Source of the DNA: Solirubrobacteraceae bacterium
GTDB taxonomy: Bacteria > Actinomycetota > Thermoleophilia > Solirubrobacterales > Solirubrobacteraceae
Assembly: GCA_030690545.1 (NCBI GenBank)
Contig: JAUYGN010000124.1
Coordinates: forward strand, 1 to 64,000
DNA: 64,000 bases
Direction of reading: 5' to 3'
Made by a program: the position numbers and the translations under genes. Each line of letters begins with the position of its first letter. Position 1 is the stretch's first letter. Positions 1 to 64,000 of the stretch are shown in pieces. The notes below the pieces were generated by a model. The model ran no database searches. It was not told where the DNA came from and worked only from the letters and a program-made list of their open reading frames with translations.

Positions 1-158
1 GCCGCCGGCGGCGCGGCCGCGAGCGTGACGGCGCTGCCGCAGCCCGAGCAGCGCGCAAGCGCGTACGCGCCGGGCAGGGCGGGGTCGGAGCCGGGCACGG
101 TGCGCCACGCGGCGAGCCCAGGCTCGCCGCAGGCTGGACACGGCTGCTCGGCTGTCAT
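1..158 (-). CDS. N-terminal end of a zinc-ribbon protein, probably a SAM methyltransferase (cut by left edge)
   Basis: Reading the minus strand from an ATG at 158 gives about 52 residues that stay open to the left edge. They begin MTAEQPCPACGEPG and continue to ARCSGCGSAVTL. The paired Cys motifs CPAC (Cys7, Cys10) and CSGC (Cys37, Cys40) form a four-cysteine zinc ribbon, with Trp18 and Tyr32 between them. Actinobacterial class I methyltransferases often start with this kind of ribbon; the catalytic domain would lie outside the window, so the methyltransferase call is inference. No clear ribosome-binding site precedes the ATG. The 225 bases between this start and the CBS gene hold nothing I recognise. 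Confidence 0.55.
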   Translation of the reverse strand, partial: MTAEQPCPACGEPGLAAWRTVPGSDPALPGAYALARCSGCGSAVTLAAAPPA

Positions 159-383
159 GTCACGCGGCGAACTGCCGGCACTCGCTCGCACGCGCTCCGA
201 CGGAGCCGAGCTGGCCGCCATCCGAGCGGCGGGCCTCCGTCGTGGCAGGCGCTCGCTCGCACCCCGCTCCGATCGCGTCGAAGGAGGGCCTGGTGCACGG
301 CTGGGCGCCGGAGGGGCGCAGGACACACGACTGCGACGCTCGAAGCGGCGCACGCGACGCTCCCGGAACGATCCCGGGTGCGG

Positions 384-833
384 TCACCCGCCGCGATCGT
401 GGAAGTAGAAGCCGGGCAGCGCGGCGCGCGTGATCTGCGCGGTCATGTGCTGCGCGAGCTCGAGGTCGCCGGTGCGCACGGCGAGGTCGTCGAGCGTGAT
501 GATCCCCGTCAGGCGGCCGCCGTCGACCACCGGCAGGCGGCGGATCCCGTGGCGCACCATCAGCTCGGCCGCGTCCTCGACGCCCATCCCCGGCTCGGCC
601 GTGACGACGGGCGACGAGGCGTGCGCATCGACCGGGTCGGCGGGGTCGCGGCCGTCGGTCAGCGCGCCGATCGCGAGGTCGCGATCGGTCACGAAGCCTG
701 CGAGCTGACCATCGTCGTCGACGAGCACGACGGAGCCGACGTTGCGCTCGCGCATCAGCTCGGCGACGTGGCGGACCGTCGCCGTCGGCGGGGCGCTGAC
801 GACGCCCTCGGTCATGACGTCACGTATGTCCAC
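384..833 (-). CDS. CBS-domain pair protein
   Basis: A protein of about 149 residues made almost entirely of two CBS motifs: the first around IRDVMTEGVVSAPPTATV through FVTDRDLAIGAL, the second around VTAEPGMGVEDAAELM through GIITLDDLAV. CBS pairs bind adenosine nucleotides or similar ligands and usually act as regulatory modules; free-standing pairs like this have no fixed enzymatic role. I place the start at GTG 833 because the reading frame upstream runs across the start of the divergent membrane-protein gene and looks non-coding; GTG 848 is the alternative. Neither has a good Shine-Dalgarno sequence, so the transcript may be leaderless. Divergent from the gene at 856 with only 22 bases between the starts. 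Confidence 0.8.
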   Translation of the reverse strand: MDIRDVMTEGVVSAPPTATVRHVAELMRERNVGSVVLVDDDGQLAGFVTDRDLAIGALTDGRDPADPVDAHASSPVVTAEPGMGVEDAAELMVRHGIRRLPVVDGGRLTGIITLDDLAVRTGDLELAQHMTAQITRAALPGFYFHDRGG

Positions 834-855
834 CGACGCAACATACACTTGCGCC

Positions 856-1869
856 GTGACCGCCACCCCGGAGGAGACGCTCGCCGAGGAAGCACAGCGT
901 CGGACGAAGGCGGGCGCGACCGCGATCGCCGCCGGCCTGCTGACGATGCTCGGCTCGCTGCTCGTCCTGACGGCGAACGACAGGTTCCCTTCGGCCGGCC
1001 TGCTGGAGGCGCTCGGCGCCCGCTTCGGCGACTCTCCCGAGCCGGGCCTGGTGGCGCGCAAGGTCCTCTTCTACAACGACAACGTCGTCGCGATCGTCGC
1101 CAGCCAGCTCGTGCCGGCGATCGCGCTGGCGCTGATCGGCGTCGCGCTGACGTACCTGTACCGCTCGACGAAGGCGCGCAATCCGGAGGTCAGCAAGCTC
1201 CCGATCATCGCCACGGTCTCCGGCGCGCTGTTCGTCATCGTCCCGGCGATCGTCGCGGCGGCCGCGCTGACGATCGAGGTCACCTCGTTCGCCGGCTCGG
1301 CCGACCAGAGCGAGCGCGCCGCGCGCGACGTGCTCGACTCGCCACTCGTCGCGGCCGCCTACTACCTCGTCCAGCTCGGCACGTTCGCGCTCGGCCTGGG
1401 ATTCGTCTTCGGGGCGCTGTTCGCGATGCGGGTCGGCCTGCTGACGCGCTTCATGGGCGTGCTCGGGGTCATCGTCGGCATCCTGTTCGTCTTCCCGCTC
1501 GAGGCCCAGCTGCCGCTCGTGAAGGTCTTCTGGCTGCTCGCCCTCGGCGCGCTCTTCCTCAACCGCTGGCCGGGCGGCCAGCCGCCGGCGTGGAAGACCG
1601 GCGACGCGCGGCCGTGGCCCACCCAGCAGGAGCTTCGCGAGGCGCGGATGGCCGAGCGCGGGGAGCAGCCGCGCGGCGCGAAGAGCTCCGGCCGCGGCGC
1701 GAAGCAGGCCGCTCGCGGGGCGAAGGTCGCCGCGGGCGCGGCCGTCGAGGAGAAGGAGCGCCGTCCGTGGCGCGGGCGCTCGACGCAGATCGAGACGCCG
1801 GCGCCCGAGCCGCCCCCGTCCAAGCCGCACTCGTCCTCCAAGAAGAAGAAGCGCAAGCGCCGACGCTAG
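856..1869 (+). CDS. Multi-pass membrane protein with basic C-terminal tail, function unknown
   Basis: A 337-residue protein starting at GTG 856. Hydrophobic segments can be seen near residues 20-38 (AIAAGLLTMLGSLLVL), 73-95 (VVAIVASQLVPAIALALIGV), 110-130, 160-185 and 195-225, giving roughly five membrane passes. After about residue 245 it turns into a long hydrophilic tail rich in Lys, Arg, Ala and Gly that ends in a run of Lys/Arg. A basic tail like this would lie in the cytoplasm and could touch nucleic acid or lipid head groups, but that is inference. An in-frame ATG at 742 lies inside the divergent CBS gene and is less likely. I do not recognise a family. Confidence 0.7.
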   Translation: MTATPEETLAEEAQRRTKAGATAIAAGLLTMLGSLLVLTANDRFPSAGLLEALGARFGDSPEPGLVARKVLFYNDNVVAIVASQLVPAIALALIGVALTYLYRSTKARNPEVSKLPIIATVSGALFVIVPAIVAAAALTIEVTSFAGSADQSERAARDVLDSPLVAAAYYLVQLGTFALGLGFVFGALFAMRVGLLTRFMGVLGVIVGILFVFPLEAQLPLVKVFWLLALGALFLNRWPGGQPPAWKTGDARPWPTQQELREARMAERGEQPRGAKSSGRGAKQAARGAKVAAGAAVEEKERRPWRGRSTQIETPAPEPPPSKPHSSSKKKKRKRRR

Positions 1870-1898
1870 TACCACGCGGGCGATACGGTGCGCCCACG

Positions 1899-3439
1899 AT
1901 GACCTACGAGGAAGCCTGTGCCGCACATGCGTGGCAGGTACCCGAGCGCTACAACATCGCCGCGGACGTCTGCGACAAGCACCCGCGCGACAAGCTCGCG
2001 ATGATCCACGAGGACCCCGACGGCGCCGTCCGCGAGGTGTATTGGGGAGAGCTGCAGGACATGGCGAATCGGTTCGCGCTGGCGCTGCTCGAGCGCGGCG
2101 TGCAGCGCGGCGACCGCGTCGCGATGCTGCTGCCGCCGACGCCCGAGACCGCCGCCGCGTTCTTCGGCACGTGGAAGATCGGCGGCATCCTGCTGTCGAT
2201 GTCGGTCCTCTACGGCGACGAGGGGATCCGCCATCGGCTGACCGACTCGCAGGCCGCCGTCGTCGTGACGAACGCCGCCAACCGCGCGCGCGTCGAGGGC
2301 CGGGCGCAGATCGTCGAGCTCGCGCCGGGCGACCTCGACAGCGGCTCGACCGACCACGAGACGCTCGACACGTCGTGCGACGACCCGGCGCAGCTGTACT
2401 ACACGTCCGGCACGACCGGCCTGGCGAAGGGCATCCTGCACGCCCATCGCTACATCCTCGGCCACGAGGAGTTCGTCTACTGCCACGACGTGCGCGACGG
2501 CGAGCGCTTCCACGGCATGGGCGAGTGGGCGTGGGCGGCCGGCATCGCGCCGCTGCTCGGACCGTGGCGCTTCGGGGCGACGCAGGTCGTCCTGCAGCGC
2601 AGGGGCGGCTTCGACCCGCACCAGCAGCTCGCGTTCCTCAGTCGACACCGGCCGACGAACGTCTTCGCGACGCCGACGGCGATCCGCTCGATGATGGGCA
2701 TCGGCGACGCCGGCACGCGCTACCCGCAGGACTTCCGGATCGTCTGCTCGGCGGGCGAGCCGCTGAACCCGGAGGCGATCCGCTGGTTTCGGGAGCAGTA
2801 CGGCGTCACCGTGCTCGACTACTACGGGCTGAGCGAGAGCTACCCGCTCGTCGCGAACTACCCGTTCATGAAGGTCCGCGAGGGCTCGATGGGCAAGCCG
2901 ATGCCGGGCTGGGACGTGCGGATCCTCGACGAGGACGAGCGGCCGGTGGCGGCCGGCGAGCGTGGTGAGATCTGCCTGCGCGCGCGCTCCAACCCGCATT
3001 ATCCGCTCGGCTACTGGAACAACGAGCAGGCCGGCCGCGAGACCTTCGGCGGCGAGTGGTTCCACACGAAGGACGCCGCCTCGCAGGACGCCGACGGCTA
3101 CGTCTGGTACGAGGGCCGCGCCGACGACGTCATCATCTCGGCCGGCTACCGGATCGGCCCGTTCGAGGTCGAGTCGGCCTGCCTCGAGCACCCGGCCGTC
3201 GCCGAGGCCGCCGCCGTCGCGTGGCCCGACGAGCGGCGCGGCAACATCGTCAAGGCATTCGTCATCCCGGCCGCCGGGTATGAGTCCAGCGACGAGCTCG
3301 GCAAGGAGATCGCGGCGTTCGTGCGCGAGCGCCTGTCGGCGTACGCCTATCCGCGCGCCGTCGAGTTCGTCGCCGAGCTGCCGAAGACCCTGACCGGCAA
3401 GATCCGCCGCATCGAGTTGCGAGAGAGGAGCAAGGCTCA

Positions 3440-3443
<4 letters not shown>
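1899..3443 (+). CDS. AMP-forming acyl-CoA synthetase (medium-chain/acetyl type)
   Basis: A 514-residue ANL-superfamily adenylating enzyme that would activate a carboxylic acid to acyl-AMP and then acyl-CoA. The P-loop-like A3 motif YYTSGTTGLAKG is near residue 165, the A5 motif YYGLSESYP near 308, the A7/A8 region YEGRADDVIISAGYRIGP near 405, and the C-terminal catalytic lysine lies in PKTLTGKIRR. The pattern GYRIGPFEVES resembles medium-chain acyl-CoA synthetases rather than long-chain FadD. ATG 1899 is chosen because the frame upstream reads through the membrane-protein gene. The last bases overlap the start of acs (GTGA), so the two synthetases are probably translated together and may supply a shared acyl/acetyl-CoA pool. 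Confidence 0.88.
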
Positions 3444-5419
<1,976 letters not shown>

Positions 5420-5501
5420 CGACGGGCGGACATGCATGGCAATCGGACGGGCGGGTAGCGCCAGAAGGTCCGCATCAGCCCGACGTCCTCACAGGAGCGT
5501 G

Positions 5502-6491
5502 ATGAAGTCCTTGTCCCAAGAAGCACGCCTCGTCGCGATCAGCGGCGCCCTCGTCCTCGGCCTCGGGATCGCGACCGCCGTCGCGACGGCAGCGCCGGCC
5601 GAGCGGCATGTCGCGCAGGCCGCCGCGATCAGCTGCGAAGCACGGTCCAGCGGCAACAACGCCGCCTTCTACAACGGCAAGTCGGCCTCCTTCGTCTATG
5701 ACCGGATGTTCAGCCGCGGACCGATGCTCCCCGGGCTGGCGACGCACACCCCGCAGGGCATCGCGACGTGGCACAACTGGAACGGCAGCGGCAACGACCT
5801 GCTCGTCGTCACGTCCTACCGCAACGGCGCAAACGCCTGGCTGATCGGCATCGACCCGAGCAGCGGCCGGCATGTCGGCACGGTCGCGATCGCCCCGACG
5901 CATGCCGGCGGCATCGCGATCACGAAGGGCTGGGCGTTCGTACAGGGCAAGAACTCGCCGACGGGGCACACGATCCGCAAGTACCGGCTGTCGACGCTGC
6001 GGACGAGGATGGCGCGGGCCGGCACGCCCTACTTCAAGCAGACCGGCACGGCGCGCAAGGTCTATGGCGCATCGTTCATCGCAAGCTACGGCGACAACCT
6101 CTACGCGGGGCGCTTCAACCAGCGCGGCCGCGACAGGATGTACCGCTACAAGGTCGCCAACAACGGTGCGCTCGCGACGCAGCCTGGCGCCTACGAGGTG
6201 CCGATGAAGGCGCAGGGCCTGCTCGTCACGGCGAACCGCTTCATCTACAGCACGTCGTTCGGCAACGACAACCGCAGCAACATCTACGTCATGAACGGTG
6301 GCGCGCGGGACATCGACAACGCCTCGACGCGCTGCTTCCGGGCGCCGAGCATGACCGAGGGGATCACCGAGCACCGCGGCACCGCCTACCTCGTCTACGA
6401 GTCCGGGGCGGCGCAGTACGTCGCGAAGGATCCGCGCAACCTCATCCGCCGGATGCACAAGGCGAACCTCGCCACGCTGGCTGCGTACTGA
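5502..6491 (+). CDS. Secreted protein, possibly beta-propeller-like, function unknown
   Basis: A 329-residue protein. ATG 5502 is chosen because AGGAG lies just upstream (5493-5497) and the product then opens with a clean signal peptide: charged MKSLSQEAR, a hydrophobic core around ISGALVLGLGIATAV, and an Ala-rich cleavage region. The mature part has repeating short beta-like stretches such as LLVVTSYRNGANAWLIGID and NLYAGRFNQRGRDRMYRY, plus two cysteines near the ends (ISCEARS and TRCFRAP) that could form a disulfide. The spacing of aromatic/Gly-rich strands suggests a beta-propeller, but this is inference from pattern only. It stands alone between acs and a convergent STAS gene. Confidence 0.65.
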   Translation: MKSLSQEARLVAISGALVLGLGIATAVATAAPAERHVAQAAAISCEARSSGNNAAFYNGKSASFVYDRMFSRGPMLPGLATHTPQGIATWHNWNGSGNDLLVVTSYRNGANAWLIGIDPSSGRHVGTVAIAPTHAGGIAITKGWAFVQGKNSPTGHTIRKYRLSTLRTRMARAGTPYFKQTGTARKVYGASFIASYGDNLYAGRFNQRGRDRMYRYKVANNGALATQPGAYEVPMKAQGLLVTANRFIYSTSFGNDNRSNIYVMNGGARDIDNASTRCFRAPSMTEGITEHRGTAYLVYESGAAQYVAKDPRNLIRRMHKANLATLAAY

Positions 6492-6545
6492 GCCTCTCTG
6501 GGCCGGCGCTCGCCTGTCGGCGGGCGCCGGCGAGCCGGCCGCCGA

Positions 6546-6893
6546 TCAGGCGTCGGCGAACGGCAGCCGGTCGGCGAGATCGGTGATCTCGAAGACGCGG
6601 TGGACCTGCTTGGGGCCGCGCAGGATCGACAAGCGGCCGTCCGCGCAGCGCTCGGACGCCATCAGGAGCAGGCGGATGCCGGTCGAGTCGATGAACTCGA
6701 GCTGGCCGAGGTCGACGACGATCGAGCTGGCATCGCCGGCCTCGACGCTGCGCAGCTCGGACTCCAGGCGCGGCGCCCCGTCGAGGTCGAGCTCGCCGAC
6801 GAGCTCGACGATGTGCGCCTCGCCCTCGCGCTCGCTGCGCACCACGAGGCTGCCGAGCTTGCCCGTGCGTGCGGCACGATCGCGGTCATCCAT
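6546..6893 (-). CDS. STAS-domain anti-anti-sigma factor
   Basis: A 115-residue single STAS domain of the SpoIIAA/RsbV type, which in partner-switching systems binds an anti-sigma kinase and so frees a SigB/F-family sigma factor. The conserved loop FIDSTGIRLLL places the phosphorylatable Ser at about residue 70. A strong AAAGGAGG ribosome-binding site sits at 6900-6907, seven bases before the ATG, so translation should be high. A SigB/F-type sigma factor is encoded about 2.5 kb upstream on the same strand, yet no anti-sigma kinase (RsbW) or phosphatase is visible in the window. A second STAS paralogue lies at 37148. Confidence 0.85.
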   Translation of the reverse strand: MDDRDRAARTGKLGSLVVRSEREGEAHIVELVGELDLDGAPRLESELRSVEAGDASSIVVDLGQLEFIDSTGIRLLLMASERCADGRLSILRGPKQVHRVFEITDLADRLPFADA

Positions 6894-6962
6894 CAGCGGC
6901 CTCCTTTCGTCCCGTCAGATGCAGGCCCGCAGGGCGAGTCGCCCAACGACTCGGCCAATCTA

Positions 6963-8561
6963 TCAACGCGCGTCGAGCTTGGCCTGCGTGCGCAGCTCGG
7001 AGACGATCCGCTCCAGGCGCGGCTCGGTGTCGGTGTCGAGGTGCGTCATCGCGGCCGCGACGGCGGGATGGACGGCGGCGATCCGCTCATGCATCGCGTG
7101 GGCGACGGCGCGATAGGACGGGTGCCCTTCGCGGCCGGAGCGCAGCTCGATCAGCTGCATCGCCTCGCGCGCGTTGAGATCGAGCACGTAGCGCAGCCGG
7201 TAGCCGAGGCAGAGCGCGTACATCGCGGCGCGGCGATCGTGGCCGGCGTCCAGCAGCCGCTCGTAGGCGGCGTGCGAGACGTCGAGCGCGCGACGGTAGG
7301 CATCGCCGACGCCGGCGTCGTCGACCTCGTGCGGGACGCCGGCACCGAGATCGGGCGTCAGCGCCTGCCATTGGCAGGTCAGCATCCGGTGGCGCTGCAG
7401 GTCGCGAAAGGCGCCGTAGTCGCTGACGATCTCGAAGCGGTAGCGCAGCGACTCCATCCCGCGGCCCGGCCGGTGGCGGCGGTTGGCGCGGTCGCCGACG
7501 AGGTCGGCGAGCAGCAGGCCGCGCGCGTCGTCGCTGAGCGCGTCGAGCGCCGCGCGCGTCGTGCGCTCGTCGGTCGTCGCCGCCTCGAAGAGCAGTGCCG
7601 ACAGCAGCAGGCGCTCGTCGCCGTCGTGGTGCACGAGGCGCACCGAGGGGCCGCCCGCGCCGTCGTCACCGGCCGCGCGGTCCAGTCCCAGGCGCGCCGC
7701 CCAGCGCTCGGCGGCCTGCTCGCGACGCTGCAGGTAGGAGACCCACTCGCCGCCGCGGTCGGGGCGCCCGACGCGTGAGACGAAGCTCGGCATCACCGCC
7801 TGGACGGACTGCAGGATCAGCCGGCCGTAGTGGCGCGCCTCGGGCAGCGGGTGGCCGAGCAGGTGCAGGATCAGCTGCTCGTAGGTCTGGCCGGTGGCGA
7901 AGATCCCCATGTGCGACAGCGACGCGGCGGGGAGCAGACCGCGCAGCAGGTCCAGCGCCTTGGCGCGGATCGCGCGCTCGTGCGCCTGCGCCGACTCGCC
8001 CGCGGCGGCCGGGTACTGCTCGGCGGCCCAGGCCTGCACGCGCGGCAGCGCGGCCGAGTAGATGCCGAAGATCTCGTCCATCGCGGCCTCGTAGTCGGGC
8101 CCGAGCTCGGCGTCGCGGTAGTAGCGGTAGCGCGAGCTGCCCTCGATCGGCGCGTCGTAGGCGATGTAGCGCGTCGACTGCTCGAGGTAGGCGCCCAGGC
8201 GCGGGCGCTGCAGCACCTTCGTCATGACGTTGGAGACCCACTCGCAGGCGACGTGGGCGCCGCCGAGCTGGGCGACGGAGTCATCGCCATAGCCGACGAA
8301 GATGCGCTCGTAGAGATCGGCCGCGCGCTCGCCCTCGTCGCCGTCGTAGCGCCCGCGGTCATGCTCGGGCAGCGACCCGGCGAACTCGTCGAGGAACATC
8401 CGCCGCAGCGTTCCCTGGTAGCGCGAGTAGCGCGCGAACAGCGCGCCCTTGACGGTCTCGGGCAGGTTGACGAGCGCGAACACCGGCTCGTCGAGGTTCG
8501 TGAAGTGCCCCTCGAGGCGAGCGCGCTCAGCGGCGCTGAAGGTCTCGAGCGGGTACTCCAC
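6963..8561 (-). CDS. Tandem-duplicated ThyX-like (flavin-dependent thymidylate synthase family) protein
   Basis: A 532-residue protein, about twice the length of ordinary ThyX. The family makes dTMP from dUMP using FAD and methylene-tetrahydrofolate, with the signature RHRxxSxNExSxRY. Two ThyX-like halves are visible. The first has RPRLGAYLEQSTRY at residues 119-132, which keeps the E-Q-S-x-R-Y end but has Pro for His and lacks the first Ser and the Asn. The second has QRHRMLTCQWQALT near residue 400, which keeps RHR but lacks the S-x-R-Y end; it is followed by the ThyX-like helix DLNAREAMQLIELRSG. The halves therefore carry complementary parts of one motif. Whether it still makes dTMP cannot be decided here. 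Start ATG 8561; it follows the LOG gene. Confidence 0.75.
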   Translation of the reverse strand: MEYPLETFSAAERARLEGHFTNLDEPVFALVNLPETVKGALFARYSRYQGTLRRMFLDEFAGSLPEHDRGRYDGDEGERAADLYERIFVGYGDDSVAQLGGAHVACEWVSNVMTKVLQRPRLGAYLEQSTRYIAYDAPIEGSSRYRYYRDAELGPDYEAAMDEIFGIYSAALPRVQAWAAEQYPAAAGESAQAHERAIRAKALDLLRGLLPAASLSHMGIFATGQTYEQLILHLLGHPLPEARHYGRLILQSVQAVMPSFVSRVGRPDRGGEWVSYLQRREQAAERWAARLGLDRAAGDDGAGGPSVRLVHHDGDERLLLSALLFEAATTDERTTRAALDALSDDARGLLLADLVGDRANRRHRPGRGMESLRYRFEIVSDYGAFRDLQRHRMLTCQWQALTPDLGAGVPHEVDDAGVGDAYRRALDVSHAAYERLLDAGHDRRAAMYALCLGYRLRYVLDLNAREAMQLIELRSGREGHPSYRAVAHAMHERIAAVHPAVAAAMTHLDTDTEPRLERIVSELRTQAKLDAR

Positions 8562-8610
8562 GGGGGCGCAAGGGTAGTGGGTCGACCGGCCGGGTCCGGC
8601 CGGCGCCGCG

Positions 8611-9306
8611 CTACACGCCCTGCTGCACGGCGGCGCGCTGCACGAGCTCGACGACGAGGTCGAGATCGTCGGTCAGGTGCAGCAGATCGAGGTCGCCGGC
8701 GTCGATCTTGTGCTCGCCTGCGACCCGCTCGCGCAGCCAGTCGACGAGGCCCGACCAGTACGCGCTGCCGACGAGGATGACCGGGAACGAGTGGACCTTC
8801 TCGGTCTGGATCAGGCACAGCGCCTCGAACAGCTCGTCGAGCGTGCCGTAGCCGCCCGGCAGTACGACGAAGGCGTTCGCGTAGCGGACGAACATCACCT
8901 TGCGACAGAAGAAGTAGTGGAAGTCCAGCCCCTGGTCGACGCAGCGACAGACGTGTCGCTCGAACGGCAGATCGATGCTCAGCCCGACCGAGTGCGCTCC
9001 CGCGTCGTGCGCGCCGCAGTTCGCGGCGTCCATCGCACCGGGCCCGCCGCCGGTGATGACCGCGAAGCCGGCCGCTCCGAGCCGGCGACCGAGCTCGTGC
9101 GCCAGCGCGTGCTCGGCCGATCCCGGCTGCGTCCGCGCCGAGCCGAAGACCGATACGGCGCGGTGCAGGCCGCTGAGCTCGCGAAAGCCCATCGCCAGCT
9201 CCGCGGCCATCCGCTCGGTGCGCGTGGCGTCGCTGATCTCGCTGGCGACGTCCTCGTGCTGAGCGCCGATCAGCTCCTCGTCGGGGGTGGTCGGGCGGCG
9301 AGACAC
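8611..9306 (-). CDS. LOG-family (TIGR00730) nucleotide phosphoribohydrolase-like protein
   Basis: A 231-residue Rossmann-like protein of the lysine-decarboxylase-like LOG family, whose characterised members release the base from cytokinin or purine nucleoside 5'-monophosphates. The two family motifs are clear: GGGPGAMDAAN around residue 100 and PGGYGTLDELFE around 155, the latter carrying the PGGxGTxxE signature. The core begins at AVSVFGSARTQPGS; about 45 residues precede it, and GTG 9306 is the first plausible start, without a good ribosome-binding site. It lies 50 bases upstream of the double-ThyX gene, so both could be involved in nucleotide handling, which is only suggestive. Confidence 0.85.
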   Translation of the reverse strand: MSRRPTTPDEELIGAQHEDVASEISDATRTERMAAELAMGFRELSGLHRAVSVFGSARTQPGSAEHALAHELGRRLGAAGFAVITGGGPGAMDAANCGAHDAGAHSVGLSIDLPFERHVCRCVDQGLDFHYFFCRKVMFVRYANAFVVLPGGYGTLDELFEALCLIQTEKVHSFPVILVGSAYWSGLVDWLRERVAGEHKIDAGDLDLLHLTDDLDLVVELVQRAAVQQGV

Positions 9307-9368
9307 GCGACCGAGGGTAGAGCTCCGGTCGGAGCGGGCGGCCTGGGCGATGACGCTCGGTGTTGCGG

Positions 9369-10181
9369 TCAGTCGGGTGGCGCGTCCTCCGCGGGCGACT
9401 CGGCGCTCGCAAGCAGGCGCGCGAGCGCCTGGCGGATGATCCGCGAGATCTGCATCTGGCTGACGCCGACGGCGGCGCCGATCTCGGCTTGCGTCATGTC
9501 CTCCTGAAAGCGCATCCGCAGCACCTCGCGCTCGCGCGCGGAGATCGTGCTCATCAGCTGATCGAGGACGGCACGCTCCTCCGCGCGATCGAAGCCGTCC
9601 TCGTGGACGCCGATCGCGTCGCCGAGCGTCGCGGCGTCGTGCTCGCCGCCGGCGCGCGGCGCCTCGAAGGAGACGGCGCGGTAGGCGCCGCCGGCCTGCA
9701 TCGCCTCGAGGACGTCCTCGTGCTGGGCGCCGACGGCGGCCGCGACCTCGGCGACGGACGGCTGGCGACTCAGGTGCTCGGCAAGCTCGGCGACCGCGCG
9801 ATCGACGCGCTGGGAGAGCTCCTGCAGGCCGCGCGGGACGCGGACCGACCACGTGCGGTCGCGGAAGTGGCGCTTGATCTCGCCCAGGATCGTCGGCACG
9901 GCGTAGGAGGAGAAGGCGATCCCGCGGCCGGGGTCGTAGCGGTCGACCGCCTTGATCAGGCCCAGCGAGGCGACCTGCACGAGATCGTCGAGCGGCTCCC
10001 CGGAACGCTGGTAGCGCAGTGCCAGCGAGCGTGCGAGCGGCAGGAAGCGCTCGACGAGCGCGTCGCGCGTGCCGCTGTCCTGCGAGTCGGCGGCCAAGCG
10101 CGCGAACAGCGCGTGCTCGTCACGCAGGCGCTGCGTTCGCGAGTCTCGTCGCGGATCCCGGTCTTCGGTCGTGACGGACAA
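9369..10181 (-). CDS. RNA polymerase sigma factor, SigB/SigF/SigG type (sigma-70 group 3)
   Basis: A 270-residue sigma factor. Region 2 is seen at DLVQVASLGLIKAVDRYDPGRG and FSSYAVPTILGEIKRHFRD (core binding and -10 recognition), region 3 at VRVPRGLQELSQRVDRA and PSVAEVAAAVG, and region 4 at REREVLRMRFQEDMTQAEIG with helix-turn-helix VSQMQISRIIRQAL. This class is normally held by an anti-sigma kinase and released by STAS proteins during stress; two STAS genes occur in the window. The start is probably TTG 10181, since no ATG or GTG fits the frame; a GGGAGG lies about 16 bases upstream, rather far, so the exact start is uncertain. Confidence 0.9.
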   Translation of the reverse strand: MSVTTEDRDPRRDSRTQRLRDEHALFARLAADSQDSGTRDALVERFLPLARSLALRYQRSGEPLDDLVQVASLGLIKAVDRYDPGRGIAFSSYAVPTILGEIKRHFRDRTWSVRVPRGLQELSQRVDRAVAELAEHLSRQPSVAEVAAAVGAQHEDVLEAMQAGGAYRAVSFEAPRAGGEHDAATLGDAIGVHEDGFDRAEERAVLDQLMSTISAREREVLRMRFQEDMTQAEIGAAVGVSQMQISRIIRQALARLLASAESPAEDAPPD

Positions 10182-10344
10182 GTCCGCACGCGTTTCTCGC
10201 CTCCCTCGAAGCTAGGAACTCGCGCGCAGTCGGAGGGAGACGGCTGACAGCCGACGCGCAAGATCGTGTCCCGTTCTCCTCGAACCGGTCCGCGTCTCGA
10301 GGAGCCCGTGCCACCAGTGTCGCACGTCACTGCAACGAGGGTGC

Positions 10345-11262
10345 TCAGCGAGCGCGTGTGACCGGAGCCGGCTCGGACACTTCAGCGGCCACGCCGAGCA
10401 GCGGATGCTGGGTGTCGAGCGCGCGGTCGGCCGGCGGATCGGCGAGCGCCAGTGCCTTCGGCAGGCGGGGGCTGGCCTTCGTGCGCCACTCGGTGACGGG
10501 CTGCAGCACGCCGCGCAACGCCAGCGCGCCGCCGACGTACCGTGGCGCCCAGACACGCGCCGAGCGCCGTGCGACGCCGCGCTCGATCGCGTCGACCGCC
10601 TCCGACAGCGGCGCAGCGCGCTTGACGAAGCCGGGCATCACGGCGGTCAGCTGCTGCGTCGAGGGATGCGCGAAGCTGCCCCTCACGAGGTCGGTGTCGA
10701 TGAAGCCGAAGTAGGCGCAGCCGACGCGTGCCCCGCTGGGTGCGAGCTCGACGCGCAGGGCGTCGGTCATCGCCTCGACGCCGGCCTTCGACGCGGTGTA
10801 GGCGCCCATCAGCGGCGCGTGGCTGGCGGCGCTCAGCGACGAGACGTTCAACAGGTAGCCGCGGTTGCGCACGATCTCGTCGATCACGGCGCGGTTCGTG
10901 CGCCAGGCGCCGAGCAGGTTGACCTCGATCGTGCGCTCGAAGTGCTCGCGCGGCATCGTCGCCATCCGGCCCATGAACTGGATGCCGGCGTTGGCGATCG
11001 CGACGTCGATCGCGCCGAAGCGCGCGACCGTGCCCTCGACGGCGGCGACGAGCGCGTCGTAGTCGGTGACGTCCGCTTGAAACCAGGCGGCGCGCGCGCC
11101 GAGGCGCTCGGCGAGCGCGGCGAGCGTGTCGGGCTCGAGGCCGACGAGCGCCACGTTGGCGCCGGCGGCGTGCAGCCGCTGCGCCGCGGCGGCGCCGATC
11201 CCGCGCGCGGCGCCGGTGATGAAGACCGTCCGCCCGGCGACGTCGAACCGCGAGCGCGCCAT
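10345..11262 (-). CDS. Short-chain dehydrogenase/reductase (SDR)
   Basis: A 305-residue classical SDR with the NAD(P) motif TGAARGIG near residue 17, the NAG motif (IANAGIQ) near 90, the catalytic Ser in LNVSSLSAASH and the Tyr-Lys pair in YTASKAGVEA. It would oxidise an alcohol or reduce a ketone with a nicotinamide cofactor. The C-terminal extension beyond the SDR core (from about residue 250) is Pro/Arg-rich. The ATG overlaps the stop of the flavin monooxygenase gene (ATGA), so the pair is translationally coupled; a dehydrogenase beside a Baeyer-Villiger-type enzyme suggests an alcohol to ketone to ester route. The substrate is unknown. Confidence 0.88.
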   Translation of the reverse strand: MARSRFDVAGRTVFITGAARGIGAAAAQRLHAAGANVALVGLEPDTLAALAERLGARAAWFQADVTDYDALVAAVEGTVARFGAIDVAIANAGIQFMGRMATMPREHFERTIEVNLLGAWRTNRAVIDEIVRNRGYLLNVSSLSAASHAPLMGAYTASKAGVEAMTDALRVELAPSGARVGCAYFGFIDTDLVRGSFAHPSTQQLTAVMPGFVKRAAPLSEAVDAIERGVARRSARVWAPRYVGGALALRGVLQPVTEWRTKASPRLPKALALADPPADRALDTQHPLLGVAAEVSEPAPVTRAR

Positions 11263-12821
11263 CAGGCCGCAGCCGCCGGCGTCGTCGCCGGAGCCGGTGT
11301 CGTCGACGCCGCGTCGGTGTGGTGGCGCAGCGTGTAGGCGGGCGGATCGAAGCGCCGCGTGCGCCGCCGGAAGCGGAACGTGAAGTCCGGCCAGATCGTC
11401 GTGTTGCGCCCGTCGGCGTCGAGGTACCAGCTCGCGCAGCCGGACATCCAGACGGTGCCCGGCAGCTTGGACTGCAGCTGCGCGTTGTAGGCGCGCATCG
11501 CCTCGGGGCGGACCTCGAAGGTCGCGATCCGCTGCTCGTCGATCACGCGCAGCGCGTCGAGCACGTAGCGCAGCTGGGCCTCGATCATGAAGACCATCGA
11601 GTTGTGGCCCAGGCCCGTGTTGGGCCCGATCAGCTTGAAGAAGTTCGGCATCCCCTCCATCGTCGCGCCGAGGTAGGCCTGGACTCCGCCCTGCATCCGC
11701 TCGGCGAGCGTGCGCCCGTCGCGACCGCGCACGAGCGCCGCGGTCGGCGGATCGGTGACGTGAAAGCCGGTCCCGAGGATGATCGTGTCGACCTCGCGCT
11801 CGCTGCCGTCGTCGAGCACGATCGCGTTGCCGTGGATCTCGCGGATGCCGTCGGTCACGAGCTCGACGTTGGGACGCGTCAGCGCCGGATACCAGGCGTT
11901 GGAGATCAGCACCCGCTTGCAGCCGAGGCGAAACCGCGGCGTGAGCTTGCGGCGCAGCTCGGGGTCCCTGACCTGGCGGTGCATGTGGGCCGTCGCGATC
12001 CGCTCGGCGCCGCCCATGATCCGCGGGTTCTTGATGAAGCCCAGCAGGAAGCTCTCGCGGCTCCAGTAGACGCCCGCGCGGACGGCCTTCTGGAGGAACG
12101 GCAGGGTCTTGTAGATGCGCCGCTCGACGCGCGTCGTGCGGCGGTCGGAGTGCGGCAGGATCCACGGCGCCGTGCGCTGGAAGACGTGCATCTGACCGAC
12201 GCGGTCAGCGATCTGCGGCACGAACTGGATCGCCGAGGCGCCGGTGCCGATGACGGCGACGCGCTCGCCGCCGAGGTCGTGGTCGTGATCCCACTCGGCG
12301 GAGTGAAAGACCTTGCCCTGAAACCGTCGCAGGCCCCTGATGCGCGGCACCTGCGGATAGCTCAGCGGGCCGCTGGCGTCGACGACGACCTGCGCCGTCC
12401 AGGCGCCGCGCGACGTCTGCACGCTCCACAGCTCGCGCTGCTCGTCCCAGGCGGCGCCGGTCAGCTCGTGGCCGAAGCGGATGTGCGGACGCAGGTCGTG
12501 CTCTTCTGCGACCGCTTGCAGGTAGCGCCAGATCTCCGGCTGGCGCGAGTAGGTACGCGTCCAGCTCGGGTTGGGGGCGAAGGAGAACGAGTACAGGTGC
12601 GATGGGACGTCGCACTGGCAGCCCGGGTACGTGTTCGCTTGCCAGGTGCCGCCGACGTCGTCGGCGCGCTCGATCAGGACGAAGTCCTCGATGCCCTCCT
12701 GCTTGAGCCTGATCGCGAGGCCGAGGCCGGCGAAGCCGGTCCCGACGATCGCGATGCGGACGTGCGGCACGGCGCCGCGCGCCCCGTTCTCGGACGGCGT
12801 CTGGAGCTCGATGACGCTCAT
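11262..12821 (-). CDS. Flavin-containing monooxygenase, Baeyer-Villiger type
   Basis: A 519-residue two-dinucleotide-fold flavoprotein. The FAD site GTGFAG lies at residues 27-32, the NADPH site VIGTGASAIQ around 190, and between them is the Baeyer-Villiger fingerprint FxGxxxHxxxWD (FQGKVFHSAEWD). The long N-terminal stretch GGTWQANTYPGCQCDVPSH is typical of class B BVMOs, which insert oxygen next to a ketone. The ATG overlaps the stop of the large membrane-protein gene and its own stop overlaps the SDR start, making a tight three-gene operon. A ketone derived from a steroid, terpenoid or alkyl chain is possible, but the sequence does not decide. Confidence 0.9.
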   Translation of the reverse strand: MSVIELQTPSENGARGAVPHVRIAIVGTGFAGLGLAIRLKQEGIEDFVLIERADDVGGTWQANTYPGCQCDVPSHLYSFSFAPNPSWTRTYSRQPEIWRYLQAVAEEHDLRPHIRFGHELTGAAWDEQRELWSVQTSRGAWTAQVVVDASGPLSYPQVPRIRGLRRFQGKVFHSAEWDHDHDLGGERVAVIGTGASAIQFVPQIADRVGQMHVFQRTAPWILPHSDRRTTRVERRIYKTLPFLQKAVRAGVYWSRESFLLGFIKNPRIMGGAERIATAHMHRQVRDPELRRKLTPRFRLGCKRVLISNAWYPALTRPNVELVTDGIREIHGNAIVLDDGSEREVDTIILGTGFHVTDPPTAALVRGRDGRTLAERMQGGVQAYLGATMEGMPNFFKLIGPNTGLGHNSMVFMIEAQLRYVLDALRVIDEQRIATFEVRPEAMRAYNAQLQSKLPGTVWMSGCASWYLDADGRNTTIWPDFTFRFRRRTRRFDPPAYTLRHHTDAASTTPAPATTPAAAA

Positions 12822-14830
12822 CGTGTCGAACCGCTGTACGTGCCGGCGCCGGTCGGCTCGAGCTCCGGCTCGCGTCCGGGCTCGGCCTGGGCGGGATCGG
12901 CTTCGGGTTCGGGCCGTCGCGCCCAGTCGGGCAGGTCGGCGGACTGCAGGATGAGGCTCGGGTCGGGCTGCGGATCGGGCTCGGCGGGCTGCGCCCACTC
13001 CGGCAGCGGCGTGTCGCGGATGCGACCGGCGGTCACCGCGACGCGGTGCAGGCCCCAGGCGAGCATCGCCAGCAGCCCGAACGTCAGCCCGAGCACGACC
13101 GCGTAGGCGCTGTTGGTGAGCGTGCTGCCCTGCACCTTGGCCTCGCGCTGCAGCAGCTCCTTGTCGGAGAAGAACGGGCGCTCGAAGCGCGCCGGCGCGG
13201 GCACGGCCGGAGCCGGGATCGCCCGGTCGGCCGGCGCGTAGATCGGCAGCCCCGTGATCGAGCGGCCCTCGTGCAGGCGGACCATCGTCTTCCAGGAGCC
13301 GTGCACGGGGATCGGCTGCGTCGTGCGGTAGACGCCCTCCGAGACGCGCTGCAGGCGATCGGTGATCAGCGGCGCGCCGCCCTGCCAGGCGGTCACCGTG
13401 AACCACTTCGCGTCGCTGGCCGCGTCGCGCGGGCTCAGCGTGATCGTGGCGTTGACGGTCCGCTCGGCGCCGCCCTGGACGTTCGTCAGCACGACCTCGC
13501 CGGTGATGCCGGTCGTCGCCTTCGTGAACAGGGGGAACGCGAGCAGCGCGAAGATCGCCAGCGCGGCGGGGATCGCGGCGTAGCGCAGGTTGGGGTCGTA
13601 GGGGATCTCGTCGGATGCCAGGCGGGCGCCGATCCAGGCGCCGAGGACCGACGCCGCGATCGCCATCGCGAGGCCCATGACGATCGTCTCGGCGAGGATC
13701 TCGCTGACCCACGGCAGCGGCATCCAGACGTGCGACCAGCCCCACTCGGCGGCCAGGCCGATCGTGCCGATCAGCGCGCCGGCGGTCGCGCCGAACGCCA
13801 GCGGGCGGCGGACGGCGACGAGCATCGCGGCGGCCTCGACGGCGAGCGCGGAGGCGATGTACAGCGGGAAGTGCGGCAGCGCCTCGCCGAGCGAGTTGTG
13901 CACCGACAGCGCCAGCAGGCCGCGCATGACGAGGAAGAAGGCGACGGCGCCGAACATCGCGTTGCGGCCGAGCCAGATGCGGGTCGCGACGAGCGTGACG
14001 CCGGCGGCGAGCATGATCAGCATCGGGTGGAAGACGAGCTGGAACTGCGGCACGCCGAAGTCGAACTCGCCCTGGAAGGTCGACAGGCCGACGAGCAGGC
14101 CGCCGGGCAGCCAGACGACGCGCAGGTGGCGCACCCAGGCCTTCTCGAGATGCATGACGCCGGCGACCTTCATCGCGCGGACGACCTCGACCTGGATGAC
14201 GGCGATCGCCACCAGCGTCATGACCGCGCCGCCGATCAGCATCAGGTGCGTCGGACCCCAGAGGGTCACGTCCTGGCCGAAGATGCGGTGCCAGACGTCG
14301 TCGAGCGGGAAGGCGATCAGCGAGAACAGGCCGGTGACGCACATCAGGACGCCGCCGAGCGGGGCGTACCAGTCGCGCGAGATGCGGATCGCGGTCGGTC
14401 CGGGGCGGTCGGCGCGCTCCTCGCGGCCGAGGCAGATCGCGAAGAAGCCGGCGGCGAAGATGCCGTACAGGCCGGCGAGGATGAAGAAGTGGCCCGGGTT
14501 GCCGAAGACGTTCGTGTCACGGCCGCGGTCGATGTGCAGCGAGACGTCCCAGTAGAGGCCGAAGACCGACGAGATGAGCGAGATGATCGCCAGGCCGCAG
14601 GGCAGCGAGGCCCAGGCCGGCTGGCCCGACACGCGCTCGGCGAAGCGCTCGAACCAGCCGAGCGTCGGGATCAGCTCCCCGCGGTGGCCGAGGCCCCCCA
14701 GAAGCAAGACGATGATCGCGAAGCCGGCGATGCCGCCGGCAAGACCGAGTTCCTCGGTCGACACACCGCCGGCACCGGGATCGGTCACGGCGGCGGCGAT
14801 GGTGCTAGCCGTTGCATGGAAGGCGCTCAT
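12818..14830 (-). CDS. Large polytopic membrane protein with an extracytoplasmic beta domain
   Basis: A 670-residue protein with about 12 hydrophobic helices in the first 430 residues, then a soluble region from about 435 to 560 and one more helix near 590 (AYAVVLGLTFGLLAML), ending in a Pro/Glu-rich cytoplasmic tail. The soluble part (GEVVLTNVQGG to GSWKTMVRLHEG) has the look of a FixH/YtkA-like beta sandwich. Conserved-looking His residues occur in helix regions (NPGHFFILAGLYG, PTHLMLIGGAV, LVFHPMLIMLA), which would suit metal or heme binding, but this is inference. ATG 14830 is preferred to an upstream TTG at 14857. It leads the operon with the flavin monooxygenase and SDR. Confidence 0.75.
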   Translation of the reverse strand: MSAFHATASTIAAAVTDPGAGGVSTEELGLAGGIAGFAIIVLLLGGLGHRGELIPTLGWFERFAERVSGQPAWASLPCGLAIISLISSVFGLYWDVSLHIDRGRDTNVFGNPGHFFILAGLYGIFAAGFFAICLGREERADRPGPTAIRISRDWYAPLGGVLMCVTGLFSLIAFPLDDVWHRIFGQDVTLWGPTHLMLIGGAVMTLVAIAVIQVEVVRAMKVAGVMHLEKAWVRHLRVVWLPGGLLVGLSTFQGEFDFGVPQFQLVFHPMLIMLAAGVTLVATRIWLGRNAMFGAVAFFLVMRGLLALSVHNSLGEALPHFPLYIASALAVEAAAMLVAVRRPLAFGATAGALIGTIGLAAEWGWSHVWMPLPWVSEILAETIVMGLAMAIAASVLGAWIGARLASDEIPYDPNLRYAAIPAALAIFALLAFPLFTKATTGITGEVVLTNVQGGAERTVNATITLSPRDAASDAKWFTVTAWQGGAPLITDRLQRVSEGVYRTTQPIPVHGSWKTMVRLHEGRSITGLPIYAPADRAIPAPAVPAPARFERPFFSDKELLQREAKVQGSTLTNSAYAVVLGLTFGLLAMLAWGLHRVAVTAGRIRDTPLPEWAQPAEPDPQPDPSLILQSADLPDWARRPEPEADPAQAEPGREPELEPTGAGTYSGSTR

Positions 14831-15141
14831 AGGCGTCACCGTACCATGTAACGTCAAATGGTGTCAAATAGCGAAAAGGCCCGTGTCTATGGGCGTTTCG
14901 GGGTCTTTCGGCTGGCTGATCAGCCGCCCGCAAGCATGCGGGTTGCCGGTCGCCTGACCGTCGTGTGGTCACACGCGTGCTGTACCCGGTGGGCGAGTGC
15001 GGCGAGTGCGGCGAGTGCGGCGCGCGCGGCAGCCGCGAGGCCGGCGGCTTGAGCTCGCTATTCGAGCGCAACCTGCCAGCCTCGTCCCCGGGGCTCCGGG
15101 CCGGCCCGATGCTCGCTGACGCTCCCGCGCCGCGTCCGCGC
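14831..15141. other. Gene-free stretch with a 9-bp tandem repeat
   Basis: This 311-base gap between nuoN and the monooxygenase operon has no convincing reading frame. It holds the operator-like repeats at 14847-14869 and three exact, contiguous copies of GGCGAGTGC at 14992-15018 followed by a degenerate fourth. I see no RNA gene and no T-run terminator after nuoN. Confidence 0.6.
14847..14869 (-). promoter_or_regulatory. Candidate promoter/operator of the monooxygenase operon
   Basis: Upstream of the operon start the minus strand carries two copies of ATTTGAC ten bases apart (one DNA turn), the first reading TTGACA like a consensus -35 box. The site lies 17-39 bases before ATG 14830, in an AT-rich patch within otherwise GC-rich DNA. 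A repeat spaced by one helical turn is typical of a regulator site; the cognate regulator is not in the window. Confidence 0.4.
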
Positions 15142-16698
15142 CTACAGCAGCCCGAGCGCCGCGCCGGCGTCGCGCACGACGTCGAGCAGCGGCGAGGGGA
15201 CGATGCCGAGGATCACGGTCAGCGCGGCGAAGACGACCGCCACGCCGACGAGCTCGCCCTGCCCGCGCGCGCTCGTGGCCTCCTCGGCGCCGCCGGCCAG
15301 CAGCGGGGTCTCGCCACCGTCCGCCAGTGGCACGGGCTCCGTCGCGACGACGGTGCCGTCGTCCTCCGCCGGCTGCATCCAGATCGCCGCGATCACCTTC
15401 AGGTAGTACGCGAGGGAGATCATCGAGCCGACGACGATGAAGACCGCCAGCCAGGTGTAGGCGCCCGCCACGGCGGCCTCGATCAGATAGAACTTCCCGA
15501 TGAAGCCGGCGGTCGCCGGGAAGCCGGCGAGGGCGAGCATCGAGATCGTCATCGACCAGGCGAGCGCCGGCCGCGTCGCGCCGATCCCGTTCAGCGAGCT
15601 GATGTCGTCGCCGAGCGGCGTTTCGCGCTCGCGCGCCACGATGACCGCGAACGCGGCGAGGTTCATCACGAGGTAGACGGCGATGTAGAAGATCGTCGCC
15701 TGCAGCCCCAGGCGCGTCGCCACGACGACGCCCGCGAGCATGTAGCCGGCCTGGGCGACCGACGAGTAGGCCAGCAGGCGCTTCAGCGAGGACTGCCCGA
15801 GCGCGCCGACGTTGCCGACGACGATCGTGATCGCCGCCAGCACCGCGAGCGCCGGTCCCCAGTCGAGCGCGGCGTCGATCAGCGCGACGTCGAACAGGCG
15901 TAGCACGACGCCGAACGCCGCCGCCTTCGTCGCGACCGCCATGAAGGCCGTGATCGGCGTCGGCGCGCCCTCGTAGACGTCTGGCGTCCACTGATGAAAG
16001 GGCGCCACGGAGGCCTTGAACGCCATCCCCGCGATCGTCAGCGCGACGCCCGTCAGCAGTAGCACGTCGCTGGCGACGTCGCCGCCGGCCAGCACCTCGG
16101 CGATCCGGCCGAAGTCCGTCGAGCCGGTCGCGCCGTAGATGAAGGCCAGCCCGTACAGGACCGTCGCCGAGCCGACCGACCCGATCACGAGGTACTTCAG
16201 GCCCGACTCCAGCGACGAGGCGCGGCGCATCTCGGCCGCGCACAGCACGTAGAGCGGGATCGACAGCAGCTCGAGGCCGACGAACACCGCGACGAGGTTC
16301 TGTGCGGCGACGAGCACGATCATGCCCGCGATCGAGGACAGCAGCAGCGCGTAGTACTCGCCGTGCGCGAGCTCGCGCGGCGCGACGTGGCGCCAGGACA
16401 GCAGCACCGTCGCGATGCCGGCGACGCAGAAGAGGATCGTCAGGATCAGCGTCAGCTCGTCGAGGCGCAGCGCGCCGGCGATCAGGTCCGTGCGCTCGCC
16501 CCACCGGCCGACGCTCAGGCCGATCGCGATCGCCAGCGTGGCGATCGACAGCAGCGGCACGGCCGTCTCGCGCGCCGATCGCGAGCGCGACAGGCCGAGC
16601 AGGAGCACGACGATCGCGCCGAGGAAGACGGCGATCAGCGGCGACAGGCCCGCCCAGTCGACGTGCGGGGCTTCGATCGTCTCAGCGGTGGCGATCAT
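15142..16698 (-). CDS. nuoN: NADH-quinone oxidoreductase subunit N
   Basis: A 518-residue, roughly 14-helix antiporter-like subunit of respiratory complex I, one of the three large proton-pumping modules of the membrane arm. Recognisable segments are NLVAVFVGLELLSIPLYVL in the first half, the proton-channel helix KASVAPFHQWTPDVYEGAP and the downstream AYSSVAQAGYML, which together define the NuoN/Mrp fold. A charged insertion near residue 445 (PAEDDGTVVATEPVPL) lengthens the C-terminal part. Its ATG overlaps the stop of nuoM (ATGA). It is the last gene of the nuoJ-N block, with no clear hairpin terminator after it. Confidence 0.96.
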   Translation of the reverse strand: MIATAETIEAPHVDWAGLSPLIAVFLGAIVVLLLGLSRSRSARETAVPLLSIATLAIAIGLSVGRWGERTDLIAGALRLDELTLILTILFCVAGIATVLLSWRHVAPRELAHGEYYALLLSSIAGMIVLVAAQNLVAVFVGLELLSIPLYVLCAAEMRRASSLESGLKYLVIGSVGSATVLYGLAFIYGATGSTDFGRIAEVLAGGDVASDVLLLTGVALTIAGMAFKASVAPFHQWTPDVYEGAPTPITAFMAVATKAAAFGVVLRLFDVALIDAALDWGPALAVLAAITIVVGNVGALGQSSLKRLLAYSSVAQAGYMLAGVVVATRLGLQATIFYIAVYLVMNLAAFAVIVARERETPLGDDISSLNGIGATRPALAWSMTISMLALAGFPATAGFIGKFYLIEAAVAGAYTWLAVFIVVGSMISLAYYLKVIAAIWMQPAEDDGTVVATEPVPLADGGETPLLAGGAEEATSARGQGELVGVAVVFAALTVILGIVPSPLLDVVRDAGAALGLL

Positions 16699-18206
16699 GG
16701 GGTCTCCTCGAGCGGCGCGAAGGGCGTGCCACCGGGCAGGAGCTCGGCGGCCGCCGTCGGCGGCGGCGCGACCGTGCTCTCGCTGCGCTCCAGCGCGAAC
16801 TGCGGGTACAGGGCGATCGCGATGATCGCCAGCACGAGCGGCACGAGCACGAGCCCGTCACGCAGTGACAGCTCGCGCGACTCGACCCGCGCGCCCGTCC
16901 GGTTGTGCATCGTCGTGATGAACAGTCGCAGCGCGTAGATCGCCGCCAGGATGACGCCGGTGCTGGCGACGATCGCGATCACCATGTGATCGGTGAAGAC
17001 GCCCAGCAGGATGTAGAACTCGGCGGCGAAGTTCGCCGAGCCGGGCAGCGCGAGCGTCGCGAAGGCGACGATCAGGAACATCGTCGCGAGGATCGGCGCA
17101 CGCATCCCCAGGCCGCCCATGTCGCGGATGTCCTCCGAGCCCGACGCGCGCGCCGCCAGCAGCGCGACGATGAACAGCGCCGGCGCGACGACGAGGCCGT
17201 GGTTGAAGGACTGCAGCAGCGCGCCCTGCGCGCCCTGCGCGTTGAGCGCGAAGACGCCGAGCGTGATGAAGCCCAGTTGGGCGACCGACGAGTAGCCGAG
17301 GATCAGGCGCGCCTCGGTCGTCGTGAACGCCATCGCCGAGCCGTACAGGATCGAGGCCACCGCGATCAGCAGCAGCAGCGTCTGGAAGTGGTCGCTGGCG
17401 TCCGGGAAGAGCGGCAGGCAGACGCGCAGGAAGCCGTAGGCGGCGACCTTGCTCAGCACGCCCGAGAAGACCGCGAGCACCGGCAGCGGCATCGCGCGGT
17501 AGCCGTCGGGCATCCAGCCGTGCAGCGGGAAGGCCGGCATCTTGACGAGGAAGGCGGCCGCGAAGAAGAGGAAGATCCAGTTCTGCGAGGACTCCGCCAG
17601 CGGGCGCTCGGCGAGGTCGGAGAACGCGAACGACAGCTCGGGCGGGCCGGCCGCCGCCAGGACGCCGGTCGCGACCGCCGCCGTCAGCATCAGCAGCGAG
17701 CCGACGAGCGTGTAGATGACGAGCTTCATCGTCGCCTGCACGCGCCGCGCCCCGCCCCACATGCCCGTCAGGAAGAAGAACGGCACGAGCATGAGGTCGA
17801 AGAAGACGACGAACAGCGCGAGGTCCTGCGCGAGCAGCGCGCCCAGCACGGCGGTCTCGGCGACGAGGAAGTGGAAGTAGAACAACCGCGGCCGGTCCCA
17901 CTGGCGCAGGCTCGCCCACAGGATGCAGGAGAAGAAGAGGATCGCGGTCAGCGCGACGAGCAGCAGGTTGAGGCCGTCGAGGCCGAGCTTGTAGGAGATC
18001 CCCAGCTCGGCGATCCAGGTCTCGTCGGTGACGTACTGCAGGACGCCCGACCCGGAGTCGAAGTCGACGAGGTACGTCACGGCGTAGCCGAGCACGAGCG
18101 CCGCGCCGAGCAGCGCCAGGCGGCCGGCGAAGCGCGGCGGCGCGACGAGCGCCAGCACGGCGAACGCCACCGGCAGCCAGAGCATGATCGACAGGTGCAG
18201 GGTCAT
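16695..18206 (-). CDS. nuoM: NADH-quinone oxidoreductase subunit M
   Basis: A 503-residue complex I membrane-arm subunit. Key features are the glutamate-bearing helix FHFLVAETAVLGALLAQD, the channel segment VKMPAFPLHGWMPDGYRAMP, and GYSSVAQLGFITLG, all diagnostic of the NuoM antiporter-like fold. The sequence between these has the expected 14 hydrophobic helices. ATG 18206 is taken because it overlaps the TGA of nuoL; a longer frame to 18446 would run through nuoL. NuoM sits between L and N in the arm and moves a proton per catalytic cycle. Confidence 0.96.
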   Translation of the reverse strand: MTLHLSIMLWLPVAFAVLALVAPPRFAGRLALLGAALVLGYAVTYLVDFDSGSGVLQYVTDETWIAELGISYKLGLDGLNLLLVALTAILFFSCILWASLRQWDRPRLFYFHFLVAETAVLGALLAQDLALFVVFFDLMLVPFFFLTGMWGGARRVQATMKLVIYTLVGSLLMLTAAVATGVLAAAGPPELSFAFSDLAERPLAESSQNWIFLFFAAAFLVKMPAFPLHGWMPDGYRAMPLPVLAVFSGVLSKVAAYGFLRVCLPLFPDASDHFQTLLLLIAVASILYGSAMAFTTTEARLILGYSSVAQLGFITLGVFALNAQGAQGALLQSFNHGLVVAPALFIVALLAARASGSEDIRDMGGLGMRAPILATMFLIVAFATLALPGSANFAAEFYILLGVFTDHMVIAIVASTGVILAAIYALRLFITTMHNRTGARVESRELSLRDGLVLVPLVLAIIAIALYPQFALERSESTVAPPPTAAAELLPGGTPFAPLEETP

Positions 18207-20215
18207 GCGCTCATCAGGAAGTAGAAGGCGAGCGCGACGATGCCGACGACGATCAGCAGCGCGTAGTAGCGCAGGAAGCCGGTCTGGGCGGCGCGCACGG
18301 CCGAGGAGCCGGCGCGCACGACGCCGCTCGTGCCGCCGACGAGCAGGCCGTTGACGAAGATCCGCTCGAAGGTCTGGTGCGACCATGCGCCGAACCAGCG
18401 CACGGGCCGCACGACGAGCGCGTCGATCAGCTCGTCGAAGTACCACTTGTTGACGAACAGCGTGTGCAGCGGCGCCAGGCGCTCGCGCACGGTCACCGCG
18501 ATCTGCGGGTTCTTCACCCAGATGAGGTACGCGACGGCGATGCCGGCGACGCCGACGATCGCCCCGAGCACGAGGCCGAAGGCGATCAGCCCGTCACCGA
18601 GCTCGCGGTGATACAGCGCCGAGCCGGCGAACGTCGGATCGAGGAAGTCGTCGATCACGTGCACGACCTTGGGGATCTGCAGCACGCCGCCGACGATCGC
18701 CAGCAGCGCCAGCGCGCCCATCGCGATCTTCATCGTCGGCTCGCGCTCGGCGATGTGGTGCTCGGCGCCGGGGAAGCCGACCTCGGTGTCCTCGACCTCG
18801 CCGGTGGCGGGGTTCGTGTGCACCTCGGCGTGGTGCAGGTGGCCTTCCTCGAGCTCGCGCGCCTCGGGCACGGGCTCGCCGAAGAAGGTGCGGAAGATCA
18901 TCCGGAACGTGTAGATCCCGGTCATGAACGCGCCCGCGTAGCCGGCCACGTAGAGGATCCAGTACCAGCCGCCGCGATCGCCGATCAGCAGCAGGATCTC
19001 GTCCTTGGAGAAGAAGCCCGAGAACGGCGGCACGCCCGACAGCGCGAGGCCGCCGATCACCATGCAGCCGAACGTGAACGGCATCGCCTTCCTGAAGCCG
19101 CCCATCTTGTCGAGGTTCTGCTGGCCCGCCATCGCGGCGATCACCGAGCCGGCGGCCATGAACAGCAGCGCCTTGAAGAAGGCGTGCGTCATCAGGTGGA
19201 AGAGGCCGGCGGCGTAGGCGCCCGCGCTGACGGCCATCACCATGTAGCCGATCTGCGACATCGTCGAGTAGGCGATGACGCGCTTGAGGTCGGTCACCGC
19301 GATCGCGATCGTGGCGGCGATCAGCAGCGTCAGGCAGCCGACGATCGCGCCGACGTCGGCGGCTGTCGGGGCCAGCTCGAAGAGCGGGTGCATGCGCGCG
19401 ATCAGGTAGACGCCGGCGGTGACCATCGTCGCTGCGTGGATCAGCGAGCTGACCGGCGTCGGGCCCTCCATCGCGTCGGGCAGCCAGGTGTGCAGCGGGA
19501 CCTGCGCGGACTTCGCGAAGGCGCCGACGAGCAGCAGGATGCAGCCGGCCGTGAGGTCGCCGTCGCCGGGCTCGAAGGTCTCCCTGGCGTTCTCGAAGCT
19601 CTGCAGGAAGTCCAGCGTGCCGACGTGCTTGAAGATGAAGAACGTGCCGAGCACGAGGCCGACGTCGCCGAGCACGTTGATGACGAAGGCCTTGATGCCG
19701 GCGCTCGTCGCGGTCGTGCGGCGGTACCAGAAGCTGATCAGCAGGTAGGAGGCCGCGCCGACGAACGCCCAGCCGATGATCAGCACGAGGAAGTTGCCCG
19801 CCAGGACGAGCAGCAGCATCGAGAAGACGAAGAAGTTCAGGTACGCGAAGAAGCGCACGTAGCCCTGGTCGGAGGCCATGTAGCTGATCGAGTACAGGTG
19901 GATCAGCGTCGACACGCCCGAGACGACGAGGATCATGAAGACCGACAGCGGGTCGACGAGCAGCGACAGCTGGGCGTCGATGCCGACGGTGTTCGCGTAG
20001 TCCCAGGCGACGGCGACGACCTGCTGCTCGTCGGCCTCGCGGCCGGTCAGCGTGACGAGCGTCGCGATCGCCGCGGCGAACGACCCGGCGAGCGCGCCGG
20101 TCGCCAGGTAGCCGGCGCCGCGGCCCGGCAGCCGGCGGCCGACGAGCGCGACGGCGATGCAGCCGGCCAGCGGCAGCAGCAGCGTCAGCCAGGCGAAGAG
20201 CTTCAGCGACGTCAT
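18203..20215 (-). CDS. nuoL: NADH-quinone oxidoreductase subunit L
   Basis: A 670-residue subunit at the far end of the complex I membrane arm. The N-terminal module shows DPLSVFMILVVSGVSTLIHLYS, then GWAFVGAASYLLISFWY (NuoL-specific), AKSAQVPLHTWLPDAMEGPTP (channel) and AYSTMSQIGYMVMA. The C-terminal third contains a His/Glu-rich loop (EEGHLHHAEVHTN) and the long lateral helix region before the final transmembrane helix. ATG 20215 overlaps the nuoK stop. The His-rich loop is a mild oddity that could bind a metal, though similar loops occur in other actinobacterial NuoL proteins. Confidence 0.96.
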   Translation of the reverse strand: MTSLKLFAWLTLLLPLAGCIAVALVGRRLPGRGAGYLATGALAGSFAAAIATLVTLTGREADEQQVVAVAWDYANTVGIDAQLSLLVDPLSVFMILVVSGVSTLIHLYSISYMASDQGYVRFFAYLNFFVFSMLLLVLAGNFLVLIIGWAFVGAASYLLISFWYRRTTATSAGIKAFVINVLGDVGLVLGTFFIFKHVGTLDFLQSFENARETFEPGDGDLTAGCILLLVGAFAKSAQVPLHTWLPDAMEGPTPVSSLIHAATMVTAGVYLIARMHPLFELAPTAADVGAIVGCLTLLIAATIAIAVTDLKRVIAYSTMSQIGYMVMAVSAGAYAAGLFHLMTHAFFKALLFMAAGSVIAAMAGQQNLDKMGGFRKAMPFTFGCMVIGGLALSGVPPFSGFFSKDEILLLIGDRGGWYWILYVAGYAGAFMTGIYTFRMIFRTFFGEPVPEARELEEGHLHHAEVHTNPATGEVEDTEVGFPGAEHHIAEREPTMKIAMGALALLAIVGGVLQIPKVVHVIDDFLDPTFAGSALYHRELGDGLIAFGLVLGAIVGVAGIAVAYLIWVKNPQIAVTVRERLAPLHTLFVNKWYFDELIDALVVRPVRWFGAWSHQTFERIFVNGLLVGGTSGVVRAGSSAVRAAQTGFLRYYALLIVVGIVALAFYFLMSA

Positions 20216-20511
20216 CCGCGCAGCTCCTGCATCTCGTCGACGTCGATCGGCAGCTTGCGGCGGCGCATCGCGACGATCAGGCCGAGCCCGATCGTCACCT
20301 CGCAGGCCGCGACGACCATCACGATGAGGGCGAAGATCTGGCCCTCCATGTTGCCGTGCATGCGCGCGAACGCGATCAGCGCGAGGTTCGCGGCGTTGAG
20401 CATCAGCTCGAGGCAGAGCAGGATGACGAGCGGGCTGCGGCGCGTGAGCACGCCGAAGGCACCGATCGAGAAGATCAGCGCGGAGATCGCGAGAAACCAG
20501 CCGATGTCCAT
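20212..20511 (-). CDS. nuoK: NADH-quinone oxidoreductase subunit K
   Basis: A 99-residue, three-helix complex I subunit, the usual length for NuoK. The second helix has VILLCLELMLNAANLALIAF with the conserved membrane Glu used in the proton path, and the third has FALIVMVVAACEVTIGLGLIV with the second conserved Glu. Homologous to MrpC. Start ATG 20511 directly abuts the stop of nuoJ, and its own TGA overlaps the nuoL ATG. Confidence 0.96.
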   Translation of the reverse strand: MDIGWFLAISALIFSIGAFGVLTRRSPLVILLCLELMLNAANLALIAFARMHGNMEGQIFALIVMVVAACEVTIGLGLIVAMRRRKLPIDVDEMQELRG

Positions 20512-21285
20512 CTAGCGCTGGTCCTCCGGCGTCGCCGGGTCGTCGGCGGATGTGGGTTCGCCGGCGGGTGCCGGCTCGGTCGTGGGTGTGGGGTCGTCGG
20601 CGGGTGCGGGTGCGGGGTCGTCGGCGGGTGCGGGGTCGTCGGCGGGTGCGGACTCGGCGGCGCCGGCCTTCTTCGGCAGCGAGTGCGGTCCGCCGACGGC
20701 CTCGGCCATCGTGCCGGTGTAGGACGAGCGCAGGATGTCCATCGCGCTGTAGCGCTCCTGCTCCTCGGCGGCGCTGAGGCCGCCGCGGCGGCGCGCCAGC
20801 ACGACCGCGCCGACGACGGCGATCAGCAGCAGGAAGGACGCCAGCTCGAACACCAGCAGGTACTTCGTCAGCAGCAGCGTGCCGATCTCGGCGGGGCTGC
20901 CGAAGCTCGCCGCGACCGCCGCGCCGGGGCTGTCGACCAGCTGCAGGCCCGAGCCGAGCGTCGCGATGCTCAGCTCGATGAACAGCGCGACGCCGAACAG
21001 CACGGAGATGACCTTCAGCCCACGGCCCGCGCGCGGGCCGAGCGGTTCGTCCTGACCACCGATGTAGGCGACGACGAACACGTAGAGGACCATCACCGCG
21101 CCGGCGTAGACGACGACCTGGGCCGCGGCGACGAACTCCGCGCGCAGCAGGAGAAACAGCGCCGCGAGGCACAGCAGGTGCGAGACCAGCGCCAGGACGG
21201 AGTAGAACGGGTTGCGCAACGCCACAACTCCGATCGCCCCCGCCACGGCCCCGATCCCGGCCACGAAGAACAGCACCTCTCCCAT
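20512..21285 (-). CDS. nuoJ: NADH-quinone oxidoreductase subunit J with a repetitive C-terminal tail
   Basis: A 257-residue complex I subunit with the usual five helices in the first 165 residues, including NPFYSVLALVSHLLCLAALF and VVYAGAVMVLYVFVVAYIGG, whose pi-bulge helix is central to coupling in complex I. Beyond the last helix the protein runs on for about 90 residues, ending in a Pro-Ala-Asp repeat (PADDPAPADDPAPAPADD) encoded by 18-bp DNA repeats at 20591-20650. No ribosome-binding site precedes ATG 21285. Unlike a normal operon, nuoJ does not follow nuoI directly: a 1.8-kb plus-strand insert separates them. Confidence 0.93.
   Translation of the reverse strand: MGEVLFFVAGIGAVAGAIGVVALRNPFYSVLALVSHLLCLAALFLLLRAEFVAAAQVVVYAGAVMVLYVFVVAYIGGQDEPLGPRAGRGLKVISVLFGVALFIELSIATLGSGLQLVDSPGAAVAASFGSPAEIGTLLLTKYLLVFELASFLLLIAVVGAVVLARRRGGLSAAEEQERYSAMDILRSSYTGTMAEAVGGPHSLPKKAGAAESAPADDPAPADDPAPAPADDPTPTTEPAPAGEPTSADDPATPEDQR
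20591..20650. repeat. 18-bp repeats in the 3' end of nuoJ
   Basis: Three exact copies of GGGTCGTCGGCGGGTGCG (plus strand) lie at 20591-20608, 20615-20632 and 20633-20650; the last two are contiguous and the first is six bases away. Read on the minus strand they encode the PADDPA-type repeats of the NuoJ tail. Slippage at this site would change tail length in steps of six residues without breaking the frame. Confidence 0.85.
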
Positions 21286-21294
21286 GAAGCGCGC

Positions 21295-21300
21295 AATCTA
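21295..21300 (-). promoter_or_regulatory. Candidate -10 box for nuoJ
   Basis: TAGATT on the minus strand lies nine bases before the nuoJ ATG, in a short AT-richer patch, with a weak TTGATC thirteen bases further upstream. If it is a -10 box, the transcript would be leaderless or nearly so, which fits the lack of a ribosome-binding site. nuoJ-N needs a promoter here, or read-through across the plus-strand insert. Confidence 0.3.
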
Positions 21301-21363
21301 TCTGCCTGGGCGCGATCAAGAACCCTGACGCGCCTTCGCGCGGTCGGCGGTACGCGTGCGGCG

Positions 21364-21416
21364 CGGTCGAGTGGCGTCCGAGGGTGCCTCACGACATGCT
21401 CGTCGCCACTCGACCG
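21364..21416. repeat. Perfect 13-bp inverted repeat upstream of nuoJ
   Basis: CGGTCGAGTGGCG at 21364-21376 is repeated exactly in inverted orientation at 21404-21416, with a 27-base spacer. It sits between the divergent nuoJ and the unknown plus-strand gene. No T-run follows, so it is not a classical terminator; it may be an operator, an RNA hairpin in a 5' leader, or an end of the inserted segment. Confidence 0.6.
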
Positions 21417-21464
21417 ATCGGGCGTCGCCCACGACGGGCTTCGCGGTCGCTTGGGTAGCGTCGT

Positions 21465-22055
21465 GTGATGGGCCGCGAGTCGGCGAGCTACTACCTGACG
21501 TTCCCGTCCGAGCAGGAGGAGGCGGTCGTTCTCGCGCTGCGCGAGGGCGGTGCCGAGCCGGCGGGCTCGGGCCACACCTGGATCGAGCTGCGCCTGCGCG
21601 ACGAGCATCGCTACTGGATCGACCTGCGCGTGCACCGCGCGCCCCGGCCGCTGCTGGAGATCCGCATCGCCCTGACGAACGACGAGTGGTCGATCCGCGC
21701 GCCGCTGGAGGCCGCCTTCACCGCGCTGCCGGCGGCCGGCGCCGCGTGCCCGCTGCGCAACGAGGACGACGAGGAGCTCGGCGCGCCCGCCCGGGCCGGC
21801 TGGTCGCTGCGCCTGGAGGAGGACTACGGCCGCCGACGCGCCGAGTTCGTCCGCCGGATCGGCGACGTCACCGCCCCGATCTCCGCCGACCACGTCTACC
21901 TGTACATCCATCAGACGCGCACGAGGCGCGACGACGAAGCCGAGCTCGCCTGGCAGCGCGAGCGCGAGATCAGCCGGATCGAGGAGATGTGGGACGGCAA
22001 GCCCGAGCCCGAGCTGCCGCCCGACCATCCGGAGCGGCTGCCGGAGGTCGAGTGA
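21465..22055 (+). CDS. Unknown cytoplasmic protein
   Basis: A 196-residue acidic protein starting GTG-ATG at 21465/21468. It has no signal peptide or membrane helix. The first 90 residues alternate strand-like and charged stretches (SYYLTFPSEQEEAVVLALREGG, then WIELRLRDEHRYWIDLRVHRAP), and the C-terminal part is a charged helix (DDEAELAWQREREISRIEEMWDG) with a Pro/Glu tail. I do not recognise a family. Codon use is like the rest of the window. It is the first gene of the plus-strand insert between nuoI and nuoJ. Confidence 0.65.
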   Translation: MMGRESASYYLTFPSEQEEAVVLALREGGAEPAGSGHTWIELRLRDEHRYWIDLRVHRAPRPLLEIRIALTNDEWSIRAPLEAAFTALPAAGAACPLRNEDDEELGAPARAGWSLRLEEDYGRRRAEFVRRIGDVTAPISADHVYLYIHQTRTRRDDEAELAWQREREISRIEEMWDGKPEPELPPDHPERLPEVE

Positions 22056-22098
22056 GCACGACCTGGCCGATCGGTCCAGCGGGCGGTCATGCCGGGAC

Positions 22099-22377
22099 GT
22101 GCCCTACCTCGGATGCTTCGAAATCGGCGAAAGATCGGGCGCCACGCCCACCTTCGTTTCCGTCTTCAACGACCTCGACAACTCGCAGACGACCTACACC
22201 GTCGACACGGCGCCGATGGTGCAAGCGCTCTCGCTCGGCTACCTCCGCGCGATGAAGTCCGGCAACACGATCGGCCGTGTAGCGGGTGCGGGGGTAGACG
22301 CCGTTCGACCGTCCAGAGGGCAGGCGAACCCCGCGGCAGCCGCCCCGCGATCGACCTGTGCACCACAGAATCTGTGA
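22099..22377 (+). pseudogene. Possible gene remnant or small unknown ORF
   Basis: A frame from GTG 22099 encodes 92 residues. Codons from about 22100 to 22290 end in G or C nearly always and give a protein-like sequence (ATPTFVSVFNDLDNS, APMVQALSLGYLRAMKSG). After that the product becomes Ala/Pro/Arg-rich and runs into the VapBC operator. This looks like the middle of a former larger gene that has lost both ends. No ribosome-binding site is seen. It could also be a genuine small gene; I do not recognise a family. Confidence 0.35.
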
Positions 22378-22387
22378 TCCTGTGGTG
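22361..22387. promoter_or_regulatory. vapBC operator (inverted repeat)
   Basis: CACCACAG at 22361-22368 and CTGTGGTG at 22380-22387 form a perfect 8-bp inverted repeat with an 11-base spacer, and a smaller ACAGA/TCTGT pair lies inside it. It ends 12 bases before the antitoxin ATG, exactly where a ribbon-helix-helix antitoxin would bind to repress its own operon. Confidence 0.65.
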
Positions 22388-22399
22388 TATCGTTGCGTG

Positions 22400-22639
22400 A
22401 TGCGCAACATCACCGTCTCGGTCCCCGACCTCGTCTATCGCGCCGCTCGGGTGCACGCGGCCAAGGAGGGGAGCTCCGTCAGCGCGCTCGTCGGCGAGTA
22501 TCTCGCCTCGCTGGCGGATCGCGACGAGGAGTTCGCTCGTCTCGAGGCGTTGCAGCGGCAGATCCAGGAGGAGATCGGCCGGTTCAGCGCCGGCGATCGC
22601 CTCGATCGCGACGAGCTGCATGAGCGCGCGGTTCGTTGA
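22400..22639 (+). CDS. vapB: Ribbon-helix-helix antitoxin, VapB type
   Basis: A 79-residue protein. The N-terminal strand RNITVSVPDLVYRAARVHAA and following helix SVSALVGEYLASLAD form a ribbon-helix-helix DNA-binding unit; the C-terminal half (EEFARLEALQRQIQEEIG) is a charged helix that would wrap the toxin. ATG 22400 is chosen because an operator-like inverted repeat lies just upstream and an earlier ATG at 22358 would place that operator inside the gene. The gene overlaps vapC by 20 bases, the usual coupling of such pairs. Confidence 0.82.
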   Translation: MRNITVSVPDLVYRAARVHAAKEGSSVSALVGEYLASLADRDEEFARLEALQRQIQEEIGRFSAGDRLDRDELHERAVR

Positions 22640-23039
22640 CACGAACGTCCTGCTGTACGCCGTCTCGCGCGACGCCGCAGAGCGCGGCAAGGCCGAGACG
22701 GCGAACGCGATCCTCGGCGCGGGCGATCTCGCTCTGTCCGTCCAGGTCCTGCAGGAGTTCTACGTGCAGGCCACGCGCGCGAGTCGGCCGGACCGCGTCA
22801 CCCACGACCAGGCGGCGCGGCTCGTCGAGTCGTTCCGAAGGTTCCCCATCGTCGACCTCACCCCCGGGCTCGTCGTCGCGGCGATCGCGACGCGCGAGCG
22901 CTTTCGGCTGTCGTACTGGGATGCCGCGATCCTCGAAGCGGCGCGTGCCGGCAGTTGCGATGTCGTGCTCAGCGAGGATCTCGGCGATGGCCAGGACTAC
23001 GGCGGGGTGCGCGTCGCGAACCCGTTTCGCGACCGCTGA
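22620..23039 (+). CDS. vapC: PIN-domain ribonuclease toxin, VapC type
   Basis: A 139-residue PIN domain. The four acidic metal ligands are present: Asp7 (FVDTNVLLY), Glu46 (VLQEFYVQ), Asp101 (SYWDAAILEA) and Asp120 (VLSEDLGDG). VapC toxins cleave tRNA or rRNA when the antitoxin is degraded. All catalytic residues are intact, so the toxin is probably functional. It ends 29 bases before the convergent stop of nuoI; the pair has landed between two blocks of an essential-type respiratory operon. Confidence 0.88.
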   Translation: MSARFVDTNVLLYAVSRDAAERGKAETANAILGAGDLALSVQVLQEFYVQATRASRPDRVTHDQAARLVESFRRFPIVDLTPGLVVAAIATRERFRLSYWDAAILEAARAGSCDVVLSEDLGDGQDYGGVRVANPFRDR

Positions 23040-23068
23040 GCGAGCGACCGGACCCGCTGCCCGAAGTG

Positions 23069-23602
23069 CTACTCGCCCTCGCCGCGCAGCGGCGTGCGCT
23101 CGAGCGGCTCGTCGAGCAGCATCTCCTTCGTGAAGATCAGGTCGGTGCGGTTGTAGGCCGACATCTCGTAGTCGTGGCCCATCGTGATCGCGTCGAACGG
23201 GCAGGCGACCTCGCAGTAGCCGCAGAAGATGCAGCGCGCGAGGTTGATCTCGTAGACGGCGGCGTAGCGCTCGCCGGCGGAGACGCGGTTCTCGGGCGTG
23301 TTCTCGGCCGCCACGACGCGGATGCAGTCGGCCGGGCAGGCGGCCGCGCACAGCGAGCAGCCGACGCACTTCTCCAGGCCGGTGTCCTCGAAGCGGTGCA
23401 GGCGGTGGCGGCCGCGGAAGCGCGGGTAGACCGGCACCTTCTCCTCCGGGTAGGAGATCGTCTTCGGACCCTCGACGAGGCGCGACATCGTCGTCTTCAG
23501 GCCGCGCAGCGTCTCGCCGAACGCGCGGTACGTGCCGCCGGCGGCGCCGGGCGGCGACGCGCGCTGCACGACGAGCATCTCGTCGCCGGGAGTCCAGCTC
23601 AT
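23069..23602 (-). CDS. nuoI: NADH-quinone oxidoreductase subunit I
   Basis: A 177-residue ferredoxin-like subunit that holds the N6a and N6b [4Fe-4S] clusters of complex I. The two motifs are CVGCSLCAAACP around residue 75 and CIFCGYCEVACP around 117. The N-terminal segment (LRGLKTTMSRLVEGPKTISYPEE) is the membrane-lying helix typical of NuoI. ATG 23602 follows nuoH by 79 bases, the widest gap in the nuoA-I block. It is the last gene of that block because a plus-strand insert replaces the expected nuoJ. Confidence 0.97.
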   Translation of the reverse strand: MSWTPGDEMLVVQRASPPGAAGGTYRAFGETLRGLKTTMSRLVEGPKTISYPEEKVPVYPRFRGRHRLHRFEDTGLEKCVGCSLCAAACPADCIRVVAAENTPENRVSAGERYAAVYEINLARCIFCGYCEVACPFDAITMGHDYEMSAYNRTDLIFTKEMLLDEPLERTPLRGEGE

Positions 23603-23681
23603 CGCGGGAACCTGCCTTCCGATCGCACGACGAAGACCCTAGTGGGTCGTCCGCTGGCGACGAGATGATCGCGAGCCGTCC

Positions 23682-24707
23682 TCACAGCGCCACCACGAGG
23701 ACCGCGGTCACCAGGGCGTTCAGCGTAGCCAGCGGCAGCAGGACCTTCCAGCCGAAGCTCATCAGCTGGTCGTAGCGCAGCCGCGGCAGCGTCGCGCGGA
23801 TCCAGACGAACAGGAACACGAACGCGAAGATCTTGCCCAGCACGACGAACGGGTCGACCCAGCCGGGCGGGTCGATGAACGGCAGCTGCCAGCCGCCGAG
23901 GAAGATCGTGACCGCGATCCCCGAGACGACGATGATGTTCACGTACTCGGCGAAGAAGAACGCCGCGAAGCGCGAGCCGCCGTACTCGGTGTTGTAGCCG
24001 GCGACGAGCTCGGCGTCGGCCTCGGGCAGGTCGAACGGCACGCGGTTGGTCTCCGCGAACGCGGCGATCACGAAGATCGCGAAGCCGACGAACTGCGGCA
24101 CGGCGTACCACAGGCCCTCCTGCGCCGCGACGATCTCCGTCAGCGACAGCGTGCCGGCCATCATCAGCACGCCGACGAGCGACAGCCCCATCGCGACCTC
24201 GTAGGAGATCAGTTGCGCGGCGGCGCGCATCGAGCCCAGGAACGAGTACTTCGATCCGCTCGCCCAGCCGCCGAGCATCAGCCCGTAGAAGGCGATCGCG
24301 CCGAACGCGAAGACGTACAGGACTCCGATCCCGACGTCCAGGCCATACAGCCCGACGTCCTGGCCGAAGATGTTGGCGACGTCGCCGAACGGGATGATCG
24401 CGAACGCCGCGAGCGCCGTCAGCAGCGAGATGACCGGCGCCAGCGCGTAGAGGAAGCCGATCGACGTCGAGGGCCGGAACGGCTCCTTCGTCGCGAGCTT
24501 GACGATGTCGGCGAGCGGCTGGGCCATGCCGAACGGGCCGACGCGGTTGGGACCGTAGCGGTGCTGGAAGCGGCCCAGCAGCTTGCGCTCGGCGAGCAGC
24601 ACGACGGGCACGATCTGCACCGCGATCGCGAACAGCACGACCGACTTGAGGATCTGGATGTACCACGGCTCGGTATAGCCGACGACGGCCAGGACGCCGC
24701 CGCTCAC
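23682..24707 (-). CDS. nuoH: NADH-quinone oxidoreductase subunit H
   Basis: A 341-residue, eight-helix subunit that forms much of the quinone chamber at the junction of the two arms of complex I. Highly conserved segments include LLAERKLLGRFQHRYGPNRVGPFGMAQPLAD (split: AERKLLGRFQHRYGPNRVGP), AAAQLISYEVAMGLSLVGV and AETNRVPFDLPEADAELVAG with the acidic loop. It starts with GTG 24707 overlapping the nuoG stop (GTGA). Confidence 0.97.
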   Translation of the reverse strand: MSGGVLAVVGYTEPWYIQILKSVVLFAIAVQIVPVVLLAERKLLGRFQHRYGPNRVGPFGMAQPLADIVKLATKEPFRPSTSIGFLYALAPVISLLTALAAFAIIPFGDVANIFGQDVGLYGLDVGIGVLYVFAFGAIAFYGLMLGGWASGSKYSFLGSMRAAAQLISYEVAMGLSLVGVLMMAGTLSLTEIVAAQEGLWYAVPQFVGFAIFVIAAFAETNRVPFDLPEADAELVAGYNTEYGGSRFAAFFFAEYVNIIVVSGIAVTIFLGGWQLPFIDPPGWVDPFVVLGKIFAFVFLFVWIRATLPRLRYDQLMSFGWKVLLPLATLNALVTAVLVVAL

Positions 24708-27208
24708 TGCGGTGACACCTCCACGAGGCCGCCGCCGTCAAGCTCGGAGGCGGACTCCTCGGCGATGCCGGCCTCGAGGAAGACCGAGCCCTCGGGCACG
24801 CCCGAGCGCAGCACGACGGTCGCCTGCACGCGGCTGCCGTTGGAGCCGACCGTCACGCGGTCGCCGTGCGCGAGCCCCATCCGCTCGGCGTCGACGGGGT
24901 GCAGCTCCGCGCGCTGGCGCTGGCGCAGGAACTTCAGCGCGGGCGCGACCTCGACCTCTTGCGCGGCCCAGATCGAGCGGAACGTGCCCAGTCGCAGGGC
25001 GCCGTTCGGCGTCGGCGCGTGCGGCGGCGTCTCGAGGCCGAACGGTCCGGTGTCGGCCGCCGGCCAGCCGGCCGCCGCCGGTCGCGCGGGCCAGCGCAGG
25101 CCGCGGCCGCCGAGCTCGTCGAGCGTCAGGCCGGCGTAGAAGGGGATCGCCTCGAACACCCGGGCCGACGCCATCGCGCCGCTCAGCACCGAAACATCGT
25201 GGCCCAGGCGCTTGGACAGGTCGGCGATCACGTTCCACTCCGCGCGCACCGCATCGGGTCGCGCGATCGCCGGGCGCAGCCGCTGCACGCGCCCGTCGGG
25301 ATGCGTGATCGTGCCCTCCTTCTCGGCGTAGGACTCGGCGGGGAAGACGATCGTCGCGTACTCCCACAGCCCCTCGCTGAGGAAGTCGGCGTGCGCGATG
25401 ACGTGATCGGCGCGCTGCAGCGCGGCGCGCCACGTCGCGCGGCCGGGCAGGTCGCGCAGCGGATCGACGTGCAGCAGGTAGAGCGCCGAGATCGCGCCCG
25501 CGGCGGCGCTCGCGCCGAGCTCTGCGCTCGCCAGGCCGACCGGGCTGACCGGCGCCAGGCCGGGCGCGGCGTTGGGCAGCACGCCGACCTCGCGCAGGCC
25601 GCGGCCGTTCGTGCCGGCGGGAACCTCGAGCAGGCCGGCGCCGTCGTGGCCGGCCTCGGCGACGCGCCCGCACACGTTGAGCAGCGCGCGCGCTGCGTCC
25701 TCGCCGCGCGCGCCGTGCGTCAGCCGCTCGCCGTAGACGATCACGACGTCCTCGCCGGCGTCGGCGAGCACGGCGGCCAGCGCGCGGACCGCGTCGGCGT
25801 CCGCGCCGGCCGCCTCGGCGAGCTCCTCGACGACGCCCTTGCGGGTGGCGGAGCCGGGGCCCGCATCCGATTCGCCCAGCGCGCCGTTCAGCGCGGCGCA
25901 GAACGCCTCGCCGGCGCCGGGCGCGTAGCGCACGACGGCCGCGGCGTTGGCGTCCAGCGACGAGGGGCGCGAGCTGGCGACGGCGAGCTTGACGCCGTTG
26001 CGCCGCACGCCCTTGCGGATCCGCAGGTCCAGCGAGGGCTGGTCGTCGACCGGCTCGCAGTCGAGCACGAGCACGGCATGGGCGAACTCGAGGTCGGGGA
26101 CCGTCGCCTGCAGCGCCGGCGCGTGCAGCGCGGCGTGCAGCTCGCGCGGCAGCATCCCGTCCGCGCGCGAGTCGACGTTGGGCGAGCCGAGCGCGCCGCG
26201 GAACAGCTCCTGCAGCAGCCAGCCCTCCTCGTTGGTCGTCTTGCCGCCGGCGAGCGCGCCGCTGTCGGAGCCCGCGCCGCCGAGCGCCGCGGCGGCCTCG
26301 TCGAGCGCGCGGTCCCAGGCGACCGGGATCAGCTCGCCGTCGACGCGCACGAGCGGGTGCGTGACCCGCTCGTCGACGTGGAAGGACTGGTAGCCGAAGC
26401 GGCCGCGGTCGCAGAGCCAGCCGTCGTCGACCCCGTCGTGCTGGCGCGACAGCACGCGCAGGACGCGCTCGTCGCGGACGGTGTACTCGACGTTGCACTG
26501 GCCCGGGCAGCCGAGGCAGACCGAGCCCGACCCCTCGATGTCCCACGGCCGGGCGCGGAAGCGGTAGGGCTGGCTCGTCAGCGCGCCGACCGGGCACAGC
26601 TCGATGATGTTGCCGCTGAACGGCGCCACGTAGGGATGGCCGTCGAACGTCGACACGTAGGAGTCGGCGCCGCGCTCCTGCAGGACGAGCTGGTAGTCCT
26701 CGGAGATCTCCTGGCTGAAGCGCACGCAGCGGTAGCAGAGGATGCAGCGCTCGCGGTCGATCGCGATCAGCGGCGACAGCGCGAGCGGCTTGACGAAGTG
26801 GCGCTTGGGCTCGATGAAGCGCGAGCGGCCCGGGCCCCAGCCGTAGGTGATGTCCTGCAGCGGGCACTCGCCGCCCTTGTCGCAGACGGGGCAGTCGAGC
26901 GGATGGTTGATCAGCAGGAACTCGAGGACCGCCTCCTGCGCCTCCTTGACGCGCGCCGTCTGCGTGTTGACGGCCATCCCGTCGCGGACCGGCGTCGAGC
27001 AGGCCGTCTGCAGCTTCGGGATGCCCTCGATCTCGACGAGGCACATGCGACAGGCGCCGACCGGCTCGCCGAGCTTTGGCTCGTAGCAGAAGACCGGGAT
27101 CTCGACGTCGCCGAGCTTCGCCGCGTCGGCGAGCATCATGCCGGCCGGCGCGTTGACCTCGAGACCGTCGACCGTGAAGGCGATCGTGTCCGGTGCCGGC
27201 CTAGGCAC
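24704..27208 (-). CDS. nuoG: NADH-quinone oxidoreductase subunit G
   Basis: An 834-residue iron-sulfur subunit. In order: a [2Fe-2S] ferredoxin domain with CYEPKLGEPVGACRMC and a later Cys; the His/Cys-ligated N5 motif HPLDCPVCDKGGECPLQD; the N4 motif CILCYRCVRF; then a molybdopterin-oxidoreductase-like domain. That domain begins CLGCPGQC and has a further Cys exactly 27 residues later (WLCDRG), the C-x2-C-x3-C-x27-C pattern of the extra N7 cluster. N7 is present in E. coli and Thermus but absent from mitochondria. Start GTG 27208 overlaps nuoF by eight bases. The C-terminal part is long but without a visible active molybdenum site. Confidence 0.96.
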   Translation of the reverse strand: MPRPAPDTIAFTVDGLEVNAPAGMMLADAAKLGDVEIPVFCYEPKLGEPVGACRMCLVEIEGIPKLQTACSTPVRDGMAVNTQTARVKEAQEAVLEFLLINHPLDCPVCDKGGECPLQDITYGWGPGRSRFIEPKRHFVKPLALSPLIAIDRERCILCYRCVRFSQEISEDYQLVLQERGADSYVSTFDGHPYVAPFSGNIIELCPVGALTSQPYRFRARPWDIEGSGSVCLGCPGQCNVEYTVRDERVLRVLSRQHDGVDDGWLCDRGRFGYQSFHVDERVTHPLVRVDGELIPVAWDRALDEAAAALGGAGSDSGALAGGKTTNEEGWLLQELFRGALGSPNVDSRADGMLPRELHAALHAPALQATVPDLEFAHAVLVLDCEPVDDQPSLDLRIRKGVRRNGVKLAVASSRPSSLDANAAAVVRYAPGAGEAFCAALNGALGESDAGPGSATRKGVVEELAEAAGADADAVRALAAVLADAGEDVVIVYGERLTHGARGEDAARALLNVCGRVAEAGHDGAGLLEVPAGTNGRGLREVGVLPNAAPGLAPVSPVGLASAELGASAAAGAISALYLLHVDPLRDLPGRATWRAALQRADHVIAHADFLSEGLWEYATIVFPAESYAEKEGTITHPDGRVQRLRPAIARPDAVRAEWNVIADLSKRLGHDVSVLSGAMASARVFEAIPFYAGLTLDELGGRGLRWPARPAAAGWPAADTGPFGLETPPHAPTPNGALRLGTFRSIWAAQEVEVAPALKFLRQRQRAELHPVDAERMGLAHGDRVTVGSNGSRVQATVVLRSGVPEGSVFLEAGIAEESASELDGGGLVEVSPQ

Positions 27209-28526
27209 CCGAGGCTCCCTGCACGAGCACCGGATCCGGATCGGGAGGGCCCTCGCCGGCCCACGGGTTGCGCGCCCGCGCCGCCTCGATGTGGGCCTCG
27301 AACTCGTCGCGGAACTTCGCCACCATCGAGCCGATCGGCATCGCCATCGCGTCGCCGAGCACGCACAGGCAGTTGCCGATGATCTGCTCCTGGACGGAGG
27401 CCATGATGTCGAGGTCCATCGGCGTCGCGAGGCCCTGGTCGACGCGCTCGAGCATCGAGACCGTCCAGCGCGTGCCCTCGCGGCAGGGCGTGCACTTGCC
27501 GCACGACTCGTGCTTGTAGAACTTCGCGAGCTTCAGGGCGACGGAGACGACCGGGACGCTGTCGTCGACGACGATGATCGCGCCCGAGCCGAGCATCGAC
27601 TTCGCCTGCGCGAGCGTGTTGAAGTCATAGGCGATGTCGAGGTCGTCGCCGGTCAGCACCGGCGACGACGAGCCGCCCGGGAACCACATCTTCACCGCGC
27701 GCCCCTCCGGCGGGCCGCCGGCGAGGCCGTAGATGATCTCGCGCGAGGAGATGCCGAGCTCGATCTCGTAGTTGCCGGGGCGCTGGACGTTGCCCGAGAC
27801 CGAGACGAGCTTCGTCCCGGCCGACGTCTCGGTGCCGATCTTCGCGTACTCGGCGCCGCCCATCTTGATGATGTGCGGCATCGTCGCGAGCGTCTCGACG
27901 TTGTTGATCACCGTCGGGCCCTGGTAGAGGCCCTGGTTGGCGGGGAAGGGGGGCTTCAGGCGCGGGTTGCCGCGCTTGCCCTCCAAGGAGTCCAGGAGGC
28001 CCGTCTCCTCGCCGCAGATGTAGGCGCCGGCGCCGCGGTGCAGGTGCAGCGTGAGGCCGAAGCCCGAGCCGAGGATGTTCTCGCCCAGGAAGCCCGCCTC
28101 GCGCGCCTCGACGATCGCCGCGTCGATGATGTCGGCCTGCTCGACGTACTCGCCGCGGATGTAGATGAACGACTTCGTCGCGCCCGCCGCGAAGGCGCCG
28201 ATGACGATGCCCTCGATCAGCATGTGCGGGCTCTTCTGCATCAGCTCGCGGTCCTTGAACGTGCCCGGCTCGGACTCGTCGGCGTTGCAGACGAGGTACT
28301 TGTCGACGTCGACCTTCGGGATGAACGAGATCTTCCTGCCGCTCGGGAAGCCTGCGCCGCCGCGGCCGCGCAGGCCGGAGGCCATCAGCTCGTCGACGAC
28401 CTCGCTCGGCTGCATCGTCGTCAGCACCTTGCGCAGCGACTCGTAGCCGCCGCGCCGGCGGTAGACGTCGATCGTGTTCAGACCGCGCTCGTCGATGTCC
28501 TCGAACAGGATCGTGGGACCGGTCAT
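27201..28526 (-). CDS. nuoF: NADH-quinone oxidoreductase subunit F
   Basis: A 441-residue subunit that binds NADH, FMN and the N3 [4Fe-4S] cluster, the electron entry point of complex I. GLRGRGGAGFPSGRK (NADH site), NADESEPGTFKDR (FMN site) and GAGAYICGEETGLLDSLEG are all present, as is the cluster motif ESCGKCTPCREGT with a distant fourth Cys in GNCLCVLGD. ATG 28526 overlaps the nuoE stop (ATGA). The C-terminus (PDPDPVLVQGASGA) runs eight bases into nuoG. Confidence 0.97.
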   Translation of the reverse strand: MTGPTILFEDIDERGLNTIDVYRRRGGYESLRKVLTTMQPSEVVDELMASGLRGRGGAGFPSGRKISFIPKVDVDKYLVCNADESEPGTFKDRELMQKSPHMLIEGIVIGAFAAGATKSFIYIRGEYVEQADIIDAAIVEAREAGFLGENILGSGFGLTLHLHRGAGAYICGEETGLLDSLEGKRGNPRLKPPFPANQGLYQGPTVINNVETLATMPHIIKMGGAEYAKIGTETSAGTKLVSVSGNVQRPGNYEIELGISSREIIYGLAGGPPEGRAVKMWFPGGSSSPVLTGDDLDIAYDFNTLAQAKSMLGSGAIIVVDDSVPVVSVALKLAKFYKHESCGKCTPCREGTRWTVSMLERVDQGLATPMDLDIMASVQEQIIGNCLCVLGDAMAMPIGSMVAKFRDEFEAHIEAARARNPWAGEGPPDPDPVLVQGASGA

Positions 28527-29257
28527 CGCCCCTCCTCGGGGGCGCGGACCGCGCCCGGATCGGTGCTCTTTCGCAGGTGCAGCTGCTTGCCGGGCAGCGG
28601 CGGCAGGCCCTCGCGGATCTGCTCGACCAGCGCCGGCACCTCGTCGGTGCGGATCGGGCCGACGTAGATCCCGTTGACCGAGGCCATCGGCGCGATGTCG
28701 CAGGCGCCGAGGCACTCGAAGCCGCGCACGTTGAAGTCCGGGTCGTCGGCCGTCTCCCGCTTGAAGCGGTCCAGCAGCTCGTCGGCGCCGCACAGCGAGC
28801 AGGAGATGTTCGTGCAGACGTAGACCGCCTGGCGGCCGACGGGGCGCGTCTCGAGCATGTCGTAGAACGACGCCACCGAGATCAGGTAGCCGGGCGTCAG
28901 GCGCATCACGCAGGCGGCCTGCCAGATCGCCTCAGGCGAGCACCAGCCGTGGACGCGCTGGGCGGCGGCGAGCGCCGGGATCGCCGCGCTGCGGAAGTCC
29001 GGGTACTTCGCCATGTGCGCCTCGATCTCGGCGCGCAGCGCCGCCGGGACGGGCGTCGTCGCCGGATCGGGGATCGCGGCGGGGTCCTTCTCGAGGTCGA
29101 CGGCGTCATCCCAGCCCGGCACGCGCGAGCCGTGGCCGAAGCGCGCGACCTCGCGCTGTGGGACATCGTCGCGGTGCGACTCGAAGCCGGCGGGCCGGCG
29201 CTCGGCGGCCGGCGTGAGCACGGCCTCGGGGGCGCGCTTCTTGCGCCGGCCGATCAC
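28523..29257 (-). CDS. nuoE: NADH-quinone oxidoreductase subunit E
   Basis: A 244-residue thioredoxin-fold subunit carrying the N1a [2Fe-2S] cluster, ligated by Cys in CTNISC and CLGAC. At 244 residues it is longer than the typical 160-180: about 70 extra, charged residues precede the conserved start (RAEIEAHMAKYPDFRSAAIPAL), and a short tail follows. GTG 29257 overlaps the nuoD stop. The N-terminal extension has no recognisable motif. Confidence 0.95.
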   Translation of the reverse strand: MIGRRKKRAPEAVLTPAAERRPAGFESHRDDVPQREVARFGHGSRVPGWDDAVDLEKDPAAIPDPATTPVPAALRAEIEAHMAKYPDFRSAAIPALAAAQRVHGWCSPEAIWQAACVMRLTPGYLISVASFYDMLETRPVGRQAVYVCTNISCSLCGADELLDRFKRETADDPDFNVRGFECLGACDIAPMASVNGIYVGPIRTDEVPALVEQIREGLPPLPGKQLHLRKSTDPGAVRAPEEGR

Positions 29258-30519
29258 CGGTCGATCCCTCCGAGCACCGGGTCGAGCATCGCGAGCGTCG
29301 CGATCAGGTCGGCGATGTAGGAGCCCTCGGTCATCGGCGCGGTCGCCTGCAGGTTGACGAAGGAGGGGTCGCGCATGTGCACGCGCGCGGGCTTGGAGGA
29401 GCCGTCGGAGCGCACGAAGCAGGCGAGCTCGCCGCGCGGCGACTCGATCGGGAAGTAGACCTCGCCGGGCGGCACGCGGAAGCCCTCGGTGACGAGCTTG
29501 AAGTGGTGGATCAGCGCCTCCATCGAGGTCGCCAGCTCGTGGCGCGGCGGCAGCGCGACCTTGCGGTCGTCGGTCATCCAGGCGCCCTCGGGCAGGCCGT
29601 CCATCGCCTGCTCGATGATCTTCACCGACTCGTAGATCTCGGCGACGCGGACGGCGAAGCGATCCCAGTTGTCGCCCTCGGTGCCGACCGGGATCTTGAA
29701 GTCGAAGTGGTCATACGAGCAGTACGGCGTCGCCTTGCGCAGGTCCCACGGGTTGCCGGTCGCGCGCAGCAGCGGCCCGGTCACGCCGAGCTTGAGCAGC
29801 TCCTCCTCGGCGAGCGGGCAGACGCCGCGCAGGCGCTGCAGGACGATCTCGTTGTTGGCCAGCAGGTCCTTGTACTGGTCGACGCGCGAGGGCATCTGGT
29901 CGGTGAACTGCTTGAGCTTGGAGGCCCAGCCGCGCGGGATGTCCTCGGCGACGCCGCCGACCTGGATGTAGCGCGTGTGCATGCGCTGCCCGGTCGACTG
30001 CTCGAACAGGTCGAGGATCAGCTCGCGGTCGCGGAAGCAGTACCAGAACATCGACATCGCGCCGAGATCCAGCGCGCTCGTGCCGAGCCAGACGAGGTGG
30101 CTCATGATCCGGTTGAGCTCGAGGTGGATGACGCGCAGGTACTGCGCGCGCGGGGGCACCTCGACCTCCAGCAGCGTCTCGGTCGCGCCGCAGAAGGCGT
30201 ACGCGTTGAAGAAGTAGGCGAGGTAGTCCATCCGCTCGACGACCGGGATCGCCTTCCAGTAGGACTTGTCCTCGGCGGTCTTCTCGATGCCGGTGTGGAC
30301 GTAGCCGATGATCGGCTTGAGATCGCGCACGATCTCGCCCTCGAGCGTGATCAGCAGCCGCAGGACCCCGTGCGTGGCGGGATGGTGCGGGCCCATGTTG
30401 AGCGTCAGCAGCTCGTGGTTGACGTCGTCGCCGGTCTCGACGGGCTCCAGCGGCGCCATCGTGATCGACTCCTCCATGCGGCGGTACTCCGAGGCGGGGC
30501 GGGTGACGTCGGTGCTCAT
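29254..30519 (-). CDS. nuoD: NADH-quinone oxidoreductase subunit D
   Basis: A 421-residue 49-kDa-type subunit that builds the quinone-reduction site with NuoB. The quinone-binding loop NMGPHHPATHGVLRL near residue 42 and the Tyr-bearing segment KTAEDKSYWKAIP near 83 are intact. It is separate from nuoC, unlike the fused nuoCD of enterobacteria. ATG 30519 overlaps the stop of nuoC, and the C-terminus ends in DPVLGGIDR, the usual end of actinobacterial NuoD. Confidence 0.97.
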   Translation of the reverse strand: MSTDVTRPASEYRRMEESITMAPLEPVETGDDVNHELLTLNMGPHHPATHGVLRLLITLEGEIVRDLKPIIGYVHTGIEKTAEDKSYWKAIPVVERMDYLAYFFNAYAFCGATETLLEVEVPPRAQYLRVIHLELNRIMSHLVWLGTSALDLGAMSMFWYCFRDRELILDLFEQSTGQRMHTRYIQVGGVAEDIPRGWASKLKQFTDQMPSRVDQYKDLLANNEIVLQRLRGVCPLAEEELLKLGVTGPLLRATGNPWDLRKATPYCSYDHFDFKIPVGTEGDNWDRFAVRVAEIYESVKIIEQAMDGLPEGAWMTDDRKVALPPRHELATSMEALIHHFKLVTEGFRVPPGEVYFPIESPRGELACFVRSDGSSKPARVHMRDPSFVNLQATAPMTEGSYIADLIATLAMLDPVLGGIDR

Positions 30520-31025
30520 CGGGTGTACGCCGTCCCCTCGGACTCGTCGATCGTGAACAGCACCGGCTCGCCGCCGATCGGGAAGTCGCGGCGCTGCGGG
30601 TGGCCCTCGTAGTCCTCGGGCATGAGGATGCGGCGCGGGTCGGGGTGGCCCTGGAAGACGACGCCGAACATGTCGTAGACCTCGCGCTCCTGATGGTTGG
30701 CGGTCGGCCAGCTCGGCGTCACCGACGGGACGACCGGGTTGTCGAGCGGCACGCGCAGCTTGACGGTGATCCGGTCGACGGAGGTCATGTCGAGCAGCTC
30801 GTAGTGCACGCCGAGGCGCGGCTCCTCGGGGTAGTAGTCGACGCCGTGCACGGAGACGAGCATGTTGAAGCCTCGCGAGCGCAGGTGCTCGAGCGTCGCG
30901 CCGATCGTCGCCGGGTCGATCACGAGCTGGGCCTTGCCGCGAAAGAACACGGTCTCCAGCACCGCGTCGCCGTCGGCGTCGCGCAGCTCCTGGGCGAGGA
31001 GCTCCAACCCGACCGCGTCAGGCAC
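30516..31025 (-). CDS. nuoC: NADH-quinone oxidoreductase subunit C
   Basis: A 169-residue 30-kDa-type structural subunit of the hydrophilic arm. The signature ending of the domain is seen at [24 protein letters not shown] followed by [16 protein letters not shown] (quoted in two parts). Starts with GTG 31025, overlapping nuoB by eight bases; its stop overlaps nuoD. The N-terminal region before residue 20 is variable in the family. Confidence 0.95.
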
Positions 31026-31707
31026 CGGCGGTGTTCCCCGGTCGGAAGACGTTGATCGCGGTCTCCTGCCCCTCCTCGGGGACGACCTCCTCCGTGCCGT
31101 AGGCCTCGTGCCCCGCGCGCCAGCCCATGTCGGGATCCTCCTGGATCATCTTGCGCAGCTTGAGGATGCCGTGCATCAGCGCCTCCGGTCGCGGCGGGCA
31201 GCCGGGCACGTGGACGTCGACGGGCATGAACTTGTCGGCGGGCACGATCGCGTAGTTGTTGAAGACGCCCATCGAGCTCGAGCAGGCGCCCATCGCGATC
31301 GTCCACTTCGGCTCGAGCATCTGGTCGTAGATGCGCCGCACGACCGGCGCCATCTTGATCGAGACGCGGCCCGACAGGATCAGCAGGTCGGCCTGGCGCG
31401 GCGAGGCGCGGAAGGCCTCGAAGCCGAAGCGCGCGATGTCGACGCGGGCGGCGACGATCGACATCATCTCGATCGCGCAGCAGGCGAGGCCGAACGTCGC
31501 CGGGAAGAGGGCGTTGGAGCGCGCCCACGCGACGGCCTTGTCGAGCGTCGTCGTCAGCACGCGCTCCTCGACGTACTTGTCGAGGTCCTCGTCGCCGAGG
31601 TCGCCGCGCAGCATGTCGCGCGCGCGCAGCTGGCGGATGCGGAAGTCCTCCTTGGAGAGGTCGGTCTCGGCGGCTGCGATCGCGAGCTTCTCGCGCTTCA
31701 CTTCCAT
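31018..31707 (-). CDS. nuoB: NADH-quinone oxidoreductase subunit B
   Basis: A 229-residue subunit holding the N2 [4Fe-4S] cluster that passes electrons to quinone. The adjacent cysteines ([11 protein letters not shown]), MGACSSSMG and [13 protein letters not shown] are the four ligands. It has a charged N-terminal extension of about 45 residues ([19 protein letters not shown]) and a C-terminal tail with several Glu. ATG 31707 is used, overlapping nuoA by ten bases; the open frame further upstream would cross nuoA. Confidence 0.97.
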
Positions 31708-32054
31708 TCCATCGCTCCTCTGCGCCACTCGTAGACGAAGGCCACGACCAGTAGCGAGATGAAGATGCTGATCGCGATCAACGCCGAGACGCCGACCGCC
31801 TTGAGCTGGATCGCGACCGGATACAGGAGGATGACCTCGATGTCGAAGATGATGAACAGCATCGCGATCAGGTAGAAGCTGATCCCGAAGCGGAACCCCT
31901 GCTGCACCTCGGAGGGCAGCCCGCACTCGTACGGATCGGTCTTGTGCGGCATCGCGCGGCGCGGCCCGAAGAGATGATTGAGCACGGCGAACGTGATGCC
32001 CACCACCGCTCCGAGGCCGACGAACACGATCGCCGGTAGATAGCCGCTCAGCAC
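31698..32054 (-). CDS. nuoA: NADH-quinone oxidoreductase subunit A
   Basis: A 118-residue, three-helix membrane subunit and the first gene of the complex I operon. Conserved loop residues appear in [20 protein letters not shown], and the second and third helices are [20 protein letters not shown] and [21 protein letters not shown]. It starts with GTG 32054. The operon promoter must lie in the 102 bases shared with the divergent gene at 32157; I see no clear consensus boxes there. Confidence 0.96.
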
Positions 32055-32156
32055 GCATGTCTTTCTATCAGCTACGCCTCCCCTGGCCCGTCCCCAACCG
32101 CCCAGCCGCGGCCCGTGTCGGGCTCGACGACGACGCGGCGGGTCTCGTGATCATCC

Positions 32157-32606
32157 GTGGATGAGCGGACGATCGCCGACCTCGCCGCGTGGACCGTGCT
32201 CGTGGTCAACGCGCTGGCCGGCGTGTTCGCCGCCTGGCGCTGGTGGCAGGTGCTGCCCAGCGAGGCGATCTGGCCGCTGCTGCGCGCCGGGCAGGCCGTC
32301 GCCGTCGGACAGGCGCTCGTCGCCGGCGGGCTGTTCGCGTTCGGCTACGACCCGCCCGACGGGCTGTACTGGCTCTACGCGGTCCTGCCGGTCGCGATCG
32401 GGCTGATCGCCGAGCAGCTGCGGATCGTGGCCGCCGAGCAGGTGCTCGAGAACCGCGGGCTGCCCGACGCGGCGGCCGTCGGCGGGCTGCCCGAGGCGCA
32501 GCAGCGCTCCGTCGTGCTGGCGATCGTGCGCCGCGAGATCGGGATCATGGCGCTCGCGGCGCTCGTCGTGGCGTTCCTGGCGCTGCGCGCGGCGCTGATC
32601 ATCTAA
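32157..32606 (+). CDS. Small membrane protein, function unknown
   Basis: A 149-residue protein starting at GTG 32157 and divergent from nuoA. Four hydrophobic stretches are visible: TVLVVNALAGVFAAWRWW, AVAVGQALVAGGLFAFGY, GLYWLYAVLPVAIGLIAEQL and MALAALVVAFLALRAALII. Between the third and fourth is a charged loop that begins with QLRIVAAEQVLENRGL. Sharing a short upstream region with the complex I operon may mean shared control, but no role in respiration can be shown. The stop codon is followed directly by a copy of the short repeat at 32611. Confidence 0.7.
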   Translation: MDERTIADLAAWTVLVVNALAGVFAAWRWWQVLPSEAIWPLLRAGQAVAVGQALVAGGLFAFGYDPPDGLYWLYAVLPVAIGLIAEQLRIVAAEQVLENRGLPDAAAVGGLPEAQQRSVVLAIVRREIGIMALAALVVAFLALRAALII

Positions 32607-32610
32607 GCCC

Positions 32611-32627
32611 GAATCCACCGATCCTCG
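32611..32627 (+). repeat. Dispersed 17-bp repeat, copy 1
   Basis: GAATCCACCGATCCTCG begins four bases (GCCC) after the TAA of the membrane protein. The identical 17-mer occurs at 50174-50190, also four bases (GCCT) after a stop codon, and a related inverted copy lies at 32745-32765. Its core CGATCCTCG is palindromic (CGA/TCG). Confidence 0.75.
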
Positions 32628-32744
32628 CGGCGAGTCCCAGCCGTGGATCACGCGCCAGCGCCGATCGGCGGCTTCCAGAGGGGTCCGCCCTATGGGTGTG
32701 CCGCCGATCGACCCTGGAGCGCGCCCACGACAGGGACGCATCCA

Positions 32745-32765
32745 CGATCCTCGGTGGATTCAGGC
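32745..32765 (-). repeat. Dispersed repeat, inverted copy
   Basis: Read on the minus strand this is GCCTGAATCCACCGAGG followed by ATCG, matching the other copies except that the central palindrome is flipped. With ATCCAC at 32740-32745 and GTGGAT at 32754-32759 it can form a small hairpin. It faces copy 1 across about 120 bases. Confidence 0.65.
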
Positions 32766-32833
32766 CTAGCCCCGCGGCCCGGTCGCCGCGCTGGGCGGCG
32801 ACCGGGCGGCGACGCTCCGGAGGGAGCCGGGGC

Positions 32834-33514
32834 TCAGAAGTACCGGCGGAAGACCCGGAAGCCGTCCTTCCAGGCGGGGCGCGTGTTGACGGAGAACCGC
32901 TTGGCCTGGTTCGTGTACCTCGTCCAGTTGCCGTAGCGGGCCTTCGTCGGCAGCGCGCGCATCTTCCTCGTCGCGGTGCCGCAGGGGCCCTGGGCAATCC
33001 CGAGGGTGACCGTGCGCCGGGTGATGGCGCCGAAGCGGAAGTGGATGTAGACCGGCTTGCCGGCCTCGAAGCCGCGGGCCGTGTAGGTGATCTGCTGCGA
33101 CGGTCGCCTGGCCGCCGGCGAGCTCGACAGGCCGAAGCGCGCGACCTGGAAGGGCGTGGTCGCGACGTTCAGCGGGTTGACCGACTCCTGGGCGACGAGC
33201 GTGAAGCTCTGCAGCGTGCGGTTCGTCTGACTGAACCGCGGGGGCAGCGTCTGGTGGACGAACTGACCCGTCGGCGACACCGTCGCCGAGCTGAAGATCG
33301 ACGGTTGCGGCTGGGCCGTCGTCGCCGTTCCGAGCCGGACGGAGCTGCCCGGCGTGAAGCCCGAGCCGGCGATCGTCATCGTCGGTTGGCCGGCGACGTA
33401 GCGAACGCACGCGTCGGTTTGGACGATCGGAGCTGCGGCCGCGGAGGCGGCCGATCCGAGAAGGGTCAGACCGGCGATGGGAAGTGTCGCAAGGGCCCGT
33501 CGTACGTTGGACAT
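32834..33514 (-). CDS. Secreted protein, function unknown
   Basis: A 226-residue protein with a clear signal peptide: MSNVRRALATLPIAG, a hydrophobic core and an Ala-rich cleavage site SAASAAAA. ATG 33514 is supported by GGAGG five bases upstream. The mature part is beta-rich and resembles an immunoglobulin-like or IPT fold (TMTIAGSGFTPGSSVRL, ITYTARGFEAGKPVYIHFRF) followed by a basic C-terminal region (KMRALPTKARYGNWTRYTN). Two Cys could pair. No enzymatic motif is visible; an extracellular surface or matrix role is a guess. Confidence 0.65.
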   Translation of the reverse strand: MSNVRRALATLPIAGLTLLGSAASAAAAPIVQTDACVRYVAGQPTMTIAGSGFTPGSSVRLGTATTAQPQPSIFSSATVSPTGQFVHQTLPPRFSQTNRTLQSFTLVAQESVNPLNVATTPFQVARFGLSSSPAARRPSQQITYTARGFEAGKPVYIHFRFGAITRRTVTLGIAQGPCGTATRKMRALPTKARYGNWTRYTNQAKRFSVNTRPAWKDGFRVFRRYF

Positions 33515-33599
33515 CAAACCTCCGATAGATGATGGAAAAGCGCAAGTTCCCCGCTCGAGACGGATGCTAAGCCTCCACGCCTCCTCCGGCATGAGAGCT

Positions 33600-34439
33600 C
33601 TATGAGAGCAGCGCCTCGCTCGCGTTCCACAGGCGCCGCTGCAGATCGGCGTCCCTTGCGCTGCTCGACGGGCGCCGCTCGCGGCAGGCGACGAAGTAGC
33701 GGCCGCTGACGCGCTCGACCTCCGGTGCGCTGGCAAGCCAGATCTGGGTGCGCGCACCGCGCCGCGGCGAGATCGCGAACGGCGTCGCCTGCACGACCGT
33801 CATGAGCGCCCGCATCGCCCCGCCGTTGTTGCGCCCGAAGCTCGTGCGCGCGAGCCCGGGGTGCAGCGCGTTGGCGGTCACCCCGGTGCCCTCCAGCCGG
33901 CGCGCGAGCTCGCCGGAGAAGAGGATGTTCGCGAGCTTCGAGCGCCCGTAGGCCGCCCAGCCGTCGTAGAAGCGCTCGCTCTGCAGGTCGTCGAGGTCGA
34001 TCGCCCCGGCGCGGTGGGCCAGCGAGGCGACGCAGATCACGCGCGCCGGCGCCGACGCCACGAGCCGGTCGCGCAGCAGCGCCGTCAGCAGGAAGGCGCT
34101 CAGGTGGTTGACCTGGAAGGTCTCCTCGAGGCCGTCGACCGTGATCCGGCGCTGCATGATCATCAGCCCCGCGTTGTGGACGAGCACGTGCAGCGCGTCG
34201 AAGCGTGCGAGCAGCTGCGCCGCGGCCGCTCGCACGGAGTCGAGGTTGGCGTGGTCGCAGCCGATCACGTGGACGTCCTCGTTGCCCGTCGCGGTGACGA
34301 GCCGCTCGCCCGCGAGCGCGCCGCGCTGCTCGCTGCGGCACAGCAGCACGACCGTCGCGCCCTTGCCGGCGAGCGCCAGCGCCGTCTCGTAGCCGAGGCC
34401 CGAGCTGGCGCCGGTGATCGCGCAGACGCGGCCCTCCAT
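33600..34439 (-). CDS. Short-chain dehydrogenase (retinol-dehydrogenase-like SDR)
   Basis: A 279-residue SDR with the cofactor motif TGASSGLG near residue 9, the NAG motif (VHNAGLM), the catalytic Tyr-Lys in YGRSKLANILFSGEL and a following HPGLART typical of the WW-oxidoreductase/retinol-dehydrogenase-like branch. It would reduce a carbonyl or oxidise an alcohol using NADP(H). ATG 34439 follows the flavin reductase by 14 bases with GGGAAG as a likely ribosome-binding site, so both are probably on one transcript. Substrate unknown. Confidence 0.85.
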   Translation of the reverse strand: MEGRVCAITGASSGLGYETALALAGKGATVVLLCRSEQRGALAGERLVTATGNEDVHVIGCDHANLDSVRAAAAQLLARFDALHVLVHNAGLMIMQRRITVDGLEETFQVNHLSAFLLTALLRDRLVASAPARVICVASLAHRAGAIDLDDLQSERFYDGWAAYGRSKLANILFSGELARRLEGTGVTANALHPGLARTSFGRNNGGAMRALMTVVQATPFAISPRRGARTQIWLASAPEVERVSGRYFVACRERRPSSSARDADLQRRLWNASEALLS

Positions 34440-34453
34440 GTCGCTTCCCGTCG

Positions 34454-34945
34454 CTACCCGGCGACCGTCGTGTAGCGGCCGCGGTGGAAGACGAGCGGCT
34501 CGCCGTTTTCGCCGCCGCCCGTCTCGAGCACCTCGCCGATGCCGATCTCGTGGTCGCCGCCGGGGCGCAGCTCGCGCAGCTCGCAGGCGATCCAGGCCAG
34601 CGCGCGGTCGAGGACCGGGACGCCGTGGGCCTCGCGGTGCGTGACGGACGCAAACTTCTGCGCCGCGACGCGCTTGGAGGCGAAGACCGCCGCGAGCTCC
34701 TCGTCGCCGGCGCGCAGGACGTTGACGGCGAAGCGCCGCGAGCTGCGAACGGCTTCCAACGTGCGCGAGCGCGCCTCGAAGCAGACGAGCAGCAGCAGCG
34801 GATCGAGCGACAGCGACGTGACGGCGTTCGTCGTCATGCCCGCCGGCCCGTCCGGGCCGGTCGTCGTGACGACCGTGACGCCGGTCGGGAAATGGCCGAA
34901 GGTGTCGCGGAAGGCGCGTGCGGGGTCCGCGGGAGGGATGGTCAC
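34454..34945 (-). CDS. Flavin reductase-like, FMN-binding split-barrel protein
   Basis: A 163-residue member of the HpaC/DIM6 flavin-reductase family, which supplies reduced FMN or FAD to two-component monooxygenases. The typical opening FGHFPTGVTVVTT, the loop AGMTTNAVTSLSLDPLLLLVC and the end segment DHEIGIGEV are present. No partner monooxygenase is adjacent (the BVMO at 11.2 kb is self-sufficient), so the client enzyme is unknown. Encoded just upstream of the SDR. Confidence 0.88.
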   Translation of the reverse strand: MTIPPADPARAFRDTFGHFPTGVTVVTTTGPDGPAGMTTNAVTSLSLDPLLLLVCFEARSRTLEAVRSSRRFAVNVLRAGDEELAAVFASKRVAAQKFASVTHREAHGVPVLDRALAWIACELRELRPGGDHEIGIGEVLETGGGENGEPLVFHRGRYTTVAG

Positions 34946-35051
34946 CCGGCGCCGGCCCCGGTTGCCGCCGTGAAGATGAGTCGCGTGTCGTCCGTGCGCC
35001 CATCTGCTCGGGCCGGCGCCGAGCTCATCGACGGCTTCGCTGCGCGGGCGC

Positions 35052-35450
35052 TCATTCCTGCACCGTGAGCTTGCCGTACTGGCCGAGGTCGTCGTGGTTG
35101 GCGATCGTGCAGACGAGCAGGTACTCGCCGGGCCGCAGCGTGATCTTGATCGGCGGCGCGGTCTCGCCGGGCTGGATCGTGTTCGTGCGGTCGATCTCGA
35201 CGGGCTTGCCGTCGGGGCCCTTCGGGATCTGGACCGAGAGGTTGTGCGTCGCGCGGCGGCCGGCGTTGCGCACGTCGAACTTCATCCGGCCCGGCTTGAC
35301 GACGATGTTCTGCGGCACGATGCGGTACTCGTCGAGCGTGATCCGCAGGATCGGCCGGTCGGTGCGGAAGACCTCGTTGTCGTTGCCGCAGCCGCCGAGC
35401 GCCACGGCGAGCGTGGCGAGGATGGCTGTCATGAGGGTCAGGCGGGACAT
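35052..35450 (-). CDS. Cupredoxin lipoprotein with a Gln axial ligand
   Basis: A 132-residue protein. The signal peptide ends in the lipobox LGGC (Cys21), so it is lipid-anchored outside the membrane. The rest is a cupredoxin: His69 (ATHNLSV), Cys114, His119 and, at the usual methionine position, Gln124 (VCTIANHDDLGQYG). In blue copper proteins a Gln here, as in stellacyanin, lowers the redox potential. ATG 35450 is used; ATG 35462 is possible. It is transcribed away from a lipoprotein cytochrome c gene with only 36 bases between starts, so the two probably exchange electrons or serve the same oxidase. Confidence 0.82.
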   Translation of the reverse strand: MSRLTLMTAILATLAVALGGCGNDNEVFRTDRPILRITLDEYRIVPQNIVVKPGRMKFDVRNAGRRATHNLSVQIPKGPDGKPVEIDRTNTIQPGETAPPIKITLRPGEYLLVCTIANHDDLGQYGKLTVQE

Positions 35451-35486
35451 CGCTCGCACCATTGTTCCGTATGATCTGCGCCGCCT

Positions 35487-35873
35487 ATGGCCCGCCGCGT
35501 ACTGATCGCCGCCTGCGTCGCCGCCGCGGCGGCATTCGCCGTCGGCTGCGGCTCGTCGGGCATCAAGCTCTCCGAGGACGACCCGGACCACGCCGGCGCG
35601 GTCCTGTTCGCCGAGCGCTGCGGCTCCTGCCACACCTTCGACGCGGCCGGTACGCAGGGCTCGGCGACCGATGTCACCGACCGCGAGATCGAGGACGGCC
35701 CGAGCTTCGACGATCGCCCCGAGAGCGTCGAGGACGTGCTCTTCGCGATCCAGAACGGTGGCTTCTCGGGCGCGATCATGCCCGCGAACATCGCCACCGG
35801 CCGGGAGGCGCGGCAGATCGCGGAGTTCATCGCCAAGTACGCCGGACCGCAGGCTCCGTCGCCGCCGGGGTAG
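35487..35873 (+). CDS. c-type cytochrome lipoprotein
   Basis: A 128-residue mono-heme cytochrome c. A signal peptide ends in the lipobox AVGC (Cys21); heme is bound through CGSCH (Cys45, Cys48, His49), and the sixth ligand is probably Met in GAIMPANI. It would carry electrons at the outer face of the membrane. Divergent from the cupredoxin lipoprotein and followed after 9 bases by serS. No oxidase genes lie in the window. Confidence 0.88.
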   Translation: MARRVLIAACVAAAAAFAVGCGSSGIKLSEDDPDHAGAVLFAERCGSCHTFDAAGTQGSATDVTDREIEDGPSFDDRPESVEDVLFAIQNGGFSGAIMPANIATGREARQIAEFIAKYAGPQAPSPPG

Positions 35874-35882
35874 GCCGGATCC

Positions 35883-37142
35883 GTGCTGGATCTGAGGCTG
35901 ATCCGCCGCGACCCGGACGCGGTCCGGTCGGCGCTGGCGCGCCGCGGTCCGCAGGTCGCTGACAGCCTCGATCGCGTGATCGCGCTCGATGCGCGCTGGC
36001 GCGAGGCGACGCAGGCGGCCGAGGGGCTGCGCGCCGAGCAGAAGGCCGCCTCCGAGCGGGTCGCGGCCGGCAAGCGCGAGGGCCGCGACGTCGGCGGCGA
36101 GCTCGACCGGCTCAAGCTCGTCTCGGGCGAGGTCAAGGCGCTCGGCGAGCAGGCGCGCGGCGCCGACGGCGAGCTGCAGGAGCTGCTGCGTACGCTGCCC
36201 AACCTGCCCGATCCGACCGCCGCGGAGCCCGACGACGAGGTGCTGCGGATCGTCGGCGAGGCGACCCGGCGGGACGGCGGGCGCGACCACCTCGAGCTGG
36301 CCGGCGAGCGAATCGACATGGAGCGCGGCGCGCGGCTGTCGGGCGCGCGCTTCGCCTACCTCCGGGGCGACCTCGCGATGCTCGAGCTCGCGCTCGTGCA
36401 GTGGGCGCTGACGAAGCTGCGCGGGCACGGCTTCGAGCCCGTCATCCCGCCGGTGCTCGTGCGCGAGCAGGCGCTCTACGGGACCGGCTTCCTGCCCGAC
36501 ACCGAGCAGCAGATCTACCACCTGCCCGCCGACGACCTGTACCTCGTCGGCACGAGCGAGGTCGCGCTCGCCTCGATCCATGCCGGTGAGATCCTCGATG
36601 CCGCGCAGCTGCCGCTGCGCTACGCCGGCTTCTCGCCCTGCTTCCGGCGCGAGGCCGGGGCCGCCGGGCGCGACACGCGCGGCATCTTCCGCGTGCACCA
36701 GTTCGACAAGGTCGAGATGTTCTCGTTCGTCGAGCCGGACGCCGGCAAGGACGAGCACGAGCGCCTGCTGGCGATCGAGGAGGAGATCCTCGGCGAGCTC
36801 GAGCTGCCCTACCGCGTCGTGAACATCGCCGTCGACGACCTCGGAGCGAGCGCCGCCAAGAAGTACGACATCGAGGCGTGGCTGCCGGGCCAGGGCCGCT
36901 ACCGCGAGCTCACGTCGACGTCGAACACGACCGACTTCCAGGCGCGCCGGCTGGAGATCCGCGCGCGCGGCGAGTCCGGCAAGCCGGAGATCCTGCACAC
37001 GCTCAACGGCACCGCGGTGGCGGTCGGCCGGACGCTGATCGCGTTGCTGGAGAACGGCCAGCGCGACGACGGCTCGATCGCGCTGCCGGCCGTGCTCGCC
37101 GCGTTCGGCGCGCCGGCCGAGCTGCCGGCGGCGGTGACGTAG
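35883..37142 (+). CDS. serS: Seryl-tRNA synthetase
   Basis: A 419-residue class II synthetase that charges tRNA-Ser in the cytoplasm. The N-terminal coiled-coil arm (residues about 30-110, VIALDARWREATQAAEGLRA onward) reaches for the long variable arm of tRNA-Ser. Class II motif 2 is seen at SPCFRREAGAAGRDTRGIFR with HQFDKVEMF, and motif 3 in the C-terminal LNGTAVAVGRTLIALLENGQ. It starts at GTG 35883. Two tRNA-Ser genes lie about 7 kb downstream. Its stop is five bases from the convergent STAS gene. Confidence 0.96.
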   Translation: MLDLRLIRRDPDAVRSALARRGPQVADSLDRVIALDARWREATQAAEGLRAEQKAASERVAAGKREGRDVGGELDRLKLVSGEVKALGEQARGADGELQELLRTLPNLPDPTAAEPDDEVLRIVGEATRRDGGRDHLELAGERIDMERGARLSGARFAYLRGDLAMLELALVQWALTKLRGHGFEPVIPPVLVREQALYGTGFLPDTEQQIYHLPADDLYLVGTSEVALASIHAGEILDAAQLPLRYAGFSPCFRREAGAAGRDTRGIFRVHQFDKVEMFSFVEPDAGKDEHERLLAIEEEILGELELPYRVVNIAVDDLGASAAKKYDIEAWLPGQGRYRELTSTSNTTDFQARRLEIRARGESGKPEILHTLNGTAVAVGRTLIALLENGQRDDGSIALPAVLAAFGAPAELPAAVT

Positions 37143-37147
37143 ACCCG

Positions 37148-37519
37148 CTACTTCGTCGCGGGCAGGACGTGCGCGATCGCCCTGGCGCGATCGTCGAAGA
37201 TGTCGAACGTCTCGTCGAGGTTCGTGATCTGAAAGAGCCGCAGGACGGTCGGATTCGTGCAGACGATCGCCAGGCCGCCGCGGTTCTGGGTGACCATGCG
37301 CAGGCCGTTGAGCAGCACGCTGAGTCCCGTCGAGTCGATGAACTCGACGCTGCTCATGTCGAGCACGAGCGCGTTCCGTCCGCCTTCGATCGCGTCCGTC
37401 AGGCGCTGGGAGAACTGCGGCGCAGTCGTGACGTGGATCTCGCCGCTGATCCGGATCACGTGGGCGCCGTCGGGGGTGGTCTCCTCGGAGAGCTCGAAGT
37501 GGGGGACGACTGGTGACAT
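37148..37519 (-). CDS. STAS-domain anti-anti-sigma factor (second paralogue)
   Basis: A 123-residue STAS domain with the phosphorylation loop FIDSTGLSVLL (Ser63). It probably binds an anti-sigma kinase, as the paralogue at 6546. A GAAAGG ribosome-binding site precedes ATG 37519. Divergent from the MerR regulator (55 bases between starts). As with the other copy, no cognate kinase is encoded nearby. Confidence 0.85.
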   Translation of the reverse strand: MSPVVPHFELSEETTPDGAHVIRISGEIHVTTAPQFSQRLTDAIEGGRNALVLDMSSVEFIDSTGLSVLLNGLRMVTQNRGGLAIVCTNPTVLRLFQITNLDETFDIFDDRARAIAHVLPATK

Positions 37520-37574
37520 GCCTTTCTATCTCACCCTGCTCGCGTCGCCCTGTCAACGGCGTATCGTGTCGTAT

Positions 37575-38333
37575 GTGACATCGCTTGATGACGACGATCT
37601 GACGATCGACGAGCTCGCGCGCCGGATCGGCATGACCGTGCGCAACATCCGCGCGCACCAATCGCGCGGGCTGCTGCCGGCCCCGAAGCTGCGCGGCCGC
37701 ACGGGCTACTACGGCCCCGACCACGTCGCTCGGCTGGAGCTCATCCAGGAGCTCCAGGACGAGGGCTTCAACCTCGATCTCATCAGGCGGCTGATCGAGG
37801 GCGCGGGCGGCTCGAGCAGTGAGGTGCTGCGCTTCAAGCACGCGCTGGCGCGGCCGTTCGGCGACGAGCAGCCGCAGAGCGTCGGCGTCGCCGAGCTGAT
37901 CGAGCAGTGGGGCACGGCCGACCCCGCCCATCTCATGAAGGCGCTGTCGATCGGGCTCGTGCGCCAGCTGCCCGACGGGCGCTTCGAGCTGCCCAGCCCG
38001 CGCCTGGCGAAGGCCGGCCTCGAGCTGCAGCGCCTCGGCGTCCCGCTCGAGCGCTCGCTGGAGTTCACGGCCGACGTGCGCGAGCAGGCCGATCGCCTCG
38101 CACAGACCTACGTCGATCTGTTCCTGGAGACCGTCTGGACGCCGTTCGAGCAGGCCGGCCGGCCCGACGACGGCTGGCCCGCCGTGCAGGAGGCGCTCGA
38201 GCGCCTCCATCCGCTCGCCTCGGAGTCGCTGCTGGCGGTCTTCGGGATGGCGATGAAGTCGGCCGTCGACCGCGAGTCGGCGCGGGCGTTGAAGCGGATG
38301 GCCGGGGACGAGGTCGAGCGGGCCGCGTCGTGA
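37575..38333 (+). CDS. MerR-family transcriptional regulator
   Basis: A protein of about 252 residues. The N-terminal winged helix-turn-helix reads LTIDELARRIGMTVRNIRAH, followed by the second MerR motif RGRTGYYGPDHVARLELIQE; the remaining 170 residues are an effector-like region without cysteine metal sites, so it is not a metal sensor of the classical type. Two in-frame GTG codons at 37566 and 37575 are possible starts; both lie in the direct repeat CGTATcGTG/CGTATgTG, so the operator may overlap the start. Its stop overlaps the start of the GNAT gene, which in turn overlaps the next gene. Confidence 0.8.
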   Translation: MTSLDDDDLTIDELARRIGMTVRNIRAHQSRGLLPAPKLRGRTGYYGPDHVARLELIQELQDEGFNLDLIRRLIEGAGGSSSEVLRFKHALARPFGDEQPQSVGVAELIEQWGTADPAHLMKALSIGLVRQLPDGRFELPSPRLAKAGLELQRLGVPLERSLEFTADVREQADRLAQTYVDLFLETVWTPFEQAGRPDDGWPAVQEALERLHPLASESLLAVFGMAMKSAVDRESARALKRMAGDEVERAAS

Positions 38334-38857
38334 ATCGTCCGCTGCCGACGCTGCGCGGCGAGCGCGTCGTGCTGCGTCCTCTGGAGGCTGGCGATGCCGA
38401 GTACCTGTCCGCGGTCATCGCGCGACCGGAGGTAGCGCGCTGGTGGGGTTCGCGGCCGCGCGACCGCGAGCATCACCGTGCGGGGCTGCTGGAGGACGCG
38501 GCCGGCAACGACGCCTTTGCGATCGAGGTCGACGGCGTGCTGGCGGGCTGGCTCGGCGTCTACGAGGAGGAGGAGCCCGACTACCGCCACGCCGGGCTGG
38601 ACATCTTCCTCGCCCCCGAGCTGCACGGAGCGGGCCACGGTCCGCGGGCGCTGCGCCTGGCGGCGCGCTGGCTGATCGAAGAGTGCGGCCACCACCGGCT
38701 GATCATCGATCCCGCCGCCGCCAACGAGCGCGCGATCGCCGTCTACGCCGCGCTCGGCTTCCGGCCGGTGGGCGTCATGCGCTGCTACGAGCGCGGCGAC
38801 GACGGCGCCTGGCACGACAGCCTGCTGATGGACATGCTCGCCGACGAGCTGTCGTGA
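38330..38857 (+). CDS. GNAT acetyltransferase, AAC(6')-like
   Basis: A 175-residue GNAT. The opening LRPLEAGDAEYLSAVIARPEVARWWG resembles the aminoglycoside 6'-acetyltransferase branch (quoted in parts: VARWWG is the typical start of that group). The acetyl-CoA site is around PELHGAGHGPRALRLAARW, and IDPAAANERAIAVYAALGFRP is motif B. It starts at GTG 38330 in the TGA of merR. Antibiotic modification is possible but not proven, since related enzymes acetylate other amines or siderophore precursors. Confidence 0.8.
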   Translation: MNRPLPTLRGERVVLRPLEAGDAEYLSAVIARPEVARWWGSRPRDREHHRAGLLEDAAGNDAFAIEVDGVLAGWLGVYEEEEPDYRHAGLDIFLAPELHGAGHGPRALRLAARWLIEECGHHRLIIDPAAANERAIAVYAALGFRPVGVMRCYERGDDGAWHDSLLMDMLADELS

Positions 38858-39954
38858 CCGCGCCGCTGCTGACGCGCGTTGAGCTCAATCGAGCGACGCT
38901 CGCGCGCCAGATGCTGCTCGAGCGCGCCGCCGATCTCGCGGTGCCGGCGGCCGTCGAGCGCCTCGCTGGGATGCAGGCGCAGGAGCCCAAGCACCCGTTC
39001 GTCGGGCTGTGGACGCGCGTCGCGGGCTTCTCGGAGGACGCGCTGCGCCGGGCGCTGAGCGATCGGGAGGTCGTGCGCGCGACGCTGATGCGCTCGACGC
39101 TGCACCTGCTCAGCGCGCGCGACTACGCGGCGCTGCGGCTCGCGCTGCAGCCACCTCCGTCGGTTGCCCTGCGCGTGCTCGGGACGCGTGCCGAGGGCCT
39201 CGACGTCGACGCGGTGCTGTCCGCGGCGCGCGAGCTGCTGGCCGAGCGCCCGCTCACGTTCGACGCGATCCGCGCCGGGCTCGTCGAGCGCTTCCCGGAG
39301 GTCAACGACCGTGCGCTCGGCTACGCGGTGCGCACGCTCCTGCCGCTCGTGATGGTGCCCGGGGGCGTCGAGCGCTGGGGCTATCCGCGCGTCTGCGAGT
39401 TCGCGCTCGCCGAGGAGCTCCTCGACGAGCCGCTGGCGCCCGCCGCGCCCGAGGCGCTCGCGACGCGCTACCTCGGCGCGTTCGGTCCGGCGAGCGCGGC
39501 CGACGTGCAGGGCTGGAGCGGGATGGGTCAGATGAAGGCGGTGCTCGACGCGATGCGCCCGCGGCTGGCGGTCTTCGCCGACGAGCGCGGCCGCGAGCTG
39601 TTCGACCTGCCCGACGCGCCGCGACCGGGCGCGGACGCGGTGGCCCCGGTGCGCTACCTGCCGGAGTTCGACAACCTCGTGCTCGCCTACGACGACCGCA
39701 CGCGCGTGATCGCCGACGAGCATCGCCCGCTCGTCACGACGAAGAACCTGCGCGTGAAGGCGACGTTCCTCGTCGACGGCGTCGTCGCCGGCACGTGGAC
39801 GATCGCCGTCAAGCGGCGCGTGGCGACGGTCGCGCTGGTGCCGTTCGGGGCGCTGAGCAGGCGGTCGCTCGCCGAGCTGACCGCGGAGGGCGAGGCGCTC
39901 GCGCGCTTCGTCGAGCCCGCGGCCGCGGCGCACGAGGTCGTCGTCGCGTCCTGA
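38854..39954 (+). CDS. Winged-helix AlkZ-like protein (possible DNA glycosylase)
   Basis: A 366-residue protein of the HTH_42/AlkZ superfamily, whose members AlkZ and YcaQ unhook interstrand DNA crosslinks such as those made by azinomycin. The catalytic-type QxQ motif is visible at Gln41 and Gln43 (AGMQAQEPKHPFVGLWTR). Middle and C-terminal segments (MRSTLHLLSARDYAAL, PLLPEFDNL-like YLPEFDNLVLAYDDRTR) match the family. It starts at GTG 38854 in the stop of the GNAT gene. Many family members are still of unknown function, so glycosylase activity is inference. Part of a three-gene overlapping unit with merR and the acetyltransferase. Confidence 0.75.
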   Translation: MTAPLLTRVELNRATLARQMLLERAADLAVPAAVERLAGMQAQEPKHPFVGLWTRVAGFSEDALRRALSDREVVRATLMRSTLHLLSARDYAALRLALQPPPSVALRVLGTRAEGLDVDAVLSAARELLAERPLTFDAIRAGLVERFPEVNDRALGYAVRTLLPLVMVPGGVERWGYPRVCEFALAEELLDEPLAPAAPEALATRYLGAFGPASAADVQGWSGMGQMKAVLDAMRPRLAVFADERGRELFDLPDAPRPGADAVAPVRYLPEFDNLVLAYDDRTRVIADEHRPLVTTKNLRVKATFLVDGVVAGTWTIAVKRRVATVALVPFGALSRRSLAELTAEGEALARFVEPAAAAHEVVVAS

Positions 39955-40021
39955 CGGTCGTCGTCGGCCGGCACCGGCGAACCGGCCCGACCCCGGTCGC
40001 GGCGCAGCGGTCGTCGCTTGG

Positions 40022-40927
40022 CTACGTCGCGTGCGTGCCGTGCTCGACGACGAGCCGGCGCAGGCGATCGTCGTCGGGCTTGGAGGGCTTCGTCGTGACG
40101 ACGAAGTCGGTGATCGCCGCGGCGAAGTCCAGTGGCTCGTCGTGGTGGGGGAAGTGGCCGGCGCCCTCGAAGACCCGCAGCCGGCTGCGCGGCATCAGGT
40201 CGTGCGCGCGGATCCCGTGGCGGACGGGGATGATCGGGTCGCGGTCGCCCCACAGGATCAGCGTCGGGACGGCCTCGGCGAGGTAGAGCTTGTCGACCGC
40301 GCTGACGCGCTGGCCGCCGACGTCGATCACCGAGCGCGCGGTGTGGACGAACGCGCGGCGCGCCTCGATGTCCTGCAGCGTCGCGAGGCCCTCCGCCATC
40401 TGCGCGAGGTCCGAGCCGGCGCGCAGGCCGACGCGGCCGATCCAGCCACCGACCTTCGCGCCCGTCGTGACGAGCGCTCGTGAGGACAGCAGCGGCAGCG
40501 CCAGCTCCGCGCCGGGCAGCGCGACCGCGCGCAGCATCGGCGACACGCGGCGGCCGAGGCCGCCGCTGGACACGAGCACGAGGCGCTCGACGCGCTCGGG
40601 AAACTGGTAGGCCATCTGCATCGCGATCCCGCCGCCGAGCGAGTGACCGGCGATCGTCGCGCGCTGGTGGCCGAGCGCGAGCATGAGGTCGCGCAGCAGC
40701 GAGGCGTAGGCGCCGAGCGAGTAGTCGCCGCGGGGCTTGGCCGAGTCGCCGTGGCCGAGCAGGTCGGGGGCGACGACCGTGAAGTGCTCCTCCAGCGCGC
40801 CGAGGACCGGCTGCCAGCTCGCCGACGAGTTCGTGATGCCGTGGATCAGGATCAGCACTGGGCCGCTTCCGCCCGTGCGGTAGCTGAGCCGGTGGCCGTG
40901 CAGGCGGATCTCCTCGAGGCGGGCCAC
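40022..40927 (-). CDS. Alpha/beta hydrolase
   Basis: A 301-residue alpha/beta hydrolase. The oxyanion region is LILIHGITNSSASW, the nucleophile elbow GHSLGGG around residue 100, the acid in LILWGDRDPIIPV and the catalytic His in GAGHFPHHDEP. It probably cleaves an ester or a C-C/thioester bond. It starts at GTG 40927, five bases after the stop of the acyl-CoA dehydrogenase, so it likely shares a transcript with it and may act on the same acid or ester. Could be annotated as an epoxide or ester hydrolase in other genomes. Confidence 0.85.
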   Translation of the reverse strand: MARLEEIRLHGHRLSYRTGGSGPVLILIHGITNSSASWQPVLGALEEHFTVVAPDLLGHGDSAKPRGDYSLGAYASLLRDLMLALGHQRATIAGHSLGGGIAMQMAYQFPERVERLVLVSSGGLGRRVSPMLRAVALPGAELALPLLSSRALVTTGAKVGGWIGRVGLRAGSDLAQMAEGLATLQDIEARRAFVHTARSVIDVGGQRVSAVDKLYLAEAVPTLILWGDRDPIIPVRHGIRAHDLMPRSRLRVFEGAGHFPHHDEPLDFAAAITDFVVTTKPSKPDDDRLRRLVVEHGTHAT

Positions 40928-40932
40928 CCGCG

Positions 40933-42189
40933 CTACGCGATCTGCACGCCGGAGATGGCGCGCGCGATCACGAGCCGCTGGATCTCCGAGGTGCCCTCGA
41001 AGATCGTGTAGATCTTCGCGTCGCGATGCCAGCGCTCGACGGGGTACTCGCGGGTGTAGCCGTTGCCGCCGAGGATCTGGATCGCCCGCTCGGTCGCCCA
41101 GACGGCGACCTCGCCGGCCTTCAGCTTGCTCATCGAGCCCTCGGCCGCCGTGAAGCGCTGGCCGGTGCGGCCCATCCACGACGCGCGCCAGACGAGCAGC
41201 CGGGCGGCGTCGATCTCCAGCTTCATGTCCGCCAGCGTGAACGCGATCGCCTGATTGGAGATGATCGCGCGGCCGAACTGCTTGCGCTGCTTGGCGTAGT
41301 CCAGCGCGTACTCGTAGGCGGCGCGGGCGATGCCGATCGCCTGCGCGCCGACGGTCGGGCGGGTCACCTCGAAGGTCTGCATCGCGGCCTGCGAGTTCGA
41401 GCGCCCGCCCTCGCGCGCCCGGGCGAGCTTGGCGTCGAGCTTCTCCTTGCCGCCGAGCAGGCAGCTGCCGGGGACGCGGCAGTCGTCGAGGAAGACGTCG
41501 GCGGTGTGCGAAGCGCGCAGCCCGTGCTTGCGGACCTTCGTTCCCTGGGTCAGGCCGGGCGTGTCGGGCGGGATCACGAACGCCGCCTGACCGCGCGAGC
41601 CGAGTGCGCGGTCGACGGTCGCGACGACGACGTGGATGCTCGCGATGCCGCCGTTCGTCGCCCACGCCTTCTGGCCGTTGATGACCCACTCGTCCTTGGC
41701 CTCGTCGTACTTGGCGGTGGTGCGCAATGCGGAGACGTCCGAGCCCGCGTCGGGCTCGGAGACGCAGAACGAGGCGACCCGCGGCTGCTCGGGGGTGCCG
41801 AAGCACTGCGGGATGAACTCGCCCATCTGCGCGGGCGTGCCCGAGCCGAAGATCGACGCGACCGCCAGCGACGTCCCCATGATCGCCATGCCGATGCCGG
41901 CGTCGCCCCAGAAGAGCTCCTCGTTGGCGATCGCCATCGTCACGCCGGTCGGGTCGGCGTGCAGCTGGGCCATGCCCTCGAAGCTGTAGAGGCCGATCTT
42001 CGCGGCCTCCTGGATGATCGGCCAGGGCGTCTCCTCGCGCTCGTCCCAGTCCGCCGCCGCGGGTCGCACGACGTTGGCGGCGAAGCCGTGGACCCAGTCG
42101 CGGATGTCGCGCTGGTCCTGGTTGAGGGCGAGCGAGAACGTGGGAATCTCGTCGCTCCCGGGAGCCTCGGCGCCGGCGCTCGCGGACAT
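40933..42189 (-). CDS. Acyl-CoA dehydrogenase
   Basis: A 418-residue FAD enzyme that puts the first double bond into an acyl-CoA during beta-oxidation or a related route. FAD/substrate segments are [19 protein letters not shown] and [12 protein letters not shown]; the catalytic base is Glu398 in [13 protein letters not shown], the C-terminal position used by short/medium-chain and glutaryl-type enzymes. [17 protein letters not shown] is the usual conserved end block. It starts at ATG 42189 and precedes the alpha/beta hydrolase. Confidence 0.93.
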
Positions 42190-42199
42190 GCCGCTCAGG

Positions 42200-42460
42200 C
42201 TACTCGGGCGGAGATCCGCGCTTGCGCTTGCTCTTGCGCCTGAGCTGGCTGGCGAGGAACGTCCGCACGCTCGGAATCTCCGGACGCGACTCCTCCAGCG
42301 ACGTCAGGCACTCCCGGCAGAGGCAGCCCTCGTAGTACTGCGTGAGCGCTGCCCGGGTGGTGTCGTTGAGCGTGACGCCCCTGCACCAGCAGGCGGCGGT
42401 GTCGACGCCGCAATCGAACGGCGCGGAGCAGCGTGGGCAGACGACCGGCGTCGGAGGCAT
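42200..42460 (-). CDS. Cysteine-rich CWC-type small protein
   Basis: An 86-residue protein with eight cysteines: [14 protein letters not shown] and CLCREC. This matches the cysteine-rich CWC family, which is presumed to bind zinc or an iron-sulfur cluster; its function is unknown. The C-terminal tail is Lys/Arg-rich ([11 protein letters not shown]), suggesting nucleic-acid contact. ATG 42460 has GAGG-like sequence just upstream. It ends 10 bases before the acyl-CoA dehydrogenase start and may be co-transcribed. Confidence 0.75.
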
Positions 42461-42599
42461 GCCCACATGTTGACGTGGGCCGGGGCCGGGCCGTCCTACG
42501 GGAGCGGCGTAGCGGGATTCATGATCGCTGCGAGTCGATGCGGGTGCTGACCGCGCGCGACGCCGCGCTGCCCCGGCGCGTGCCCGTCGTCGCGTCCGG

Positions 42600-43307
42600 T
42601 CAGCGGTCCTCGCCGGCCGTCGTCGTCTCCGTGGACTCGTCTTGCGGGTGCTGTGTCGCAGCTTGCGAGGACAGTGCCGCCTCGCGCTCCTCGAGCGCCT
42701 TGGCCTCGGCCTCGAGTCGCTCCAGGCGCGCCTTGTCGGAATCCTCCTTGGTGGATCCGGTCGTCCGCGTACGCACCTTGCGACTCGCTGCCGTGCGGGG
42801 CTGCTCGGTGCCGGCGGCGGTGCTCCGGCGCTCCTCCTCGGGGCGATCGGCTCCCGCGCGCTCCTGCTCGGCGGACTGCTCGGACTCGTCCCGGCGGTTC
42901 TCGGGCTTGTCCCGGTGGTTCTCGGTCTCGCCTCGGCGACCGCCCGTCTTGGCACCGCGATTCGCGCTGTCGTCGATGCGCGTGCTGTTGCGCGTGTCGG
43001 CCTGCGTGCTGAGGCCGTCGCCGTCGCGGTCGCCGTCGCCGTCGTCGCGCTGGCGCAGCGCCTGGGCGCGCTCGTCGGCCGCGATCCGGCGCCGGTCGGC
43101 GTCTGCGCGCATCTCGTCGTCACCCAGTGCCATCCCGGCGACGTCGCGCACCGTCGCCTCGAGGCGGTCCAGCGCGATGCCCGCGGATGGGCCCGGGCCG
43201 CCGCTGGAGCCGTCGCCGGGCAGCAGCGAGACGACGATGTCCAGCGGCATGCGGGTCAGCTTGACGGCGCCGTCGACAGCGCTCCGGGGAATGGCTCGGA
43301 TGCTCAT
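42600..43307 (-). CDS. Charged, low-complexity coiled-coil protein
   Basis: A 235-residue protein. Residues 1-75 look folded (AVDGAVKLTRMPLDIVVSLL, then LDRLEATVRDVAGMALGDDE); the rest is extremely hydrophilic, rich in Asp, Glu, Arg and Thr, with a predicted coiled coil near the end (ARLERLEAEAKALEEREAAL). A good GAGGAGC ribosome-binding site precedes ATG 43307. The acidic/basic middle is probably disordered. Not recognised; similar architectures occur in phasin-like or envelope-associated proteins, but I do not assign a role. Confidence 0.6.
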   Translation of the reverse strand: MSIRAIPRSAVDGAVKLTRMPLDIVVSLLPGDGSSGGPGPSAGIALDRLEATVRDVAGMALGDDEMRADADRRRIAADERAQALRQRDDGDGDRDGDGLSTQADTRNSTRIDDSANRGAKTGGRRGETENHRDKPENRRDESEQSAEQERAGADRPEEERRSTAAGTEQPRTAASRKVRTRTTGSTKEDSDKARLERLEAEAKALEEREAALSSQAATQHPQDESTETTTAGEDR

Positions 43308-43520
43308 CTATCGCTCCTCGGGATCGCACCCACAACCTCGTCGCAGAGGTTGCCGCGTGGGCTCAGGGGTCGGAAGTTCGTCACGTCGCGGGCTCCTACT
43401 GAGAACGTCATACGGCCACCGGCGCCGTCCGGATGGTAGGTCTACCCGCTCTCGGCGCCGTCGTCCGGCTCGGCGGTCGTGACGAGTCGTGGCACCGGGG
43501 CCGCGCAGCAGGGGCAAGAG

Positions 43521-43607
43521 CGGAGGGGGCGGGATTCGAACCCGCGATCCGCTTTCACGGACTCTGGTTTTCAAGACCAGTGCATTCAACCGCTCTGCCA
43601 CCCCTCC
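43521..43607 (-). tRNA. tRNA-Ser(UGA)
   Basis: On the minus strand a complete 87-base tRNA with acceptor arms GGAGGGG/CCCCTCC, anticodon loop CTTGAAA (anticodon TGA), a long variable arm as expected for serine, and T-arm GCGGG-TTCGAAT-CCCGC. The discriminator base is G; no CCA is encoded. It is transcribed away from the tRNA-Ser(GCU) gene. Confidence 0.96.
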
Positions 43608-43712
43608 AGCAGGACAGACCGTAGCGCCCGGATCGCAGGCGGTGTGCGCCCGCCCGGCACCCCCAGGTCGCGTCCTGCGGGCCGCCCGCAGCGCGCTCCG
43701 GCGCGCCACCCC

Positions 43713-43718
43713 TAGACT
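43713..43718 (+). promoter_or_regulatory. Candidate -10 box for tRNA-Ser(GCU)
   Basis: TAGACT lies 19 bases upstream of the tRNA 5' end, within a CCCTA/TAGGG inverted repeat (43710-43723). It matches the -10 pattern TAnnnT and is the only AT-rich spot in this interval. No good -35 box is seen. Confidence 0.4.
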
Positions 43719-43737
43719 TAGGGCCCGAGCCGTGCCA

Positions 43738-43826
43738 GGAGAGGTGGCCGAGTGGCTGAAGGCACTCGCCTGCTAAGCGAGTATGGGGATTAAACTCCAT
43801 CGCGGGTTCGAATCCCGCCCTCTCCG
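43738..43826 (+). tRNA. tRNA-Ser(GCU)
   Basis: An 89-base serine tRNA: acceptor GGAGAGG/CCTCTCC, anticodon loop CTGCTAA (anticodon GCT) closed by CTCGC/GCGAG, a long variable arm and T-arm GCGGG-TTCGAAT-CCCGC. CCA is not encoded. Followed after 19 bases by tRNA-Arg, probably on the same transcript. Confidence 0.96.
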
Positions 43827-43845
43827 CTACATTGCTCCACCCGTT

Positions 43846-43919
<74 letters not shown>

Positions 43920-43925
43920 CTCACG

Positions 43926-43946
43926 AAGCCCCGCAAATGCGGGCTT
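43926..43946 (+). terminator. Hairpin terminator after the tRNA pair
   Basis: Seven bases after tRNA-Arg, AAGCCCCGC and GCGGGCTT form a stem with an AAAT loop and one bulged C. There is no long T-run, only CTTATGT, but a hairpin directly after tRNA genes is the usual arrangement in high-GC actinobacteria. Confidence 0.6.
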
Positions 43947-44064
43947 ATGTCATCGGGGCCTTGGTGCTGTTTGGCGCGCGAGCGTCGAGACAGCGCGGTG
44001 CGCTCCATCAGCGGCAGCGGAGCGTCTTCAGCGGGGTTGGCGGTCGGCAATAGAATCGCGGGCC

Positions 44065-44466
44065 GTGCCGTTCACGCTCAGGAACCTCAAGGAGGATCTG
44101 GAGGATCTCGGGTCCAACTTCGACGGTGCGCCGGACCTGGAGTTCCGCCTCGCGAGCAAGGCGCTCGAGCTCGAGCAGTCCGGTTTGAGCTATCAGCGCA
44201 TCCCGCCCGACTATCGCTTTCCGTACGGCCACACGCACAAGGAGCAGGAGGAGGTGTACGTCGTCGTGCGCGGGAGCGGGCGGATGAAGCTCGACGACGA
44301 GATCGTCGAGGTCAGGGAGTGGGACGTGGTGCGCGTCCCGCCCGGTACGTGGCGAGGCTACGAGGCCGGGCCCGAAGGCCTCGAGATCCTCGTCTTCGGC
44401 GCGCCCAACCTCGGCAAGGATCCGCGCGAAGACGTGGAGGGTCAGCGCGACTGGTGGGCTAGCTAG
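44065..44466 (+). CDS. Cupin-domain protein
   Basis: A 133-residue single cupin. Motif 1 is seen at YGHTHKEQEEVYVVVRGSGR (two His and a Glu as metal ligands), and motif 2 at WDVVRVPPGTWRGYEAGPEG, where the usual His is replaced by Arg or Trp neighbours, so metal binding may be weak. The N-terminal 40 residues describe an unusual charged lead (LKEDLEDLGSNFDGAPDLEF). The likely start is GTG 44065. Cupins serve as isomerases, dioxygenases or sensors; none is favoured. It lies convergent to the histidine kinase with a 3-base gap. Confidence 0.8.
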   Translation: MPFTLRNLKEDLEDLGSNFDGAPDLEFRLASKALELEQSGLSYQRIPPDYRFPYGHTHKEQEEVYVVVRGSGRMKLDDEIVEVREWDVVRVPPGTWRGYEAGPEGLEILVFGAPNLGKDPREDVEGQRDWWAS

Positions 44467-44469
44467 CTG

Positions 44470-45621
44470 CTAGTCACTGGCTGTCCCGGGCGTGCGGCAC
44501 GTGCCCCGACGGTGCGGTGGCGCGGCGGGTAGCTGCACCGCGACGCAGAGCCCTCCAGCGGCCCGGGGAGTGAGGGTGAGGGTTCCGTCGTGTCCTTGGG
44601 CGATGCTCTTGACGATCGCCAGGCCGAGGCCGACGCCTGCGTGGTCGGTGCGTATGCGCTCGGTGCCACGGCGGAACGGCTCGGCAAGCGTGGACACCAA
44701 TGGTGGGGCGAGCGTCTCGCCGGTGTTCTCGACGGTCAGCGCCACGCCCTTGGAGCGAACGCTGGTCGTGACCCACACGCTGCCCTGCTCGGGCAGGTTG
44801 TGGACGATCGCGTTGTGCACGAGGTTCGTGCTCAACTGCAGCAGGAGCGCGTGCGAGCCGATGGTGGGGGTCGTGTCGCCGGAGGTCTCGATGGTGACGC
44901 CGCGTCGTTCTGCGAGGGGGAGGAGCGTCTCGGTGGCTTCTTCGGCGATGAGGGACAGGTCGACGCGTTCTCGGGCGAAGGATCGCTGGTCGGTACGGCT
45001 GAGCAGGAGCAACGCTTCGGTGAGGTCGATCGCTCGGGCGTTGACGGCGTGGAGGCGGTCGGCGAGCTCGCCGTCGTCGCGGCTCGGATCCTTGCGGGCC
45101 ACGTCGAGCAGCGTCTGCGTGATCGCCAGCGGCGTGCGTAGCTCGTGAGAGGCGTTGGCGGCGAATCGCTGCTGCTCGGCGACGTGCGCTTCGAGCTGCG
45201 CGAGCATGGCGTCGAAGTCGTCGGCGAGCTGGCGGAACTCATCTCTGCGGCCAGGTAGTCGGATGCGGTGGGCGAGCGACCCGGTCGCGGCCATGCGCGT
45301 GGCGTCGGTGATGCGCGTCAGGGGGGCGAGCATCCGACCGGCCAGCAGCCACCCTCCCACGAGACCGATCACGAGCAGGAACGCCAACGCTGCGGCTGCC
45401 CGTGGAGCGAAGACGTGCAGGAGGTTGGACCGGACGGGAAAGACACCACGACTGATACCAGAAGCATTGGGATCGGGGTTGACGAGGACGGCACGATCGG
45501 GGACGTAACGCAGGAGGAACACCCACACCACGGCGAGCAGCAGGACGCCGGCGAGCATGAGGAACCCGGCGTAGCTGAGCGTGAGCTTGAGGCGAACGCT
45601 CAAACCAGGAGCCCTATCCAC
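44470..45621 (-). CDS. Sensor histidine kinase (VanS-like)
   Basis: A 383-residue membrane kinase. Two membrane helices (LSYAGFLMLAGVLLLAVVWV and ALAFLLVIGLVGGWLLAG) enclose a short outside loop of about 40 residues; a HAMP-like linker (LAPLTRITDATRMAA) follows, then the HisKA box with phospho-acceptor His159 (NASHELRTPL), and the ATPase boxes NLVHNAIVHN and AGVGLGLAIVKS. GTG 45621 overlaps the regulator stop by eight bases and has GGGAGC upstream. It would phosphorylate the OmpR-type regulator beside it. The VanY-like gene across the divergent promoter suggests a cell-wall-related signal. Confidence 0.88.
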   Translation of the reverse strand: MDRAPGLSVRLKLTLSYAGFLMLAGVLLLAVVWVFLLRYVPDRAVLVNPDPNASGISRGVFPVRSNLLHVFAPRAAAALAFLLVIGLVGGWLLAGRMLAPLTRITDATRMAATGSLAHRIRLPGRRDEFRQLADDFDAMLAQLEAHVAEQQRFAANASHELRTPLAITQTLLDVARKDPSRDDGELADRLHAVNARAIDLTEALLLLSRTDQRSFARERVDLSLIAEEATETLLPLAERRGVTIETSGDTTPTIGSHALLLQLSTNLVHNAIVHNLPEQGSVWVTTSVRSKGVALTVENTGETLAPPLVSTLAEPFRRGTERIRTDHAGVGLGLAIVKSIAQGHDGTLTLTPRAAGGLCVAVQLPAAPPHRRGTCRTPGTASD

Positions 45622-46309
45622 GATTTGCTCCCTCGCGCCCGGTGTCCGGTCGGGTGCTGATGCGGTAGCCGGCACCGGCCACCGTGGCGATGATCCAGGG
45701 CTCGCCGAGGCGCTTGCGCAGGGCCGAGACCGTGATGCGCACGGCGTTCGTGAACGGGTCCGCGTTCTCATCCCACGCCCGGTTCAGCAGCTCTTCGGCG
45801 CTGACGACGCCGCCTTCGGCGGCGACGAGCACTTCGAGCACCGCGAACTGCTTGCGGGTGAGCGCGACGTAGCGCCCGTCGCGGTAGACCTCGCGGCGAA
45901 ACGGATCCAGGCGCAGGCCAGCGATCTCTCGCACGGGAGGCCTGCTGTGGGCGCGCCTGCGGTCGAGCGCTCTGATACGGAGCACGAGCTCTCCGAGCTC
46001 GAACGGCTTCGTGAGGTAGTCGTCGGCGCCGAGCCCGAACCCGGAGGCCTTGTCGTCGAGGCGGTCGGCGGCGGTGAGCATGAGGATCGGCGTGCCGCTG
46101 CCGGAGGCGACGATGCGCCTGGCGATCTCGTCGCCGGAGGGGCCGGGAATGTCGCGGTCCAGGACGGCGATGTCGTACGCGTTGACGCTCAGCAGCTCCA
46201 GAGCGGTATCGCCGTCACCGGCGATGTCCGCCGCGATCGCCTCCAGGCGCAGGCCGTCGCGAATCGCCTCCGCCATGTAGGGCTCGTCCTCGACGAGCAG
46301 CACGCGCAT
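45614..46309 (-). CDS. OmpR-family response regulator (VanR-like)
   Basis: A 231-residue regulator: receiver domain with acidic pocket (LLVEDEP), phospho-acceptor Asp51 (VLDRDIPGPSG), Lys in DYLTKPFELGEL, then an OmpR/PhoB winged helix at ALTRKQFAVLEVLVAAEGGV and VRITVSALRKRL. Pairs with the overlapping histidine kinase. Its start faces the VanY-like gene over an 85-base intergenic region with two inverted repeats, the probable binding sites for autoregulation and control of the divergent genes. Confidence 0.92.
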   Translation of the reverse strand: MRVLLVEDEPYMAEAIRDGLRLEAIAADIAGDGDTALELLSVNAYDIAVLDRDIPGPSGDEIARRIVASGSGTPILMLTAADRLDDKASGFGLGADDYLTKPFELGELVLRIRALDRRRAHSRPPVREIAGLRLDPFRREVYRDGRYVALTRKQFAVLEVLVAAEGGVVSAEELLNRAWDENADPFTNAVRITVSALRKRLGEPWIIATVAGAGYRISTRPDTGREGANRG

Positions 46310-46323
46310 GCTCCGATGCTAGG

Positions 46324-46361
46324 GCCGGCGCATATCGCCGGCGTATCGAAAACCGCATACG
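46324..46361. promoter_or_regulatory. Two inverted repeats between the two-component system and vanY
   Basis: GCCGGCG (46324-46330) and CGCCGGC (46336-46342) form a 7-bp inverted repeat around CATAT; directly after it CGTAT (46342-46346) and ATACG (46357-46361) form a second. Placed in the divergent promoter region, they are good candidates for binding of the OmpR-type regulator. Confidence 0.45.
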
Positions 46362-46394
46362 TGCCGGCAACACCACGCTGCCTTCAATGGCGGC

Positions 46395-47057
46395 GTGGCC
46401 TACGACGAACCCGCACGAATGACGGTCTACCGGAGGCGGATTCGTTGGATCCGCATCGCCGGCCTGCTCGTCGTCGTCGCGGCGATCGCCTCGCTCCTCG
46501 GCCGCCAGTTGCCGGCGTCCTCGTCATCGACGGTCGCATCACCCATCCACGCCCTGCGCGGCGAGCTCCGTGACCTTCGCCGCGAGCACCGCGGCGCGCT
46601 CGGCGAGGCCGACGGCGCCGTCCCCGGCGGCACGACCGTCTTCGACGACGGGGTTCCAGGTGTGGCCAACCTCGATCCAGATCTTCTCGGGGCCCTGCGC
46701 CGGGCCGCGACCGATGCCGCGACCGTCGGCGTCGTGCTCGTCGTGGACAGCGGCTGGCGTTCGGAGGTCTACCAGCAGCAACTGCTCGACGACGCGATCT
46801 CGAAGTACGGCTCAGAACGGGAAGCGGCCCGCTGGGTGGCGAGGCCAGACACGTCCGCACACGTGTCGGGGGACGCGGTCGACATCGGGCTCTCCGCCGC
46901 CACGGCGTGGCTTGCCGAGCGCGGCGCCGCGTACGGGCTGTGCCGGATCTACGCCAACGAGCCCTGGCACTACGAGCTGCGCCCCGGCGCCGTCGATCAC
47001 GGCTGCCCTCCCGTGTACGCCGACCCCACCCACGATCCAAGGATGCAGCAGCGATGA
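46395..47057 (+). CDS. VanY-type D-Ala-D-Ala carboxypeptidase (M15)
   Basis: A 220-residue peptidase anchored by an N-terminal helix (IRIAGLLVVVAAIASLLG). Zinc ligands and catalytic residues of family M15 are present: His156 and Asp163 in SAHVSGDAVDIG, and Glu189-Pro-Trp-His192 in NEPWHYEL. It would trim the terminal D-Ala of peptidoglycan stems outside the membrane. GTG 46395 is the longest start; ATG 46419 is also possible. The stop overlaps the ATG of the broken lipoprotein gene (ATGA). Divergent from the VanRS-like pair, which likely controls it. Confidence 0.85.
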   Translation: MAYDEPARMTVYRRRIRWIRIAGLLVVVAAIASLLGRQLPASSSSTVASPIHALRGELRDLRREHRGALGEADGAVPGGTTVFDDGVPGVANLDPDLLGALRRAATDAATVGVVLVVDSGWRSEVYQQQLLDDAISKYGSEREAARWVARPDTSAHVSGDAVDIGLSAATAWLAERGAAYGLCRIYANEPWHYELRPGAVDHGCPPVYADPTHDPRMQQR

Positions 47058-47693
47058 ACACGAAACTACGGCCTCTGGCCGCTCTGGCCATGGTCGCCCT
47101 GTTCGGGGCGGGCTGTTCGAACGGATCGGCCGAGAGCGGCAGCACCGGCACCGGCACCGGCAGCAGCGGCGCGACGCGAACGCCACCAATCGAAGCAAGA
47201 CGGTGAGGTTCGCCGAGTGCATGCGGGACAACGGCGTCGCGGAGTTCCCGGACCCGAACGAGGTGAACGTCAGCCAGCCGTCCGACGTGCTCACCGCTCG
47301 GGCCGCTGCGGCGGGGACGTTCGACAGGGGCTCGGGGCGGTGGCGCTGATCGTCGGCGCCGTCGGCGTCGCGAACATCATGATCATCTCGGTGCTGGAGC
47401 GCCGCTCGGAGATCGGCTTGCGCCGCGCCCTCGGCGCGACGAAGAGCCAGATCCGGACGCAGTTCCTCGCCGAGTCGATCCTGCTCGCCGTCATCGGCGG
47501 CGTCGTCGGCGTGCTGGCCGGGGCCGCGGCGACGGCCGTGTACGCCGGCTCGAAGAGCTGGGCCGTCGTGATCCCCGCCGAGGCGTGGTCGGGCGGCATC
47601 GCCTCGGCCATCCTGATCGGCGCGTTCGCCGGCCAGGCGCCGGCCGTCCGAGCATCACGGATGCCGCCGACCGTGGCACTGCGAACGGCATGA
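47054..47693 (+). pseudogene. Deletion scar: lipoprotein gene start joined to MacB-type permease 3' end
   Basis: Three frames carry parts of two different genes. From ATG 47054, frame A gives a lipoprotein signal (LAALAMVALFGAGCSNGSAE) and then stops at 47206. Frame B (about 47173-47325) continues the lipoprotein motif KTVRFAECMRDNGVAEFPDP but then reads PSDVLTARAAAAGTF, which matches the outer part of MacB permeases. Frame C (47328-47693) holds the permease end: GAVALIVGAVGVANIMIISV, LERRSEIGLRRALGATKSQI and the final PAVRASRMPPTVALR. So an internal deletion removed the lipoprotein's end, any adaptor and ATPase genes, and the permease's start, and two frameshifts followed. The permease part cannot work alone. 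Confidence 0.75.
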
Positions 47694-47736
47694 GGCTCAA
47701 CTCGCCGACCAGATCCTCGAATCCATCCGCACCTAC

Positions 47737-48162
47737 TCAACGGAAATCACGGCGCTGCGCCGAGCTCATCGCGTTCTCGTGTCCTCCGAGGGTTCGTGTC
47801 GCCACTGCAGTGGCATGCGCGGTACATGCGACAGAACCCCTCTCGTGCGGGACCGGGCCGGTGTCCTCCGAGAGCTGGCGCGGCGCGTCCGGGTTGTAGC
47901 CGGGCGCGAGCGGAAAGCGGTCCGGCATCGGCTCGGCGCTGACGATCTGGTCGACGTCGAGCGCGCGCCAACCGGGCACCGTCCGATCCTTCGACGTGTA
48001 GCCGGCCACCTGGTAGACGTCGCACGCCGTGCCGTTCGAGGTGCGGTACAGCGCGCGCGGGTGGACCGTTCGCAGCCCCTGGCCGCGATAGCGGTACTCG
48101 AGCTCCACCGGCCGGCGCTGCCGGACGGCAAGGGCGAGGATCTCCTCGACGTCTGGCATCAT
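47737..48162 (-). CDS. WYL-like domain protein
   Basis: A 141-residue protein from ATG 48162 (or the adjacent ATG 48159). The first 95 residues resemble a WYL domain: RRPVELEYRYRGQGLRTVHP, then ALYRTSNGTACDVYQVAGYT and WRALDVDQIVSAEPM. WYL domains sense ligands or nucleic acid and often occur with regulators, but no HTH is seen here. The last 45 residues (from QLSEDTGPVPHERG) look unlike a natural ending and lie next to the deletion scar, so the C-terminus may be altered. Convergent with the pseudogene. Confidence 0.6.
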   Translation of the reverse strand: MMPDVEEILALAVRQRRPVELEYRYRGQGLRTVHPRALYRTSNGTACDVYQVAGYTSKDRTVPGWRALDVDQIVSAEPMPDRFPLAPGYNPDAPRQLSEDTGPVPHERGSVACTAHATAVATRTLGGHENAMSSAQRRDFR

Positions 48163-48285
48163 TCCGCGACGGTACAACGCCCCGCTCGGGGGCGATGAGC
48201 GTCCAAGGTCGCCCGTGCCGGCAGACCGGATTTGCCGCGGCATACGCCCTGCCGTGGGCCGCTTGCAGACCGGCGCCTCCAGCTA

Positions 48286-48299
48286 TTAGGCTGCCCTAA
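48286..48299. promoter_or_regulatory. Iron box (DtxR/IdeR-type)
   Basis: TTAGGCTGCCCTAA matches the core of the IdeR/DtxR consensus TTAGGCTAACCTAA at 12 of 14 positions, with perfect TTAGG/CCTAA arms. It lies 29 bases before ATG 48328 of the siderophore-binding lipoprotein, a fitting position for repression when iron is plentiful. Confidence 0.75.
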
Positions 48300-48327
48300 C
48301 AAGCGACGCGGACGGGAGCGTGACCAT

Positions 48328-49437
48328 ATGAGCGGACTGGTGCTCGGACCACCTACATCCGGCGACCCTGTGCGGCTCGCCGCGGCCGGACCGATGCGTG
48401 GTGTCAGGGCGCCGCGGCAGCACGTCACCGACGAGCAGTGGGCGCACATCGTCGCCGAGCTCACCCGCCGGGAGCTGATCGGCGGCGGGCTGACGCTGGG
48501 GACGCTCGCGCTCCTCGGGTGCGGGGACGACGACGAGGTCTCGAACGGCACGGAGCGGGCGGGCTACCCGCGGACGGTCAGCCACGCCTACGGCTCGACC
48601 ACGATCGAGCGCGTGCCCACGCGCCTCGTCACGCTCGGCTACACCGACGTCGACGTCGCGCTGGCGCTCGGGGTCACCCCGGTGGGCTTCCGCGACTTCT
48701 TCGGCACCGGCCTCAACCCGTGGGCCGAGCCGCTGGCCGGCGCAGGCGATCCCGAGGCGATCGAGTATGGCGAGCGCGCGCCGGTCGAGCGGATCCTGGC
48801 GCTGCGTCCCGACCTCGTGGTCGCCAGCACCGGCATGCCGCGCGCGGACTACGAGGCGCTGGCCGGTGTCGTGACGACGGTCGGCCCCGGCGGCGACGAG
48901 GCCACCGTTGTCGCATGGCGCACGCAGGTCAGGCAGATGGCCCGGTCGCTGGCGCGGGAGGCGCGCGCCGAGCGGCTGATCGATGGCCTCGAGGCCCGCT
49001 ACGCCGCCGCGCGCCGCGCCCACCCGCAGTTCGCTCGCCGCACGCTCGTCTGGACGTTCCCGGCCCAGGGCGGCTACTCGGTGTACTTCAGCAAGGACAC
49101 GCGGATGCAGACGCTCACCGAGCTCGGGTTCCGCCTGCCTGCGTCGATCGCCGAGCTCGACGACGGCTCGTTCTCGACCGTGCTGAGCGCCGAACAGGTG
49201 CAGCGGCTCGATGCCGACGTGCTCATCGTCCAGACCTACACCCCGGAGCAACGCCGGACCACCGAGCGCTCAACGCTCTTTCAGAACCTCGACGTCGTCA
49301 AGCGCGACGACGTCATCTGGATGCCCGAACAGGTCGCCGACGGGGTCACGTTCGGGACGGTGGTCAGCATCCCGTACGTGCTTGACGACCTGCTGGCGCT
49401 GCTGGCCGACAAGCTCCCGTCCAGGACCGGCCGCTGA
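48328..49437 (+). CDS. Iron-siderophore ABC transporter substrate-binding lipoprotein
   Basis: A 369-residue FecB/FepB-type binding protein. A twin-arginine motif TRRELIGGG (Arg47-Arg48) leads to the lipobox LLGC (Cys65), so it is probably exported folded by Tat and lipid-anchored. The mature part has the two lobes of type III binding proteins: RTVSHAYGSTTIERVPTRLV, LALRPDLVVASTGMP, and a long connecting helix (TQVRQMARSLAREARAERLI). ATG 48328 is preceded by GGGAGCG; the 45 residues before the Tat motif are longer than usual. No permease or ATPase gene is adjacent. An iron box lies in front of it. Confidence 0.88.
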   Translation: MSGLVLGPPTSGDPVRLAAAGPMRGVRAPRQHVTDEQWAHIVAELTRRELIGGGLTLGTLALLGCGDDDEVSNGTERAGYPRTVSHAYGSTTIERVPTRLVTLGYTDVDVALALGVTPVGFRDFFGTGLNPWAEPLAGAGDPEAIEYGERAPVERILALRPDLVVASTGMPRADYEALAGVVTTVGPGGDEATVVAWRTQVRQMARSLAREARAERLIDGLEARYAAARRAHPQFARRTLVWTFPAQGGYSVYFSKDTRMQTLTELGFRLPASIAELDDGSFSTVLSAEQVQRLDADVLIVQTYTPEQRRTTERSTLFQNLDVVKRDDVIWMPEQVADGVTFGTVVSIPYVLDDLLALLADKLPSRTGR

Positions 49438-49453
49438 CCCGGGAGGAGAGGCC

Positions 49454-49552
49454 ATGACCAGCATGCTGGATCCCACCGCTCTCGAGCGGCACGTCCTCGG
49501 CCCGAGGGCTGTCCCTGCGACCCCGCCGCACGCTCCGAAGGAGGCTCGATGA
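49454..49552 (+). CDS. Tiny ORF translationally coupled to the methyltransferase
   Basis: A 32-residue frame begins at ATG 49454 right after a strong GGGAGGAGAGG ribosome-binding site and ends with a TGA that overlaps the next ATG (49549). Its product (starting MTSMLDPTALERHVLGPRAV) has no signal or membrane segment and matches nothing I know. Given the strong initiation site and coupling, it may be a leader peptide or a small protein; alternatively it is the remnant of a larger gene. Confidence 0.4.
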   Translation: MTSMLDPTALERHVLGPRAVPATPPHAPKEAR

Positions 49553-50169
49553 CGCCGACCATCGATGATCCCGTCGTGACGGCGGCCCTGCAGGCCGCGA
49601 GCGAGGAGAACGCCGAGCTCGCGCGGCAAGCGTGGAACCCCGATCCGTGGGCGCATCGCGACCAGGGCTATCCGATCAGTCCCGAGCAGGGCGACCTGCT
49701 GTACGTGCTCGCACGCGCGATCGGCGCAAAGCGAGTCGTCGAGTTCGCGACCTCGATCGGGATCTCGACCATCTGTCTGGCTGCCGCGGTGCGCGACAAC
49801 GGCGGCGGGATCGTGATCGGCTCGGAGCTGATCCCCGAGAAGGTGCGCCGAGCGCGTTCGAACGTGGCTGCCGCGGGGCTCGAGGCGTTCGTCGACGTGC
49901 GCGAGGGCGACGGCCTGCAGACGCTGCGTGACGTCGGCGGCCCGATCGACCTCGTGCTGCTCGACGGCTGGCCCGGCGGCGAACGCCCTTCGCTCGACCG
50001 GCGTGTCCTGGAGATCCTCGCGCCGCAGATGCGCTCGGGCGCGCTGCTGCTCGACGACAACGGAGAGGACGACGTGCTCGAGCTCCTGCGCGACCCGGCC
50101 GGCGGGTTCGTCGCGGCGAGCCTGCCCTTCGCGCGCGCCTCGACGGAGATCGCCGTCAAGGTCGGCTGA
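49549..50169 (+). CDS. O-methyltransferase (class I SAM-dependent)
   Basis: A 206-residue methyltransferase resembling the catechol/caffeoyl-CoA O-methyltransferase group. The SAM motif I region is VVEFATSIGISTICLAAAV, motif II-like GSELIPEKVRRARSN follows, and DLVLLDGWPGGERPSL provides the acidic metal-binding residues. The end LLDDNGEDDVLELLRD keeps the typical active-site Asp. A GAAGGAGG ribosome-binding site lies upstream. It follows the siderophore-binding lipoprotein and the coupled tiny ORF; a role in catechol-type siderophore modification is imaginable but unsupported. Confidence 0.85.
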   Translation: MTPTIDDPVVTAALQAASEENAELARQAWNPDPWAHRDQGYPISPEQGDLLYVLARAIGAKRVVEFATSIGISTICLAAAVRDNGGGIVIGSELIPEKVRRARSNVAAAGLEAFVDVREGDGLQTLRDVGGPIDLVLLDGWPGGERPSLDRRVLEILAPQMRSGALLLDDNGEDDVLELLRDPAGGFVAASLPFARASTEIAVKVG

Positions 50170-50173
50170 GCCT

Positions 50174-50190
50174 GAATCCACCGATCCTCG
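50174..50190 (+). repeat. Dispersed 17-bp repeat, copy 2
   Basis: GAATCCACCGATCCTCG, identical to 32611-32627, begins four bases (GCCT) after the methyltransferase stop at 50169. The gene-free stretch from here to 50297 is otherwise unremarkable. Confidence 0.75.
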
Positions 50191-50297
50191 GAGCGCCATC
50201 TCGGCGGCCTGCGCGCAACGGCGGATCGACCCCCGCCGCGACGCGCGCCGCCGACCGATCGCGTCGTCGTCTCCAGCCACGCGGGTAGGCCAGGAGG

Positions 50298-51167
50298 ATG
50301 ATCGTCCGCTCATCGGCGATACGTCGTCTTCTCGTGTGCGCGTGGATCGCCGCGGCCGCCGCGACGATCACGTACGGGTTGCATCACTTCTCGCCGGCCG
50401 ATCCGCATCATCTGGAGGGCGTCGCGGCCGTCGTGATCGGCGTCGTGATCGTCGTCGTGTCGCCGGTCGCGATCATGGTCGCTCGCCGCCATCCGGAGCC
50501 CCCGATGGTGCTCGTACCCCGTGACGATGCGGTGGACGTCCGTCCCTACGGCGCGCTCGACGACGCCCGATTCGGCGCCGCGGTTCACGCGGCCGAGCTG
50601 GGACACGGGTTCTTCGTCGATCTCGGGCCAGGATTCCTGCGCGCCTACCAGCGGACGTTCGCCGACTCTCCGCATGCGGTCGCCCTCGTCGCGGAGATCG
50701 ACGACCACTCGGTCGGGATGCTCGTCGGAGTACTGCGACCAGCGCGCCACGCTCGCTGGGTGCTGCAGCATCGCGGCGTCCGCCTCGCCGCCGCCGGCCT
50801 CGCCTCGCTGGCGATCCGGCCGGTCATCGCCGCGCGATTCCTGCGGACCCGAGCGGTCCGCTACGTGCGCGGCTGGCGGCACCGCCGAGCGCAGCGCCAG
50901 TCCGCTGCCGAGGAGGCGCCGTACGCGATTCTCAGTCACGTGGCGGTCCTGTCCGGAGCGCGCCGCAGCGGCGCGGGGGCCGCGCTCGTGCGCGCCTTCG
51001 AGCGGATGACGGCTGCGGCAGGGATCGGAGAGGCTCGCCTCGTGACGCTGCCCGGCCAAGAGGGTGCCGGGCGCTTCTACCGGCGTCTCGGCTGGAGGGC
51101 CGTGGGCCGCACGACGACCGCGGATGACCGCATCGTCGAGTCCTTCCGACGCAGCTTGCCGTCATGA
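50298..51167 (+). CDS. Membrane-anchored GNAT-type acetyltransferase
   Basis: A 289-residue protein with two N-terminal helices ([18 protein letters not shown] and [22 protein letters not shown]) followed by a cytoplasmic GNAT fold from about residue 72. The acetyl-CoA site is [20 protein letters not shown] and motif B is [13 protein letters not shown]. An insertion rich in Arg and Ala (residues 150-205) is unusual. The ATG is directly preceded by AGGAGG, closer than normal, so initiation may use another route. Its stop overlaps the next ATG (ATGA). Substrate unknown. Confidence 0.72.
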
Positions 51168-52174
51168 GCCGGAGAGCGAGCCTGCTCGCAGCTGCGCTGA
51201 GCGTGCTGCTGTGGACCGGCTGCGATTCGGACAGCTCGCCGGCGCCGGAGTCCCAGCCGCCCAAGCCGCGGCCGACGGTTGCCCCATCGACGCAACCGCC
51301 CGACGACCGGCGACCTGCGCAGCCGACGCTCGCGGCCCGGGCACCGTGGAAGCCCTCCGACGCCGAGTCGTTCCCCAACGCCAAGACGCTCGCCGCCAGC
51401 TTCGCGCAGGCCGTCACGACCTTCCCGGCGGGAAGCACTCCGGCGTCGGTGGCGAGCTCGGCAGGCGCGGGCACGAAGCTCAATCGCGCCGAGCTCGCCG
51501 ATCGCATCTCGCCACTCGTGTCCGCGTCGGACGCCTCGGCCGGCGAGGTGATCTATCCGCAGATGGCGGGCCATGCCGAGCGCAGCGCGGGCGTCATGGT
51601 CCTCGTGCGCCAGGCCACCCTCGACGCGCGGGGGACGCGGCGGTCGGTCACGCGTGTCCTCGACGTTCGTCTCAGTCGCCGGCCACCCGGACCGTGGCGG
51701 CTCGAGCGTCTCGGCGGCATCGGCGGTTCAGCGACGTCGCCGCCGGCCGCGCTTCCCCGAGAAGCTCGTCGCGCGCTCGTCCACCCGGGCCTCTTCCTGC
51801 CCGACAGCGCCCGCTGGGACGTCTTTCGCGGCGAGGTGGACCCGGCGCTGCTCGACGCGCTCGCCGACGCCGCCGATCGCCGTCCGATCTCCGTGCTCGT
51901 GCTGAAGTCAGGCCACCCGCGGAACGTCTGGAGCACCGCGCGGCGCAGCGCCCATTCGGCTGGTCGCGCCGCCGACGTGTACGCCATCGCCGGCCAGCTC
52001 GTCGCGCACCAGCGTCGAGCGGGCAGCGCCGCCTATCGCGCCGCCCGCGAGCTCGTTCGTGCCGGCGCGGCGCAGGTGGGCAGCCCCTGGACGTTCGGGG
52101 TCGGCCGCCGCTCCTTCACCGACGTCATCCACGAGGACCACCTGCACATCCACCAGCGGGCGGGGACGCAGTAG
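51164..52174 (+). CDS. Lipoprotein with M15/Hedgehog-like metal-binding domain
   Basis: A 336-residue lipoprotein (lipobox LWTGC, Cys20), a Pro-rich linker, then a domain of unknown type and a C-terminal part that resembles D,D-carboxypeptidase/Hedgehog folds: [12 protein letters not shown] supplies His and Asp ligands, and HEDHLHIHQ supplies the second His-containing motif. It could cut or bind peptidoglycan outside the membrane. ATG 51164 overlaps the GNAT stop, so the anchored acetyltransferase and this lipoprotein are made together, suggesting joint envelope work. Confidence 0.7.
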
Positions 52175-52251
52175 GGCGGCCACGGCACGGCCATGGGGAG
52201 GCCGGCACCGGTCGTCGCGACCGACGTCCCCAGCGCGTACGCTGCTCGATC

Positions 52252-53463
52252 GTGAGCTTCGCCCCGGGACCGCCGCTGACGAGCTCCGCCGTGCGTCTCG
52301 TGCTGCTCGGCAGCGGCGAGCTCGGTCGCGAGGTGGCGATCGAGGCGCTGCGGCTGGGCTGCGAGGTGCTCGCCGTCGACCGCTACGCCGACGCGTCCGC
52401 GATGCAGGTCGCTCAGCGCCACGCGGTGATCGACATGACCGACCCGGCCGCGCTGCGGGCGCTGCTGGGGGCCGAGCGGACGCGTCCGTGCGCGCGGCTG
52501 CTCGTCGTGCCCGAGCTCGAGGCGATCGCGACGCCGGTGCTGCTGGAGCTCGAGGAGGAAGGGCTGCACGTCGTCCCGACGGCGCGCGCCGCGCGACTGA
52601 CGATGGACCGCGAGGGGATCCGGCGGCTCGTCGCCGAGGAGCTCGGCCTGAAGACGTCGGCGTTCCGCTTCTGCGACAGCGAGCAGGAGGTCCGTGACGC
52701 GGTCGCGGCGCTCGGCGCGCCGTGCGTGATCAAGCCGGTGATGTCCTCCTCGGGCAAGGGCCAGTCCGTGCTTCGCAGCGCCGACGACGTCGCCGACGCG
52801 TGGACGTACGCCCAGGAGTCCGGACGGGTGGGGGCCGGCCGCGTGATCGTCGAGGCGTTCGTCGACTTCGACTACGAGATCACGCTGCTGACGATCCGGC
52901 ACGTCGGCGGCACGTCGTTCTGCGCGCCGATCGGCCACGTCCAGGAGGACGGCGACTACCGCGAGAGCTGGCAGCCGCACGCGATGTCGGCGGCGGCTCT
53001 CCACGCGGCCCGCGAGCTCGCCCAGCAGGTGACCGACGCGCTCGGCGGCACCGGAATCTTCGGCGTCGAGCTGTTCGTGCGCGGCGACGAGGTCCTCTTC
53101 AGCGAGGTCTCCCCGCGTCCGCACGACACCGGCATGACGACGATGGCGACCCAGGCGCTCAACGAGTTCGCGCTGCACGTCCGCGCGATCCTCGGCCTGC
53201 CGGTGCCCGCCGGCGAGGTCCCGCTCCTGTCGCCGGGCGCCTCGGCCGTGTGCCTGGCAGCAGCGCAGGGCGATGCGCCGGTGATCGCCGGCGTGGCCGA
53301 GGCGATGGCGGTCGATCCGAGCGTCGACGTGCGCGTCTTCGCCAAGCCCGACGCGCGGCCCAACCGTCGCATGGCCGTCGCGCTCGCCCGTGGTGAGGAC
53401 GCGTCGACCGCGCGAGCGATCGCGCGCGCCGCGGCGTCCTGTCTGCGCGTCGACTCGGCCTGA
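52252..53463 (+). CDS. purT: Phosphoribosylglycinamide formyltransferase 2 (ATP-grasp)
   Basis: A 403-residue ATP-grasp enzyme that formylates GAR with free formate and ATP in purine synthesis. The N-terminal pre-ATP-grasp fold has [21 protein letters not shown]; central segments are [33 protein letters not shown] and the C-terminal [28 protein letters not shown] (quoted in parts). Starts at GTG 52252; the long frame upstream belongs to the M15-like lipoprotein in another frame. Convergent with the gene at 53561. Confidence 0.95.
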
Positions 53464-53488
53464 GTGCGCGCTGCAGCCGCGACGGTGT

Positions 53489-53527
53489 GGTCTGGCTTCG
53501 GCCGGCGGGTGCCCTCCCAACCAGACC
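53489..53527. terminator. Candidate bidirectional terminator hairpin
   Basis: GGTCTGG (53489-53495) and CCAGACC (53521-53527) form a 7-bp stem with a 25-base loop between the convergent purT and the gene at 53561. No T-run follows, and the loop is long, so this is a weak call. Confidence 0.3.
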
Positions 53528-53560
53528 CCATCGATCTCGCGAGGTGGGCCGGCTGGCCGG

Positions 53561-54625
53561 TCAGGGCTCGCGCTGGAACGCCTGCTGGTATGCCTCGCCG
53601 TAGCGTGCGCCCGTGCGCCAGTCGGAGGAGGCGCGCACCTGCCACGCGCGGCTCGCGTCGGCCCAGCGACCGGGCGGGACGCCCAGGCGCGTGGCGTAGG
53701 CGTCATGGTCGGCTTCGGGGACGGCGTCGCGCGCGAGACCGGCGCTGACCTCGACCCACGTGTCGAAGTCGATCTCCGCGCCCTCGGGCGCTTCGGTCGA
53801 GAGGCCGCCCGCCGCGATCGCTCCCGCGAGCATCCCCTGCAGTGCATCGCCGAGCTTCTCGCTCGCGGTCGGCGGGGGTGGCGCATCGAGGTCGCGGGTC
53901 GGGGCGGGCGGCGCTGCGGCGACGGTCGTCCCGTCGTTGGCGGCGGCGACCCAGTCGATGGTGATGCTCTCACCGTCCTTGTCGACGCCGACCGGCAGCA
54001 CGGTGCCGACGCGCAGCAGGAACGCCGCGTAGTCGGGCGGGATGATGCGCCGCAGGAGCGCCTGCCGGGTCGATCCGTCGTCGTCGAACGTCAGCTGCAC
54101 GTCGACGTCGACGTTCTCCAGCGCGCCGAACATGCTGTCCAGGGCGACGACCCGCAGGACGGTCGCCTGGGCCGCGCGGCCGCGAGCGATCCGCCGCCGC
54201 TCGCCGTTGCGCTCGAGATCCTCGACGCCTGCCGGCGGCGGCTTGCGCAGCGGCTTCCAGGACCCGGCGCTCTCGGCGAGCCCGTCGTGCTCGACCTCCA
54301 GCTCGTCGAGCGTCGCCGCCCAGTCGATGATCACCTTGCGCCTGCGCTGGCGGACGACGACCTGCGATCCGACGTGGACGATCTCTCGCTGCGGGGCGAG
54401 GCGCTGCCGGCAGCCGAGCCGAATGGACTCGCCCTGCGGCTGCTCGACGTCGAGGGCGTAGGCGTAGTGCCGGCTGTTGGTGCCTTCACCACTGCTGCTG
54501 CGCGTGACCTTGATGCCCACGATCACGCCCGTCGCCCGCCGGCCGCTGCGTAGGACGCGGCGGCCGCGGCGACCGATCCCGAAGCTCGGACCGGTCCCGT
54601 CGATGATCGCGTCGAGGACGCTCAC
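53561..54625 (-). CDS. Unknown protein with two beta-barrel-like repeats
   Basis: A 354-residue cytoplasmic protein. GTG 54625 is taken as start because upstream codons enter the divergent hydrolase region. Two similar beta-rich parts are visible: ATGVIVGIKVTRSSSGEGTN and ATVLRVVALDSMFGALENVD, each followed by a strand with VGSQVVVRQRRRKVIIDW or VGTVLPVGVDKDGESITIDW. This repeat suggests a duplicated small beta-barrel. After an Ala/Pro linker comes a helical C-terminal domain (DFDTWVEVSAGLARDAVPEADH). No family recognised. A role in binding small molecules or nucleic acid is possible. Confidence 0.6.
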   Translation of the reverse strand: MSVLDAIIDGTGPSFGIGRRGRRVLRSGRRATGVIVGIKVTRSSSGEGTNSRHYAYALDVEQPQGESIRLGCRQRLAPQREIVHVGSQVVVRQRRRKVIIDWAATLDELEVEHDGLAESAGSWKPLRKPPPAGVEDLERNGERRRIARGRAAQATVLRVVALDSMFGALENVDVDVQLTFDDDGSTRQALLRRIIPPDYAAFLLRVGTVLPVGVDKDGESITIDWVAAANDGTTVAAAPPAPTRDLDAPPPPTASEKLGDALQGMLAGAIAAGGLSTEAPEGAEIDFDTWVEVSAGLARDAVPEADHDAYATRLGVPPGRWADASRAWQVRASSDWRTGARYGEAYQQAFQREP

Positions 54626-54685
54626 GTCGACCGACCCTACAGCGGACCCAGCAGGTCCGCACGGTCGGCTTGCAAGGCTGTAGAG

Positions 54686-55882
54686 ATGCAGATCATCGGA
54701 GAGCGCCGCCGGGCCGACATGCTGCGCGGACGGCCGGGCGTCGGCTCCGTGCGGGTGCCGCTCGACCATGCCGCGCCCGACGGGCCCGGCTTCGAGCTGG
54801 CCTACGCCGAGGCGGGCGCCGACCAGGCCGGCCCGACGCTCGTGCTGCTGCCGGGCGGGCCCGGCCTGGCGAGCGTCCTGCCGTACCGCAAGGTCCGCAA
54901 GCAGCTCGCCGCCCACGGCTTGCACGTCGTCACGCCGGAGCATCGCGGCGTCGGCCTGTCGCGACACACACCCGACGGCGCGCTGCTGCCCGGCGACGCG
55001 GTCACGCTCGAGCAGGCGGCGTCCGACGCGCTCGCCGTCCGCGACGCGGTCGGCGGCGAGCGGGCGATCCTGGCGGGCACCTCATACGGCGGCTATCTTG
55101 CGCTGGAGGTGGCACGACAAGCGCACGGCCGCTTCGACGCGCTCGTTCTGGACAGCACCGCAGCCACCGTCCACCGCCCCGAGCGTGATCATCAGCGCGC
55201 CTGCTTCTGGGACGGCACCGAGCCCGGCTTCGCAGGCACGGCCGAGCGCGTCCGAGCGCTCGCCGAGGCGGGAACCGTCACCGACGACGAGCTGGCGATG
55301 GCCGTGCCGATCGTCTACGAGCTCGTCGGACCGGAGGCGCTCGACAGGCTGCTCGCCCGCGCCGAGCGCGGCCACGTCACGACGATCAAGCGCCTCTGCG
55401 GCCTCGGTGCCCGAGAGGTCGAAGGCGGTCGCAAGCCGCTCATCTTCGACGGCGACCTGACGATGCCGATCGCCTTCGGCCGGATGATGCCCGAGCGGCC
55501 CGACGGCAGGCCCTTCGATCGAAGCGTTGCCATGGCCAAGGTCCGTGACGCCCGCCCGGACATCGCGGATGACCCGTTCGACGCGACCCCATGGCTCGCC
55601 GAGCTGACGGCGCCCGCGCTCGTCCTGCACGGCGCGCGCGACATGCGGATGGCGCCCGGGGCCGTCGAGGAGCTCGTCGACGGCCTGCCCAACGCCCGGC
55701 GCATCACCTTCCCCCACGCCGGTCACGACCTCCTCCGGCTGCGCGCCGCGGCCTGCGCCCCGATCCTCGCGGGGCTCGCTCGCGATGGGCTCGACGGCGC
55801 CGAGCGAGCCGTTTCGGCGATCGTGCGCCGGCGCCCGCGCTGGGAGCCCGCGGCCGCGCGCCTGGCCGCTGTCCTGCCGTAG
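54686..55882 (+). CDS. Alpha/beta hydrolase, proline iminopeptidase-like (S33)
   Basis: A 398-residue hydrolase. The oxyanion motif LLPGGPGLASV, nucleophile elbow AGTSYGGYLAL around residue 133, Asp in LVLHGARDMRMAP and His in FPHAGHDLLRL are intact. Segment EHRGVGLSR is typical of S33 peptidases/hydrolases. It could release N-terminal proline or hydrolyse an ester. Starts at ATG 54686, 60 bases from the divergent unknown gene. Confidence 0.85.
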   Translation: MQIIGERRRADMLRGRPGVGSVRVPLDHAAPDGPGFELAYAEAGADQAGPTLVLLPGGPGLASVLPYRKVRKQLAAHGLHVVTPEHRGVGLSRHTPDGALLPGDAVTLEQAASDALAVRDAVGGERAILAGTSYGGYLALEVARQAHGRFDALVLDSTAATVHRPERDHQRACFWDGTEPGFAGTAERVRALAEAGTVTDDELAMAVPIVYELVGPEALDRLLARAERGHVTTIKRLCGLGAREVEGGRKPLIFDGDLTMPIAFGRMMPERPDGRPFDRSVAMAKVRDARPDIADDPFDATPWLAELTAPALVLHGARDMRMAPGAVEELVDGLPNARRITFPHAGHDLLRLRAAACAPILAGLARDGLDGAERAVSAIVRRRPRWEPAAARLAAVLP

Positions 55883-56040
55883 GGCGCGACGCGACCGCAG
55901 CGAGGGCCGCGTCCGCGGCTGTGACGACCGGTTGCCGAGGCCGCGCGGCGAGAGCAGGACGAAGCCGCTCTGGACGCGGCCGGCCGGCGCGAGCACCGTG
56001 GCGCCCGGTACGTCCGCGCGAGCCGGGTATACCTCCCGCG

Positions 56041-56949
56041 ATGCACGCACTCGTCGCCGGCGCGACCGGCTTCATCGGCGCGACGCTCGTCCGCCGCCTG
56101 CTCGACGACGGTGCGCGGGTGCGCGCGCTCGTCCGCGACCGCGGGCGCACCCGCGGGCTGCCGGTCGACGATCCAGGCCTGGCGTTGCACGAAGGCGACG
56201 TGCTCAGGCCGCAGTCGCTGCAGGGCGCCGGCGACGGGATCGACGTCGCCTACTACCTCGTGCACTCGATGGGGCGCGGCGAGGGCGGCGACTTCGAGGA
56301 GCGCGAGGCGCGCTCGGCGGCGGCGTTCGCGCGGACCTGCGCCGCGGCCGGAGTCGGGCGTGTCGTCTACCTCGGCGGTCTCGGCGACACGCCGGGGTCC
56401 AAGCATCTGCGCAGCCGCGGCGCGACCGCCCGCACGCTCGCCGAGCACGGTCCGCCGCTGACCTACTTCCGCGCCGGCATGGTCGTCGGACCGGGCAGCG
56501 AGTCCTACCGCACGCTGCGTCACCTCGTGGCGCGCCTGCCGGTGATGATCGCCCCGCGCTGGCTGTCGACCGCGACCCAGCCGATCGACGTCGACGACGT
56601 CGTCGCCTACCTGGCCGCGGCTCTCGAGGTCGAGCGATCGACCGGGCGCGAGGTCCAGATCGGCTCGCCCGACGTCCTGTCCTACGGCGAGATGCTCGAT
56701 CGGATGGCGATCGCGCTCGGCCGCCGACGCAGGCCGAAGATCCCCGTGCCGCTGCTGACGCCGCGCCTGTCGTCGCTCTGGATCGGGCTCGTCACGCCGG
56801 TCGACGCGCGCGTCGCTCGGCCGCTGATCGAGGGCCTCTCGACCGAGACGATCGTCACCGATCCGAGCGGTGCGTCGCTGTTCGACATCACCCCGATCGG
56901 CTTCGACGAGTCGCTGCGCAAGGCCGTCCGCGCGGAGCGTGACGCGTAG
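56041..56949 (+). CDS. NAD(P)-binding protein of the NmrA/atypical SDR type
   Basis: A 302-residue Rossmann protein with GATGFIGATLVRRLLDDGA at the N-terminus, VVYLGGLGD after strand 5 and TYFRAGMVVGPGSESY. It resembles atypical SDRs (epimerase-like or NmrA-like) that bind NAD(P) without a clear Tyr-Lys pair. GGGTAT at 56024-56029, eleven bases before ATG 56041, resembles the -10 box of SigB/F-type promoters, and no ribosome-binding site is present. So the transcript might be near-leaderless and stress-controlled; both points are inference. Confidence 0.8.
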   Translation: MHALVAGATGFIGATLVRRLLDDGARVRALVRDRGRTRGLPVDDPGLALHEGDVLRPQSLQGAGDGIDVAYYLVHSMGRGEGGDFEEREARSAAAFARTCAAAGVGRVVYLGGLGDTPGSKHLRSRGATARTLAEHGPPLTYFRAGMVVGPGSESYRTLRHLVARLPVMIAPRWLSTATQPIDVDDVVAYLAAALEVERSTGREVQIGSPDVLSYGEMLDRMAIALGRRRRPKIPVPLLTPRLSSLWIGLVTPVDARVARPLIEGLSTETIVTDPSGASLFDITPIGFDESLRKAVRAERDA

Positions 56950-57010
56950 GCGCCCGGTCCGGCGGGCGTGCCGGCGTAGGAGTCGCGCGCGTCGGGCATC
57001 ATGGACCGTG

Positions 57011-57562
57011 ATGCGTCGCCGTCTCGCCTTGATGATCACGTCCGCCCTCCTGGCGACCGGCCTTGCCGTGCTGGCGCCGAGTGCCGGCGGCGCCACCGAC
57101 GCGAGCAGCTCGGTGCGCGCGACGGCCCTCGAATGGGCGCTCTCCCAGGTCGGCACGCGCGAGCGCGGCACGACGAACTGCTCGGCGAAGATCGACCGCT
57201 GGCAGCGTGACATGGGCCTCAAGGTGCCGCCCTGCCGCGTGTGGTGCGGTGCGTACGTGCACCAGGCCTACCTGCGCGCGGGCGTGCGGCTGTCCGCGCG
57301 GATGATCGACCCGCACCGCTCCTATCACGACGCCGTCGCCGGCAAGCGCAACCTGCGCAAGATCGCCGTGTCGGCGATCCGGCCGGGCGACCTCGTCTTC
57401 TACAAGTTCCGCGACGGCATGCGCGCCTCGCACGTGGCGCTCGCGCGCTCGCGGCCCACGGGCGGCATGCTCGACACCGTCGAGGGCAACACGAGCCATG
57501 CCGTGCGGCTGGAGACGCGCGGCACGAAGTACATCGTGCTCGCGGCGCGCGTCACGCGGTAG
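57011..57562 (+). CDS. Secreted CHAP-like amidase/peptidase
   Basis: A 183-residue secreted protein with signal peptide MRRRLALMITSALLATG and Ala-rich cleavage site. The mature part matches a CHAP/NlpC-like cysteine hydrolase: Cys in CRVWCGAYVHQAYL, IRPGDLVFYKF, then His in ASHVALARS and Asn in VEGNTSHAV, which fit the Cys-His-Asn triad. It probably cuts peptidoglycan cross-links outside the cell. ATG 57011 is used; GTG 57008 is directly adjacent. Confidence 0.8.
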   Translation: MRRRLALMITSALLATGLAVLAPSAGGATDASSSVRATALEWALSQVGTRERGTTNCSAKIDRWQRDMGLKVPPCRVWCGAYVHQAYLRAGVRLSARMIDPHRSYHDAVAGKRNLRKIAVSAIRPGDLVFYKFRDGMRASHVALARSRPTGGMLDTVEGNTSHAVRLETRGTKYIVLAARVTR

Positions 57563-57607
57563 ACGACGGCGAGGCGCCGGTGCGGGGGCAGGCTGGCGCT
57601 GTGGCGA

Positions 57608-57856
57608 TCAGTCGCCGTCGATCCCCGCCGCGAGCGACAGGCGCAGGCGCACGCCGTAGTACGGCTCGCCGGCGCGCACGTAGTGCGCCGTCAGCGGTGA
57701 CAGGACGAAGGCGTCGGCGCCGACGATCAGCGTGCGGCCGCCGTCGCGCACCTCGTCGACGACGGCTGGCATCGTCGTGCCGAGGTGGACGACCCCGACC
57801 TCCATGCCGGCATGGGGAACCGTGCGGCTGGCGTGCGATGGCGAGTGGCTGTGCAT
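57608..57856 (-). CDS. Small unknown protein
   Basis: An 82-residue frame from ATG 57856. After a His-rich start (MHSHSPSHASRT) it has a beta-like pattern (GVVHLGTTMPAVVDEVRDGG, TLIVGADAFVLSPLTAHYVR, YGVRLRLSLA). This could be a small PilZ- or OB-like fold, but no motif is conclusive. A longer frame upstream looks non-coding. It is divergent from the PAS protein. Confidence 0.45.
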   Translation of the reverse strand: MHSHSPSHASRTVPHAGMEVGVVHLGTTMPAVVDEVRDGGRTLIVGADAFVLSPLTAHYVRAGEPYYGVRLRLSLAAGIDGD

Positions 57857-58050
57857 GAGCGGGGCTTTGCCGGACCGGTTCCGCGAGCGCATCACGATAA
57901 CGCTCGACCTGAGTCGAAGGCCATGCGGGCGTCCGGTCCCCTCGTGCTTGCCGGCGGGCGCGGTGATGGCGTCGCAGCTCGCCGATCGACGCCGCGCGAG
58001 CGCTGGACGTCTCAAGGCGTTCGGACGTCGGGGCTCAACATCTGGCAGCG

Positions 58051-60228
58051 GTGGCCGATAGGGAGGGCATGACGATCGAGGGCGAATGGATGGCGGCGCC
58101 CGTGGCCACCGACCCCGAGCTCGAGCAGGCGCTGCTCGGGCTCGCCGACGGCAGCTACGTGCTCGGGACGCCCGACGGAGTCGTCGCCGAGTGCGGTCCC
58201 GGCGTCGTCGAGCTGCTCGGTGCGTCCGCTGACGAGCTCGTCGGCCGGCCGACCGCCGAGGTGCTCGTCGCGACCGCCGACGGCGCCGACCGCCGCGCGT
58301 TCGATGACCTGATGCGCGCCGAGTCCGTCGACGTCACCGCACCGCGAATGTTCGGCGCCCAGTCCGCCGACGGCACCGCTCGCGCGCTGCGTTTCGTCGT
58401 CATCGCGGTCCCGCTGGCGCTCGGCTGGGAGTTCACGACGCTGCTCGGCGAGCTCGGCTCGCGTGACGCGCTCACCTGGAACGGCGAGGCGCTGCGCGCG
58501 CGCCACGCGCACGCGCTGGAGGCGATCGAGGGCGTCGTGCGCGACGGCACGCAGCCCGAGCCGGGTGCTCGTCTGGCCGGCATCCTCATCATCGTGCGCG
58601 ACGTCGACGCGCCCGCGCTGACGCGCGAGGACGTCGACACGCGCATCGCCGAGCGGCGCGAGGCTGCGCGCCTGGCAGCCGACGAAGCCGCCCGCCGGGC
58701 CGACGAGGCCGCCGGGCCATACGGCGACGCCGCCGAACCCGAGCTGAGCCTCGACGATCTCGTCGAGCGAGCGCACGTCCTGCGCGAGCGCGTCGAGCAG
58801 GCCGAGCATGAGGCCGCGACCGCGAAGGACGAGCTCGCGCGGGCGCTCGTCGCGCTCGCCGAGAGCGAGGCCGAGCGCGATGCGGCGACCGCGCGCGCCG
58901 CCGACCTGCAAGGCGACGACGAGCGCGTCGCACAGCTGACCAGCGAGCGCGACGAGGCTCGTACGCGTCTGGAGACCTCCCACCACGAGCTCCATCTCGC
59001 CCGCGCCGAGGCGGACGGCGCGCGTGCCCGCGCGGAGGCCGCGGTCGACGAGCTGCAGCGCGCACGTGCCGACGCGCAGGCCGCGCAGGCCGAGGCGAGC
59101 GCGGCGCGCTCGGAAGCGGACGCCGCGCGTTCGGATGCCGAAGAGGCCCGCTCGGAGGTCGAGGCCGCGCGTTCGGATGCGGCAGCGGCGCGGTCGGACG
59201 TCGAAGCCGCGCGCTCGGATGCCGAAGCGGCGCGTTCGCAGGCGGAGGTCGCCCATTCGGAGGCCGAGGTCGCCCGCTCGGATGCCGAAGCCGCACGCGC
59301 CGCGGCGCAGACCGCCGAGTCGGCCGTCGACGCTGCCCGCGAGGACACGGCGTCCGCGCGCGCCGATGCCGAGCGCGTTCGCGCCGAGCTGCAGGCGACC
59401 CGCGATGCGGTTCATCAGGAGCGCGTCGTGCACAGCGAGACCGCCGAAGCGGAGCTCGCCGGTCTGCGCGCCGAAGCCGAGGCCGCGCACATCGACGCCG
59501 GTGCCCTGCGCGCCGAGCTGGGTGCCGCCGCGGCCGAGCTGGAGCAGACGCGCGCCGAGCTGGGTGCCGCCGCGGCCGAGCTGGAGCAGACGCGGACCGA
59601 GCTCGAGACCTCGCTCGCCGCCGCCGAGCAGGCGCGCGCCGAAGGCGAGCAGGCTCGTCTTCGCGCCCAGCAGCTGCAGAGCGAGGCAGACCACGCCCGT
59701 GCGGCCGCCGAGGCGATCCGCGCGGAGTTCGCGTTCGACTCTCCTCCCGGCGGCGGATCGCCGGGCTCGTCCCCGGCGCAGCAGCGCACGCCGTGGTCGG
59801 CGCCGGCGCGCGCTGCCGGCAACGCTCCGTCGCCGCCTGCGCAGCAGTCGGGCCCGTCCGCCGAGCCCAAGCCCGAGATCCCCGCCGTCGCTCCCGGCCA
59901 GGCCGCCGCGCTGATCGGCCTCGACGGCTCGTTCAAGCGCCTCGACGACGCCTTCTGCTCACTGCTCGGCTGTCGCGAGGAAGACCTGCGCGCCGCGCGC
60001 TGGCCGTCGATCATCGATCGCGAGAACCTCGACGCCCATCGCGAGATCGCGCGCCGGCTACAGGCCGGCGAGATCCCGAGCGCTGAGATCGAGACGGTCT
60101 ACATGCACGCCCAGGGACTGCTCGTGCCGATCGAGGGGACGATCACGATGCACCGTGCCGACCCCGGTGGCCCGCCGACCCACTTCCTCTTCCGCGCCGA
60201 CGTCAGCCGCACCGCCGGCATCGCCTGA
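58051..60228 (+). CDS. PAS - long coiled coil - PAS protein
   Basis: A 725-residue cytoplasmic protein. Residues about 25-190 form a PAS domain (EQALLGLADGSYVLGTPDGV to ILIIVRDVDAP). Residues about 195-570 are one long coiled coil with a strict heptad repeat (ARSDAEA and variants), encoded by 21-bp DNA repeats. A Pro/Ser/Gly linker leads to a second PAS domain at about 610-725 (ALIGLDGSFKRLDDAFCSLL; IIDRENLDAHREIA). There is no kinase, cyclase or methyl-acceptor domain, so it may signal through its length or partners. GTG 58051 and ATG 58069 are both possible starts. Confidence 0.75.
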   Translation: MADREGMTIEGEWMAAPVATDPELEQALLGLADGSYVLGTPDGVVAECGPGVVELLGASADELVGRPTAEVLVATADGADRRAFDDLMRAESVDVTAPRMFGAQSADGTARALRFVVIAVPLALGWEFTTLLGELGSRDALTWNGEALRARHAHALEAIEGVVRDGTQPEPGARLAGILIIVRDVDAPALTREDVDTRIAERREAARLAADEAARRADEAAGPYGDAAEPELSLDDLVERAHVLRERVEQAEHEAATAKDELARALVALAESEAERDAATARAADLQGDDERVAQLTSERDEARTRLETSHHELHLARAEADGARARAEAAVDELQRARADAQAAQAEASAARSEADAARSDAEEARSEVEAARSDAAAARSDVEAARSDAEAARSQAEVAHSEAEVARSDAEAARAAAQTAESAVDAAREDTASARADAERVRAELQATRDAVHQERVVHSETAEAELAGLRAEAEAAHIDAGALRAELGAAAAELEQTRAELGAAAAELEQTRTELETSLAAAEQARAEGEQARLRAQQLQSEADHARAAAEAIRAEFAFDSPPGGGSPGSSPAQQRTPWSAPARAAGNAPSPPAQQSGPSAEPKPEIPAVAPGQAAALIGLDGSFKRLDDAFCSLLGCREEDLRAARWPSIIDRENLDAHREIARRLQAGEIPSAEIETVYMHAQGLLVPIEGTITMHRADPGGPPTHFLFRADVSRTAGIA
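59512..59595 (+). repeat. 42-bp tandem repeat in the coiled coil
   Basis: Two contiguous, practically identical 42-base units at 59512-59553 and 59554-59595 encode AELGAAAAELEQTR twice. It equals two heptads per unit, so gain or loss keeps the coiled-coil register. Confidence 0.85.
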
Positions 60229-60267
60229 TCCGGCGATCCGGTGGGCATGGACTGGGCCCGCGATCGG

Positions 60268-60315
60268 AGGTGTGTCGCGTTTCTGTCGGCGGGCAGCACA
60301 TTTCGCGACACGCCT
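60268..60315. terminator. Candidate bidirectional terminator
   Basis: AGGTGTGTCGCG (60268-60279) pairs with CGCGACACGCCT (60304-60315) over 12 positions with one G-T pair, around a 24-base loop, between the convergent PAS gene and msrA. A TTTCTG follows one arm. It is a plausible hairpin terminator for both genes. Confidence 0.45.
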
Positions 60316-60343
60316 CGCGCGCGGCGTCATGCGTGCTCGGCGT

Positions 60344-61000
60344 CTATGCCGCGCTCGCGCCGACCGGGCAGCTGACGCCCGTCCCGCCCAGCCCGCAGTA
60401 GCCGCGCGGGTTCTTGGCGAGATACTGCTGGTGGTAGTCCTCGGCGTAGTAGAACTCGGGCGCCGGCAGGATCTCGGTCGTGATCTCGCCGCGGCCGGCG
60501 GCGGTCAGCGCCTCTTGATAGCGCTCGCGCGACGCGGCGGCCGCGGTCGCCTGCGCGGCGGTCGTCGCGTAGATCCCGGAGCGGTACTGGGTGCCGACGT
60601 CGTTGCCCTGGCGCATGCCCTGCGTCGGATCGTGCGCCTCCCAGAAGATCGCCAGCAGCTCCTCGAAGGACACCTCGGCCGGGCGGTAGACGACGAGCAC
60701 GACCTCGTTGTGGCCGGTCCGCGCGCTGCAGACCTCCTCGTAGGTCGGGTTCGGCGTCAGCCCCGCGGCGTAGCCGACGGCAGTCGTGTACACGCCGGCC
60801 GTCTGCCAGAAGACGCGCTCGGCGCCCCAGAAGCAGCCCAGGCCGAAGATCGCCTGCTCGGTGCCGTCGGGGAACGGCCCGCGCAGGGGCGCGTCGAGCA
60901 CGGCGTGGCGGTCGGGCAGCGGCATCGCCGCGTCGCGGCCGGGCAGCGCCGTCTCGGCTGTCGGCAGCTCGGTCTTGTGCTTGGAGAGGAAGTTCAGCAT
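60344..61000 (-). CDS. msrA: Peptide methionine-S-sulfoxide reductase
   Basis: A 218-residue MsrA that repairs the S-form of methionine sulfoxide. The catalytic motif [11 protein letters not shown] carries Cys56, and a resolving Cys is seen near the end ([15 protein letters not shown]). [20 protein letters not shown] and [11 protein letters not shown] are further family segments, as is [22 protein letters not shown] (in parts). ATG 61000 is chosen because the extension to 61240 looks non-coding. Convergent with the PAS protein. Confidence 0.95.
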
Positions 61001-61097
61001 CGGTCGCCTCGGGTCGCTCGCTGCGTGCCCCGTCCACGGTAGCGGCCGCGCGCGACATGCATCTGAGCTTGGCACGCGCCTACTACGCTCCCCGCCG

Positions 61098-62348
61098 ATG
61101 GCCACGGTCGTGGAGGATGCCCCCCAGACGGATCTCGGGATCCGGACGCTGATCGGTGGCGACGGCGTGCGGGGCGTCGGTGCGCTGTTCGTCTTCACGA
61201 CGCACGCCTGCCTGCTCGCCGATCCGATCATCGACAACAACCTGCTCAGCTATGGCTGGGCGGCGCCGATCCTCGGGCACATCGACCTCGCGCTGTCGGC
61301 CTTCTTCGTGCTGTCGGGCTATCTCATCGCGCGGCCCTTCGCGCGCGCCTATGTGACCGGTGCCCCGCAGCCGAAGATCCGCCCGTACGTGCGCAACCGC
61401 ATCCTGCGCGTCGTCCCGGTCTTCTACCTGCTGACGGTCCTCGTGCTGCTGCGCTTCGGCCTCGACGGCAGCCTCGAGACGGGTGACTCGGCGCCCGAGG
61501 CCAAGAGCACCTGGTGGCAGGTGCTGTCGCAGTTCTTCTTCATCCAGGCGCAGACCGGCGGCCCGGCCTCGATCCCGATCGGCCCGGCCTGGTCGATCGG
61601 CGCGGAGGTCGGCTTCTACGTCCTGATGCCGTTCGCCGCCGTGGCCGCGTTCCTCGTCGGCAGGCGGTTGCGCGGGCAGTACACGCGCGCCGCGTTCGCG
61701 CTCGGCGCGATCGGGCTGATCTTCGTCGTCAGCATCGCGCTGCGCGCGGTCGACCAGTACCGCTTCGCCTGGCTGACCGCCCCGCCGGCGATCATGTACG
61801 CGTTCATGCCGGGCGTCGCGCTCGGCATCGTCGAGCCGCTGATGGCCTCGTTCCTGCGCAAGCACGCGCGCCTGGCCAAGCAGGTCGCGTGGAGCGCGTT
61901 CGCGCTCGGGCTGCTGTGCGCGATCGTCTACACGACGAGCGACTACGACCCTCGCCAGACGCCGATCCATCACGCGCTCGGCGTGCGGGCGATGCTGGCG
62001 GCGCTGAGCGCCGGTCTGCTGTTCTTCGGCCTCGTCGTCCTGCAGATCGGCACCGGCCGCGCCCCGCGCCTGTTCAGCAACAAGGTGATGCTCTGGCTCG
62101 GGGCGCGCTCGTACTCGTTCTACCTCGTGCACATCTGGGTGATGCTCGAGCTCGACTTCCTGCTCAGCAACGACCAGAGCATCGCCTTCCGGCTGGCGGT
62201 GATGCTCGGGGTGGGCTTCCCGCTGACGGTGCTCAGCGGAGCGCTCCTGTACCGGTACGTCGAGATGCCGTTCCTGCGGCGCAAGATGCGCACGACCCAG
62301 CACAGCCCGACCGAGGTCGCGCCGGTGGCGTCCGAGCCGGTGCGCTGA
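61098..62348 (+). CDS. Membrane acyltransferase, family 3
   Basis: A 416-residue protein with about ten helices typical of acyltransferase 3 (OafA/NodX-like) proteins, which acetylate surface sugars, lipids or antibiotics. It begins [18 protein letters not shown], which contains the conserved His; [28 protein letters not shown] and [15 protein letters not shown] are other family landmarks. ATG 61098 is the first start after the divergent msrA. Substrate unknown. Confidence 0.88.
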
Positions 62349-62396
62349 GCGCTCCGGTGCGGCCTCGCGTCGGGTCATCACGGTAGATTGCCGCCC

Positions 62397-62876
62397 GTGC
62401 AGCGGCCCTTGAGATTCGTCCTGCTGGCGTTGCTGGCGCTCAGCGCAACGGCGCTCGCCGCCTGTGGCGGTGCCGACGAGCGCGAGGCGAAGAACGCCTA
62501 CGTGCGCGGCGTCAACGCCGCCCAGAACGAGTTCGCGTCGAACGTGTCGACCGTCTCGGGAGAGATCACCGCGACGAGCTCGTCCGACGAGGATCGCCGC
62601 ACGCTGGAGCGCTTCGAGACCGCGATCCAGGACGTCGTCAGGAAGCTGCGCGCGATCGAGGTCCCGGATGACGTGCAGACCGAGCATGAGCAGCTGACCG
62701 CCGCGATGGGCGGCTTCGGCGACGACATCAAGGAGGCGACCACCGCGTTGCGCAACCCGACGACGCGCGCGATCGCCGAGGCGCAGCGCACGATCGCGAT
62801 GGCGACGCAGACCGTCAACGGCCGCATCGACTCCGCGATCGCCGCGATCAACTCCAAGCTCGGCTCGGAGCAGTGA
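62397..62876 (+). CDS. Lipoprotein of unknown function
   Basis: A 159-residue protein starting at GTG 62397. The signal peptide ends at the lipobox ALAAC (Cys about 22), followed by a helix-rich region with regular polar spacing (AAQNEFASNVSTVSGEITAT; FETAIQDVVRKLRAIEVPDD; EAQRTIAMATQTVNGRIDSA). This resembles small actinobacterial lipoproteins with helical hairpins. No catalytic motif. Followed by the membrane peptide and the universal stress protein. Confidence 0.68.
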   Translation: MQRPLRFVLLALLALSATALAACGGADEREAKNAYVRGVNAAQNEFASNVSTVSGEITATSSSDEDRRTLERFETAIQDVVRKLRAIEVPDDVQTEHEQLTAAMGGFGDDIKEATTALRNPTTRAIAEAQRTIAMATQTVNGRIDSAIAAINSKLGSEQ

Positions 62877-62914
62877 GCCAGTGATCTCCCCGGTACGGAG
62901 CAACCGCTAAGTCG

Positions 62915-63001
62915 ATGTCGCCGACCTGGATCTGGATGCAGATCGCGATCGTCTTCTTCGTGCTGGCGGGGATGGTCATCGCGATCGTCAAGCTCGTCTG
63001 A
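62915..63001 (+). CDS. 28-residue membrane peptide
   Basis: A short frame from ATG 62915 to TGA 63001 gives a 28-residue peptide whose body (QIAIVFFVLAGMVIAIV) is a single membrane helix, with Trp residues at the start (SPTWIWM) and a Lys near the end, the expected flanks of a one-pass peptide. Codons end in G or C throughout. It lies 12 bases before the universal stress protein ATG and likely shares its transcript. No strong ribosome-binding site is seen. A genuine small membrane protein is likely but unproven. Confidence 0.55.
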   Translation: MSPTWIWMQIAIVFFVLAGMVIAIVKLV

Positions 63002-63013
63002 GCCTGGACGGCG

Positions 63014-63454
63014 ATGTTCGGCTCGATCGTCGTTGGCACGGACGGCTCGGATACGGCGACGCAGGCCGTGCGGCAGGCGATCGAGCTCGCCCGCGCGCTC
63101 GGCGGGCGGATCGAGCTCGTCAGCGCCTACGAGCCGGTGTCAGACGCGCGGCTGCGCGAGTCGATCGACGTTCCCGAGGATCTGCAGTGGATCGTCAACC
63201 CGCGCGAGGACGTCGAGGCGACGCTCGAGGCAGCCGCGAGCGAGGTCCGCGCGGCGGGCGTCGAGGTCGAGGTCTTCGCGCGTCAGGGCGATCCGGCGGA
63301 CGCGATCCTCGACGTCGCCGAGGAGCGCGGCAGCGACCTGATCGTCCTGGGCAACAAGGGCATGACCGGCGCCAAGCGCTTCCTGCTGGGCTCGGTTCCG
63401 AACAAGGTCTCGCACCACGCGCCCTGCTCGGTGCTGATCATCCGGACGGTGTGA
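63014..63454 (+). CDS. Universal stress protein (UspA family)
   Basis: A 146-residue Usp domain. It starts FGSIVVGTDGSDTATQAVRQ and contains the ATP-binding pattern G-x2-G-x9-G-S/T in GNKGMTGAKRFLLGSVPNKV, ending in HAPCSVLIIRTV. Such proteins bind ATP and are induced by stress. It lies directly after the small membrane peptide; the two may act together. Its last 17 bases overlap the convergent subtilase gene. Confidence 0.93.
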   Translation: MFGSIVVGTDGSDTATQAVRQAIELARALGGRIELVSAYEPVSDARLRESIDVPEDLQWIVNPREDVEATLEAAASEVRAAGVEVEVFARQGDPADAILDVAEERGSDLIVLGNKGMTGAKRFLLGSVPNKVSHHAPCSVLIIRTV

Positions 63455-64000
63455 CCGGCCTGGGCGCGGCCGCGGGCGGCTTGACGGTCGCTGCCGCGGC
63501 GTCGATCAGCCCGTCGCCGTAGTAGCGGTCGCGACCGGGCGCGCCGAGGTCGCGCGCGGTGCGCTTCAGATGGCGCTCGACGTCGGCCGGCTTGGGGTTG
63601 GCGCCGAGGATGCGGGAGGCCAGCACGAGCGCCACGACGCCCGTCACCTGCGGTGCGGCGGTCGAGGTGCCGCGGAAGCGGGGCAGGACCTCGAAGATGC
63701 CCGGTGATCGGGCGCGGAAGCTCACGCCGGAGATGTCACGCCCGGGCCCGTCGCTCGTCGTGCAGTTGGGATCACTGGGGATGTCGGCGTTCGCGCCGCC
63801 GCCCGGCGCCACGAGATCGAGCCCCGGCCCGTGGTTGGAGTAGTCCCCGAGGCAACCGTGCTCGGTCGTGCCGCCGACGTTGATCGCCAGCGTGTCGTAG
63901 CGCTTGCCGGGCACGTTGGGGTCCGAGCTGTTGCCGGCGGCGGACACGACGACGACCCCTGCGCGGCGGGCTTCCATGAGCGCGGCGCGCACGCTCGGGG
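63438..64000 (-). CDS. Subtilisin-like serine protease, C-terminal part (cut by right edge)
   Basis: The frame stays open to the right edge, so only the last 187 or so residues are visible. They include the oxyanion-hole Asn in VSAAGNSS and the catalytic Ser in GTSTAAPQVTGVVAL, both S8-family landmarks; the Asp and His would lie outside the window. After the domain comes DPxx-type DGLIDAAAATVKPPAAAP, a typical end. Probably secreted, but the signal peptide cannot be seen. Convergent overlap of 17 bases with the universal stress gene. Confidence 0.88.
   Translation of the reverse strand, partial: PSVRAALMEARRAGVVVVSAAGNSSDPNVPGKRYDTLAINVGGTTEHGCLGDYSNHGPGLDLVAPGGGANADIPSDPNCTTSDGPGRDISGVSFRARSPGIFEVLPRFRGTSTAAPQVTGVVALVLASRILGANPKPADVERHLKRTARDLGAPGRDRYYGDGLIDAAAATVKPPAAAPRPVTPSG

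Follow-up and report, generated by a model that had tools for sequence, protein, structure and literature searches.

A three-gene operon in a Solirubrobacteraceae genome encodes a 670-residue membrane protein, here called C0, together with a Baeyer-Villiger monooxygenase (BVMO) and a short-chain dehydrogenase/reductase (SDR). The first half of C0 is homologous to PmoC/AmoC, the C subunit of the copper membrane monooxygenases (CuMMO), a conclusion well supported by its fold and its two CuC/CuD-like sites, and copper is the likely metal. We lean towards reading C0 as a single-chain, CuMMO-like copper oxygenase that feeds the SDR and the BVMO. The operon lies in a stretch of 64,000 nucleotides (contig JAUYGN010000124.1, positions 1 to 64,000; hereafter the window), and all features given below are on its minus strand.

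The operon and its membrane protein

The genes follow one another in the order C0 (12818..14830, ATG start at 14830), BVMO (11262..12821) and SDR (10345..11262), and neighbours share stop and start codons, with ATGA joining C0 to the BVMO and TGATG joining the BVMO to the SDR. A preliminary description of the window had proposed this trio, and its three genes are real. It had given the range 12818-14869; the C0 gene starts at 14830, and the stretch up to 14869 takes in upstream repeats. The motifs FxGxxxHxxxWD and GGxWxxxxYPGxxxD are marks of the BVMO family. Both fingerprints were found in the second gene product, a type I enzyme (PF00743, 66.5 bits), which carries FxGxxxHxxxW(P/D) and two Rossmann motifs (FQGKVFHSAEWD, GTGFAG and GTGASA). 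In the third (PF00106, 158 bits, E 2e-46), the classical SDR motifs TGxxxGxG, NAG and YxxxK appear as TGAARGIG, NAG and YTASK.

C0 had been said to be of no known kind, and we found no useful Pfam match for it, no NCBIfam match and no match among PDB sequences. Its AlphaFold2 model (pLDDT 89.4, pTM 0.90) upholds the 13 helices originally counted, if a short helix at residues 325-337 is included. The histidines noted in these helices include four that are invariant, at helix ends: these metal-site residues are the only His conserved at 97% or above, and none reaches 90% in residues 200-670. Charged and aromatic residues are conserved over the entire chain. Lys and Arg number 1 among 42 residues in the five loops on the side of the sites versus 11 among 67 in the six opposite loops, which puts the metal sites on the outward side.

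Residues 443-552 (13175..13504), delimited by model strands, fold matches and conservation, form an outer beta-sandwich domain with no conserved His and no Pfam match; a C-terminal membrane helix is modelled at residues 569-599 (13034..13126). The best match confined to the outer domain is 9g6b_C (Z 7.7, 100 residues aligned, 3.6 A, 17% identity), chain C of the cbb3-2 'NOH' complex, which from the structure title we read as CcoH/FixH; CrdA (9ll4_A) gives Z 6.7. Because Z values below 8 may reflect a merely common arrangement, the earlier label of a FixH-like outer domain is plausible rather than proven. Unlike CcoH/FixH, the domain in C0 sits between the membrane helices of a large protein.

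Upstream of C0, the ATTTGAC pair previously pointed out is exact, with its copies 10 bp apart at 14853-14869. The window has no other match at up to three mismatches, with 0.23 expected and at least one in 21 of 100 shuffles. The direct repeat looks like part of a probable promoter, TTGACA-18 nt-TACGGT (TANNNT; 14838..14869), which ends 7 nt before the C0 ATG; a sigma-70 consensus scan returned no site, so that the promoter is a reading by eye. As an operator the repeat was set aside, since the same-genus loci differ there whereas TACGGT is retained: none of the five compared (L002-L006) has the exact repeat, the position reading ATTGGACACCAACTGACG or a close variant of it, and TACGGT persists in L002-L005 but is TAGGCT in L006.

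How the first half of C0 resembles PmoC and AmoC

PMC12576850 gives the PmoC ligands as D156/H160/H173 for CuC and N227/H231/H245 for CuD. C0 likewise has the [DN]-x3-H...H arrangement twice and in the same order as XmoC, each site linking a helix end to the beginning of the following helix. By alignment register, the CuC counterpart is site 1, D95-x3-H99-x4-R104-D105-...-H114 (14489..14548), and the CuD counterpart is site 2, D177-x3-H181-x13-H195 (14246..14302). D95, H99, R104 and H114 of the first and D177, H181, D187, P193 and H195 of the second occur in 110/110 aligned rows, and R104 and D105, at H+5 and H+6 of site 1, match an Arg and an Asp at the same offsets in PmoC/AmoC/HmoC. The CuC pattern D-x3-H-x12-H is found in C0 inasmuch as its D, H and H occur in every one of the 110 rows; the spacing between the histidines is x14 in the window, x13 in the majority of divergent members and x12, as in PmoC, in L251, L252 and L254, so that most members have a site-1 loop extended by 1-2 residues. 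The CuD pattern N-x3-H-x13-H is absent as such, with the same positions and spacing but Asp for Asn, again in 110/110 rows. PMC9038741 describes the C-site as completely conserved and states that the D-sites show conservation only inside bacterial lineages and are dispensable for catalysis.

Profile comparisons point the same way. A divergent-family profile of 19 members (A5) matched a single entry at E<=10 among 177,635 PDB sequences, namely AmoC (E 0.2), with site 1 inside the alignment. The figures for C0 against XmoC come from several variants of the profile and are uncorrected: hhalign aligned A5 with XmoC over 91 columns spanning both sites (P 2e-4), and a profile of divergent C0 members only scored 36.6 against XmoC, the best of 200 column-shuffled controls reaching 26.1. 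Against XmoA and XmoB the divergent-only profile gave P 0.3 and 0.46. A P0001-weighted profile gave nothing against XmoC in the global mode of hhalign and a marginal match in the local mode, in the right register (P 0.03). Divergent members read DVSWHIDFGRDEFLFTPSH and DVSWHVTIGRETFWVPPH, where the PmoC counterpart is DGTWHMTVIRDTDFTPSH. The motif D..WH.{4}[RQ]D.{4,6}P[ST]H had 209 matches, all of C0 or XmoC type by their letters, in 2.96 million residues from the open frames of 226 records, a background made up of the flanks of C0 and xmoC genes rather than random sequence. A looser form, D...H.{5}D.{4,6}P.H, is also present in a neighbouring family, C7, which we take to be isochorismatase-like with its metal site at this motif.

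The fold of subunit C was recovered for residues 20-232 (helices 1-5; 14135..14773), modelled alone with a pLDDT of 88.6. PmoC (7s4h_C) ranked first among 350,542 PDB chains in Foldseek (probability 0.89), although its E of 0.067 exceeds 0.001 and no single C0-PmoC statistic is conclusive, each being modest; further PmoC/AmoC chains held ranks 3, 4, 5, 17 and 27. With VIA, PmoC/AmoC occupied ranks 1-4 and 6-8 (Z 10.8-9.4; 171-178 residues aligned, 3.8-4.6 A, 7-13% identity), with the domain model, 1..208, lying on 81..275 of 7s4h_C. A designed helical bundle scored Z 9.9 in the same search, and at Z values of about 10 the subunit C fold is likely rather than certain. PmoC was absent from the fold matches listed for the whole C0 model and appeared only when the domain was taken separately.

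Beyond this domain C0 differs from PmoC/AmoC/HmoC in being fused to eight more helices and the beta domain, and in lacking adjoining xmoA and xmoB: xmoA, xmoB or xmoC matches within 3 kb occurred in 0/100 C0 loci, and so did the three-gene set. The CuB histidine brace of subunit B was not found in C0; CuB is not universal in pMMO, according to PMC12576850. With three sequences per alignment, hhalign found neither XmoA in residues 225-440 (P 0.17) nor XmoB in residues 438-605 (P 0.15). Pfam scans of C0 and its members contained no row for PF04896, the family of subunit C (one member scan listing 25 of 36 families), and PF04896 searches found nothing in one genome or in a set of 61, but the control genomes gave nothing either. 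Since neither CuB histidines nor A and B subunits were found, C0 falls outside the CuMMO family proper.

Neighbours of C0 across Actinomycetota

The coupling to a BVMO and an SDR that the preliminary description stressed extends to distant relatives. A BVMO gene (at least 150 bits) lies within 3 kb of C0 in 10/100 loci, with none farther out, and at 15/62 C0 places in 14/38 C0-bearing genomes, where about one place is expected; the 100-locus and 62-place sets overlap. An SDR gene lies within the same distance in 27/100 loci, and alpha/beta hydrolases, an acyl-CoA dehydrogenase and others adjoin C0 in relatives. On the drawn tree, which omits 3/100 loci without a 300-residue sequence and has several long branches, BVMO-linked C0 genes fall in four places.

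BVMO linkage is a minority pattern among C0 loci (10/100), and the count among labelled tree rows is compatible with a single origin followed by losses. C0 itself was found in 29/246 sampled Actinomycetota genomes, in 38/61 genomes around the window (not in the other 23/61) and, by record titles, in culturable Actinomadura, Rhodococcus and Mycolicibacterium. Clustering of neighbours in 40 loci recovered C0 in 38, missing the window copy and L268; because of these two missed copies, it was used only for picking neighbours.

In Mycobacteriaceae, Rhodococcus, Gordonia and Actinomadura, C0 occurs with a cupredoxin-like lipoprotein, C2 (PF13473, E 7.5e-5, below the Pfam cut-off), and a membrane protein, C1. 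The largest clade couples them, with C2 at 52/100 and C1 at 55/100 loci; C1 linkage and BVMO linkage never coincide in these 100. The C2-C1 pair also adjoins xmoCAB, and genes for CopC and for heme-copper oxidase lie no more than about 11 kb from it; subunit III of a heme-copper oxidase and a gene for cytochrome oxidase assembly are among those nearby. The actinobacterial hydrocarbon monooxygenase HmoCAB, for instance on the Mycolicibacterium chubuense NBB4 plasmid, has C2 and C1 neighbours in common with the mycobacterial C0 clade, but it consists of three separate subunits, including one of PmoB type, whereas C0 is a single chain. C1 was not found in the window's own genome, and its presence in 55/61 genomes, versus 38/61 for C0, weakens the idea of a dedicated partner. 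The annotation of C1 as 'fenitrothion hydrolase' found no support: in the plasmid records C1 is either hypothetical or without annotation, and the literature matches listed concern insect microbiomes.

A possible pathway and its alternatives

Subterminal alkane oxidation proceeds through a monooxygenase, an alcohol dehydrogenase, a BVMO and an esterase. The BVMO-SDR operon, and the alpha/beta hydrolases beside C0 in relatives, resemble this series, while the subterminal pathways known to us start with a P450, AlkB, a di-iron enzyme or a CuMMO rather than with a C0-type protein. The abstract of PMC4192553 names BVMOs in bacterial subterminal degradation. No description of the C0 family was found among the literature matches listed, though a paper elsewhere could exist.

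We infer an oxygenase activity, an order of reactions and a class of substrate as follows. C0 would share its ancestry with PmoC/AmoC and act as a one-chain copper membrane monooxygenase. Copper at site 1 (D95/H99/H114), site 2 (D177/H181/H195) or both, near the outward side of the membrane, would activate oxygen and hydroxylate a membrane-dissolved hydrophobic compound. The co-translated SDR would oxidise the resulting alcohol to a ketone, into which the BVMO would insert oxygen to give an ester, amounting overall to the subterminal oxidation of a hydrocarbon, a terpenoid or another lipid-like compound. The earlier suggestion that C0 handles copper is thereby supported and made specific, whereas its ligand set does not suggest heme. 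C0 may even, though this is somewhat less likely than not, represent a new single-chain branch of copper membrane oxygenases in Actinomycetota in the order C-A-B, with a PmoC-type catalytic half, seven further helices in place of PmoA and the outer module in place of PmoB; for the C-A-B idea, domain order and helix number are the entire basis.

Alternatively, C0 could descend from PmoC and handle copper without acting as an oxygenase, for instance as an outer-leaflet chaperone, loader or uptake protein for oxidases or other enzymes, and the BVMO operon would then be a hitch-hiker particular to certain lineages. The C2 and C1 links of the largest clade, the respiratory and CopC genes near that pair, and the lack of a CuB site and of A and B partners are all consistent with such a role. 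We nevertheless consider it unlikely, if far from negligible, given that the 23 genomes in which C0 was not found presumably still need respiratory copper, that C0 is linked with BVMO, SDR and hydrolase genes repeatedly, in separate branches, and that the charged and aromatic conservation along C0 exceeds what would be expected of a loader.

It is also conceivable that the PmoC likeness is convergent, with a helical bundle binding another metal, such as zinc or iron, through a common D-x3-H...H geometry; every single statistic is borderline, helical bundles reach Z values of about 10 by chance, and C7 has the looser motif. This seems improbable, as there are two sites and not just one, aligned in matching order and each joining a helix end to the next start, R104 and D105 match the XmoC offsets, the strict motif is in no other open frame scanned, and the XmoA, XmoB and shuffled controls fail. 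That C0 serves to import or sense the two enzymes' hydrophobic substrate, as first proposed, would fit its membrane location, its 13 helices and the gene overlaps but is very improbable, because Pfam, NCBIfam and PDB sequences yielded no convincing match to a transporter or sensor (hits in the member scans being scattered and weak, with LtrA the best in 1-2 members), the most conserved residues are the two metal-ligand triads, and the fold of the first half is like that of PmoC.

The aerobic oxidation of methane and of ammonia begins with copper membrane monooxygenases, and Actinomycetota are noted for hydrocarbon and steroid degradation. The location of the pMMO active site has been disputed for three decades, according to PMC12576850. 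If C0 is a copper oxygenase, its CuC/CuD-like sites and lack of CuB would make it a natural experiment for oxygen chemistry in subunit C, and a one-chain relative with only these sites, which might lend itself to expression and mutation more readily than the three-subunit complex, would offer a direct test of subunit C catalysis. It would also be a previously unrecognised hydroxylase in Actinomycetota and would explain an orphan membrane protein found in 38/61 genomes around the window.

Gene order and neighbours of C0

The genome holding the window is actinobacterial (3.53 Mb, 149 contigs), and its closest named relatives are Solirubrobacteraceae MAGs. On the minus strand, the ORF of C0, a membrane protein of 670 residues (14830 to 12818), is followed by a Baeyer-Villiger monooxygenase (BVMO, 12821 to 11262) and a short-chain dehydrogenase/reductase (SDR, 11262 to 10345), both of which carry their family fingerprints. 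Because each of the first two stop codons overlaps the start of the next gene (ATGA at C0/BVMO and TGATG at BVMO/SDR), the three genes are very probably co-translated. C0 gave no useful Pfam match (one chance match, E 0.16) and none in NCBIfam or among PDB sequences.

The data support this gene order and the association of the genes. Of 100 loci with flanks (L031-L110, L256-L275), 10 have a BVMO (≥150 bits) within 3 kb of C0, and no BVMO reaching that score occurs in the farther flanks (548 kb near vs 820 kb far); a weaker, cut-off BVMO-like match (106 bits) lies about 5 kb from C0 in L098. Of the 100 loci, 27 have an SDR (≥42 bits) at this distance; most of these 27 are Actinomadura SDRs with only about 30% identity to the window's, and six matches lie farther out. 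Among the 61 genomes around the window, 38 hold C0 homologues, the window's own counted, and a BVMO is within 3 kb at no fewer than 15 of 62 C0 places, in at least 14 of the 38 genomes, where even scatter would predict about one place; six of the 14 belong to the window's genus, and the match in G025 is weak (130 bits, 30%). The two counts are not independent, since the sets overlap: L048 and L052, for example, are contigs of G012 and G023 to judge by their lengths. In L267 (11347-14849) the BVMO adjoining C0 is interrupted, its homology falling in pieces about 2.5 kb apart.

Other neighbours include alpha/beta hydrolases at four loci (L034, L052 = L301, L284, L300), an acyl-CoA dehydrogenase (L274), a 3-beta-HSD-like epimerase (L257), a fatty acid desaturase (L256), WS/DGAT (L059) and MerR regulators. 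Further neighbours do not fit the oxidation pathway proposed below: a peptidase M29 (L287), a transglycosylase (L048), an Orn/Lys/Arg decarboxylase and a DUF427 protein (both L077), and six proteins that have no family (L282, L283, L290, L259, L262, L260). The MerR-family gene is divergent and directly upstream of C0 in L284, L285, L287, L289, L293, L294, L037, L053 and L256; its cluster occurs in 15 of the 40 loci clustered and was Pfam-checked in L084, L285 and L289. This adjacency hints at metal or small-molecule control.

The preliminary description had noted a pair of ATTTGAC repeats ahead of C0. Both copies are real, but the exact repetition is absent from the five same-genus loci compared. 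These five retain a TTGACA-like hexamer, followed after 18 nt, in four of them, by TACGGT directly before the ATG. We read the copies as a promoter and not an operator, even though a promoter consensus scan returned no site. Farther upstream on the same strand are large membrane ORFs (15142-21319), presumably complex I subunits, with homologous ORFs upstream of C0 in L032, L033 and L035. Elsewhere, the window carries a cluster of tRNA-Ser(tga), tRNA-Ser(gct) and tRNA-Arg(acg) (43520-43920).

Conserved sites and likeness to PmoC

C0 was found in 29 of 246 genomes of a phylum sample, and 80 of 142 confirmed loci were kept from the genome collection. L038 is titled a Bifidobacterium breve MAG, yet its C0 is Solirubrobacterales-like, probably through a binning or naming error. 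In 83 aligned sequences, H99, H114, H181 and H195 are the only histidines kept at ≥97%. With divergent members added, D95, H99, R104, H114, D177, H181, D187, W191, P193 and H195 are present in all 110 rows, near-copies having been removed from the first 83 only (at least L014 and L230 are one gene twice); L233 (a second copy of the window) and two truncated sequences, L236 and L253, were omitted. These residues form a D-x3-H...H pattern twice, each spanning the end of one modelled helix and the beginning of the one after it. Five loops on the sites' side of the membrane contain 1 lysine or arginine among 42 residues, and six loops opposite contain 11 among 67, so by the positive-inside rule the sites face outward. 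The beta domain would lie on the same side, provided that the short helix at 325-337 spans the membrane.

In PmoC, the copper ligands are D156/H160/H173 (CuC) and N227/H231/H245 (CuD) (PMC12576850). By inspection, ten viral and three actinobacterial XmoC sequences carry these patterns too. Folded alone (pLDDT 88.6, pTM 0.87), C0 residues 20-232, a construct picked with PmoC in mind, placed PmoC first in an unrestricted Foldseek search of 350,542 chains; by VIA, seven of the eight top matches were PmoC or AmoC. Model positions 1..208 align, as a range only, to 81..275 of 7s4h_C, as would be expected if D95 falls on D156. The profile nearest the window's C0 (P0001) gave no sequence signal to PmoC/XmoC. 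Judged by sequence, divergent C0 members close this gap: site 1 reads, for example, DVSWHIDFGRDEFLFTPSH and DVSWHVTIGRETFWVPPH (PmoC, DGTWHMTVIRDTDFTPSH), and site 2 DELWHRAYGIDVTLWSPTH (PmoC, NEWGHTFWFMEELFVAPLH). A 17-member divergent profile scored 36.6 against XmoC (best of 200 shuffled controls, 26.1), with no signal to XmoA or XmoB. A 19-sequence profile (18 relatives and the window) had one match at E≤10 among all PDB sequences, AmoC (E 0.2), on the CuC motif, and the profile-profile alignment spanned 91 columns and took in both sites (P 2e-4). Several variants of the profile were tried, and singly these statistics are modest; the homology is persuasive because they agree on one family and one register.

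The CuD-like site has Asp in C0 whereas PmoC has Asn, and beyond the PmoC-like part C0 continues with seven helices (231-434), a beta sandwich (443-552) and a final helix. The beta domain is similar to chain C of a cbb3-2 NOH complex (Z 7.7) and to CrdA, a copper-resistance protein (Z 6.7). No CuB histidines were found in the C0 conservation alignment, nor any sequence trace of PmoA or PmoB in C0; with its extra domains, C0 therefore stands outside the three-subunit copper membrane monooxygenase family as now defined, and is a PmoC homologue of new architecture. A short relative of 376 aa (L269, 9292-10422) keeps both sites, site 1 with exact PmoC spacing, and stops ahead of where the beta domain would start; it may be a minimal form or an intermediate. 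L252 encodes a similar protein that is truncated by the contig end.

C1 and C2 in a second clade

In a second C0 clade (Actinomadura, Rhodococcus, Gordonia, mycobacteria), the place of the BVMO is taken by C2, a lipoprotein with a cupredoxin-like domain (52 of 100 loci; L102, 10030-10434), and C1, a polytopic membrane protein (55 of 100; L102, 10434-11744; L043, 6074-7393). C1 and BVMO never share a locus among the 100. The C2-C1 pair also stands beside xmoCAB: of ten plasmid segments carrying a relative of C1, four held xmoC, four held genes for CopC, PCu(A)C or an oxidase, and two held none of these. C1 is common without C0 (55 of 61 genomes); none was found in the genome of the window, and the family has no match in Pfam or NCBIfam. 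Weaker relatives occur in haloarchaea and alphaproteobacteria, in Sulfitobacter beside PCu(A)C. C1 appears to be a membrane protein with a general link to copper, and its family merits its own study.

Proposed function

We infer copper binding and oxygenase activity for C0, as well as the substrate and the order of reactions. The main rival is that C0 loads copper without catalysis of its own. Subterminal oxidation of the alkane type would be the simplest account of a PmoC-like protein made with an SDR and a BVMO: C0 would hydroxylate the substrate, the SDR would turn the alcohol into a ketone and the BVMO the ketone into an ester, on which a hydrolase would then act.
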